A stretch of DNA of 31,477 bases from the IMG/VR virus record IMGVR_UViG_3300031951_000790, positions 1 through 31,477 of that record; one strand, written 5' to 3'. Below the pieces are notes generated by a model. That model was given only the letters and a program-made list of their open reading frames with translations, was not told the DNA's origin and searched no databases. Below, in pieces: positions 1-31,477 of the stretch (positions are counted from its first letter, which is position 1; every line of letters starts with the position of its first letter). Position numbers and translations under genes: made by a program. The stretch is from a virus.

Positions 1-854
1 GATTTAGTTCAAATGCTGATGAGATTAAAAACGCTTCTATTTTGTTTGACAATATGGTTATTAAACCTATTCAAGACCAAATTATAGAAGCCTTTGATAG
101 AATTTTAGGTTATAACGGAATTACTTTGAAGTTATTCTTTAAAACGTTACAACCTTTAGAATTTGTAGATTTAGAAAACGCACAAAACGAAGAACAAGTT
201 GCTGAAGAAACAGGAACGGAATTAAGCAAAGATTTTAAGATAGCTGAAGCGTTAATTAATTTAGGCGAAGACGAACCCGAAAATTCGATTCTAATAGACG
301 AATACGAGGTAGATTATGATTCGGACGACAAAGAAAACGAAACGCTTTCTAAAGAGCCTAAACAATCGTTTTTAAGCAAAATAGTAAACTTAGTTTCAAC
401 TGGCGATAATAGACCTAATATTTCAAGTAAGCAAGACGAAGTAATTGAAGGTATTAAATTCCTAACGAGATACGTTTACGCTGGTAAAACAAGCGCTGAT
501 AGTCGTGAATTTTGTAATAGAATGATAGCGGCTAATAAGATTTACCGTAAAGAAGATATTATTAAAATGGGTTCTGAAGTAGTAAACAAAGGTTGGGGAC
601 CACGTGGTGCGGACACATATTCAATTTGGTTCTATAAAGGTGGTGGTAATTGTAACCACCGTTGGAATAAACGTGTTTACGCTACATTTAGCGGTAAAGC
701 AATTGACGTTAACAGTAAAGAGTTAAAACAAGTTGCGGTACGTAAAGCTGAAAAGTTAGGGTACGTCGTAAAGAATGATTCTAAAGTAAGTCAATTACCT
801 AAGGATATGCCAAATAACGGATTTTTACCAACTAATAAAATATACGGGGAATAA
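1..854 (+). CDS. Portal protein, 3' part only (strain allele A)
   Basis: This is the C-terminal half of a portal protein, the dodecameric ring at the capsid vertex through which DNA passes. The reading frame is open from base 1 and base 1 falls inside a codon, so the gene is cut by the window edge and the TTG at 42 is not a real start. It aligns without gaps to the last part of the complete portal at 29504-31267, with about 20 substitutions in roughly 270 residues by hand count. After the portal core comes an acidic linker, then a conserved tail domain with DSREFC, YRKEDI, GWGP, FYKGGGNC and HRW motifs. That domain could bind metal through its Cys and His residues. The stop overlaps the next start as TAATG. 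The portal assignment is sure; the role of the tail domain is unknown. Confidence 0.88.
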   Translation, partial: FSSNADEIKNASILFDNMVIKPIQDQIIEAFDRILGYNGITLKLFFKTLQPLEFVDLENAQNEEQVAEETGTELSKDFKIAEALINLGEDEPENSILIDEYEVDYDSDDKENETLSKEPKQSFLSKIVNLVSTGDNRPNISSKQDEVIEGIKFLTRYVYAGKTSADSREFCNRMIAANKIYRKEDIIKMGSEVVNKGWGPRGADTYSIWFYKGGGNCNHRWNKRVYATFSGKAIDVNSKELKQVAVRKAEKLGYVVKNDSKVSQLPKDMPNNGFLPTNKIYGE

Positions 855-1588
855 TGGCTGAAGCTTTACTCATAACACGACAAGACGTTGTTAAGTTCAC
901 TGCAATGAACGGCAACGTAGACACGGACAATTTTATTCAGTACGTCAAAATAGCACAAGACATTCACATACAAAATTACTTGGGTACTGATTTACTTGAA
1001 AAATTAAAGTCTGAAATTATTTTAGCGGCTTCAGGAATACCAACTGCAATTACAATAAGCAACCAAGGGACGGGATATACTACGGGAACTGCTATAAATA
1101 CAACAAGTACAACGGGAACTGGCTTAAAATTAAATATTACGGCGGCGGGTGGTTTAATTACTGCGGCTACAATTAACACGGCGGGTACGGGTTATAAAGT
1201 AGGAGATACGGCAACAGTGACGGGCGGTACAAATGGAGCGGTTACAATAAGTTCAATTTACACAATCCCAACTGATTACAATAATCTTTTAGTTAACTAC
1301 GTAAAACAAATGCTTTGCCATTGGGCTATGGTTGAATATTTACCTTTTGCGGCTTATACAATAGCGAACAAAGGGGTGTATAAACACAATTCAGAAAACG
1401 CTACGAACGTTGAAAAGGTAGAAATTGATTTCTTAATAGAAAAAGAGCGTTCTATTGCACAACATTACACGGAAAGGTTTATCGATTATATAGCATTTAA
1501 CAACGATTTATTTCCTGAATACAATAGTAACTCAAACGGGGATATGTACCCCGATACAAATAATAATTATACTGGCTGGTATTTATGA
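854..1588 (+). CDS. Head-tail adaptor (connector) protein with inserted Gly/Thr-rich domain
   Basis: The position directly after portal and the helical layout suggest a head-completion adaptor that docks under the portal ring. Residues 1-59 and about 138-244 form the core. Residues about 60-137 are a Gly/Thr-rich segment containing two copies of a GTGY-x2-G(T/D)-A type beta repeat, a module common as a decoration in phage virion proteins. The allele starting at 31267 matches the first 50 residues closely and then runs straight into the part equivalent to residue 138 onward, without the insert. It starts by TAATG overlap with the portal stop and ends in ATGA overlap with a tiny downstream ORF. 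Family assignment rests on synteny and length, not on a diagnostic motif. Confidence 0.68.
   Translation: MAEALLITRQDVVKFTAMNGNVDTDNFIQYVKIAQDIHIQNYLGTDLLEKLKSEIILAASGIPTAITISNQGTGYTTGTAINTTSTTGTGLKLNITAAGGLITAATINTAGTGYKVGDTATVTGGTNGAVTISSIYTIPTDYNNLLVNYVKQMLCHWAMVEYLPFAAYTIANKGVYKHNSENATNVEKVEIDFLIEKERSIAQHYTERFIDYIAFNNDLFPEYNSNSNGDMYPDTNNNYTGWYL
1031..1264 (+). other. Strain-variable beta-repeat cassette inside the adaptor gene
   Basis: This in-frame segment of about 234 bases encodes roughly 78 residues rich in Gly, Thr, Ala and Ile, with two diverged internal repeats around the GTGY motif. It is present in the left-end adaptor allele and absent from the right-end allele, where LLEK is followed after about 17 residues by VVN. 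The boundaries are approximate because the flanking sequence also differs between the alleles. Confidence 0.7.
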
Positions 1589-1692
1589 AGAACTACAAAC
1601 CAAAAGACGAAAACATAAAGAAATTATTAACGTATTTAAGTAAGCAAAATGGCAAACGTAAAGATAAGTCAATTAACAGCGAAAGGAAGTAA
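1585..1692 (+). CDS. Possible 35-residue basic protein
   Basis: The ATG overlaps the adaptor stop as ATGA, the coupling used by many gene pairs here. The product would be a short, very Lys-rich peptide beginning MKNYKPKDEN. It overlaps the start of the next gene by 44 bases. No domain is recognisable. The tight coupling is the only argument for it being real; a chance ORF is the alternative. Confidence 0.35.
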   Translation: MKNYKPKDENIKKLLTYLSKQNGKRKDKSINSERK

Positions 1693-2092
1693 TTTAGTTG
1701 CTTCAGATAGGTTCGCAATTGCTGAAGATGCTGGAGGCGGAACGTTCGCAAGTAAATACATTACGGGAGCTGAAATAGTAACTAAAAATATTAACACTTA
1801 TTCGAGTACGTTAAACAATTTAGTTTTAGCTGATGCAAATAAAATTATTAAAGTAGACAATAATTCTGCTAACGATTTAAGAATACCAACAAACGCAAGT
1901 CATGCTTTTCCAATAGGAACGGAAATAATTGTAATTCAGTATGGTACGGGACAAACTACGGTAGCACCAACTGCGACGGTAACAATGCGAAGTAGTGGGG
2001 GTAAGAATAAACTTTCGGCACAATATTCACAAGCTACGTTAATAAAGATAGGAACTAACGAGTGGGTTTTATCTGGAGACATAACAACTTAG
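1649..2092 (+). CDS. Tail fibre / appendage protein with head-binding-like N-terminus
   Basis: The 147-residue protein starts MANVKISQLTAKG, a short N-terminal pattern typical of phage fibre proteins that attach to the virion. Its second half (about residues 65-147: IPTNASHAFP, GTEIIVIQYGTGQ, LIKIGTNEWVLSGD) matches a small beta-rich domain often found at the end of phage tail-fibre or tailspike modules. It stands directly before the larger GWG-repeat fibre gene, so the two probably form one appendage. No catalytic residues are evident. The fibre class is a confident call; which part touches the receptor is inferred. Confidence 0.68.
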   Translation: MANVKISQLTAKGSNLVASDRFAIAEDAGGGTFASKYITGAEIVTKNINTYSSTLNNLVLADANKIIKVDNNSANDLRIPTNASHAFPIGTEIIVIQYGTGQTTVAPTATVTMRSSGGKNKLSAQYSQATLIKIGTNEWVLSGDITT

Positions 2093-2096
2093 AAAA

Positions 2097-3731
2097 ATGG
2101 CAAATGCAAATGGATGGGGCGACGGTGCTTCAAATAATAATATAGGTTGGGGACAAGGTGCTGATAATGCCATTGGCTGGGGTTCGGTTTATTCCGTTTC
2201 TGAAGCTGGTGCAACTGATATTGTAGGAACTCCAGCAGTTGACCCCAATGCACAAGCATTCATAACAGCGGCTGCAATAACAGACCCTACTCAACAAAGT
2301 GCTATTAATCAATTAGTAGTTGACTTGAAAGGATATTCTATTTGGACTAAGTTTAAAGCGTTATATCCGTTTGTTGGTGGTACAAACTCACAACACGCTT
2401 GGAATTTAAAAGATACAACTACTTATAAAATTACTTGGTATGGTGGCGTCACAAGTTCTGCTAATGGTATTTTAGGAAACGGAACTAATGGATACGGAGA
2501 TACATTTTTAGCTAACAATGTAATGGCTCAAAGTAACGCACATATATCTGTTTATTCAAGAACTAATTATCAAGGAACTGTTTCTGATATAGCGTCTTAT
2601 AGCAATCAATTTGGTTCTTTTATGTATATTAGAGGAGGTGGAAATAACTTTGAAGGTCAAGTTAATGCGGGAACGAGAGTTAATGTATCAAATACAGATT
2701 CAAGGGGCTTATTCTTAATAACAAGAACAAGTGCAATTTCGCAAACAGGGCAGAAAAATACAACTCAATATGTTACTGCTTCAGTACCTACTAATCATAT
2801 TGCTTCATCGTTTAAATTATTAAGGACGGGAGATGCAAGTGCGGAATATTCACCAAGAAATTTAGCCTTTGCATCAATAGGTGACGGATTAACAGATGCA
2901 GAAGCACTTAACTTTTACACAGCAGTACAAGCATTTCAAACAACTATCGGACGCTCAATAGGAACTCAAACAGTAAGTGATGCAGATGCACAGGCTTTTG
3001 TAACGGCTGCTGATATACAAGACCAAGTAGAAGCTAACGCAGTAAACAACTTAGTAATAGGATTAAAAGCTGATAGCTTATGGACTAAGTTTAAAGCGTT
3101 ATATCCGTTTGTTGGTGGTACAGCTGCTCAGCATAAATGGAATTTAAAAGACCCACGCGATTTAGATGCTGCGTTTAGATTGGTGTTTAATGGAGGTTGG
3201 ACTCATTCAAGCACAGGAGCTTTGCCTAATGGAACAAATGCTTATGCAGATACTAAATATATAGAAAATGTAAATGGTAATTTGAATTCAACTCATTTAA
3301 GCTATTATTCAAGAACAAATAGTAATGGTACGGAAGTAGAAATTGGAGCAAGGTCATCAGTTACAAATGTTGATTATAATTTACTTGAAATTAGAACAAG
3401 TGGTACAACATATTTTTTAAGTAATCAAAGTGGTTTTACATCAGTTTCAGATGCTAATTCACAAGGTTTTTATATTACGAATAGACAAGCTTCAAATGAC
3501 ATTGATGGATGGAAAAATGGAAGTAAATTAGTTAATGGAACAACAGTTTCCACCATTAGACCAAATGTAAATACTATGATTGGAGCAATGGGAACAGGTT
3601 CTACTCCATTGTATTTTTCAACTAAACAAACAGCCTTCGCTTCAATAGGTGACGGTTTAACAGATACCGAAGCAGCTAACTTTTACACAAGAGTACAAAA
3701 TTTCAACACAGCCTTGGCTCGCCAAGTTTAA
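2097..3731 (+). CDS. Large tail fibre with tandem duplicated domain (probable receptor-binding protein)
   Basis: The 544-residue protein opens with a spaced GWG repeat (residues about 6-30), an N-terminal arrangement seen in flavobacterial phage fibres. It is followed by two tandem copies of a domain of about 245 residues, starting near residues 49 and 295. Each copy begins AQAF(I/V)TAA, continues through WTKFKALYPFVGGT and LKD, and ends with FASIGDGLTD-EA-NFYT. The middle of each copy looks like a beta-sandwich, perhaps lectin-like, and is much more diverged than the edges. A 42-nt stretch is identical between copies (2343-2384 and 3081-3122), showing recent duplication or gene conversion. 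Host adsorption is the likely role, inferred from position and architecture. Confidence 0.7.
   Translation: MANANGWGDGASNNNIGWGQGADNAIGWGSVYSVSEAGATDIVGTPAVDPNAQAFITAAAITDPTQQSAINQLVVDLKGYSIWTKFKALYPFVGGTNSQHAWNLKDTTTYKITWYGGVTSSANGILGNGTNGYGDTFLANNVMAQSNAHISVYSRTNYQGTVSDIASYSNQFGSFMYIRGGGNNFEGQVNAGTRVNVSNTDSRGLFLITRTSAISQTGQKNTTQYVTASVPTNHIASSFKLLRTGDASAEYSPRNLAFASIGDGLTDAEALNFYTAVQAFQTTIGRSIGTQTVSDADAQAFVTAADIQDQVEANAVNNLVIGLKADSLWTKFKALYPFVGGTAAQHKWNLKDPRDLDAAFRLVFNGGWTHSSTGALPNGTNAYADTKYIENVNGNLNSTHLSYYSRTNSNGTEVEIGARSSVTNVDYNLLEIRTSGTTYFLSNQSGFTSVSDANSQGFYITNRQASNDIDGWKNGSKLVNGTTVSTIRPNVNTMIGAMGTGSTPLYFSTKQTAFASIGDGLTDTEAANFYTRVQNFNTALARQV
2343..3122 (+). repeat. Direct repeat pair inside the tail-fibre gene
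   Basis: An exact 42-nt repeat lies at 2343-2384 and 3081-3122, encoding the same WTKFKALYPFVGGT peptide in both fibre domains. Flanking parts of the two domains are similar in protein but less so in DNA. Confidence 0.9.
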
Positions 3732-3740
3732 TTATAAGAT

Positions 3741-3992
3741 ATGAAACTAAACGAATTAACAAAAGAACAAAGACTCACTTATGTAGGCTTGCTTACTGAG
3801 TTACAAAAAGACGAATTAATAGGTCAATGGTATGCACCTGACAGTTACTTTAACCCTATCCAAGACCTTAACGACAATTGGGTAATATCAGTTGAGGAGA
3901 TGGAGCAGTGTGTTAACCCTGATTACCTTTGGGTAAAAGACTTAGATTTGATTCCTTACGAACCAAAACCAACACCACCACCTTTTGAATAA
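3741..3992 (+). CDS. Small conserved-looking acidic protein between fibre and lysis genes
   Basis: This is an 83-residue protein with an N-terminal helix (KLNELTKEQRL), several Trp and Tyr residues in the middle and a Pro-rich end (PKPTPPPFE). No family is recognised with certainty. It sits 9 bases after the fibre gene and 3 bases before the small membrane protein, so it is co-transcribed with both and could be a fibre accessory or part of the lysis block. There is no signal peptide or membrane segment. Confidence 0.6.
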   Translation: MKLNELTKEQRLTYVGLLTELQKDELIGQWYAPDSYFNPIQDLNDNWVISVEEMEQCVNPDYLWVKDLDLIPYEPKPTPPPFE

Positions 3993-3995
3993 TAT

Positions 3996-4244
3996 ATGAA
4001 AATGATACCTATTACACAATTTATTGAAGTGATTAAAAAACAAGGCGCAATCGGAGTTTTAGCCTTATGGTTAGCGTATACACATTTTGAAGTGCAAGAC
4101 GTTAAAGACCGTCTTTATAACTGTTTAGATAAAAACGAATACTACAATAGAAAACCTATTGAAGAAAGACAACCTTTACCGATTATAAAAAATGATACGG
4201 TTGCGGTACTTGACAATAAAAGTCGTAAATTAGCGCAAAAATAA
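3996..4244 (+). CDS. Small membrane protein, candidate holin
   Basis: The 82-residue protein has one hydrophobic segment at about residues 15-30 (AIGVLALWLAY), followed by a charged, hydrophilic tail. It lies immediately upstream of the M15 endolysin, the usual place for a holin that permeabilises the inner membrane at the timed end of infection. One membrane span with a long cytoplasmic or periplasmic tail also fits a spanin-like or anti-holin role. The start could be either ATG at 3996 or at 4002. The function is inferred from context only. Confidence 0.5.
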   Translation: MKMIPITQFIEVIKKQGAIGVLALWLAYTHFEVQDVKDRLYNCLDKNEYYNRKPIEERQPLPIIKNDTVAVLDNKSRKLAQK

Positions 4245-4247
4245 ATT

Positions 4248-4631
4248 ATGAAGCTAACAACAAATTTCAGTTTATCGGAGTTCAATAAGCGTAATTACAA
4301 TGTGCCTACGGACGTGTTACGTAATTTGATTGAACTTGCAAAGAATCTTCAAGTGTTACGTGACGAGGTAAAGAAACCTATTAAGATTACAAGCGGTTAC
4401 AGACCAGCTGAATTAAATGCTAAAGTAGGCGGTGTGACTAAGTCAAGACATATCACAGGTGAAGCCGCGGATTTTAAAATAGAAGGTTATACCCCTAAAC
4501 AAGTTGCGGCTATTATCGAGAAATTGATTGCAGCCGGTAAAATGAAACAAGGTGGTTTAGGTACATATTCAACTTGGGTACACTACGACACTTATTTTAA
4601 TGGAAAAAATCCAAGACGTTGGAGTAAATAA
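4248..4631 (+). CDS. M15-family peptidase endolysin
   Basis: A peptidoglycan-cleaving Zn peptidase of the Peptidase_M15_3 type, 127 residues and complete. The sequence shows SGYRP at 49-53, then HITGEAADF, where His68 and Asp75 are the expected zinc ligands. WVHYD follows, with His112 as the third ligand. This is the standard SxHxxGxAxD...H arrangement of phage L-alanyl-D-glutamate or D-Ala-D-Ala peptidases. No signal peptide is present, so export would depend on a holin, for which the preceding gene is the candidate. The fold and role are secure; the exact bond cut is not visible from sequence. Confidence 0.9.
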   Translation: MKLTTNFSLSEFNKRNYNVPTDVLRNLIELAKNLQVLRDEVKKPIKITSGYRPAELNAKVGGVTKSRHITGEAADFKIEGYTPKQVAAIIEKLIAAGKMKQGGLGTYSTWVHYDTYFNGKNPRRWSK

Positions 4632-4678
4632 TTGAAAAATTTTTCGTATATTGCGTGAACAATTCTAAAAAGTAATAT

Positions 4679-5215
4679 ATGGAAATTTGGAAAACAATTG
4701 AAAATTACCCTAATTATGAAATTTCTAATTTCGGTAATGTAAAAAGAAAACAAGGCTATCAATGTAAAATCGAAAGAATATTGATACCTTTAAATAACGG
4801 TAACGATTACATGAACGTAGGTCTTTCAAAAGACGGAATTAAAAAAAGAGAATACGTACATAGATTAGTTGCTGAAGCTTTTTTAGGAACGCCTAAAATA
4901 AAGTTAGAAGTAAACCATATTGACGGTAATAAATTGAATAATCAATTATCAAACTTAGAATGGGTAACACGGTCTGAAAATCAAAACCACAGATATAAAG
5001 TGTTAAAACATAAAGGAGCAAATACTGGAAAATTAGGTGAACTTAATTGGAAAAGCAAAAAAGTAGCTAAAATGGATTTACAAGGTAATGTTATTTGCGT
5101 TTATCCAGCGGTAATGGAAGCAATGAGGATTACAAATATTTGTGAATCAAATATAAGAGGTTGTATTTACGGAAGAAGTAAAACAGCTGGCGGGTTTAAA
5201 TGGAAATATATTTAA
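4679..5215 (+). CDS. Free-standing HNH homing endonuclease (NUMOD4-HNH-NUMOD1)
   Basis: The 178-residue protein has an N-terminal NUMOD4 motif (EIWKTIENYPNYEIS, residues 2-16). An HNH core follows (VHRLVAEAF with His61, then NHIDGNKLNN with His80, and NLEWVT). A C-terminal NUMOD1-like DNA-binding segment spans about residues 126-178. Such enzymes nick or cut a conserved phage sequence and copy themselves into it. It splits the lysis block between the endolysin and the gene at 5222. A 47-nt AT-rich gap upstream may hold its own weak promoter, with a near -7 box at 4647-4654. It is a selfish passenger, not needed for virion function. Confidence 0.9.
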   Translation: MEIWKTIENYPNYEISNFGNVKRKQGYQCKIERILIPLNNGNDYMNVGLSKDGIKKREYVHRLVAEAFLGTPKIKLEVNHIDGNKLNNQLSNLEWVTRSENQNHRYKVLKHKGANTGKLGELNWKSKKVAKMDLQGNVICVYPAVMEAMRITNICESNIRGCIYGRSKTAGGFKWKYI

Positions 5216-5221
5216 ATAGTT

Positions 5222-5506
5222 ATGGCAAAGAAAAAAATAACAGTAAATACGGATAATATTGACGTTAATTTAGAAAAAGACGGTACGAATATTAAACTGG
5301 ATATAGACTCAAAGAACGTAGATATTCACGTATTAAAAGACGAAGTAAACAAAGAGTTCAAGTTGGATAGTAAAAACATTGATATAGATATATCCAAGAC
5401 CGCTGAAGGGTTGGAGGTGAAAGTCGAATCTAAAGGCGGTATTTGGAAACTTATAGCTAAACGCGTAGTAAAATTTATTTTAAGACGTTTTAAGATAGGA
5501 AAATAA
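5222..5506 (+). CDS. Repetitive protein with cationic amphipathic C-terminal helix
   Basis: Residues 1-70 are built from repeated short strands alternating Asp/Lys with Ile/Val/Leu (NIDVNLEKD, NVDIHVLKD, NIDIDISK), probably a beta structure. Residues 72-94 change abruptly to a strongly basic amphipathic helix (GGIWKLIAKRVVKF then ILRRFKIGK) that resembles a membrane-active antimicrobial peptide. The gene is the last before the terminator at 5535 and, leaving out the inserted HNH gene, it directly follows the endolysin. A part in outer-membrane disruption at lysis is a reasonable guess, but no family is recognised. Confidence 0.6.
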   Translation: MAKKKITVNTDNIDVNLEKDGTNIKLDIDSKNVDIHVLKDEVNKEFKLDSKNIDIDISKTAEGLEVKVESKGGIWKLIAKRVVKFILRRFKIGK

Positions 5507-5534
5507 AAAATCTTTCTGTTTGTTTTGTGTTATG

Positions 5535-5567
5535 AAACCCTTGAGAAATCAAGGGTTTTGTTGTTTT
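5535..5567 (+). terminator. Rho-independent terminator after the lysis block
   Basis: A perfect 10-bp stem (AAACCCTTGA / TCAAGGGTTT) with a GAAA tetraloop is followed by TGTTGTTTT. It closes the late (structural and lysis) transcript before the early promoter at 5603. Confidence 0.9.
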
Positions 5568-5602
5568 AAGAAAAAAAAATTAAAAATATTTTCTAAAAAT
5601 AG

Positions 5603-5632
5603 TTGTTATATTAAATTTTTATATTAATTTTG
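5603..5632 (+). promoter_or_regulatory. Early promoter P1 (Bacteroidota -33/-7)
   Basis: TTG at 5603-5605, 19-nt spacer, TAATTTTG at 5625-5632, matching the Bacteroidota consensus TTG-N19-TAnnTTTG exactly. The spacer carries TTATATTAAA followed by TTT and TATTA, a pattern shared with P4 and P5. It probably drives the small early genes from 5656. Confidence 0.8.
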
Positions 5633-5655
5633 GTTTATAATTAAAAACATAAAAC

Positions 5656-5856
5656 ATGAAAACAATTGAAGAAATTAACAAAATTAACGAACACAAAACG
5701 CAATTAGAAAAATTGTGTAGTAAGTTATTAAGAGAAATTCAATCAAACATGAATTTTAAAGATAGTTGTTCTTTTCAAGAAAAAAACTCAACTATGTTTA
5801 CTATTAGTAGTATTGAATCTGAATTAAAAAAATTAGAAGAAGAACATTTAATTTAA
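5656..5856 (+). CDS. Small early protein, coiled-coil-like
   Basis: A 66-residue, Lys/Glu-rich, mostly helical protein (TIEEINKINEHKTQLEKL) with a second helix at the end (SIESELKKLEEEH). It is the first gene after promoter P1, about 17 bases past the expected transcript start, so it should be among the first phage products made. Many early phage genes of this size modify host functions, but nothing here identifies a target. Confidence 0.65.
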   Translation: MKTIEEINKINEHKTQLEKLCSKLLREIQSNMNFKDSCSFQEKNSTMFTISSIESELKKLEEEHLI

Positions 5857-5861
5857 ACACA

Positions 5862-6008
5862 ATGAAAAAACGAACAGGAATCTTAATTAACTCAATAATT
5901 ATTTTGTTGGGTTACACTTACGAAAGTTATTTGCTTTTAGCAATAGGAGCTATTTGTTTATCTTTAGTACTAATATCTAAAACTAAAAATTATGAAAGCA
6001 AAAGATAA
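5862..6008 (+). CDS. Tiny two-helix membrane protein (48 aa)
   Basis: The ATG lies 5 bases after the previous stop. The product has a short basic N-terminus (MKKRTG) and hydrophobic stretches at about 7-17 and 23-39 separated by YTYESY, so it should be an inner-membrane protein, perhaps a hairpin. Its 3' end overlaps the next start at 5992. No family is recognised; membrane proteins this small in early operons sometimes block superinfection or toxins. Confidence 0.6.
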   Translation: MKKRTGILINSIIILLGYTYESYLLLAIGAICLSLVLISKTKNYESKR

Positions 6009-6150
6009 TACTTACTATCCGCACCGTCCTAACGTAGAATATTTAAAGCGCAAGTGGATGAATAAAATTTGCCCGGAAGATAAAGGCGGTTCTTTCAACG
6101 AAAAGCTATACAAAGATTATTTAGACGCTATAATAAATTATACAAAATGA
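5992..6150 (+). CDS. Small early protein (52 aa)
   Basis: MKAKDNTYYPHRPNVEYL begins a 52-residue protein with a basic, aromatic N-terminal half (KRKWMNKICPEDKGG). It overlaps the preceding gene by 17 bases and the following ATG by ATGA, which argues for translation coupling across the cluster. No function is visible. Confidence 0.6.
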   Translation: MKAKDNTYYPHRPNVEYLKRKWMNKICPEDKGGSFNEKLYKDYLDAIINYTK

Positions 6151-6416
6151 ACTGGACAAGTAAGCAAAAACGAACTAAACAAGTTCAATTATCTTTTGAG
6201 TGGACTGATAAAACCGATTTAAGGCTAATTTTAGACGATGTAAGGGCGTTAATCCTTTCGGGAGTAGAATCATATCACGAACAAAAGAAAAGCTTGGAAA
6301 TCGCAGATAAATGGCACAATGTAGAATTTCAGCAAAGTTACATTGAAAAGATACACGAACAAGTAGAATCCGATATCAACGGTGAATTAAAATTAGTAAT
6401 CAAAAGTAGATTTTAA
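6147..6416 (+). CDS. Early hypothetical protein (89 aa)
   Basis: The 89-residue charged protein opens with a basic stretch (SKQKRTKQVQLSFEW) and continues as predicted helices containing EQKKSLEIADKWHNVEFQQSY. It is joined to the gene before by ATGA overlap. There is no membrane segment and no recognised domain; a DNA- or protein-binding early factor is possible. Confidence 0.6.
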   Translation: MNWTSKQKRTKQVQLSFEWTDKTDLRLILDDVRALILSGVESYHEQKKSLEIADKWHNVEFQQSYIEKIHEQVESDINGELKLVIKSRF

Positions 6417-6419
6417 ATT

Positions 6420-6491
6420 ATGGAAACGATACAATTAGTTAGAAAGAAATTAGCTATGGATGCGATAATTTATGTACTAAAATTAAATTGA
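6420..6491 (+). CDS. Possible 23-residue peptide
   Basis: A very short ORF (METIQLVRKKLAMDAIIYVL...) starts 3 bases after the stop at 6416 and ends 1 base before the next ATG. The exact fit between neighbours suggests translation, but the length makes a chance ORF quite possible. Confidence 0.35.
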   Translation: METIQLVRKKLAMDAIIYVLKLN

Positions 6492-6492
6492 T

Positions 6493-6594
6493 ATGGCACA
6501 AGAAGCAAAAATGGCGCTATTGCTCTTTAGTGTGGGTTTTATATCAATAGTAATCGGATTAATAAAGAATCACTATGAAAAGACGAAGAATTAA
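6493..6594 (+). CDS. 33-residue single-span membrane peptide
   Basis: The product has a short N-terminus, one hydrophobic helix at about 8-24 (ALLLFSVGFISIVIGLI) and a Lys-rich tail (KNHYEKTKN), giving a simple small integral membrane protein by the positive-inside rule. Its end overlaps the next ATG at 6575. No family is known to me. Confidence 0.5.
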   Translation: MAQEAKMALLLFSVGFISIVIGLIKNHYEKTKN

Positions 6595-6706
6595 TTTAAC
6601 ACGAATTAAACTACCTTCAAAGTGTGTAAGGTATAAATACTTAATGCGAAGCTGGAAAAGAAACTTAAAAGTAACAATAGAAAGAATAAATTTAGAAAAC
6701 GATTAA
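6575..6706 (+). CDS. 43-residue highly basic protein
   Basis: The sequence starts MKRRRINLTRIKLPSK and is very rich in Arg and Lys throughout, so it probably binds nucleic acid. It overlaps the membrane peptide gene by 20 bases and is followed 2 bases later by the next start. No domain is recognisable. Confidence 0.5.
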   Translation: MKRRRINLTRIKLPSKCVRYKYLMRSWKRNLKVTIERINLEND

Positions 6707-6708
6707 TT

Positions 6709-6858
6709 ATGAAAGTATATTATTTAACTGAAGTCGAAAGAATCCACGACAAAGAAACGGATTTAACGTATTACAGAGCGTTTTATTCAAATGGATTATT
6801 AGAAATAGACGAAATATTTGAAATAAATTCTGCAATACCAACAGTAATTATAAAATAA
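6709..6858 (+). CDS. Small early protein (49 aa), beta-rich
   Basis: MKVYYLTEVERIHDKE is followed by TYYRAFYSNG and alternating hydrophobic residues, suggesting a small beta sheet. It sits 2 bases after the previous gene and 7 bases before the lipoprotein gene. Function unknown. Confidence 0.55.
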   Translation: MKVYYLTEVERIHDKETDLTYYRAFYSNGLLEIDEIFEINSAIPTVIIK

Positions 6859-6865
6859 AAGTAAA

Positions 6866-7108
6866 ATGAAAAAAGTATTTATTATTGCAATAGCTTGTTT
6901 AAGTTTAACCAGCTGCAAAAAAGAATGTAATTGCGGAACTATCACAAACGATGAAATAACTTTTGACAATAACGGTAATGCTTGTTATTCTTTAACAGTT
7001 AGAAATCAATGTTCGGGTAATTTAAAGACTTGGTGTTTTAACCAATCAGCATGGTTTAACGCAAATGTAGGAGAAAATTTTTGTGTTACGAATGTAGATA
7101 GTTGGTAA
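6866..7108 (+). CDS. Small Cys-rich lipoprotein, candidate superinfection-exclusion factor
   Basis: The 80-residue protein starts with a signal peptide (KKVFIIAIACLSLTSC) whose lipobox LTSC puts the lipid on Cys17. The mature part carries six or so Cys residues (CKKECNCG, CYSL, QCSG, WCFN, FCVT), likely disulfide-bonded in the periplasm or at the outer membrane. Phages often encode such lipoproteins to block the receptor or DNA entry of a second phage (T5 Llp, TP-J34 Ltp). It is the last gene of the P1 cluster, in the early region, which fits that idea. The lipoprotein call is firm; exclusion is inference. Confidence 0.8.
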   Translation: MKKVFIIAIACLSLTSCKKECNCGTITNDEITFDNNGNACYSLTVRNQCSGNLKTWCFNQSAWFNANVGENFCVTNVDSW

Positions 7109-7131
7109 TTAAAAAATTATTTGTATATTTG
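7102..7131 (+). promoter_or_regulatory. Promoter P2 for the replication block
   Basis: TTG at 7102-7104, 19-nt spacer, TATATTTG at 7124-7131. This is an exact match to the Bacteroidota -33/-7 consensus, with a transcript start expected near 7138. The -33 box overlaps the lipoprotein stop codon. Confidence 0.82.
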
Positions 7132-7139
7132 CCTATCTG

Positions 7140-7243
7140 AAATAACAACCACATGAATCAGAAGACTTTTTTACTAACCCCTGAACACTTGATGCCTCGT
7201 GGTTGTGGCTATTGTTTCGGGGGTTATTTAATAAATAACAACC
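7140..7243 (+). promoter_or_regulatory. Structured 5' leader with competing hairpins
   Basis: Hairpin 1 pairs 7175-7185 (TAACCCCTGAA) with 7216-7226 (TTCGGGGGTTA), 11 bp with one G-U, and has a small inner stem (GCC 7194-7196 / GGC 7207-7209). Hairpin 2 pairs 7223-7229 (GTTATTT) with 7233-7239 (AAATAAC) around AAT, and would hide the A-rich leader just before the ATG at 7244. The two share 7223-7226 and cannot form together. The motif AATAACAACC occurs before both the leader ORF start (7141-7150) and the main start (7234-7243). Confidence 0.6.
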
Positions 7244-7290
7244 ATGAATTCATACGACCTAAGCCGAAAATGGTTCGACTGGACTTTTGA
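7153..7290 (+). CDS. Possible leader ORF (45 aa) overlapping the replication initiator
   Basis: The ATG is preceded by the same AATAACAACC sequence as the downstream gene. The product would begin MNQKTFLLTPEHLMPRGCGY and it runs through hairpin 1 into the first 47 bases of the next gene in another frame. Ribosomes translating it would open hairpin 1. It may act as a leader peptide or be a chance ORF. Confidence 0.35.
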   Translation: MNQKTFLLTPEHLMPRGCGYCFGGYLINNNHEFIRPKPKMVRLDF

Positions 7291-7855
7291 GAATCCAGAG
7301 CGAATAAACCCAAACCACACAGCACTTTATTTTTTTATTATTGAACACTGCAATCGATTAGGTTGGAAGGAAAAATTTGGTTTACCTACTACAATGGCAA
7401 AAGAAGCTATTGGTATTCGTAGTTATAATACTTACATAAATACTTTGAATGATTTAGTTCAATTTGGTTTTGTTAAGCTGATTGAAAAAAGTAAAAATCA
7501 GTATTCAAGTAATATAGTTGCTCTATCAAATTTTGATAAAGCACATGATAAAGCACTTGATAAAGCATTGATAAAGCACGGAACAAAGCAACGTGAAAGC
7601 ACTGATAGTATAAATAAACAAGAAACAAAAGAACAAATATATATACCTGAATTTACTGAATTTCTACAATTTGCAATCGAACAAATTTCAAACATAGACA
7701 AAGACGAAGTTAAATTGAAGTACGAAAGTTGGAAAGTAAACAATTGGAAAGACGGAAACAACAAACAAATTAAAAACTGGAAAACAAAGCTATTAAACAC
7801 ACTTCCGTATATTAGCAAAATTGAAGTTAAACAACCAAGACAAATATTTGATTAA
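7244..7855 (+). CDS. Replication initiator protein, winged-helix (DnaD/O-like)
   Basis: The 203-residue protein has an N-terminal winged-helix-like domain (RKWFDWTFENPERINPNH, then LGWKEKFGLPTTMAKEAIGI and NTLNDLVQFGFVKLIEKS), typical of phage initiators that recognise the origin. Residues about 98-125 are a low-complexity linker containing DKA repeats, and a C-terminal domain of about 65 residues (KLKYESWKVNNWKD) may recruit the helicase. The helicase-like gene follows at once. Iterons at 7535-7590 lie within the linker, as in the lambda O gene. The N-terminal domain and context make the role probable. Confidence 0.72.
   Translation: MNSYDLSRKWFDWTFENPERINPNHTALYFFIIEHCNRLGWKEKFGLPTTMAKEAIGIRSYNTYINTLNDLVQFGFVKLIEKSKNQYSSNIVALSNFDKAHDKALDKALIKHGTKQRESTDSINKQETKEQIYIPEFTEFLQFAIEQISNIDKDEVKLKYESWKVNNWKDGNNKQIKNWKTKLLNTLPYISKIEVKQPRQIFD
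7535..7590 (+). repeat. Iterons inside the initiator gene, candidate replication origin
   Basis: GATAAAGCA occurs at 7535-7543, 7547-7555, 7559-7567 and 7570-7578, with a variant GAACAAAGCA at 7581-7590. Start-to-start spacing is 12, 12, 11 and 11, about one helical turn. The 11-nt steps break the codon frame, so the repeat is kept at DNA level. An A/T-rich tract follows at about 7610-7650 and could be the unwinding element. Confidence 0.75.
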
Positions 7856-7856
7856 G

Positions 7857-8945
7857 ATGTATAAAAGATTAAGCGACTTACAAGGACAACTAAACGATAT
7901 TCGTAACCTTAAAAATGTTCGAGGTAAATCAATCGGTTGGACTTTTGACCAAATACCGTACACGGTAAAAGAAGGGTGTACAACTTACATAGGCGCAGCA
8001 CCCGCAAGTGGTAAAACTGAAATATGGTTCGAGTTTCTAATTAATTTAAGTTGCATACACGGTTGGAAACACGTAATATTTTCACCTGAAACGGGTAACG
8101 CTGCCGAAATATACGCTGAATTATGTTATAAATATATTGGTAAACCGTACACAATAGGCGATAATTCAATGACACAAGGCGAACAAGTAGCTGCTGAAAT
8201 GTTTATCAACGACCATTTTATAGTAATAGACCCTATCGACGAAGATTTGACGTTAGAAAAGTTTTATAAATTAGTAGATGAAATTGAACGCACACAAGAA
8301 ATAACAATACAAACTACTACTATCGACCCGTGGAACGAACTAACTGAAGAGTTTAAACACGAAGATTTAGGACGCGAAGATAAATATTTGAGTAGAATTT
8401 TAGGACTTGCACGTAAAAACGCACGAAAGACGAAGCGACACAACTGTATTATTAATCATGTACGTGACCAACCTTTAACACACGGTAAAACACACGAAGG
8501 TGTTGAAATAAGTTATTACCCTATTCCGAGCGCTCGTGATTTTGCTGGAGGTCAAGTATGGTTTAGAAAAGGGTTAACGGTTTTAATTCCGTGGCGACCA
8601 CCAACGGGTTTAATTTTGAACGATGGTAGTATAGCACAAGAAAACGAAGTGCATTTAAAAGTGGCTAAAAGCAAGCCTAAAGGCGTTTCAAAAAACGGAA
8701 CGTACAAACTATTTTTAGACGTAGAAAAATATCAATACTACATTAAAGATTTTGCTGATAATAAAATATACGCTAATCGAAGTAAACACGAACCTAAACC
8801 AATTTCAAATAGTTTTCCTACTTCAAAACCTGAAATAGTAAATGGAAAAGAATTAATTTCGTTTAGTGAAAGAATGAAGCAAGGAGCTTTTAAAGAATTA
8901 GAACCAAGAATAAATAAAGACGGAAACCCCGAAATGCCATTTTAA
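7857..8945 (+). CDS. DnaB/RecA-like replicative ATPase
   Basis: I take the ATG at 7857, one base past the initiator stop, over an upstream TTG at 7821 that would overlap the initiator gene; this gives 362 residues. A P-loop lies at 45-54 (IGAAPASGKT) and a Walker B-like TTIDPW at about 153-158. A sensor-like segment (HNCIINHVRDQ) follows. This is the RecA-type core of DnaB-family helicases without the usual N-terminal domain. It probably unwinds DNA at the iteron origin together with the initiator. A RepA-like or packaging-unrelated ATPase role is the alternative. Confidence 0.78.
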   Translation: MYKRLSDLQGQLNDIRNLKNVRGKSIGWTFDQIPYTVKEGCTTYIGAAPASGKTEIWFEFLINLSCIHGWKHVIFSPETGNAAEIYAELCYKYIGKPYTIGDNSMTQGEQVAAEMFINDHFIVIDPIDEDLTLEKFYKLVDEIERTQEITIQTTTIDPWNELTEEFKHEDLGREDKYLSRILGLARKNARKTKRHNCIINHVRDQPLTHGKTHEGVEISYYPIPSARDFAGGQVWFRKGLTVLIPWRPPTGLILNDGSIAQENEVHLKVAKSKPKGVSKNGTYKLFLDVEKYQYYIKDFADNKIYANRSKHEPKPISNSFPTSKPEIVNGKELISFSERMKQGAFKELEPRINKDGNPEMPF

Positions 8946-8955
8946 AAATAAAGTT

Positions 8956-9237
8956 ATGTTAGAATATATAAAAAGAAAAACGGGTTTATGGACTGTTTAT
9001 TTAAAGATTCAAAATTCTTTAGATAACATCAAAGAAAAACACGGACACAGAAAAGATTTAATTGATTCAATGGAAAAGAGTTTAACCGAAGTAGGTGAAG
9101 CGGCGTTATACTTTGAACACGTAGATAAACTACTTCAGGCAAGTGACAAAAAACAATTTCAAATGGAAATAGAAATAATGCAGTTAAAGCAAAAGATTAG
9201 ACACTTAGAACAAATTAATAAAACAATTGAGATATGA
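8956..9237 (+). CDS. Coiled-coil protein in the replication operon
   Basis: The 93-residue protein starts MLEYIKRKTGLW and becomes strongly helical, with a heptad-like C-terminal half (MEIEIMQLKQKIRHLEQINK). It overlaps the ninG start by 4 bases (ATGA) and follows the helicase gene by 10. It could be a helicase loader or partner, but no family feature supports that. Confidence 0.6.
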   Translation: MLEYIKRKTGLWTVYLKIQNSLDNIKEKHGHRKDLIDSMEKSLTEVGEAALYFEHVDKLLQASDKKQFQMEIEIMQLKQKIRHLEQINKTIEI

Positions 9238-9764
9238 AAACACGAAAATGTAAGTATTGTAAATCCGTCTTTTCACCTATTACAACCTTACAAAAGAATT
9301 GTTTTGAGCCTAATTGTGTATCTGAATGGATAAACGAAGTAAAGGAAAAGAATTGGAAAAGTAAAAAGGCGAAGTTAAAAATGGACTTAATGACTATTCA
9401 GGACTACGTTAAATTAGCTCAACAAGTATTCAATAAGTTTATTCGATTAAGGGATTCCGGGAACGTTTGTATATCGTGCCAAAAGAAGCCATTAAAAACC
9501 AATGCTGGACATTTCTATAACGCTAACAATCATTGGAGCGTACGATTTGACGAAAGGAATGTACATCTTCAATGCGAACACTGTAACACGTATCTTTCAG
9601 GTAACTTAATTTACTACCGTGAAAACCTACTTAGGAAAATAGGAATAGAAGAATTTGAGAATTTAAGTGTAGAAGCTACAAAAACACGAAAATTTACAGT
9701 CCAAGAACTAAAAGAAATAATAACAACCTACAAGAAAAAGACAAAAGAACATGAAACACAATAG
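9234..9764 (+). CDS. ninG: NinG-family recombination endonuclease
   Basis: The 176-residue protein matches the phage NinG/Rap pattern. There is an N-terminal zinc knuckle (CKYC at 6-9, with another pair at 23 and 28), then CISCQKKP (79-82), AGHFY with His93, and NVHLQCEHCN (His111, Cys114, Cys117). Lambda NinG (Rap) is a structure-specific nuclease that resolves recombination intermediates. Here it lies within the replication block and overlaps the next gene by 14 bases. Zn-binding residues all look intact. Confidence 0.88.
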   Translation: MKTRKCKYCKSVFSPITTLQKNCFEPNCVSEWINEVKEKNWKSKKAKLKMDLMTIQDYVKLAQQVFNKFIRLRDSGNVCISCQKKPLKTNAGHFYNANNHWSVRFDERNVHLQCEHCNTYLSGNLIYYRENLLRKIGIEEFENLSVEATKTRKFTVQELKEIITTYKKKTKEHETQ

Positions 9765-10098
9765 CGATTTTAGATACGATTTAGAAATAGGATTAACTTT
9801 TGAAACAAAATTATACGAACTACTTGGTAAAAAAATAGAAGTAAAAAGAGATTTTAAATGTTTAGAAACTGGAAATATATTTGTTGAATATCGTAGTAGA
9901 TGTAATCCTTCAGGAATAGCAACAAGCGAAGCTGATTATTATTGTTATTGGTTAAGTGATTACCATTTTATAATGATTGAAAAAGACGAATTAAAAAAAC
10001 TTTGTAGAAAATATTTAAATTCAAATAGGGATGTTTTAGGGGGTGATTCCAACACCAGTAAAGGGATTCTTCTACCGTTAACTGATTTTTATAAGTAA
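9751..10098 (+). CDS. Probable PD-(D/E)XK-type nuclease-like protein
   Basis: The 115-residue protein carries FETKLYELLG, KIEVKRDFK and NIFVEYRSR (an E-x-K strand followed by a conserved Glu), then GIATSEADYY and a final GGDSNTSKG. The spacing is compatible with a small restriction-endonuclease-like fold, such as those used by phages to cut junctions or host DNA. Overlap with ninG by 14 bases suggests a shared recombination role. The catalytic assignment is from motif reading only. Confidence 0.55.
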   Translation: MKHNSDFRYDLEIGLTFETKLYELLGKKIEVKRDFKCLETGNIFVEYRSRCNPSGIATSEADYYCYWLSDYHFIMIEKDELKKLCRKYLNSNRDVLGGDSNTSKGILLPLTDFYK

Positions 10099-10124
10099 TA
10101 TTAAAATGTTAAAAAATGTTAAAA
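10097..10124 (+). promoter_or_regulatory. Tandem AATGTTAAAA repeats upstream of P3
   Basis: Two exact 10-bp copies stand at 10105-10114 and 10115-10124, with an imperfect overlapping one (AATATTAAAA) at 10097-10106. They end 12 bases before the -33 element of P3, on a 10-bp helical period, as expected for an activator or UP-like site. Confidence 0.5.
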
Positions 10125-10136
10125 GTATGATTTATG

Positions 10137-10167
10137 TTTGCAGGTTTCAAAAACATCCGTATCTTTG
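10137..10167 (+). promoter_or_regulatory. Promoter P3
   Basis: TTTG at 10137-10140, 19-nt spacer, TATCTTTG at 10160-10167: exact Bacteroidota consensus. The expected start near 10174 leaves a leader of about 33 nt before the ATG at 10207. Confidence 0.82.
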
Positions 10168-10206
10168 TAAGGTCAATAAGGCACAAAACAAAAAGAAATA
10201 AACATT

Positions 10207-10488
10207 ATGAAAACAATTAACGAACAAAAAACAAAAGCTATCTTTTCACAAGAAGTTAAATTAAATTTTACTAATGAATTAAGATTATTTATTGGTTGGG
10301 AATCTGAATCAGAATATGAATTGTCTTTATATTATAATAATAAAAAATATAAAGCTATTACAAGTGAGGTAGAACGAGTTAATTATTTACTTGAAAACAA
10401 TAACAATTTATCCAATAAAATTGCTATGTCATTAGTTGAGCAAGTTCAATTAAACAATGTATTGGAAATATCAAACATTATTTTTTAA
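10207..10488 (+). CDS. Early hypothetical protein (93 aa)
   Basis: First gene after P3. The product is rich in Asn, Glu and Lys (MKTINEQKTKAIFSQEV), with aromatic beta-like stretches (LRLFIGWESESEYELSLYY) and a helical end. Its base composition is more A/T-rich than its neighbours. There are no membrane segments or recognised motifs. Confidence 0.6.
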   Translation: MKTINEQKTKAIFSQEVKLNFTNELRLFIGWESESEYELSLYYNNKKYKAITSEVERVNYLLENNNNLSNKIAMSLVEQVQLNNVLEISNIIF

Positions 10489-10510
10489 TTTCTATAATTA
10501 TTAATCAAAA

Positions 10511-10648
10511 ATGAGAGGAGGTAAAAGAGAAAATTCAGGTAGAAAAAAAGGTGAGCCAACTACTACAATCAGTATAAGAATTCCTTTAAAGTATGAAAAG
10601 GATTTTAAAATTAAATTAATTGAACTTAAAAACTTATATAAGATATGA
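10511..10648 (+). CDS. Small ribbon-helix-helix-like DNA-binding protein
   Basis: The 45-residue protein begins MRGGKRENSGRKKGEP, an AT-hook-like basic start, followed by TTTISIRIPLKYEKDF, the beta strand and first helix of an Arc/MetJ-type fold. It probably works as a dimeric transcription factor and may control the early promoters. It ends in ATGA overlap with the next gene. The family signature is short but characteristic. Confidence 0.62.
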   Translation: MRGGKRENSGRKKGEPTTTISIRIPLKYEKDFKIKLIELKNLYKI

Positions 10649-11004
10649 TAACAAGTTTTGAAGAATATACGCACGAATTAAGTGTTGAAGAAAAAGAAAT
10701 TTTGCAGCTGGTAATTCACGGGTTTAGAGGTTACAAAAAGACGAATCCTATAAAAGCTGAATTAATAGTAAAAAGAATGAATGTGTTTTTAGAAAATAAC
10801 GGATACAAAATAAGATTAACACAACCGAGATTAAGAAAGTTAGTTAACTATATTCGTTCAAATGGTTTATTACCGTTAATTGCAACGTCTAACGGGTACT
10901 TTACTACTGATTGTAAACTTACTATTCAGGAACAAATTATAAGCCTTCAGGAACGCGCTAATTCAATCGAAAATGCGGTACAAGGATTAAAGAAATTTCT
11001 ATAA
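10645..11004 (+). CDS. Winged-helix-like early protein (119 aa)
   Basis: The protein is helical with a basic centre (ELIVKRMNVFLENNGYKIRLTQ), then PRLRKLVNYIRSNGLLP and ATSNGYF, which reads like the recognition helix and wing of a winged-helix domain. A helix with LQERANSIENAVQGL closes it. Similar proteins occur next to phage recombination genes. A regulatory or replication accessory role is a guess. Confidence 0.55.
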   Translation: MITSFEEYTHELSVEEKEILQLVIHGFRGYKKTNPIKAELIVKRMNVFLENNGYKIRLTQPRLRKLVNYIRSNGLLPLIATSNGYFTTDCKLTIQEQIISLQERANSIENAVQGLKKFL

Positions 11005-11022
11005 TATTTTTTTTAATTATAG

Positions 11023-11049
11023 TTATATTAAAATTTATTATTATATTTG
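11023..11049 (+). promoter_or_regulatory. Promoter P4 of the recombination operon
   Basis: The -7 box TATATTTG lies at 11042-11049. The -33 position (11020-11022) reads TAG rather than TTG. The spacer repeats the P1/P5 pattern beginning TTATATTAAA at 11023. It drives erf from 11070. Confidence 0.7.
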
Positions 11050-11069
11050 CAAACACAAAACAAAACAAT

Positions 11070-11582
11070 ATGAAACATTTATTAAAATCGTTGGCTTCGT
11101 TCCAACAAGAAGTGAAAGTAATTCACAAGGGTACACAAGGCTACGGGTATTCGTACGCTGATTTACCTAAAATTTTCGAAGAAATTAATCCATTGTTACA
11201 AAAACACGGATTAGGATTTACGCAACTAATTAACTCACAAGACGGGTTAAACTATTTAAAGACTATTTTATTTCACGTAGAAAGCGGTGAAAGTATTGAT
11301 TCTTTAACTTTGATTCCTTACGTACAATTAAAAGGAATGAATGACTTTCAAAGTTTCGGTTCGGGTGTTACGTATTTTCGTAGGTACTGTTTGAGTACGA
11401 TTTTAGGTATTGTAACGGACAAAGACACGGACGCTTCAGGAGAGCAAGAAAAGCCTAAAAAAGAAACGTTAGACAACAAAAGATTTTTAGAAGCACTAAA
11501 AGCGGTTAACGAGGGTAAAATTACTTTTGATAAAATTAAAGAAAAGTTTGATTTAACACCAGAACAATTGAAAGCGCTATGA
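11070..11582 (+). CDS. erf: ERF-family single-strand annealing protein
   Basis: The 170-residue protein has the ERF features YSYADLPKIFEEINPLL and HGLGFTQ near the start, then FGSGVTYFRRYCLSTILGI at about residues 95-113, the family hallmark, followed by a charged tail. ERF proteins form rings on ssDNA and anneal complementary strands in phage recombination and genome circularisation. The stop overlaps the exonuclease start as ATGA, the usual pairing of a two-part recombinase. Confidence 0.88.
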   Translation: MKHLLKSLASFQQEVKVIHKGTQGYGYSYADLPKIFEEINPLLQKHGLGFTQLINSQDGLNYLKTILFHVESGESIDSLTLIPYVQLKGMNDFQSFGSGVTYFRRYCLSTILGIVTDKDTDASGEQEKPKKETLDNKRFLEALKAVNEGKITFDKIKEKFDLTPEQLKAL

Positions 11583-12253
11583 AAATACGATGTTCACAAA
11601 TAGGTAAAATTATGACAAACCCCCGCACCAAGGGGGAGCGTCTTTCTCAAACTACTAAAACGTATTTACTTGAATTAGCGGTCGAAGAAAAATACGGAAT
11701 ACATAAAGAATTTTGGTCAAGGTATACGGACAAAGGAAACGAAGTAGAAGCTGAAGCAATAGCGCTTGTTAACGATGTTTTAGACGTAGGATTTATTTAC
11801 AAGAATGAAGAACGTTTAGAAAACGATTATCTAACTGGAGTTCCCGATGTAAACACGGACGTATTAATAGACGTTAAAAGTAGTTGGGATGCTTTTACAT
11901 TCTTTGAAAAGGTAATTGAAGAAGAAGTAAAAAACAAAGATTACTATTACCAGCTTCAGGGTTATATGTATTTGACCGGGAAAGACGAAGCGTTATTATG
12001 TTATTGTTTAATTGATACACCTTTACAAATTGTTAGAGACGAAATAAGAAGAGAACATTGGCGAAGAAACGAAATAGACGAAAACGACGAAATAATAGAC
12101 TTTGTAGAAGCCAAACATACTTTCATGCACATACCTAAGGAAAAGCGCGTTAAAACGCACGTAATAAAGCGAGATGAGAAAGTAATAGAAGCTATCAAAA
12201 TACGAATTGAAGAATGTAGAGAATATTATAACAACTTAATTCAAGTGATATGA
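11579..12253 (+). CDS. YqaJ/lambda-exonuclease-like recombinase nuclease
   Basis: The 224-residue PD-(D/E)XK exonuclease shows the expected order. The N-terminal CSQIGKIMTNPR is followed by the GNEVEAEAI helix near 53-61, GVPDV (Asp90), LIDVKSSW (Asp98 and Lys100) and YYYQLQGYMYL near 122-131. It should degrade one strand from dsDNA ends to give the substrate for the ERF protein encoded just upstream. All catalytic positions look intact. Confidence 0.87.
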   Translation: MKIRCSQIGKIMTNPRTKGERLSQTTKTYLLELAVEEKYGIHKEFWSRYTDKGNEVEAEAIALVNDVLDVGFIYKNEERLENDYLTGVPDVNTDVLIDVKSSWDAFTFFEKVIEEEVKNKDYYYQLQGYMYLTGKDEALLCYCLIDTPLQIVRDEIRREHWRRNEIDENDEIIDFVEAKHTFMHIPKEKRVKTHVIKRDEKVIEAIKIRIEECREYYNNLIQVI

Positions 12254-12486
12254 AAAAGAAATTTGATGTTGACAAATGGTTTGACCCAAGTAAAGAATTA
12301 AAAAAAGCAAGTGAATTAGTTAGGTTTTTTCGTATGGATATAAACTTAGATACAGAAACTTCTAAAAAATGTGCTTTAAAAATTGCTGATGAAATAATTA
12401 AACAAAGTTGGGACTACCGAGAAATTGATTTAGGAGCAAATTATGATTATTGGACTAAAGTAAAACACGAAATAGAAAAGCTATGA
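12250..12486 (+). CDS. Hypothetical protein of the recombination operon (78 aa)
   Basis: ATGA overlap with the exonuclease and with the next gene shows it is an operon member. The sequence is charged and helical (DVDKWFDPSKELKKASELV, then CALKIADEIIKQSWDY). No domain is recognised. Confidence 0.6.
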   Translation: MKKKFDVDKWFDPSKELKKASELVRFFRMDINLDTETSKKCALKIADEIIKQSWDYREIDLGANYDYWTKVKHEIEKL

Positions 12487-12638
12487 ATCCTGAAGTTAAC
12501 CAAGAGATACAAGAATTAAAAAAACAAATAAAAGAATTAAAGCAATTAGTAGATGCACTAATAGCGGTAACAGATGAAGGCGGTACTGTAAACGCTGATT
12601 CTTTAGTAATTAAAATGTTAAAACTTAAATTAAAATAA
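12483..12638 (+). CDS. Small coiled-coil protein (51 aa)
   Basis: Starts by ATGA overlap. EIQELKKQIKELKQLVDAL forms a clear short coiled coil, followed by VTDEGGTVNADSL and a Lys-rich end. It ends 2 bases before the next ATG. Function unknown. Confidence 0.55.
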   Translation: MNPEVNQEIQELKKQIKELKQLVDALIAVTDEGGTVNADSLVIKMLKLKLK

Positions 12639-12640
12639 AA

Positions 12641-12874
12641 ATGGAAAAGAGAGACAACAGCGGAGCGTTATTTACAAACGACAAAAAGACGAAAGAAACG
12701 CACCCGGATTTAAACGGTAAAATTACAATCTTAGGGCGTGAATTTTATCTAAGCGCATGGAAAAAACAAACAAGTCAAGGTAAAGGATATTTAAGTTTGT
12801 CAATTAAACCGGTAGACGATGAAAACACGAAGCCACAAAGCAACGATATTTCAGACTTTTTAAACAGTTTTTAA
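12641..12874 (+). CDS. DUF736-like small protein, possible ssDNA-associated
   Basis: The 77-residue protein opens RDNSGALFTNDKKTKETHPD and continues with GREFYLSAWKKQTSQGKGYLSLSIKP, a compact beta pattern resembling DUF736-type proteins. The C-terminus DISDFLNSF is acidic with a terminal Phe, reminiscent of the SSB tail that recruits partners. It sits in the recombination operon between the exonuclease pair and the HTH gene. A role around ssDNA is plausible but unproven. Confidence 0.58.
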   Translation: MEKRDNSGALFTNDKKTKETHPDLNGKITILGREFYLSAWKKQTSQGKGYLSLSIKPVDDENTKPQSNDISDFLNSF

Positions 12875-12877
12875 GCC

Positions 12878-13084
12878 ATGAAAGAAGAAAAGATAATAGC
12901 TAACATAAATAATGTAACACGAACGTTAATTTGGCGGTATATTCAAAGCAAAGGAATAACTTTAAACAAGTTTTGTTTAGATGCTAAATTACACCAGTCA
13001 AACATACACACGTTTTTAAAAGGTAAAACAGTTAGCACGGCCACAATTGAAAGAATTGGCAAATATTTAGACGCTAATAAGTAA
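12878..13084 (+). CDS. Cro/C1-type HTH regulator
   Basis: The 68-residue single-domain HTH protein has IQSKGITLNKFCLDAKLHQSNIH covering the first helices and recognition helix, and FLKGKTVSTATIERIGKYL completing the XRE fold. No C-terminal dimer or peptidase domain is present, so it is Cro-like rather than a full CI repressor. It ends the operon, just before a strong terminator. The inverted repeats in the P1/P4/P5 spacers are possible targets. Confidence 0.78.
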   Translation: MKEEKIIANINNVTRTLIWRYIQSKGITLNKFCLDAKLHQSNIHTFLKGKTVSTATIERIGKYLDANK

Positions 13085-13104
13085 CGCCCAAAACCTAAAT
13101 GAAG

Positions 13105-13134
13105 TGCGGAACCTAAAAAATTCCGCATTTTTTT
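13105..13134 (+). terminator. Rho-independent terminator after the HTH gene
   Basis: A 7-bp stem TGCGGAA / TTCCGCA with loop CCTAAAAAA is followed by seven T. It ends the erf-to-HTH operon just before promoter P5. Confidence 0.9.
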
Positions 13135-13147
13135 ATTCAGATAGTAT

Positions 13148-13174
13148 TTATATTAAACTTTAATATTATATTTG
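13148..13174 (+). promoter_or_regulatory. Promoter P5
   Basis: TATATTTG at 13167-13174 is a full -7 box; the -33 region (13145-13147, TAT) is weak. The spacer starts with TTATATTAAA and holds a perfect 7-bp inverted repeat TATTAAA-c-TTTAATA, a likely operator. It is aligned with P1 and P4 at 22 of 27 positions. Confidence 0.7.
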
Positions 13175-13197
13175 TTGAAATAATTAATTAAACAGCT

Positions 13198-13566
13198 ATG
13201 AAAACACGAAACACAACAGTAAAAAACATTGAAGTAAGTAACGGAGTAGGGTATTTTGATATCGATTGTGGTAAAGGAAAAGAAATGCAGTTCGAATTTA
13301 GACATGACTGGATAATAAAAGAAGGTGAAGTTGACGGTGTAAACGTAAAAATAGGTAAATACGATTTCTACGCTGAAGATGGTGCGTTAATAAGTTCTAA
13401 ACACCTAAACAAAAGAAACACGAAGTTAATTTGTGAATACATTGAAAGCGTTTTATATGAACATCCTTACGATTATGAATACCAAGACATATGCGAAGAT
13501 GAAGAAGAAGAACGTTTATACTGGCAAGAATTAGCACGTGACGATAATTACTTTCTGAATATTTAA
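13198..13566 (+). CDS. Acidic early protein (122 aa)
   Basis: The first half is a beta-like domain (VSNGVGYFDIDCGKGKEM, EFRHDWIIKEGEVDG). The last third is very acidic (YDYEYQDICEDEEEERLYW). It is the first gene from P5. Strongly acidic early phage proteins sometimes mimic DNA to block restriction or repair enzymes, but no family is recognised and this is only a possibility. Confidence 0.6.
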   Translation: MKTRNTTVKNIEVSNGVGYFDIDCGKGKEMQFEFRHDWIIKEGEVDGVNVKIGKYDFYAEDGALISSKHLNKRNTKLICEYIESVLYEHPYDYEYQDICEDEEEERLYWQELARDDNYFLNI

Positions 13567-13601
13567 ACAGTACAAAAGCCAACTAATTTTGTTATATATG
13601 T

Positions 13602-14489
13602 ATGGAGTTAGTTAGGTATTCAAAAAACGTTCATCAATTATTTGTTCAGGGTTCGCAAGTAAAAATAGCCGTATTGTCTGATTTACATTGGGATAACCCA
13701 AAATGTAATAGAGAACTATTAAAAGAGCATTTAGATTACTGCCTAAAAGAGAATATCCCCGTAATAGTCAACGGGGACTTTTTTTGTTTAATGCAAGGCA
13801 AAGGAGACAAGCGAGGAAATAAATCTGACATACGACCTGAACACAATAACGCAAAGTATTTAGATAGCATTGTTGAAACTGCGGTCGAATGGTTTAGTCC
13901 ATACGCAAGTATATTGACTGTTTTAGGATACGGAAATCACGAAACAGCTATTATAAAATACCAAGAGACGGACATACTACAAAGATTTGTAGACTTACTA
14001 AACTATAAAAATAACAGTAACGTAATGACTGGCGGTTATGGTGGTTGGATTTCTATTAGACAAGGCTTTAATAAAAGCAAAGCGGTTTTTTATAAATTAA
14101 AATACTTTCACGGTTCCGGCGGTGGTGGTGTAGTAACAAAAGGAGCATTAAATTTAACCCGTGCTTTAGAGATGTACGAAGGGTTTGATATATTTACAAT
14201 GGGACATATACACGAAAATTCAGCACGTCACGACGTAAGGGACACTTTAATACATTCACCTCATAATGGATATGTTTTAGAACAAAAAGAACTACATTTA
14301 ATGATTACCGGGACATACAAAGAAGAATACGGTGACGGTTCTAAAGGTTGGCACGTTGAACGAGGAGCGCCAATTAAACCAGTAGGTGGACGCATTTTAG
14401 TTTTAAGTATTGAAAGAAAACAATGGGAAGGTGAAGATAGATTAATAAAACATATTGATAGCATAAGATTTAATAAATGGGTAAAGTAA
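13602..14489 (+). CDS. Calcineurin-like metallophosphoesterase
   Basis: The 295-residue enzyme carries all five metal-binding blocks: SDLHWD (26-31), NGDFF (57-61), GNHE (111-114), FHGSGG (His170) and GHIHE (201-205). The fold covers phosphodiesterases and Mre11/SbcD-type nucleases; phage versions are often annotated as DNA repair exonucleases. The start ATG follows a weak TAATTTTG box (13584-13591). It overlaps the next gene by 13 bases. The substrate is unknown. Confidence 0.88.
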   Translation: MELVRYSKNVHQLFVQGSQVKIAVLSDLHWDNPKCNRELLKEHLDYCLKENIPVIVNGDFFCLMQGKGDKRGNKSDIRPEHNNAKYLDSIVETAVEWFSPYASILTVLGYGNHETAIIKYQETDILQRFVDLLNYKNNSNVMTGGYGGWISIRQGFNKSKAVFYKLKYFHGSGGGGVVTKGALNLTRALEMYEGFDIFTMGHIHENSARHDVRDTLIHSPHNGYVLEQKELHLMITGTYKEEYGDGSKGWHVERGAPIKPVGGRILVLSIERKQWEGEDRLIKHIDSIRFNKWVK

Positions 14490-14701
14490 CTTTTGAATTT
14501 GATTCACAAGAAGAATCTGAAGATATTAGAACAGCATTAGACGGATATAAATACAAATTAGTTATTTGGGATTTAGACCAACATTTAAGAGCTGAAATAA
14601 AATATAACGATAAATTACCCTGTGAAGTGGCTCAAGCATACGAGAATTTACGAGACAAGCTAAGAGAGTTTTTAAACGATTATAGTATAAATATTGAATA
14701 A
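14477..14701 (+). CDS. Conserved-type hypothetical phage protein (74 aa)
   Basis: The acidic protein (VTFEFDSQEESEDIRTALDG, then YKLVIWDLDQHLRAEIKYN and a helical tail) resembles a small family found in many tailed phages of varied hosts. Function unknown. It overlaps the phosphoesterase by 13 bases, so both are probably translated together. Confidence 0.68.
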   Translation: MGKVTFEFDSQEESEDIRTALDGYKYKLVIWDLDQHLRAEIKYNDKLPCEVAQAYENLRDKLREFLNDYSINIE

Positions 14702-14707
14702 TTAACA

Positions 14708-14735
14708 TTGTATATAAAAAAATAATATAAATTTG
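14708..14735 (+). promoter_or_regulatory. Promoter P6
   Basis: TTG at 14708-14710, 17-nt spacer, TAAATTTG at 14728-14735. The transcript would start at about 14741, right at the GTG start of the next gene, suggesting leaderless translation or a later start. Confidence 0.6.
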
Positions 14736-14739
14736 TAGT

Positions 14740-14940
14740 GTGAAGCACGTACTACTTTTTCCTATTTTGATTGCCGTATTTATTTTAGATAGGGTTTTTC
14801 TGGTTTTTGCCTTTTGGGTACCAAGTGAAAAGTTTGAAACGTGGTTATATAAAGACGAATTAATATTAGAATCAATCCACCGTGTTTTAATATTTTTGTC
14901 AAGTGTTTCTGTTATTCAATTATTTACTTCACTTTGGTAA
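14740..14940 (+). CDS. Small two-span membrane protein (66 aa)
   Basis: A GTG start gives MKHVLLFPIL. Hydrophobic spans lie at about 4-26 (ending FLVFAFWV) and 47-65 (RVLIFLSSVSVIQLF), separated by a charged loop. Both ends short and loop charged fits an inner-membrane hairpin. The stop overlaps the sigma-like gene. No alternative ATG exists in frame near the start. A holin or exclusion protein is possible, though it is far from the endolysin. Confidence 0.6.
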   Translation: MKHVLLFPILIAVFILDRVFLVFAFWVPSEKFETWLYKDELILESIHRVLIFLSSVSVIQLFTSLW

Positions 14941-15473
14941 ACAAAAGCTTTTTAATAGAACTAAGTAAACACCACAAAGACTGGATTAAGATTGTAGGCA
15001 CCTTTGGAGAAGAATTTTACGCTGAAGATATAGTTCAAGAGATGTATCTTAAAATGGCTGTAATAAATAACGTAGAACGATTTTACGTAAACAACAAACT
15101 GAATAAAAACTTTATTTGGACCGTGTTACGAAATATGGCTTTTGATTACAAGAAAAGCAAGTCAAGAGTTTGTAAAGTAAATATAACGGAAGCCTACCAA
15201 ATAAAAGACGAATACATACCTGAAATACTTGAAGCAAAGAAACGTTTAGAAATAAAGATTAATCATGAGGTTAAACAATGGCATTGGTACGACCAACTAT
15301 TATTTGACCTTTACCGAACTTCAGGAATGAGTACAAGACAAATAGAAGGTGTTACCGGTATAAGTTTTAAAAGCGTATGGAAAACAATTAAGACTTGTAA
15401 AGAACGATTGAAAGAAAATGTAGGTGAAGATTACCAAGACTTAATCAATGAAGATTATGAATTAATAAAATAG
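14934..15473 (+). CDS. Sigma-70-like (ECF-type) transcription factor
   Basis: The 179-residue protein uses a TTG start overlapping the previous stop. Region 2 reads AEDIVQEMYLKM (30-41) and FIWTVLRNMAFDYKKSKSR (60-78). Region 4 reads LLFDLYRTSGMSTRQIEG with SFKSVWKTIKTCKERL after it. This is the order of a minimal two-domain sigma factor. It stands exactly at the border of early and late genes, so it is the best candidate for switching on packaging and structural genes. A distant HTH regulator is the alternative. Confidence 0.72.
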   Translation: MVNKSFLIELSKHHKDWIKIVGTFGEEFYAEDIVQEMYLKMAVINNVERFYVNNKLNKNFIWTVLRNMAFDYKKSKSRVCKVNITEAYQIKDEYIPEILEAKKRLEIKINHEVKQWHWYDQLLFDLYRTSGMSTRQIEGVTGISFKSVWKTIKTCKERLKENVGEDYQDLINEDYELIK

Positions 15474-15475
15474 AT

Positions 15476-15874
15476 ATGGCACGAAAAAGACGAACAAAAG
15501 CTGAAATATTAGCAGCACAAAGTGAAGGATTAGGAGACACGGTAGAAAAGGTTTTAGAAACAACAGGCATTGCAAAAGTGGCAAAGTGGATTTTAGGGGA
15601 GGATTGTAATTGTGATGAACGAAAAGCAAAGTTAAACGCTTTGTTTCCTTACAGAAAACCTAAATGTTTGCTAAAAGACGAACATGAATATTTAACACAA
15701 TGGTATTCAGAAAAGCGTTACTCAATGAAGCCTACCGAACAAAAAGAACTACTAAAGATTTACAATAGAGTGTTTACTGTAAACATGCAACCTACTTCTT
15801 GCGGTTCTTGTCTACGTGATGTAATGAATAAACTTGAAATTTTATACAATAGCTATGCCGATACCGAAGCCTAA
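15476..15874 (+). CDS. Cys-containing protein at the start of the late region (132 aa)
   Basis: A basic start (ARKRRTKAEILAAQ) leads to two Cys clusters, EDCNCDERK near residue 44 and TSCGSC near 112-117, which could hold a metal. The spacing and position before the terminase are like small proteins in related phages whose job is not known. It is 2 bases after the sigma-like gene and overlaps the next gene by 20. Confidence 0.62.
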   Translation: MARKRRTKAEILAAQSEGLGDTVEKVLETTGIAKVAKWILGEDCNCDERKAKLNALFPYRKPKCLLKDEHEYLTQWYSEKRYSMKPTEQKELLKIYNRVFTVNMQPTSCGSCLRDVMNKLEILYNSYADTEA

Positions 15875-16313
15875 CCCTAACGAAGAAAAAAAGGACTTTA
15901 TTCAACGTTGTATGTCTAACGATACAATGGTAAGTGAATACAAAAACACGGACCAACGTTTAGCCGTATGTTCAACTACTTTTGAAGATAGCAGAAATAA
16001 AGTCGAATTAGAAAGTTACACGGATTATCCTAAAGAAGCAACTGAAAACGCAAAGATAGCGTTAAGATATGCTGAAGAAAACGGTTGGGGTGATTGTGGT
16101 ACACCCGTAGGTAAACAAAGAGCGAATCAATTAGCAAATGGCGAACCTATAAGCGAAGAAACTATTTCACGAATGGCAGCCTTTGAAAGACATCGACAAA
16201 ATTCCGATAAAGAACTTGGAGACGGATGCGGTCGTTTGATGTGGTTAGCTTGGGGTGGTGACGCTGGTATAGAGTGGGCGCAAAGAAAGTTAGAACAAAT
16301 AAGAAAAAACTAA
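15855..16313 (+). CDS. Conserved phage protein with two small modules, upstream of terminase
   Basis: I start at the ATG at 15855 (MPIPKPNPNEEKKDFIQRC) rather than 15834, because the MPIPKP beginning is the common start of this module. The first half (about 1-45) ends QRLAVCSTTF. The second (about 58-150) is YPKEATENAKIALRYAEENGWGDCG through RHRQNSDKELGDGCGR and LAWGGDAGIEWA. Similar modules are found attached to portal or capsid-protease proteins in many phages. A head-related role is likely, but not known. Confidence 0.68.
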   Translation: MPIPKPNPNEEKKDFIQRCMSNDTMVSEYKNTDQRLAVCSTTFEDSRNKVELESYTDYPKEATENAKIALRYAEENGWGDCGTPVGKQRANQLANGEPISEETISRMAAFERHRQNSDKELGDGCGRLMWLAWGGDAGIEWAQRKLEQIRKN

Positions 16314-16331
16314 AAAAACACGAACTATAAA

Positions 16332-16766
16332 ATGGCAAAAGTAGGTAGACCAAGAAACTTAGATAGCCCTGAACAACTTTACGAACTATTCCTAAGATAC
16401 AAACAAGACGTAAAAGCAAATCCAAGAATAAAAAGCGTATTCGGTGGAAAAGAGTTTGAAGAAAGAGCAGAACCGTTAGAACGTCCTTTAACAATGGAAG
16501 GATTCGAAATATTTTGTTGGAATATAGTAGGCGAAGTTGAAGATTATTTTTACAATCGAGATAAAAGATACGAAGAATTTTCCGCTGTCTGTTCGCATAT
16601 TAAAAAAGAAATCCGTAGAGACCAAATCGAAGGCGGTATGGTAGGACAGTATAATCCAAGCATTACACAACGTTTAAACAACCTAAAAGAGCAAGTAGAA
16701 CAAACGAATATAGAACAACCGTTATTTAAACTAAATGATAATAACATCAGCGATAAGGAAGATTAA
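16332..16766 (+). CDS. terS: Terminase small subunit
   Basis: The 144-residue protein opens KVGRPRNLDSPEQLYELFLRY, a DNA-packaging small-subunit type start with HTH-like helices (LTMEGFEIFCW), then a long helix (FSAVCSHIKKEIRRDQIEGG) and a disordered acidic tail. TerS recognises the packaging site on the concatemer and activates TerL. Its 3' end overlaps the terL start by 32 bases, the usual arrangement. Confidence 0.82.
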   Translation: MAKVGRPRNLDSPEQLYELFLRYKQDVKANPRIKSVFGGKEFEERAEPLERPLTMEGFEIFCWNIVGEVEDYFYNRDKRYEEFSAVCSHIKKEIRRDQIEGGMVGQYNPSITQRLNNLKEQVEQTNIEQPLFKLNDNNISDKED

Positions 16767-17934
16767 CGCCCTACAAAAACGGATTAAAATAATCCAGGGT
16801 GGAACTTCCGCTTTTTATCCCCCTATGAATTAAGTAGTAGGGGGAGACAATGCAGGAAAAACATACGGAATATTACCGGTACTAATTACCAAGGCTGCAA
16901 CCTATCCACGAAGTGAAATTAGCGTAGTAGCTGAATCAATACCTCATTTAAGACGGGGTGCGCTAAAAGACTTTCTAAAGATAATGAAAGAAACCGGTAG
17001 ATACTTTGACGAGCGCTTCAATAAATCTTTACTTAGATACGAGTTTGCTAACGGAAGCGTAATAGAATTCTTTAGTGCTGACGATTCAAGTAAATTAAGG
17101 GGTGCAAGACGTGACGTGTTATACATAAACGAATGTAACAACGTAACATTTGAATCATACAACGAACTTGCAATACGTACAAAGAAAGAAGTATATTTAG
17201 ACTTTAATCCGGCTAATGAATTTTGGGTACACAAAGAACTAAAAGACGAACCAGATAGCGACTTCTTAATTTTGACGTATAAGGACAACGAAGCGCTTGA
17301 CGATAGTATTGTTCAACAAATAGAAAAGAACCGTTTAAAAGCCGAAACAAGCGCATATTGGGCTAATTGGTGGCGTGTGTACGGATTAGGTGAAATAGGA
17401 ATGCTCGAAGGCGTTATATTCAGTAACTGGAAAACAATAGACACACTACCAAAAGACGCAAAGTTAATCGGTATTGGATTAGACTTCGGTTACACGAATG
17501 ACCCAACTGCAATAATTGAAGTTTACAATTACAACGGTACACGAATATTAAACGAACTAAAATACCAAACGGGGATGCTTAATAGTGATATTGCAAAAGA
17601 ACTACCGAAACACGTACCCGTATATGCTGATTCTTCAGAGCCTAAAAGCATTGAAGAAATAAAGCGCTATGGAATAACAATTAAAGGCGTTACAAAGGGC
17701 AAGGATTCAATTAACTACGGTATTGATGTTATGCAGCGCCAAGAATATTTAGTTACGTCTAACAGCGTTAATTTGATTAAAGAGCTACGTGCTTACTGTT
17801 GGGATACTGACAAAGCGGGAACACGTTTAAACAAACCGATTGACACAAACAATCATGCTATTGATGCGTTACGATACCACGAAATGGAAACGTTAGGATT
17901 AAATTCTAACTACGGTAAATATCACATCTGGTAA
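16735..17934 (+). CDS. terL: Terminase large subunit, interrupted by a 42-nt insert with in-frame TAA
   Basis: TerL is the packaging ATPase and nuclease. The start at 16735 gives MIITSAIRKINALQKRIKII then QGGTSA, the normal beginning of this family, leading into the P-loop. Instead of GKT, a 42-nt segment follows with TAA at 16831-16833, after which the same frame resumes at GGDNAGKTYGILPV. No ATG, GTG or TTG lies between the stop and 16984, so the P-loop half has no start of its own. Downstream everything is intact: ESIPHLRRGALKDF, the Walker B-like VLYINECN, and nuclease blocks GLDFGYTNDP, YADSSEPKS and NHAIDALRY. The options are recoding by ribosome bypass, a defective gene, or an assembly fault. 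Confidence 0.75.
16781..16795 (+). other. Short hairpin just before the terL interruption
   Basis: GGATTA (16781-16786) and TAATCC (16790-16795) can form a 6-bp stem with an AAA loop, ending 5 bases before the GGA codon at 16801. In T4 gene 60 a stem upstream of the take-off codon aids bypassing. The bases also code for RIKII, so chance is possible. Confidence 0.4.
16804..16845 (+). other. Candidate translational bypass segment in terL
   Basis: Codon GGA at 16801-16803 is repeated at 16843-16845, 42 nt apart and in frame; a hop between them skips TAA and gives QGG-DNAGKT, a full P-loop. A GCT-to-GCA hop (16810 to 16852) would give GGTSAGKT instead. The gap holds a perfect inverted repeat TCCCCCTA / TAGGGGGA with a 12-nt loop, very unusual in this AT-rich genome. 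Confidence 0.5.
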
Positions 17935-18101
17935 TGGATTTTCAGAACGCGCATATAATGGCTTCAATTGTAGAAGATTATATTTTCCGGGTAAAAGGTA
18001 AGTTAGTTAAAATAAACCGTGCTTGTTTAGTCAACGAGCGTCAATATTTACTACTTTGTCAAGCGTACCAGATAGCAATTAAAGACAATAACGAGAAATA
18101 A
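17934..18101 (+). CDS. Small protein after terL (55 aa)
   Basis: The ATG overlaps the terL stop (TAATG). MDFQNAHIMASIVEDYIF, then a basic stretch KGKLVKINRACLV and a helical tail, give a small helical protein of unknown role. Its coupling to terL suggests a packaging or head accessory. Confidence 0.55.
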   Translation: MDFQNAHIMASIVEDYIFRVKGKLVKINRACLVNERQYLLLCQAYQIAIKDNNEK

Positions 18102-18148
18102 ATAACAGTTCACACCCGTTCAAGTATGCAAATAGTGTGCAGATATCT

Positions 18149-18168
18149 TTTTGTTAACGTCAACAAAA
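18149..18168 (+). promoter_or_regulatory. 20-bp near-perfect palindrome between packaging and tail genes
   Basis: TTTTGTT (18149-18155) and AACAAAA (18162-18168) flank AACGTC, with one mismatched pair in the 20 bp. It lies in the 110-nt gap 18102-18211, which holds no gene and no clear promoter. An operator or packaging site is possible; there is no T-run after it, so it is not a terminator. Confidence 0.5.
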
Positions 18169-18211
18169 TGGTTTAAACTACAAAAACACGAATAAAAAGT
18201 TAATAAATAAG

Positions 18212-18937
18212 ATGAAAACAGAAATTGTAATACCTACTTCATTAAGCGAAATTCCTTTAAGGAGTTACCAAGAATTTATGAAGGTAGTTGAAAAGTCGAA
18301 CGACGAAGAATTTATCGGTCAAAAGACTATCGAGATTTTCTGCGGATTAAAAATGAAAGACGTAGTTAAAGTAAAATGGTCTGACGTTAAAAGCTTAACT
18401 TTACATTTAAACGAAATATTCAAAGCAAAGCCTAAATTTCAAGCAACGTTTAAAATCGATAATACTGAATTTGGTTTTATTCCTAATCTCGAAGATATGA
18501 GTTTTGGAGAATACATTGATTTAGAAAGTAATATTTCAAGCGTAGAAACTTTTCATAAAGCTATGGCGGTAATGTACCGTCCTATCACAAAGAAAGTAAA
18601 AGATAGGTACGAAATATTCGAGTACACGGGAACGGACGAATTCAGCGATGTAATGAAGTTCGCACCTTTGGACGTTGTAATGGCTGCAACGGTTTTTTTT
18701 TCGACTTTAGGAAGCGACTTAGTACAACATACGCTTACCTCTTTGGAGACGGAGATAGAGAAGAATCCGAAGATAATGACTTTAGCGAAAGAACGCAATT
18801 TAATAAACGATGGGGATGGTACAATTCAATCTATGCGCTTTCTCAGGGAGACGTTACAAAGTTTGATGAAGTTACCAAGTTGGGGGTTAGAAAGTGCCTT
18901 ACCTACCTTACTTACGAAAGACAAAAACGAGAAATAG
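18212..18937 (+). CDS. Tail assembly chaperone-like protein (zero-frame product)
   Basis: The 241-residue protein (KTEIVIPTSLSEIPLRSYQEF, GFIPNLEDMSFGEYIDLES, HKAMAVMYRPI, LDVVMAATVFF) matches a tail-region family of Bacteroidota phages that I take as the G-like chaperone coating the tape measure. Codons 162-163 lie on a run of nine T, a UUUUUUU slippery site, after which both the zero frame and the -1 frame stay open for 75-91 codons. It sits first in the tail block. The chaperone role is by context; in other phages such genes lie closer to the tape measure. Confidence 0.68.
   Translation: MKTEIVIPTSLSEIPLRSYQEFMKVVEKSNDEEFIGQKTIEIFCGLKMKDVVKVKWSDVKSLTLHLNEIFKAKPKFQATFKIDNTEFGFIPNLEDMSFGEYIDLESNISSVETFHKAMAVMYRPITKKVKDRYEIFEYTGTDEFSDVMKFAPLDVVMAATVFFSTLGSDLVQHTLTSLETEIEKNPKIMTLAKERNLINDGDGTIQSMRFLRETLQSLMKLPSWGLESALPTLLTKDKNEK
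18694..18700 (+). other. Slippery heptamer for -1 ribosomal frameshift
   Basis: T TTT TTT in the zero frame of the 18212 gene, within T9 at 18693-18701. It fits the X XXY YYZ rule exactly. A -1 slip joins residues 1-163 to the 91-codon extension. Confidence 0.72.
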
Positions 18938-18975
18938 AAGATAGAGAATTAAAAAAAATACAGCGACATGGCTAA
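18700..18975 (+). CDS. -1 frame extension of the tail chaperone (GT-like C-terminal domain)
   Basis: In the -1 frame, 91 codons run from the slippery site to TAA at 18973. They include LFGDGDREESEDNDF and then FNKRWGWYNSIYALSQGDV with FDEVTKL and CLTYLTYERQK, which reads like a real domain of phage tail proteins. This frame is open from 18607, but has no ATG, GTG or TTG before the conserved part; the first TTG is near 18877. Frameshifting is therefore the only evident way to make it, giving a fusion of about 254 residues. It overlaps the next start at 18968. Confidence 0.65.
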   Translation, partial: FDFRKRLSTTYAYLFGDGDREESEDNDFSERTQFNKRWGWYNSIYALSQGDVTKFDEVTKLGVRKCLTYLTYERQKREIEDRELKKIQRHG

Positions 18976-19423
18976 TTATTACACGGTATTAGATACGTTA
19001 AAAACCAACTTAGAAAATGACCCTTTTGTAAACACGGTTACGCAAGGTGATATTTTCGGAGTAGATTTAGCAAAACAAACAATATTTCCTTTAGTGCATA
19101 TCATAGTGAATAACGCTACGTTTGAAAGTAATGTAATTCGTTTTAACGTAAGTTTAATGGCTATGGATATTGTAAACAAATCAAAAGACGAAGATACGGA
19201 CGTGTTCAACGGAAACGACAGCGAGGTTTATGTACTAAATACTATGCTTTCAGTTTTAAACAGATTGTACGAAGAAATAAGACGAGGTGATTTATTTACT
19301 GATTCTTTTCAGGTGGATGGTAACCCAACGTTAGAAGCTTTTGCAGAAAGATTTGAAAACTATTTAGCCGGTTGGACAATGACCTTTGATGTTTTAGTTC
19401 CTAACGAAATGACTGTTTGTTAA
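18968..19423 (+). CDS. Tail completion / terminator-like protein (151 aa)
   Basis: The sequence (MANYYTVLDTLKTNLENDPFV, IFPLVHIIVNNATF, FNVSLMAMDIV, MLSVLNRLYEEIRRGDLF, LAGWTMTFDVLVPNE) alternates helix and strand like the alpha/beta tail-terminator proteins capping the siphovirus tail. It starts inside the -1 frame extension and shares its stop with the next start (TAATG). Assignment rests on fold impression and place. Confidence 0.58.
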   Translation: MANYYTVLDTLKTNLENDPFVNTVTQGDIFGVDLAKQTIFPLVHIIVNNATFESNVIRFNVSLMAMDIVNKSKDEDTDVFNGNDSEVYVLNTMLSVLNRLYEEIRRGDLFTDSFQVDGNPTLEAFAERFENYLAGWTMTFDVLVPNEMTVC

Positions 19424-19614
19424 TGAGAAAGTTTAGAAAAGCATTAGACGATTTAATCAAAGTTAATCCTAAAGGTAATGATTTTTTATGTTCTTTAGAA
19501 TTTAAGAAATACGCCAGTACTTTAAATCACAAATACAAAGGATTTAATATTGTGTTAAGCGAACACGTACCAAAAGACGGAATTTATTTTGTAAAATACG
19601 GAATAGATGAGTGA
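19423..19614 (+). CDS. Small tail-region protein (63 aa)
   Basis: I use the ATG at 19423 (TAATG with the gene before) instead of a TTG two codons upstream. The basic product (MRKFRKALDDLIKVNPKGND, YASTLNHKYKGFNIVLSEHV) ends 8 bases inside the following gene. No domain is recognised. Confidence 0.6.
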   Translation: MRKFRKALDDLIKVNPKGNDFLCSLEFKKYASTLNHKYKGFNIVLSEHVPKDGIYFVKYGIDE

Positions 19615-20122
19615 AAGACTAAAAGCATTACAGCAGTTTCGTGATTTAGTAGTAGCTGAAGCGAAAGCCAATTTACAAAGATTAGGTAAAGATACCAGCG
19701 GTAAACTATCTAATTCGATAAAAGGTGAAGTTAAAGAAATGCCTAATTCAATAGGTATCTATTTTGAAATGGAGCCTTACGGTAACTTTCAGGACAAAGG
19801 GGTTTCAGGTACGCAAACCAAATATAACACGCCTTATAAATATACGAATAAAATGCCACCGGCAAAAGCGTTTGATAAATGGGCGGTTAAAAAAGGAATT
19901 GCACCAAGAAATGTAAAAGGACAATTTCAAAGCAGAAAAGGTTTACAGTTTGCACTTGCTAAAACAATATATAAACACGGAATCAAACCAAGTTTATTTT
20001 TTACTAAGCCATTCGAAGCAGCCTACAAAACTTTACCGGATACGTTAATAGATAAATACGGTTTAGATGCTGAACAGCTTTTAAACGAAATATTAGACCA
20101 AAATTTAAAGAATATAAAATGA
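19607..20122 (+). CDS. HK97 gp10-like head-tail joining protein
   Basis: The 171-residue protein shows a long N-terminal helix (ERLKALQQFRDLVVAEAKANL), then GKLSNSIKGEV, MEPYGNFQDKGVSG and KPSLFFTKPF near the end. This is the usual order in gp10-type neck proteins (a helix, a beta core around YG-F-D-G, then a final F-P-F type strand). It overlaps both neighbours by ATGA or a few bases. Structural role likely; exact position in the neck is inferred. Confidence 0.68.
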   Translation: MSERLKALQQFRDLVVAEAKANLQRLGKDTSGKLSNSIKGEVKEMPNSIGIYFEMEPYGNFQDKGVSGTQTKYNTPYKYTNKMPPAKAFDKWAVKKGIAPRNVKGQFQSRKGLQFALAKTIYKHGIKPSLFFTKPFEAAYKTLPDTLIDKYGLDAEQLLNEILDQNLKNIK

Positions 20123-21195
20123 GTATTTTTTCACGTTCACCTTATATAGTAGAAATATCCGAAACGGGACAAGATGGTTCTAAGTTAGAGGTTTTTATTT
20201 GGAACGGTACGGGGAGCGCTCCAGCTTCACCAAGTTACACTTTGAGTAAATTAATTCCAGCTTCAAACAACGTAAACACGTACTACAATATCAGTCCGTA
20301 TATTCGTGAGTATATCAGTTGGAATACAAGACAAGAAATCTACAATACTTTTCCGGCAAGTCAAACCACACAATGGTGTAACGTTCAATACAAAAGATAC
20401 AAATTAGACGGTGGTGTTTATACACTTTTAAACACTACTACTACTTACGCTTACGACGGTTTTACGTGGTACGAAGAAGGCGGTAACTTTGGACTTGTTT
20501 ACGACATACTACACAAAGACGGAACTTTCAATTATTACTACGACGGCACAAACCCAAGTACAACAAGCAGCAGAAGGGCAGGTCACATAATGGTACGAAC
20601 TGGCACAAGCTACAAAGCGAAGTACACAAACTTAGTAACAGCCGCAACGACAACGCAAAACTTAACAAACAATTCAATAATAGATGTACCAAGAGTTCAC
20701 AGCAGTTATTATGCAGCCGGAAACAAATTAGAGATTACAGTAAATTTAGCGGGTACAGATGTTACTGTTTGGGAAAGCTATTTTAAGCCATACGAAAATT
20801 GTCGTTATACACCCGTTTTATGCGACTTTGTAAACCGTTTCGGGTGTTGGCAAAGGACTTGGTTTTTTGCAGCGTCTAACGACACGTTTAGCATTGAAAA
20901 CACGGAATACAATTTAATGCAATCAACGATACCTAACTACAATACTTTAGAAGGTCAAAGAAAAGTATTTAACACTACTGCAAAACGAAGCATAAAAGTA
21001 AATACGGACTGGGTAACTGAAAGCTACAACGATTTACTTGAGGAATTAATGACAAGCGAAAAGATACTGCTTAACAATTTACCGGCAAAGATTAACACGA
21101 AGTCAACGGAACTATTTAAGAATATAAATCAAAAAATGATTAACTATCAATTAGAGTTTGATTTTGCTTTCAATGCTATTAATAACGTAATATGA
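20119..21195 (+). CDS. Tail structural protein (358 aa)
   Basis: The protein begins SIFSRSPYIVEISETGQDG and is mostly beta, with many Tyr, Thr and Asn residues. Blocks such as YYNISPYIREYISW, FGLVYDILHKDG and WVTESYNDLLEELMTSE recur in tail-tip or distal-tail proteins of Bacteroidota phages as far as I recognise. It is coupled (ATGA) to the large gene at 21192, so both may build the baseplate. No enzymatic motif is visible. Confidence 0.58.
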   Translation: MSIFSRSPYIVEISETGQDGSKLEVFIWNGTGSAPASPSYTLSKLIPASNNVNTYYNISPYIREYISWNTRQEIYNTFPASQTTQWCNVQYKRYKLDGGVYTLLNTTTTYAYDGFTWYEEGGNFGLVYDILHKDGTFNYYYDGTNPSTTSSRRAGHIMVRTGTSYKAKYTNLVTAATTTQNLTNNSIIDVPRVHSSYYAAGNKLEITVNLAGTDVTVWESYFKPYENCRYTPVLCDFVNRFGCWQRTWFFAASNDTFSIENTEYNLMQSTIPNYNTLEGQRKVFNTTAKRSIKVNTDWVTESYNDLLEELMTSEKILLNNLPAKINTKSTELFKNINQKMINYQLEFDFAFNAINNVI

Positions 21196-23567
21196 GACAA
21201 GTACAAGTATATATTGAAGGTAATAAGATTGAGCTATTTGAAGACGAACAAATTAATGTTACTTCGAGCGTTCAAAATATTGCTGATATTTCAAAAGTAT
21301 TTACTGATTTTTCGCAGTCGTTTACCGTGCCAGCCTCAACGGTTAATAATCAAATATTCAAACATTTTTATCAATCGGATATTGGAGACCCTCAAAACAC
21401 TAATACGTTATTTGACCATAATATAAGACGAAATGCGGTAATAGAAATTGACTTAACTACATTTAGGCGTGGTAAAATTCAGATTGAAAAGGCTAATGTA
21501 AAAAACGGACAACCGGAAAATTATCAACTTACATTCTACGGTGAAATACGAGCGCTGAAAGATTTGTTTGGTGAAGATAAATTGAATCAGTTAGATTTAA
21601 GTTCTTTGGAGTTTGCTTATACGGGTACAAATATATACAATAGAATAATAGACCTTGCAACGGATTACGATGTACGTTACCCTTTGATTGCAAGTAATAG
21701 ATATTGGACTTACCACCACGGAACGGAAGATATAACACAAAGTGCAAATGCAATACAGTACGATGAACTTTTTCCAGCGGTTAAAGTAAGTAAGTTATTT
21801 GAAGCAATTGAAAACGATTACGGTTTAACTTTTACGGGTACATTTTTAACAGACCCGAGATTTACTAATGTATTTTTGTACGGTAAAAACACGAATGAAT
21901 ATAGTTTTATTACTGAAGCAGAAAATTTAGACTTTAGCTCAAAGGTAAATAACAATGATATTTATTGGTCAAACATAAGTACACAAAACGCAACTGATTT
22001 TGTAGACTTAGCGACAAACACAATAAACGTTCAAAACTTTGACATTGACGTTACGAGTCATTCAATAGGGCTTGTTTTATTAACTAAAAGTGCTACGGGA
22101 ACTGTTTATTTAGACGTATATCAGGACGGTAATTTATACCAAACAATTCAAACCGATACAGCGCCTTCAGTTTTAGGGCCAATTACTTTTAAAAATACTT
22201 CAGGATTAAATACTAACATAACATTTCAGTTACGTGCTACGGCTTCAATGAATGTTACAATGGTAATTTCTTATGAGATTATAGGAATATTTGAAGATGG
22301 TTCTGGAAACTATTTTAATACTACTTCAACTTGTCAAATACAAACTGCTACGACTGTTTTAAGCGGTAATGTAAGCATGAACGCAACGCTTCCGGATATG
22401 ACAGTAAGCGAATTCTTTTCAGGCGTTTTAAAAGAGTTTAATGCAACTTGCGTGGGTACTTCAGAAAACACTTTTGAAATACTACCTTTAGAAGATTGGT
22501 ATTCACAAGGCGCTATTGTAGACATAACAGAATATACGGATATTGATTCAATAGACATTGAACGAATAAAACTTTATAAAAAAATAGCTTTTAAATACCA
22601 GCAATCAGAAAGTTTCGTAAACCGTAATTACTTTAAAATAAGTAATGTAGAATACGGAAATATGGAATACCAATTTGCCTACGATGGGGACGAATATACA
22701 ATAGAAGTTCCTTTTGAAAATCTATTATTTACTCGTTCAATAGACAACGCAAATAATTACGCTATTTTAGGTTATTGCCTTAACGAAAGTTTTAATGCGT
22801 ACACACCTAAACCAATGCTTCTTTATTTGTACGGTGAAAGTAACGATTTAAGTTTACATTGTATTCAATTCTACGACGGTACCACGCACCAAGACATTGA
22901 TTCATTTGCACAATTTGGTCAAGACCTTACTTACCAAAACGAAAAACTAAGTTTAAACTTTGGCGCTGATAATTCAGTTATTCACGAAGAAACAATACAA
23001 CAAGGATTATATGCTGAATATTATTTCCCGTATTTATCTAACTTGTTTAATTTAAAGAATAGATTAGTCAACGTAAAGACGAACCTACCTATTTCTTTAT
23101 TAACTAACTTACAACTAAACGACCGTATTATTATAAGAGATAAAAGATACATTATAAACGAAATGAAAAGCAACCTAACAACGGGTGAAGTTAATTTTAG
23201 TTTGTATTTAGATTTTAGACCTTTGACAAGCGGTAAGCCATTAGCTCCCTCTTTTGATGCACAATGTTTAAACGTTCCTATTAACTTTGTAAACGGTGCT
23301 GTAAGCGCTACTATTACAACTTCATTTGGAGGTGTTACAATAACACCAAGTACAATAACAAGCAGTCAAACAATAGTTGTTTGTATTCCTGAAAACACGA
23401 ACACGCCTTCTTTTATTTTAGCTGAAAATTCAGACCCTTTAATTACTGAAGAATTTCAAAACATAGTAACGGAAAATTCAGGTGTGCAAGTTATTACTTT
23501 GACAGTAACGTACACTTTAAGTAACGGACAACAAGTAGCAAACCAAATTCAAATATTACAACAATGA
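21192..23567 (+). CDS. Large tail-tip / baseplate protein (791 aa)
   Basis: The N-terminal part (RQVQVYIEGNKIELFEDEQ, FTDFSQSFTVPAS, GKIQIEKANVKNG) has the look of a baseplate hub domain. The middle contains a carbohydrate- or protein-binding-like beta domain around residues 270-400, and further hub-like segments follow (MTVSEFFSGVLKEFNATCV). The last 110 residues are Ig-like and Thr-rich (ITLTVTYTLSNGQQ). Its length and place before the tape measure fit a tail-tip protein. No lysozyme motif was seen. Confidence 0.62.
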   Translation: MRQVQVYIEGNKIELFEDEQINVTSSVQNIADISKVFTDFSQSFTVPASTVNNQIFKHFYQSDIGDPQNTNTLFDHNIRRNAVIEIDLTTFRRGKIQIEKANVKNGQPENYQLTFYGEIRALKDLFGEDKLNQLDLSSLEFAYTGTNIYNRIIDLATDYDVRYPLIASNRYWTYHHGTEDITQSANAIQYDELFPAVKVSKLFEAIENDYGLTFTGTFLTDPRFTNVFLYGKNTNEYSFITEAENLDFSSKVNNNDIYWSNISTQNATDFVDLATNTINVQNFDIDVTSHSIGLVLLTKSATGTVYLDVYQDGNLYQTIQTDTAPSVLGPITFKNTSGLNTNITFQLRATASMNVTMVISYEIIGIFEDGSGNYFNTTSTCQIQTATTVLSGNVSMNATLPDMTVSEFFSGVLKEFNATCVGTSENTFEILPLEDWYSQGAIVDITEYTDIDSIDIERIKLYKKIAFKYQQSESFVNRNYFKISNVEYGNMEYQFAYDGDEYTIEVPFENLLFTRSIDNANNYAILGYCLNESFNAYTPKPMLLYLYGESNDLSLHCIQFYDGTTHQDIDSFAQFGQDLTYQNEKLSLNFGADNSVIHEETIQQGLYAEYYFPYLSNLFNLKNRLVNVKTNLPISLLTNLQLNDRIIIRDKRYIINEMKSNLTTGEVNFSLYLDFRPLTSGKPLAPSFDAQCLNVPINFVNGAVSATITTSFGGVTITPSTITSSQTIVVCIPENTNTPSFILAENSDPLITEEFQNIVTENSGVQVITLTVTYTLSNGQQVANQIQILQQ

Positions 23568-23725
23568 TTCAACTAATTTTAGAACTATTAAAGAGCGACG
23601 ATTTCTTTGGAGTGAGTGAGATAGTAGATGTAGCCAAAGGAAAACACGAACTAACCGGAAATATTAAAAAGATTTATAAACAAGAAAAGCGTAAACTATG
23701 GCTGAAAAAAGAACGATTGAATTAG
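23564..23725 (+). CDS. Small protein overlapping the tape-measure start (53 aa)
   Basis: Starts by ATGA overlap with the tail-tip gene. MIQLILELLKSDDFFGVSEI is followed by a basic tail (IKKIYKQEKRKLWLKKERL). The last 28 bases overlap the tape-measure start in another frame. Unknown, but the tight packing suggests a real gene. Confidence 0.5.
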   Translation: MIQLILELLKSDDFFGVSEIVDVAKGKHELTGNIKKIYKQEKRKLWLKKERLN

Positions 23726-25656
23726 AAATACAAGACAATAGCAAAAGCCTAAAGGCGCAGTATAGAGAAGCAGTTGCAGAACTTCAAAAAGTTAGCGCTG
23801 CCTATGGAGAAACTTCTCAAGAAGCTATAAAAGCAGCACAAGCGGCTGCTGAATTAAAAGACCAAATAGAATTTTCAAAAGAAGTAGTAAACGCCTTTAA
23901 TCCAGATGAAAAATTTAAAGCATTAGAGGGTGCTATAAGCGGTGTAATGAATGGATTCCAAGCATTTGAAGGTGCTATGGGGTTAATGGGTGTTGAAAGT
24001 GAAGAGTTACAAAAGACAATGGTAAAACTTCAATCCGTAATGGCTTTAACACAAGGTATTAACGGGTTGATGGCTGCCGCTGATTCATTTAAAATTTTAG
24101 GGTTAAAAGCCGTAACTGCTTTTAGTGGAATGACAAAAGCAAGTAAAATATTTGTAGCTTCAGGAATAGGTTTACTAATTACTGTTTTAGCTATTGCAGC
24201 AAATGAAATGGGGTTCTTTACGGATAAAACTAAAGAACAAGAATTAGCGCAAAAACAATTAGAAAAACAAACAAAGGCTCTTGAAAAAACAATTGAAAGC
24301 TATAATAATGCAACTAATCAATTAACTCAAAGTATTGATAATGCTACACGTTCTGAATTAGCTTTAGCAAGACAAAGAGGCGCATCACAATCTGAATTAA
24401 CTAAAATAACAAAAGAGGGCGCAAAAAGTAGATTAGAAGCATTACAATCTGAAAACGAAGGATTAAAGCAACAATATATGCTTTATTCTAAAAGTGGAAC
24501 TTTTGCGCAATTTGAAAAAGCGGAAAAAGCTTGGTTAGAATCAAATCAAAAAGTAAGAGATGCTCAAATTACTATACAAGAATTAGATGCTGATATTGCA
24601 GAACAAGCAAGGGAAAATTCAAAATCTTTTGCTGAATCAAAAGCTTCAACAGTAAAAGAGGTTGTTAATTTATATGACCAAATTATAGATGAACAAATTA
24701 AATTACTCGAAGATGAAAGTCAAAGAAATCAAACGCAATTAATTGTAGAAGCTGAAAGACGTAAAAAAGAAATACAAAATACCGTAGCGGATAAAAAACA
24801 AAAGGCTAAATTAATAAAGCTAATTGAAGAAAATTTAATTGCTGAATTAGACAAATTAGATAATGAATGGTACGAAAAAAGTTTAGAAGCACAAAAACAA
24901 GCTGATGCGGCAAAAATACAAGCTAAATTAGATTTTGACAATGAAATAGAAAAGATTAGCGAAGAAAATACTTTACGACTTTTAACAGACCAAGAAAAAG
25001 AAATAAGAGCTGTAAACGATAAATATTTTACTTTACAAGAATTAGCAAAAAACGATGCTGAAGCCGCAAAGGAAATTGAGATAGCTAAATTAAATGAGTT
25101 AAATGATATCAATTTAAAATATCAGGAAATTGATTTTAAAAATAAAGAAGCAGCTACTGAAAAGGAAAAAGCACGTATAAAACAATTAAACGATTACCGT
25201 TTAAAATCCGTACAAGACACTTTACAAATGGTTGCTAATTTAGCTGAATTATTTGCCGGTAAAAGCGAGAAACAACAAAAGAAAGCCTTTCAAGTGCAAA
25301 AGGCGGTTAATATATCAAATGCGGTAATAGACACGTACAAAGCAGCAAACGTAGCTTTAGCAAGTTCACCACCACCTTTTAATTATATTGCTATGGCCGC
25401 TGCAATTACAGCCGGTTTAGTTAACGTAAAAAAGATTGCTTCACAACAGTTTCAAACAAGCGGGACACAACCAAGTGGCGGTTCTAATGCACCAACGGCT
25501 GCTCCAATGACTGCGAATTTTAATACAATAGGTTCGAGCGGTATAAATCAGTTAGCACAATTACAACAAACACCAACACAAGCATACGTAGTTAGTGCTG
25601 AAGTAACAAGCGCACAAGCTTTAGACCGAAATAGAGTACAAAACGCAACACTTTAA
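23698..25656 (+). CDS. Tape measure protein
   Basis: The 652-residue protein is mainly helical, with long Gln/Glu/Lys/Ala-rich coiled-coil stretches (about 170-480). It has one hydrophobic segment near 151-168 (IFVASGIGLLITVLAIAA), a small Ala/Met-rich region before it, and a Ser/Thr/Asn-rich end. Tape measures set tail length at about 0.15 nm per residue, so this would give a tail near 100 nm, a siphovirus size. It is short for the class, but the composition is typical. Confidence 0.82.
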   Translation: MAEKRTIELEIQDNSKSLKAQYREAVAELQKVSAAYGETSQEAIKAAQAAAELKDQIEFSKEVVNAFNPDEKFKALEGAISGVMNGFQAFEGAMGLMGVESEELQKTMVKLQSVMALTQGINGLMAAADSFKILGLKAVTAFSGMTKASKIFVASGIGLLITVLAIAANEMGFFTDKTKEQELAQKQLEKQTKALEKTIESYNNATNQLTQSIDNATRSELALARQRGASQSELTKITKEGAKSRLEALQSENEGLKQQYMLYSKSGTFAQFEKAEKAWLESNQKVRDAQITIQELDADIAEQARENSKSFAESKASTVKEVVNLYDQIIDEQIKLLEDESQRNQTQLIVEAERRKKEIQNTVADKKQKAKLIKLIEENLIAELDKLDNEWYEKSLEAQKQADAAKIQAKLDFDNEIEKISEENTLRLLTDQEKEIRAVNDKYFTLQELAKNDAEAAKEIEIAKLNELNDINLKYQEIDFKNKEAATEKEKARIKQLNDYRLKSVQDTLQMVANLAELFAGKSEKQQKKAFQVQKAVNISNAVIDTYKAANVALASSPPPFNYIAMAAAITAGLVNVKKIASQQFQTSGTQPSGGSNAPTAAPMTANFNTIGSSGINQLAQLQQTPTQAYVVSAEVTSAQALDRNRVQNATL

Positions 25657-25667
25657 GTTTAATAGAT

Positions 25668-26270
25668 ATGGCAAAAGTTGAAATAATAGAATTGTTAATT
25701 GACGAAACAAAAGAAGAAATGGGAATCAATGCTGTTTCCGTTGTTGAATCACCAGCGATTGAAGAAAATTTTGTAGCGTTACAAAAACACGAAGTAGAAC
25801 TAAAAGAGGTCGACACTGAAAAGAGAATCCTAATGGGTGCGGCTTTAATTCCTAACAAACAGATTTACCGTAAAAACAAGGATAAAGAGTTTTATATTTA
25901 CTTTAGTGAGGATACTGTACGTAAAGCTTCGGAACTTTTTTTAATGCGTTCTAATCAAAACAATGCAACGTACGAACACGAGCGTAAAATGCTTGAAGGA
26001 ATGTCTGTAGTTGAAAGCTGGATAATTGAAGATGAAAAGACGGATAAAAGCCGATTATATAACTTTAATTTACCCAAAGGTACGTGGATGATTTCAATGA
26101 AGGTAAACAACGACGAAGTTTGGAAAAAGGTAAAAGACGGTGAAGTAAAAGGATTTTCAATAGAAGGATATTTTGTGGATAAATACGACATGAGTTCACA
26201 CGAAGAAGAAGTATTAATAGAAAAATTAAAAGACTTAATTAATAAATATGAAAACACCAACGAAAAGTAA
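25668..26270 (+). CDS. XkdF-type capsid maturation protease (S78_2-like)
   Basis: The 200-residue protein carries EMGINAVSVVESPAIE at the start, the XkdF-family hallmark, then TYEHERKMLEGMSVVESWII (His104) and KGTWMISMKV, and finally VKGFSIEGYFV with Ser164 as the likely nucleophile. Such proteases clear the scaffold after prohead assembly. The order protease, scaffold, major capsid follows here. The 3' end overlaps the next gene by 23 bases. Confidence 0.82.
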   Translation: MAKVEIIELLIDETKEEMGINAVSVVESPAIEENFVALQKHEVELKEVDTEKRILMGAALIPNKQIYRKNKDKEFYIYFSEDTVRKASELFLMRSNQNNATYEHERKMLEGMSVVESWIIEDEKTDKSRLYNFNLPKGTWMISMKVNNDEVWKKVKDGEVKGFSIEGYFVDKYDMSSHEEEVLIEKLKDLINKYENTNEK

Positions 26271-26442
26271 AACAAGTCCTAAAGGCGGTAAACGTGGTTG
26301 CCTATGTAAAGACGGTACTTACCACAAAGATTGCTGTAATGGAGACTTACAAAACCAAGGAATAGGTTCTACGGTAAACCAAGTTGCTTCAAATGTGGTA
26401 AACACGAATGCACCAAGAACGGTAACCGGAATAAACGGATAA
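26248..26442 (+). CDS. Small Cys-cluster capsid-block protein (64 aa)
   Basis: The basic start (KTPTKSKTSPKGGKRG) leads to CLCKDGTYHKDCCNG at about 18-32, a four-Cys group that could bind zinc, then an Asn/Gly/Val-rich tail. Similar tiny proteins stand between protease and scaffold in related phages. The role is unknown; decoration or assembly accessory is possible. Confidence 0.58.
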   Translation: MKTPTKSKTSPKGGKRGCLCKDGTYHKDCCNGDLQNQGIGSTVNQVASNVVNTNAPRTVTGING

Positions 26443-26479
26443 AAAAGGAACAATTAAAAAACCAATAAGTTAATAAGCT

Positions 26480-26878
26480 ATGATAAACAATATTTTAAAG
26501 AAAATCGAAAAGGCTAACGAAGTTCAAAAGGTAGAACTTGAAAAGCATGAAGTTGAACTTGCTTTAAGGGACGATATTATTGCGTCTTTTCAGAAATATT
26601 TAGGTCAAAGAGATGTAGCAAAGAAAGTATTAAACAAAGCTGAAAATGCTATTATAGAAGCCTTTAATAATTACAATGCTATTGCAGCTTTTGGAAATGC
26701 TACATTAAAAGATATGGACGCATTAAAAGCAAAAGCAAAAGAAATTGGATTAGGTTTAGACCCTCAAATGGAAAGCGTTGAGAAAAAAGTAAAATCTGAA
26801 ATTAAAGGTTATATGAACAACGCTAAAGCAATTGGAGATTTAGCAAAAACAATGAGTAATTATAAAACAGGATTATAA
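26480..26878 (+). CDS. Helical protein before the scaffold (132 aa)
   Basis: A strongly helical, Lys/Glu/Ala-rich protein (NILKKIEKANEVQKVELEKH, LAKTMSNYKTGL) without membrane segments. It lies between the protease and scaffold genes, so it may be an internal or scaffolding helper. No family is recognised. Confidence 0.58.
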   Translation: MINNILKKIEKANEVQKVELEKHEVELALRDDIIASFQKYLGQRDVAKKVLNKAENAIIEAFNNYNAIAAFGNATLKDMDALKAKAKEIGLGLDPQMESVEKKVKSEIKGYMNNAKAIGDLAKTMSNYKTGL

Positions 26879-26889
26879 ATAAAATAAAA

Positions 26890-27471
26890 ATGAAAAATAG
26901 CCTAATCAATCAAATTAAAACTTTACTCGGTATGGAGGTAAAGTTAGAAACAATGAAACTAAGCGACGGTGTTACAGTTTTAGAAGCTGAAATGTTTGAA
27001 GCTGGTAACGAAGTATTTGTAGTTACTGAAGATGAACAAAAAATAGCTTTACCAATAGGTGAATACGAACTTGAAGATGGTCGTATTTTAGTAGTAGTAG
27101 AAGAAGGTGTTATTTCTGAAATGAAAGAGAAAGAAGCGGAAGAAGAAGTAGAAGAAGAAGCGCCTATCGAAGAAGAAGCTAAGAAAGAACAAGAAATGGA
27201 AACGGCAAAAGCTGCGCCTAAAAAAGTAGTTGAAAGCGTAATTAAAGAATCTTTCTTTTCTGAAATCGAAGCTTTGAAAACTGAAAACGAAACGTTAAAA
27301 GCAGAACTTGCAAAAGTAAACGAGGTTAAAGAGGTTGAACTATCAATAGACGAAGAAGTAAAACCAATTTCTTTTAACCCTGAAAACGAAAATAAAATAG
27401 AAACGATGAAATTGGCTGCTAAAAGACCACGCACTACAATGGATTCAATATTAGAAAAATTAAACAAATAA
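26890..27471 (+). CDS. Prohead scaffold-like protein
   Basis: The 193-residue protein has a beta-like first half (KLSDGVTVLEAEMFEAGNEV, GEYELEDGRILVVVEEGV), an extremely Glu-rich middle (residues 78-100) and a coiled coil (EIEALKTENETLKAELAKV). It ends with a basic helix (RPRTTMDSILEKLNK) that could bind the capsid protein. Place just before the major capsid gene and composition are typical for scaffolds. Confidence 0.65.
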   Translation: MKNSLINQIKTLLGMEVKLETMKLSDGVTVLEAEMFEAGNEVFVVTEDEQKIALPIGEYELEDGRILVVVEEGVISEMKEKEAEEEVEEEAPIEEEAKKEQEMETAKAAPKKVVESVIKESFFSEIEALKTENETLKAELAKVNEVKEVELSIDEEVKPISFNPENENKIETMKLAAKRPRTTMDSILEKLNK

Positions 27472-27488
27472 ATTAATAAACAAAAAAA

Positions 27489-28442
27489 ATGGCAACAACA
27501 ACTTCAATTACAACAACGTACGCTGGTGAATTCGCTGGTAAGTATATCGCTGCGGCTTTGTTATCTGCTCCAACTTTAGAGCAAGGTGGTGTAACTATCC
27601 ACCCAAATGTAAAGTACAAACAAGTAATTCAAAAAGTAGGTACTGATTCAATCGTTAAAAACGCTTCTTGTGATTTTGACGCAACTTCAACAGTTACTTT
27701 GACTGAAAAAGTTTTAGCACCTGAAGAATTCCAAGTTAACCTACAATTGTGTAAAAAAGATTTCCATTCTACATGGCAAGCAATTGAGATGGGTTATTCT
27801 GCATTTGATGTAATGCCTAAATCATTCGTTGATTTCCTTATTGCTCACGTATCTGAAAAAGTAGCTTCTCATATGGAAGGTGTTATTTGGGAAGGTAACA
27901 ACGCTTCAGCTGGTGAATTTTCAGGAATCATGAGACAGTTGACAACAGACGCTTCTTTACCGGCTGCACAAGAAGTTGCTGGTACAACAGTAGATGCGGG
28001 AGACGTAATTACAGAACTTGGAAAAATCGTTGACGCTTGCCCGGCACGTTTATACGGACAACCTGATTTGAAATTGTATCTTTCTTCTAATATCGTAAGA
28101 GCTTATATCCGTGCTTTGGGTGGATTTGGTGCTTCAGGATTAGGTGCTAACGGTACAAATAACTTGGGTACTCAATGGTATACTAACGGTTCACTTTCTT
28201 TTGACGGTATTCCAATTTTCTTAGCTAACGGAATGGGAGACAACAAAGGGTTATTAGCTCAAACTTCTAACTTGCATTTTGCAACTGGATTGTTAAACGA
28301 CATGAATACTGTAAAAGTTATTGATACATCTGAAACTTTAGGAGACGAAAATGTACGTGTAATTATGAGATTTACAGCAGACGCTAAATACGGTTTTGCT
28401 GAAGATTTAGTAACTTACGGTGTAACAAACAGCGCTAACTAA
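27489..28442 (+). CDS. Major capsid protein (HK97 fold)
   Basis: The 317-residue protein starts ATTTSITTTYAGEFAGKYIA, carries a long helix region (FDVMPKSFVDFLIAHVSEK) and the GDGN-free but typical P-domain segments (GDVITELGKIVDACPARLYG, then VRAYIRALGG), and ends with RFTADAKYGFAEDLVTYG. Codon use is richer in GCT, GGT and AAC than in its neighbours, as expected for the most expressed gene. A strong terminator follows at 28465. Confidence 0.88.
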   Translation: MATTTSITTTYAGEFAGKYIAAALLSAPTLEQGGVTIHPNVKYKQVIQKVGTDSIVKNASCDFDATSTVTLTEKVLAPEEFQVNLQLCKKDFHSTWQAIEMGYSAFDVMPKSFVDFLIAHVSEKVASHMEGVIWEGNNASAGEFSGIMRQLTTDASLPAAQEVAGTTVDAGDVITELGKIVDACPARLYGQPDLKLYLSSNIVRAYIRALGGFGASGLGANGTNNLGTQWYTNGSLSFDGIPIFLANGMGDNKGLLAQTSNLHFATGLLNDMNTVKVIDTSETLGDENVRVIMRFTADAKYGFAEDLVTYGVTNSAN

Positions 28443-28464
28443 TCTAACATAAACTATAATAAAG

Positions 28465-28493
28465 GGTGGTGCAATATACACCACCTTTTTTTT
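28465..28493 (+). terminator. Rho-independent terminator after the major capsid gene
   Basis: GGTGGTG (28465-28471) pairs with CACCACC (28479-28485) around a 7-nt loop and is followed by eight T. Probably a partial stop that sets capsid mRNA above downstream genes. Confidence 0.92.
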
Positions 28494-28517
28494 GTTAAAC
28501 TTTAAAAAAATAATAAA

Positions 28518-29087
28518 ATGAGTTGTGATATAACAAATGGTAGAATAGAACAATGTAAAGATTCAGTTTCTGGATTAAAAGCTATTTACTTTATTAACTA
28601 CGATGATTTAAATGCGGACGATGTAACATACGATGCAACGGACACGGATTTAATTACTGACTGGACACCGGCAAGTGCTTTGAGTCTATACAAATACGAA
28701 TTGAAAGGCGCTAACAGTTTTGAAACTACAATCAATTCAAGCCGCGATAACGGTACTACTTTCTTTCAACAAACACTTACTATCCAATTAAAAAGACAAG
28801 ACGTTACAACGCATAAAAACGTTAAATTACTTGCTTACGGTAGACCAAGAATTGTAGTTAGAACAATGACTGACCAATTCTTTTTAATGGGACTTACACA
28901 AGGTGCTGATGTTACTGCGGGAACTGTGTCAAGTGGTAGTGCCTTGGGTGATTTTAATGGTTATAATTTGACTTTCGAAGCCATGGAGGTAAGCCCGGCC
29001 AATTTCCTTGACGTAACAGACGAAAACGGATTGAAAGTTTTATTTGAAACTGGCGCTGGTGCTGATGCAACTATTGTAACTGCATAA
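28518..29087 (+). CDS. Major tail tube-like protein
   Basis: The 189-residue, beta-rich protein (SCDITNGRIEQCKDSVSGLK, YKYELKGANSFETTINSSRD, FFQQTLTIQLKRQD, GLTQGADVTAGTVSSGSALGDFNGYNLTFE) has the look of a tail tube subunit, which forms the hollow tail. It is isolated between two terminators, as expected for a heavily expressed structural gene. Capsid decoration is the alternative. Confidence 0.62.
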   Translation: MSCDITNGRIEQCKDSVSGLKAIYFINYDDLNADDVTYDATDTDLITDWTPASALSLYKYELKGANSFETTINSSRDNGTTFFQQTLTIQLKRQDVTTHKNVKLLAYGRPRIVVRTMTDQFFLMGLTQGADVTAGTVSSGSALGDFNGYNLTFEAMEVSPANFLDVTDENGLKVLFETGAGADATIVTA

Positions 29088-29112
29088 TTTCTTCCTTTAT
29101 ATACTTGACATT

Positions 29113-29139
29113 AAACCCTTACTTCGGTAGGGGTTTTTT
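29113..29139 (+). terminator. Rho-independent terminator after the tail-tube-like gene
   Basis: A 10-bp stem (29113-29122 with 29127-29136, one G-U pair) is closed by a C-TTCG-G tetraloop and runs into six T. Confidence 0.92.
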
Positions 29140-29178
29140 GTTTACGGTACAAAATCGACCTCTAATCGTTTATAATAT

Positions 29179-29511
29179 ATGATTATTCTAAATACTTCAA
29201 CAAGTGAACAAACTTTCGTTTTTATTCCGCGAAGTAAAGACTTTGATTACGTAGCTATTACGGACGACCAAACTGGAGAAACCGTAGAAATAGATACTTA
29301 CACTTACACGGAAGGGGATTATTACGATACGTTTGAAGCTGAATTTAATTTAGTGGAGAATCACTATTACGATTTATTGATTGTAAACGGTGCTGTTGTT
29401 GTTTATAAGGATAGAATATTTTGTACTGACCAACCTATTGTTACGTTTTCAGTAAATAACGGTCAATACGTTTCAAACAGTACAACAAACGAATTTATAG
29501 TTTATGAGTAA
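29179..29511 (+). CDS. Beta-rich hypothetical virion protein (110 aa)
   Basis: The sequence (IILNTSTSEQTFVFIPRS, ETVEIDTYTYTEGDYY, EFNLVENHYYDLLIV, GAVVVYKDRIFC) is almost all beta strands with aromatic spacers. It overlaps the portal start by 8 bases. Small beta proteins next to portal may decorate the head or be a tail fibre subunit. No family is recognised. Confidence 0.58.
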   Translation: MIILNTSTSEQTFVFIPRSKDFDYVAITDDQTGETVEIDTYTYTEGDYYDTFEAEFNLVENHYYDLLIVNGAVVVYKDRIFCTDQPIVTFSVNNGQYVSNSTTNEFIVYE

Positions 29512-31267
29512 TATACACGTTTTAGAGTTAAGTACATATACGACACCAGTAGTTCAAGAGTCTAAACGGGATGCTTGGGTTGAATTTGGCGAAGATAATA
29601 ATTACTTCAATTTTATTATAGACCGTTTTGTAGGTTCTACAACAAATTCATCTGTTATAAACAATGTAAGTAGATTAATTTACGGTCGTGGATTGAGTGC
29701 ATTAGACGCTAATAAGAAGCCTAACGAGTACGCTCAAATGATGGCTTTGTTTCATGCTGATTGTGTACGTAAAGTAGTTTTAGACCGTAAAATGTTTGGT
29801 CAATTTGCTATGCAAGTTCACTACGACAAGACGCACAAAAAGATTTTAAAAGCCTATCACATACCGGTTAATTTATTACGTGCTGAAAAGTGCAATAAAG
29901 ACGGTGAAATAGAAGCCTATTACTATTCAGATAATTGGGAGGATACAAAGAAATATGTACCTAAAAGAATACCAGCGTTCGGATATTCAAACGAACAAGT
30001 TGAAATACTTTATTCTAAACCGTATGCGGTTGGAATGAAATACTATTCTTTGCCGGATTACCAAGGTGGGCTTCCGTACGCAAAATTAGAGGAATCAATA
30101 GCTGATTATTTAATTAACGAGGTTCAAAACGGTTTTTCCGGAACTAAAGTAGTTAACTTTAACAACGGTGTACCTACTGAAGAACAACAACAAATAATCA
30201 AAGGTAAAGTATTAAGCCAATTAACTGGTTCGCGAGGTCAAAAAGTAATAGTTGCATTTAACAATAACCAAGAATCAAAAACTACGGTTGACGATTTACC
30301 GTTAAACGATGCACCAGAACATTATACTTACTTAAGTGAGGAATGCGTTAAAAAGATTATGTTAGCGCATAACGTTACTTCACCTTTGCTTTTTGGTTTA
30401 GGTTCGGCAAATGGATTTAGTTCAAATGCTGATGAGATTAAAAACGCTTCTATTTTGTTTGACAATATGGTTATTAAACCTATTCAAGACCAAATTATAG
30501 AAGCCTTTGATAGAATTTTAGGTTATAACGGAATTACTTTAAAGTTATTCTTCAAGACTTTACAACCTTTAGAATTTGTAGATTTAGAAAACGCACAAAC
30601 TGAAGAACAAGTAGCTGAAGAAACAGGAACGGAACTAAGTAAAGATTTTAAGATTGCTGAAGCATTAATTAATTTAGGCGAAGATATACCTGAAAACTCT
30701 ATTCTAATAGACGAATATCCGGTAGACTATGACTTGGATGATAAAGAGAACGAAACGCTTTCTAAAGGGCTTAAAACGTCTTTTTTGAGTAAGATTGTTA
30801 ACCTTGTTTCAACTGGAGACGCAAGACCAAACATCACAAGTAAACAAGACGAAGTAATTGAAGGTATTAAATTCTTAACTCGATACGTTTACGCTGGTGA
30901 AACAAAAAAAGATAGCCGTGAATTTTGTCGTAGAATGGTCCAAGCCAATAAAATTTACCGTAAAGAAGATATTATTAAAATGGGTTCTGAAGTAGTAAAT
31001 AAAGGTTGGGGACCAAAAGGCGCAGATACGTATTCAATTTGGTTTTATAAAGGCGGTGGTAATTGTCACCACAGGTGGAATAAACGTGTTTACGCTACAT
31101 TTAGCGGTAAAGCAATTGACGTTAACAGTAAAGAGTTAAAGCAAGTTGCGGTACGTAAAGCTGAAAAGTTAGGATACGTAGTAAAGAATGATTTTAAAGT
31201 TAGCCAAAGACCAACGGATATGCCTAATAACGGATTTTTACCAACTAATAAAATATACGGGGAATAA
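29504..31267 (+). CDS. Portal protein with C-terminal Cys/His domain (strain allele B)
   Basis: The complete 587-residue portal. The core has YGRGLSALDANKKP, GQFAMQVHYDK, AYHIPVNLLRAEK and LPYAKLEESIADYL. Typical portal helices follow (NADEIKNASILFDN, then IKPIQDQIIEAFDRIL). After residue about 420 an acidic linker leads to the extra domain DSREFC, ANKIYRKEDI, GWGPKGADTYSIWFYK, GGGNCHHRW. Similar domains are fused to head proteins in Bacteroidota phages. Its last 854 bases match positions 1-854 of the window without gaps. The stop overlaps the adaptor start. Confidence 0.88.
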   Translation: MSNIHVLELSTYTTPVVQESKRDAWVEFGEDNNYFNFIIDRFVGSTTNSSVINNVSRLIYGRGLSALDANKKPNEYAQMMALFHADCVRKVVLDRKMFGQFAMQVHYDKTHKKILKAYHIPVNLLRAEKCNKDGEIEAYYYSDNWEDTKKYVPKRIPAFGYSNEQVEILYSKPYAVGMKYYSLPDYQGGLPYAKLEESIADYLINEVQNGFSGTKVVNFNNGVPTEEQQQIIKGKVLSQLTGSRGQKVIVAFNNNQESKTTVDDLPLNDAPEHYTYLSEECVKKIMLAHNVTSPLLFGLGSANGFSSNADEIKNASILFDNMVIKPIQDQIIEAFDRILGYNGITLKLFFKTLQPLEFVDLENAQTEEQVAEETGTELSKDFKIAEALINLGEDIPENSILIDEYPVDYDLDDKENETLSKGLKTSFLSKIVNLVSTGDARPNITSKQDEVIEGIKFLTRYVYAGETKKDSREFCRRMVQANKIYRKEDIIKMGSEVVNKGWGPKGADTYSIWFYKGGGNCHHRWNKRVYATFSGKAIDVNSKELKQVAVRKAEKLGYVVKNDFKVSQRPTDMPNNGFLPTNKIYGE

Positions 31268-31477
31268 TGGCTGAAGCACTTTTAATAACAAGACAAGACG
31301 TTGTTAAGTTCACTGCGATGAATGGAAACGTAGACACGGACAATTTTATTCAGTACGTTAAAATAGCGCAAGACATACACATTCAAAATTACTTAGGTAC
31401 TGATTTACTTGAAAAGATAAAAACAGATATTGTAAACGAAGATTTAGCCGGTGACTATTTAGCGCTTGTTGTTAACT
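31267..31477 (+). CDS. Head-tail adaptor, 5' part only (allele B, without insert)
   Basis: Seventy codons and one base are present before the window ends. The first 50 residues equal those of the 854 gene. Then IKTDIVNEDLAGDYLALVVN replaces the variant part and rejoins the core, which shows that the Gly/Thr-rich domain of allele A is not needed for the fold. Truncated only by the window edge. Confidence 0.75.
   Translation, partial: MAEALLITRQDVVKFTAMNGNVDTDNFIQYVKIAQDIHIQNYLGTDLLEKIKTDIVNEDLAGDYLALVVN

Follow-up and report, generated by a model that had tools for sequence, protein, structure and literature searches.

In gene 60 of bacteriophage T4, ribosomes bypass 50 nt of mRNA, from one GGA codon to another; the bypass goes together with mobA, and the gap has been proposed to protect against endonuclease. 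It is the only well-studied case of long-distance bypassing in phages; reviews describe it as apparently unique, and counterparts have long been presumed. Short inserts that ribosomes hop, restoring broken genes, are also found as byp elements in the yeast mitochondria of Magnusiomyces capitatus and Saprochaete (81 sites in 12 genes); their codons are not always perfectly matched, and they are said to be context-independent. A phage terminase gene has likewise come under suspicion of bypassing: the candidate in Streptomyces phage Hau3 is tied to a UUA codon, with a gap much shorter than the one reported here, and the text consulted on it describes no anatomy or endonuclease cassette of the kind presented below. 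Finally, group I introns and inteins at conserved active-site codons, and free-standing homing endonucleases whose invaded allele is resistant, likewise sit where an essential gene is best conserved, with a patchy distribution and an endonuclease nearby. In the openly accessible literature searched, we found no description of the terL element reported here.

An Interrupted terL Gene

The window, by which we mean the whole 31,477-base stretch of an IMG/VR virus record, contains a terL gene in its phage late region. The gene opens at ATG 16735, its first part runs to QGGTSA, and the downstream frame is intact to the TAA at 17934. Read in frame, the sequence gives MIITSAIRKINALQKRIKIIQGGTSA, then FYPPMN, a stop and VVGGDNA, and then GKTYGILPV and onwards. 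The codons of the gap are TTT TAT CCC CCT ATG AAT TAA GTA GTA GGG GGA GAC AAT GCA, followed by GGA AAA ACA (GKT). The parts of the locus, in window coordinates, are these:

16332-16766, + strand: terS (GP3_package / phrog_606), overlapping the start of terL; no endonuclease gene between terS and terL
16735-16812, + strand: first coding part of terL, 26 codons, recoded in insert-bearing phages
16757-16809, + strand: 5' stem-loop ending at the take-off codon (folding, synonymous-shuffle z, covariation)
16757-16761 with 16805-16809, + strand: its outer helix, GGAAG:CUUCC
16767-16772 with 16796-16801, + strand: its middle helix, CGCCCU:AGGGUG
16781-16786 with 16790-16795, + strand: its tip helix, GGAUUA:UAAUCC
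16810-16812, + strand: putative take-off codon GCU, the P-loop Ala (hairpin spacing, frame restoration)
16813-16854, + strand: presumed undecoded segment, 42 nt (39 nt plus the landing codon)
16818-16845, + strand: gap stem-loop UCCCCCUA(U)...(G)UAGGGGGA with loop GAAUUAAGUA (covarying pairs)
16831-16833, + strand: zero-frame UAA stop within the gap (read directly)
16852-16854, + strand: putative landing codon GCA, presumably not decoded (the Ala codon native to the resident gene, judging by the empty-site comparison)
16855-17934, + strand: second coding part of terL, from GKT onwards, with Terminase_3 ATPase and Terminase_3C nuclease domains

The landmarks reported in an earlier note on this DNA lie where it placed them: GGA codons at 16801 and 16843, the TAA at 16831-16833, UCCCCCUA and UAGGGGGA at 16818-16825 and 16838-16845, and a 6-bp hairpin at 16781-16795. 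A second terL, which that note had named as evidence against bypassing, is absent from the window, where a scan of 48 ORFs gave only one terminase. The isolates nearest to the window are Flavobacterium and Bacteroides phages, at no more than 56%, so the hosts are probably Bacteroidota.

Recurrence of the Insert

The same sequence as in the window occurs in other metagenomes (L001/L087 and L002/L089), and the same segment lies within diverged terL genes (L007, L015, L018, L111, L120, L121). A search with the downstream protein gave 80 close relatives, the majority with an intact GGTSAGKT, GGTSAAKT or GGTSASKT and several with the segment; among fetched relatives, 75 have an intact P-loop of the GGTSAGKT type. 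The comparison of related terL genes proposed in the earlier note thus finds alleles of both kinds, with and without the segment. Motif scans and scans with a relaxed pattern extended the set to 144 loci from diverged TerL groups, which between them carry 47 distinct inserts; carriers are counted within the limits of these scans, which demanded a CCCC...GGGG stem and a P-loop of the GGT(S)A type, and insert-less relatives were sampled near the window's clade only. Bacterial genomes gave one genuine match, a contig of a Chitinophagales MAG (L250), and blastn against the isolated phages of INPHARED found no insert-bearing record. The exact loop motif matches only terL or unrelated chance sites in IMG/VR, so that the hairpin was not seen there in other genes; other CCCC...GGGG hairpins in the fetched loci resemble terminators.

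On a TerL tree of 67 sequences, presence and absence of the insert need at least 8 changes on well-supported branches, and carriers stand as sisters to non-carriers in the pairs L121/L066 and L007/L004. At first sight the window offers a single odd gene in one contig, and the earlier note had allowed for a mutant or misassembled gene. Since the interruption is found in many independent contigs and as 47 distinct covarying inserts, it is real and no assembly error; the chance that it arose in assembly or sequencing, or is a one-off mutation, is negligible, and the purifying selection described below excludes that caveat as well.

Anatomy of the Gap

The inserts are 32-50 nt long, and of the 47 distinct ones 27, 8 and 12 have lengths of 0, 1 and 2 modulo 3. 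Because all three length classes are occupied, readthrough cannot restore terL. A zero-frame stop lies inside 46 of the 47; in the window the UAA is the 7th codon after GCU, and in only a minority of inserts does the stop directly follow the take-off codon. One might still suppose that the segment is translated, by stop readthrough or by re-initiation after the UAA at VVGGDNAGKT, yielding a TerL that is either split or has a loop added. The 42-nt alleles do keep the frame, and VVGGDNAGKT looks like a P-loop, but alleles of 43, 44, 32, 35, 37, 38 and 40 nt are out of frame (20 of the 47 inserts are not multiples of 3), two carriers (L007 and L015) have two UAA codons, no in-frame ATG, GTG or TTG occurs between the stop and GKT, and loss of the beta strand and loop would wreck the Walker A fold. 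We regard translation of the segment as extremely improbable.

Every insert has a perfect, GC-rich stem of 6-14 bp. Its C-run begins some 6 nt downstream of the putative take-off codon, and the stem usually leaves that codon outside. The stem covaries (UA/GC/AU, CG/UA and AU/GC/CG pairs). The loops are either GNRA or of the conserved GAAUUAAGUA type, with GNRA loops in the groups other than the window-type. The spacing of about 6 nt is common to two registers, the hairpin shifting by one codon along with the take-off codon. In Ala-type inserts (37 of 47) take-off is at the P-loop GCN, and the triplet before GKT or SKT is GCN in 29, GTN in 7 and ATA in 1; in Gly-type inserts (10 of 47) take-off is at the next codon, GGN, and landing at GGA or GGT. 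Counted by lineage, 23 of 30 have codons for one amino acid at both take-off and landing (in the window GCU and GCA), six have GCN-to-GTN and one ATA, so that the landing codon is GTA, GTT or ATA in 7 of 30; in free sequence, GCN would be expected at the landing position in about 1.6%. The tail from the gap stem to the landing site varies from 1 to 12 nt.

Since the hairpin tracks the take-off codon by one codon while the 3' tail varies, we infer that the window hop goes from Ala GCU 16810 to Ala GCA 16852, which would yield the ancestral GGTSAGKT. This GCU-to-GCA register alone restores GGTSA joined to GKT across the 42-, 43- and 44-nt alleles. The earlier note had proposed a bypass element with a hop from GGA to GGA. 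Its bypass element is strongly supported; its GGA pair is not, as it is not conserved (GGG/GGT in L007) and gives the wrong frame in the 43-nt L116 and the 44-nt L091, and GCU 16810 to GCA 16852 takes its place as the putative pair.

A Shine-Dalgarno-like landing aid was considered, GGGGGAG preceding the landing codon in Ala-type inserts. The Gly-type tail can be as short as 1 nt and leaves no room for a consistent site, so we rejected a general role of this kind. A 3' stem-loop downstream of the landing codon was not supported (z +0.56).

The 10-nt loop of window-type inserts, GAA(N)WWAGUA (16827-16836 in the window), is nearly invariant among variable stems and looks structured; its GAA/AGUA we take to resemble a bulged-G motif.

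The 5' Stem-Loop and the Recoded N-Terminus

The sequence upstream of the gap is also structured. The window allele folds to -36 kcal/mol, compared with -22.4 +/- 3.5 in shuffles. When synonymous codons are shuffled, the mean z is -4.03 in 68 insert-bearing and -0.84 in 57 insert-less sequences, with window-type alleles at about -5 to -6. Across 12 window-type alleles, each of the three helices tested has undergone compensatory change, and 97.8% of cells are paired; double changes in the helices number 15, against 3.8 when shuffled and 0-1 when slid. These comparisons point to a 5' stem-loop that is built by synonymous codon choice and ends at the take-off codon. The 6-bp hairpin of the earlier note is present as the tip of this larger stem-loop (16757-16809). 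Other groups have analogous 5' stems of different sequence (GCAGAUG:CAUCUGC, CCGAA:UUCGG, AGRGGYGUGC:GCACSUCU).

Among window-type carriers the 60 nt upstream of the insert are 87-97% identical, against 65-90% downstream, and insert-less relatives that are nearer in protein diverge more in those 60 nt. Compared with the insert-bearing L018 and L120, the window has a pS of 0.26 and 0.13 in the first terL part, against 0.75-0.77 downstream; compared with the insert-less L003, pS of the first part is 0.87, though the downstream protein is 95% identical. The 26 N-terminal residues are basic (KRIKII), and equally so in insert-less relatives; they show no demonstrable nascent-peptide signal of the KKYK type.

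The same protein would result if the 32-50 nt segment were an unconventional mini-intron, excised before translation by a nuclease cutting at the hairpin and a ligase rejoining the ends. The strongly structured RNA at a fixed 5' distance would fit such a process, as would the association with homing endonucleases (see below), which introns share. However, we find no Rfam intron or ribozyme match (one sub-threshold chance match lies elsewhere), and the segment is far shorter than known self-splicing introns. Excision would also leave unexplained why an amino-acid-matched codon is duplicated at both borders, in two registers (Ala and Gly) and with drifting bases. The 3' boundary signal is not conserved, and the long 5' stem-loop within coding sequence is better suited to ribosome sliding. 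Furthermore, 12 terL loci have the recoded 5' signature, and every one of them keeps the gap; no gapless or cDNA-like version was among them. A mini-intron is therefore unlikely, and bypassing by the ribosome is the reading that we pursue.

Downstream of the gap, dN/dS between the window and the carriers L007, L015 and L111 is 0.05-0.06, with synonymous sites near saturation; TerL is there under strong purifying selection. This bears on the idea that the segment is a mere homing-endonuclease scar, in a terL that is dead or supplied in trans, as in defective or satellite phages. The broken frame and the mobile endonucleases of many relatives would agree with a scar, but not the low dN/dS at saturated synonymous sites, nor the conservation and covariation of both the 5' and the gap stems. 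The window has no other terminase that could serve in its place, and the element spans deeply diverged TerL lineages. A dead gene is highly improbable.

Homing Endonucleases and Cassette Structure

Of 128 insert-bearing loci, 36 have a homing endonuclease gene directly upstream of terL, as against 2 of 65 insert-less ones. By lineage, about one third of carriers have one, often behind a severed 5' remnant of terL; after dereplication the association has p-values of 0.0015-0.12, varying with threshold and representative (about 0.07-0.12 for the strictest). In many carriers the gene is a NUMOD4-HNH homing endonuclease; in five (L175, L200, L234, L241, L250) it is GIY-YIG-like, and in L166 an upstream ORF has an HNH-like motif, read by eye, with no Pfam match. 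Severed remnants upstream of the endonuclease occur in L015, L121, L231, L220, L166 and L175, that of L166 stopping exactly after GGTS.

The evidence for mobility is strongest in comparisons with empty sites, such as that of L015 with L013. Collinearity with L013 spans terS and continues into terL, where it breaks off 15 nt short of the last base of the P-loop Ala codon. In L015 there follow an endonuclease gene, a recoded second copy of the 5' part of terL, and the gap, after which the resident gene takes up again from its Ala codon. From this empty-site comparison and the severed remnants, the landing codon most plausibly belongs to the resident gene, the take-off codon being a duplicate of it that came with the cassette. 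The cassette appears to cut terL at the P-loop, to bring a recoded N-terminus, and to rejoin the resident gene through ribosomal bypassing. In L007, by comparison with its sister L004, only 42 nt are added in place. The window is in the same state: terS runs straight into terL, and no homing endonuclease lies next to it, the HNH gene at 4679-5215 being 12 kb off.

Proposed Mechanism and Relation to Known Systems

The earlier note's proposal of a T4-gene-60-like bypass element in terL, moving with homing endonucleases, gains strong support from the roughly 140 related loci. Considering the gaps of all length classes, the hairpin spacing, the covarying stems, the codon correspondence, the selection, the patchiness and the cassettes, we think it very likely that the window's terL contains a programmed ribosomal bypassing element, mostly similar to that of T4 gene 60 and here in an endonuclease-free state.

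By analogy with T4 gene 60, translation would run through MIITS...QGGTSA and then stall, with Ala-tRNA on GCU 16810. The cause, we propose, is the gap hairpin, which begins 6 nt further on and would reach into the A site. The peptidyl-tRNA would detach and the ribosome slide forward, helped along as the 5' stem-loop refolds behind it. Once the anticodon had re-paired at GCA 16852, decoding would restart at GGA AAA ACA to give GGTSAGKT. As to origin, empty-site comparisons suggest that an endonuclease cut terL at the DNA of the P-loop and that the cassette supplied the recoded first 26 codons and the gap hairpin; the rejoined gene would be uncleavable. In this phage the endonuclease gene may have been lost, or only the end of the cassette transferred.

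As in T4 gene 60, an essential phage gene is split into two ORFs by a non-coding gap that holds a stop, a hairpin follows just 3' of take-off, and a 5' stem-loop is present that in terL would likewise refold behind the ribosome; take-off and landing codons are of matched type in most lineages. In many carriers, as in T4, an HNH homing endonuclease lies upstream, and the gap may protect against cleavage. The differences are several. T4 bypasses within a topoisomerase subunit, whereas here the site is the P-loop of terL, with Ala or Gly take-off. The terL stop is non-adjacent, the stem starts 6 nt after the take-off codon and usually excludes it, the gap is 32-50 nt in any frame, and the codons are often merely synonymous or wobble-compatible. 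The terL element occurs in dozens of lineages rather than one, and its cassette duplicates and recodes the 5' end of the gene. It would work like T4 gene 60, but because it lacks the adjacent stop and tolerates non-identical codons, we do not class it as a member; we claim no sequence homology, and an independent origin is likely. Unlike the byp elements, it occupies one phage terL site and has an elaborate 5' structure. In contrast to group I introns and inteins, it involves no protein splicing and, with no Rfam match, no ribozyme; the endonuclease gene is found ahead of the new start of terL and not within the removed segment.

Programmed bypassing would here be coupled to a new cassette architecture. 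We consider it probable that these loci represent a new class of mobile cassette, in which unrelated endonucleases (NUMOD4-HNH, GIY-YIG-like and another HNH) repeatedly invade the terL P-loop and recode the 5' end while ribosomes hop the scar. Such a cassette would be an equivalent of introns and inteins that acts in translation. It would also be the first family of programmed ribosomal bypassing to occur naturally in bacteria or phages other than T4. With dozens of lineages, two types of take-off codon and variable gaps, rules drawn from a single mRNA on codon matching, on the position of the hairpin, on the 5' stem-loop and on the length of the gap would become testable comparative data, and the link between bypassing and homing endonucleases would become general. 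Such terL genes will be missed or truncated by gene callers.

Other Observations

One of the 48 scanned window ORFs weakly matches, in Pfam (E 1.3e-4), a beta-grasp domain whose name comes from staphylococcal and streptococcal toxins; this is probably a generic fold match. The window gene at 4679-5215 is homing-endonuclease-like (NUMOD4 and HNH_3), related but not identical to the HNH genes upstream of terL in carriers. Two insert-less loci, L060 and L079, have an HNH gene directly upstream of terL and no severed remnant; either they speak against strict coupling or they represent a resolved state. In L121 (1330-1962) and L095 (6933-7577), terS is separated from terL, or from the terL remnant, by the C-terminal part of an N6/N4 DNA methylase, which may be a further mobile insertion or a protector against the endonuclease.
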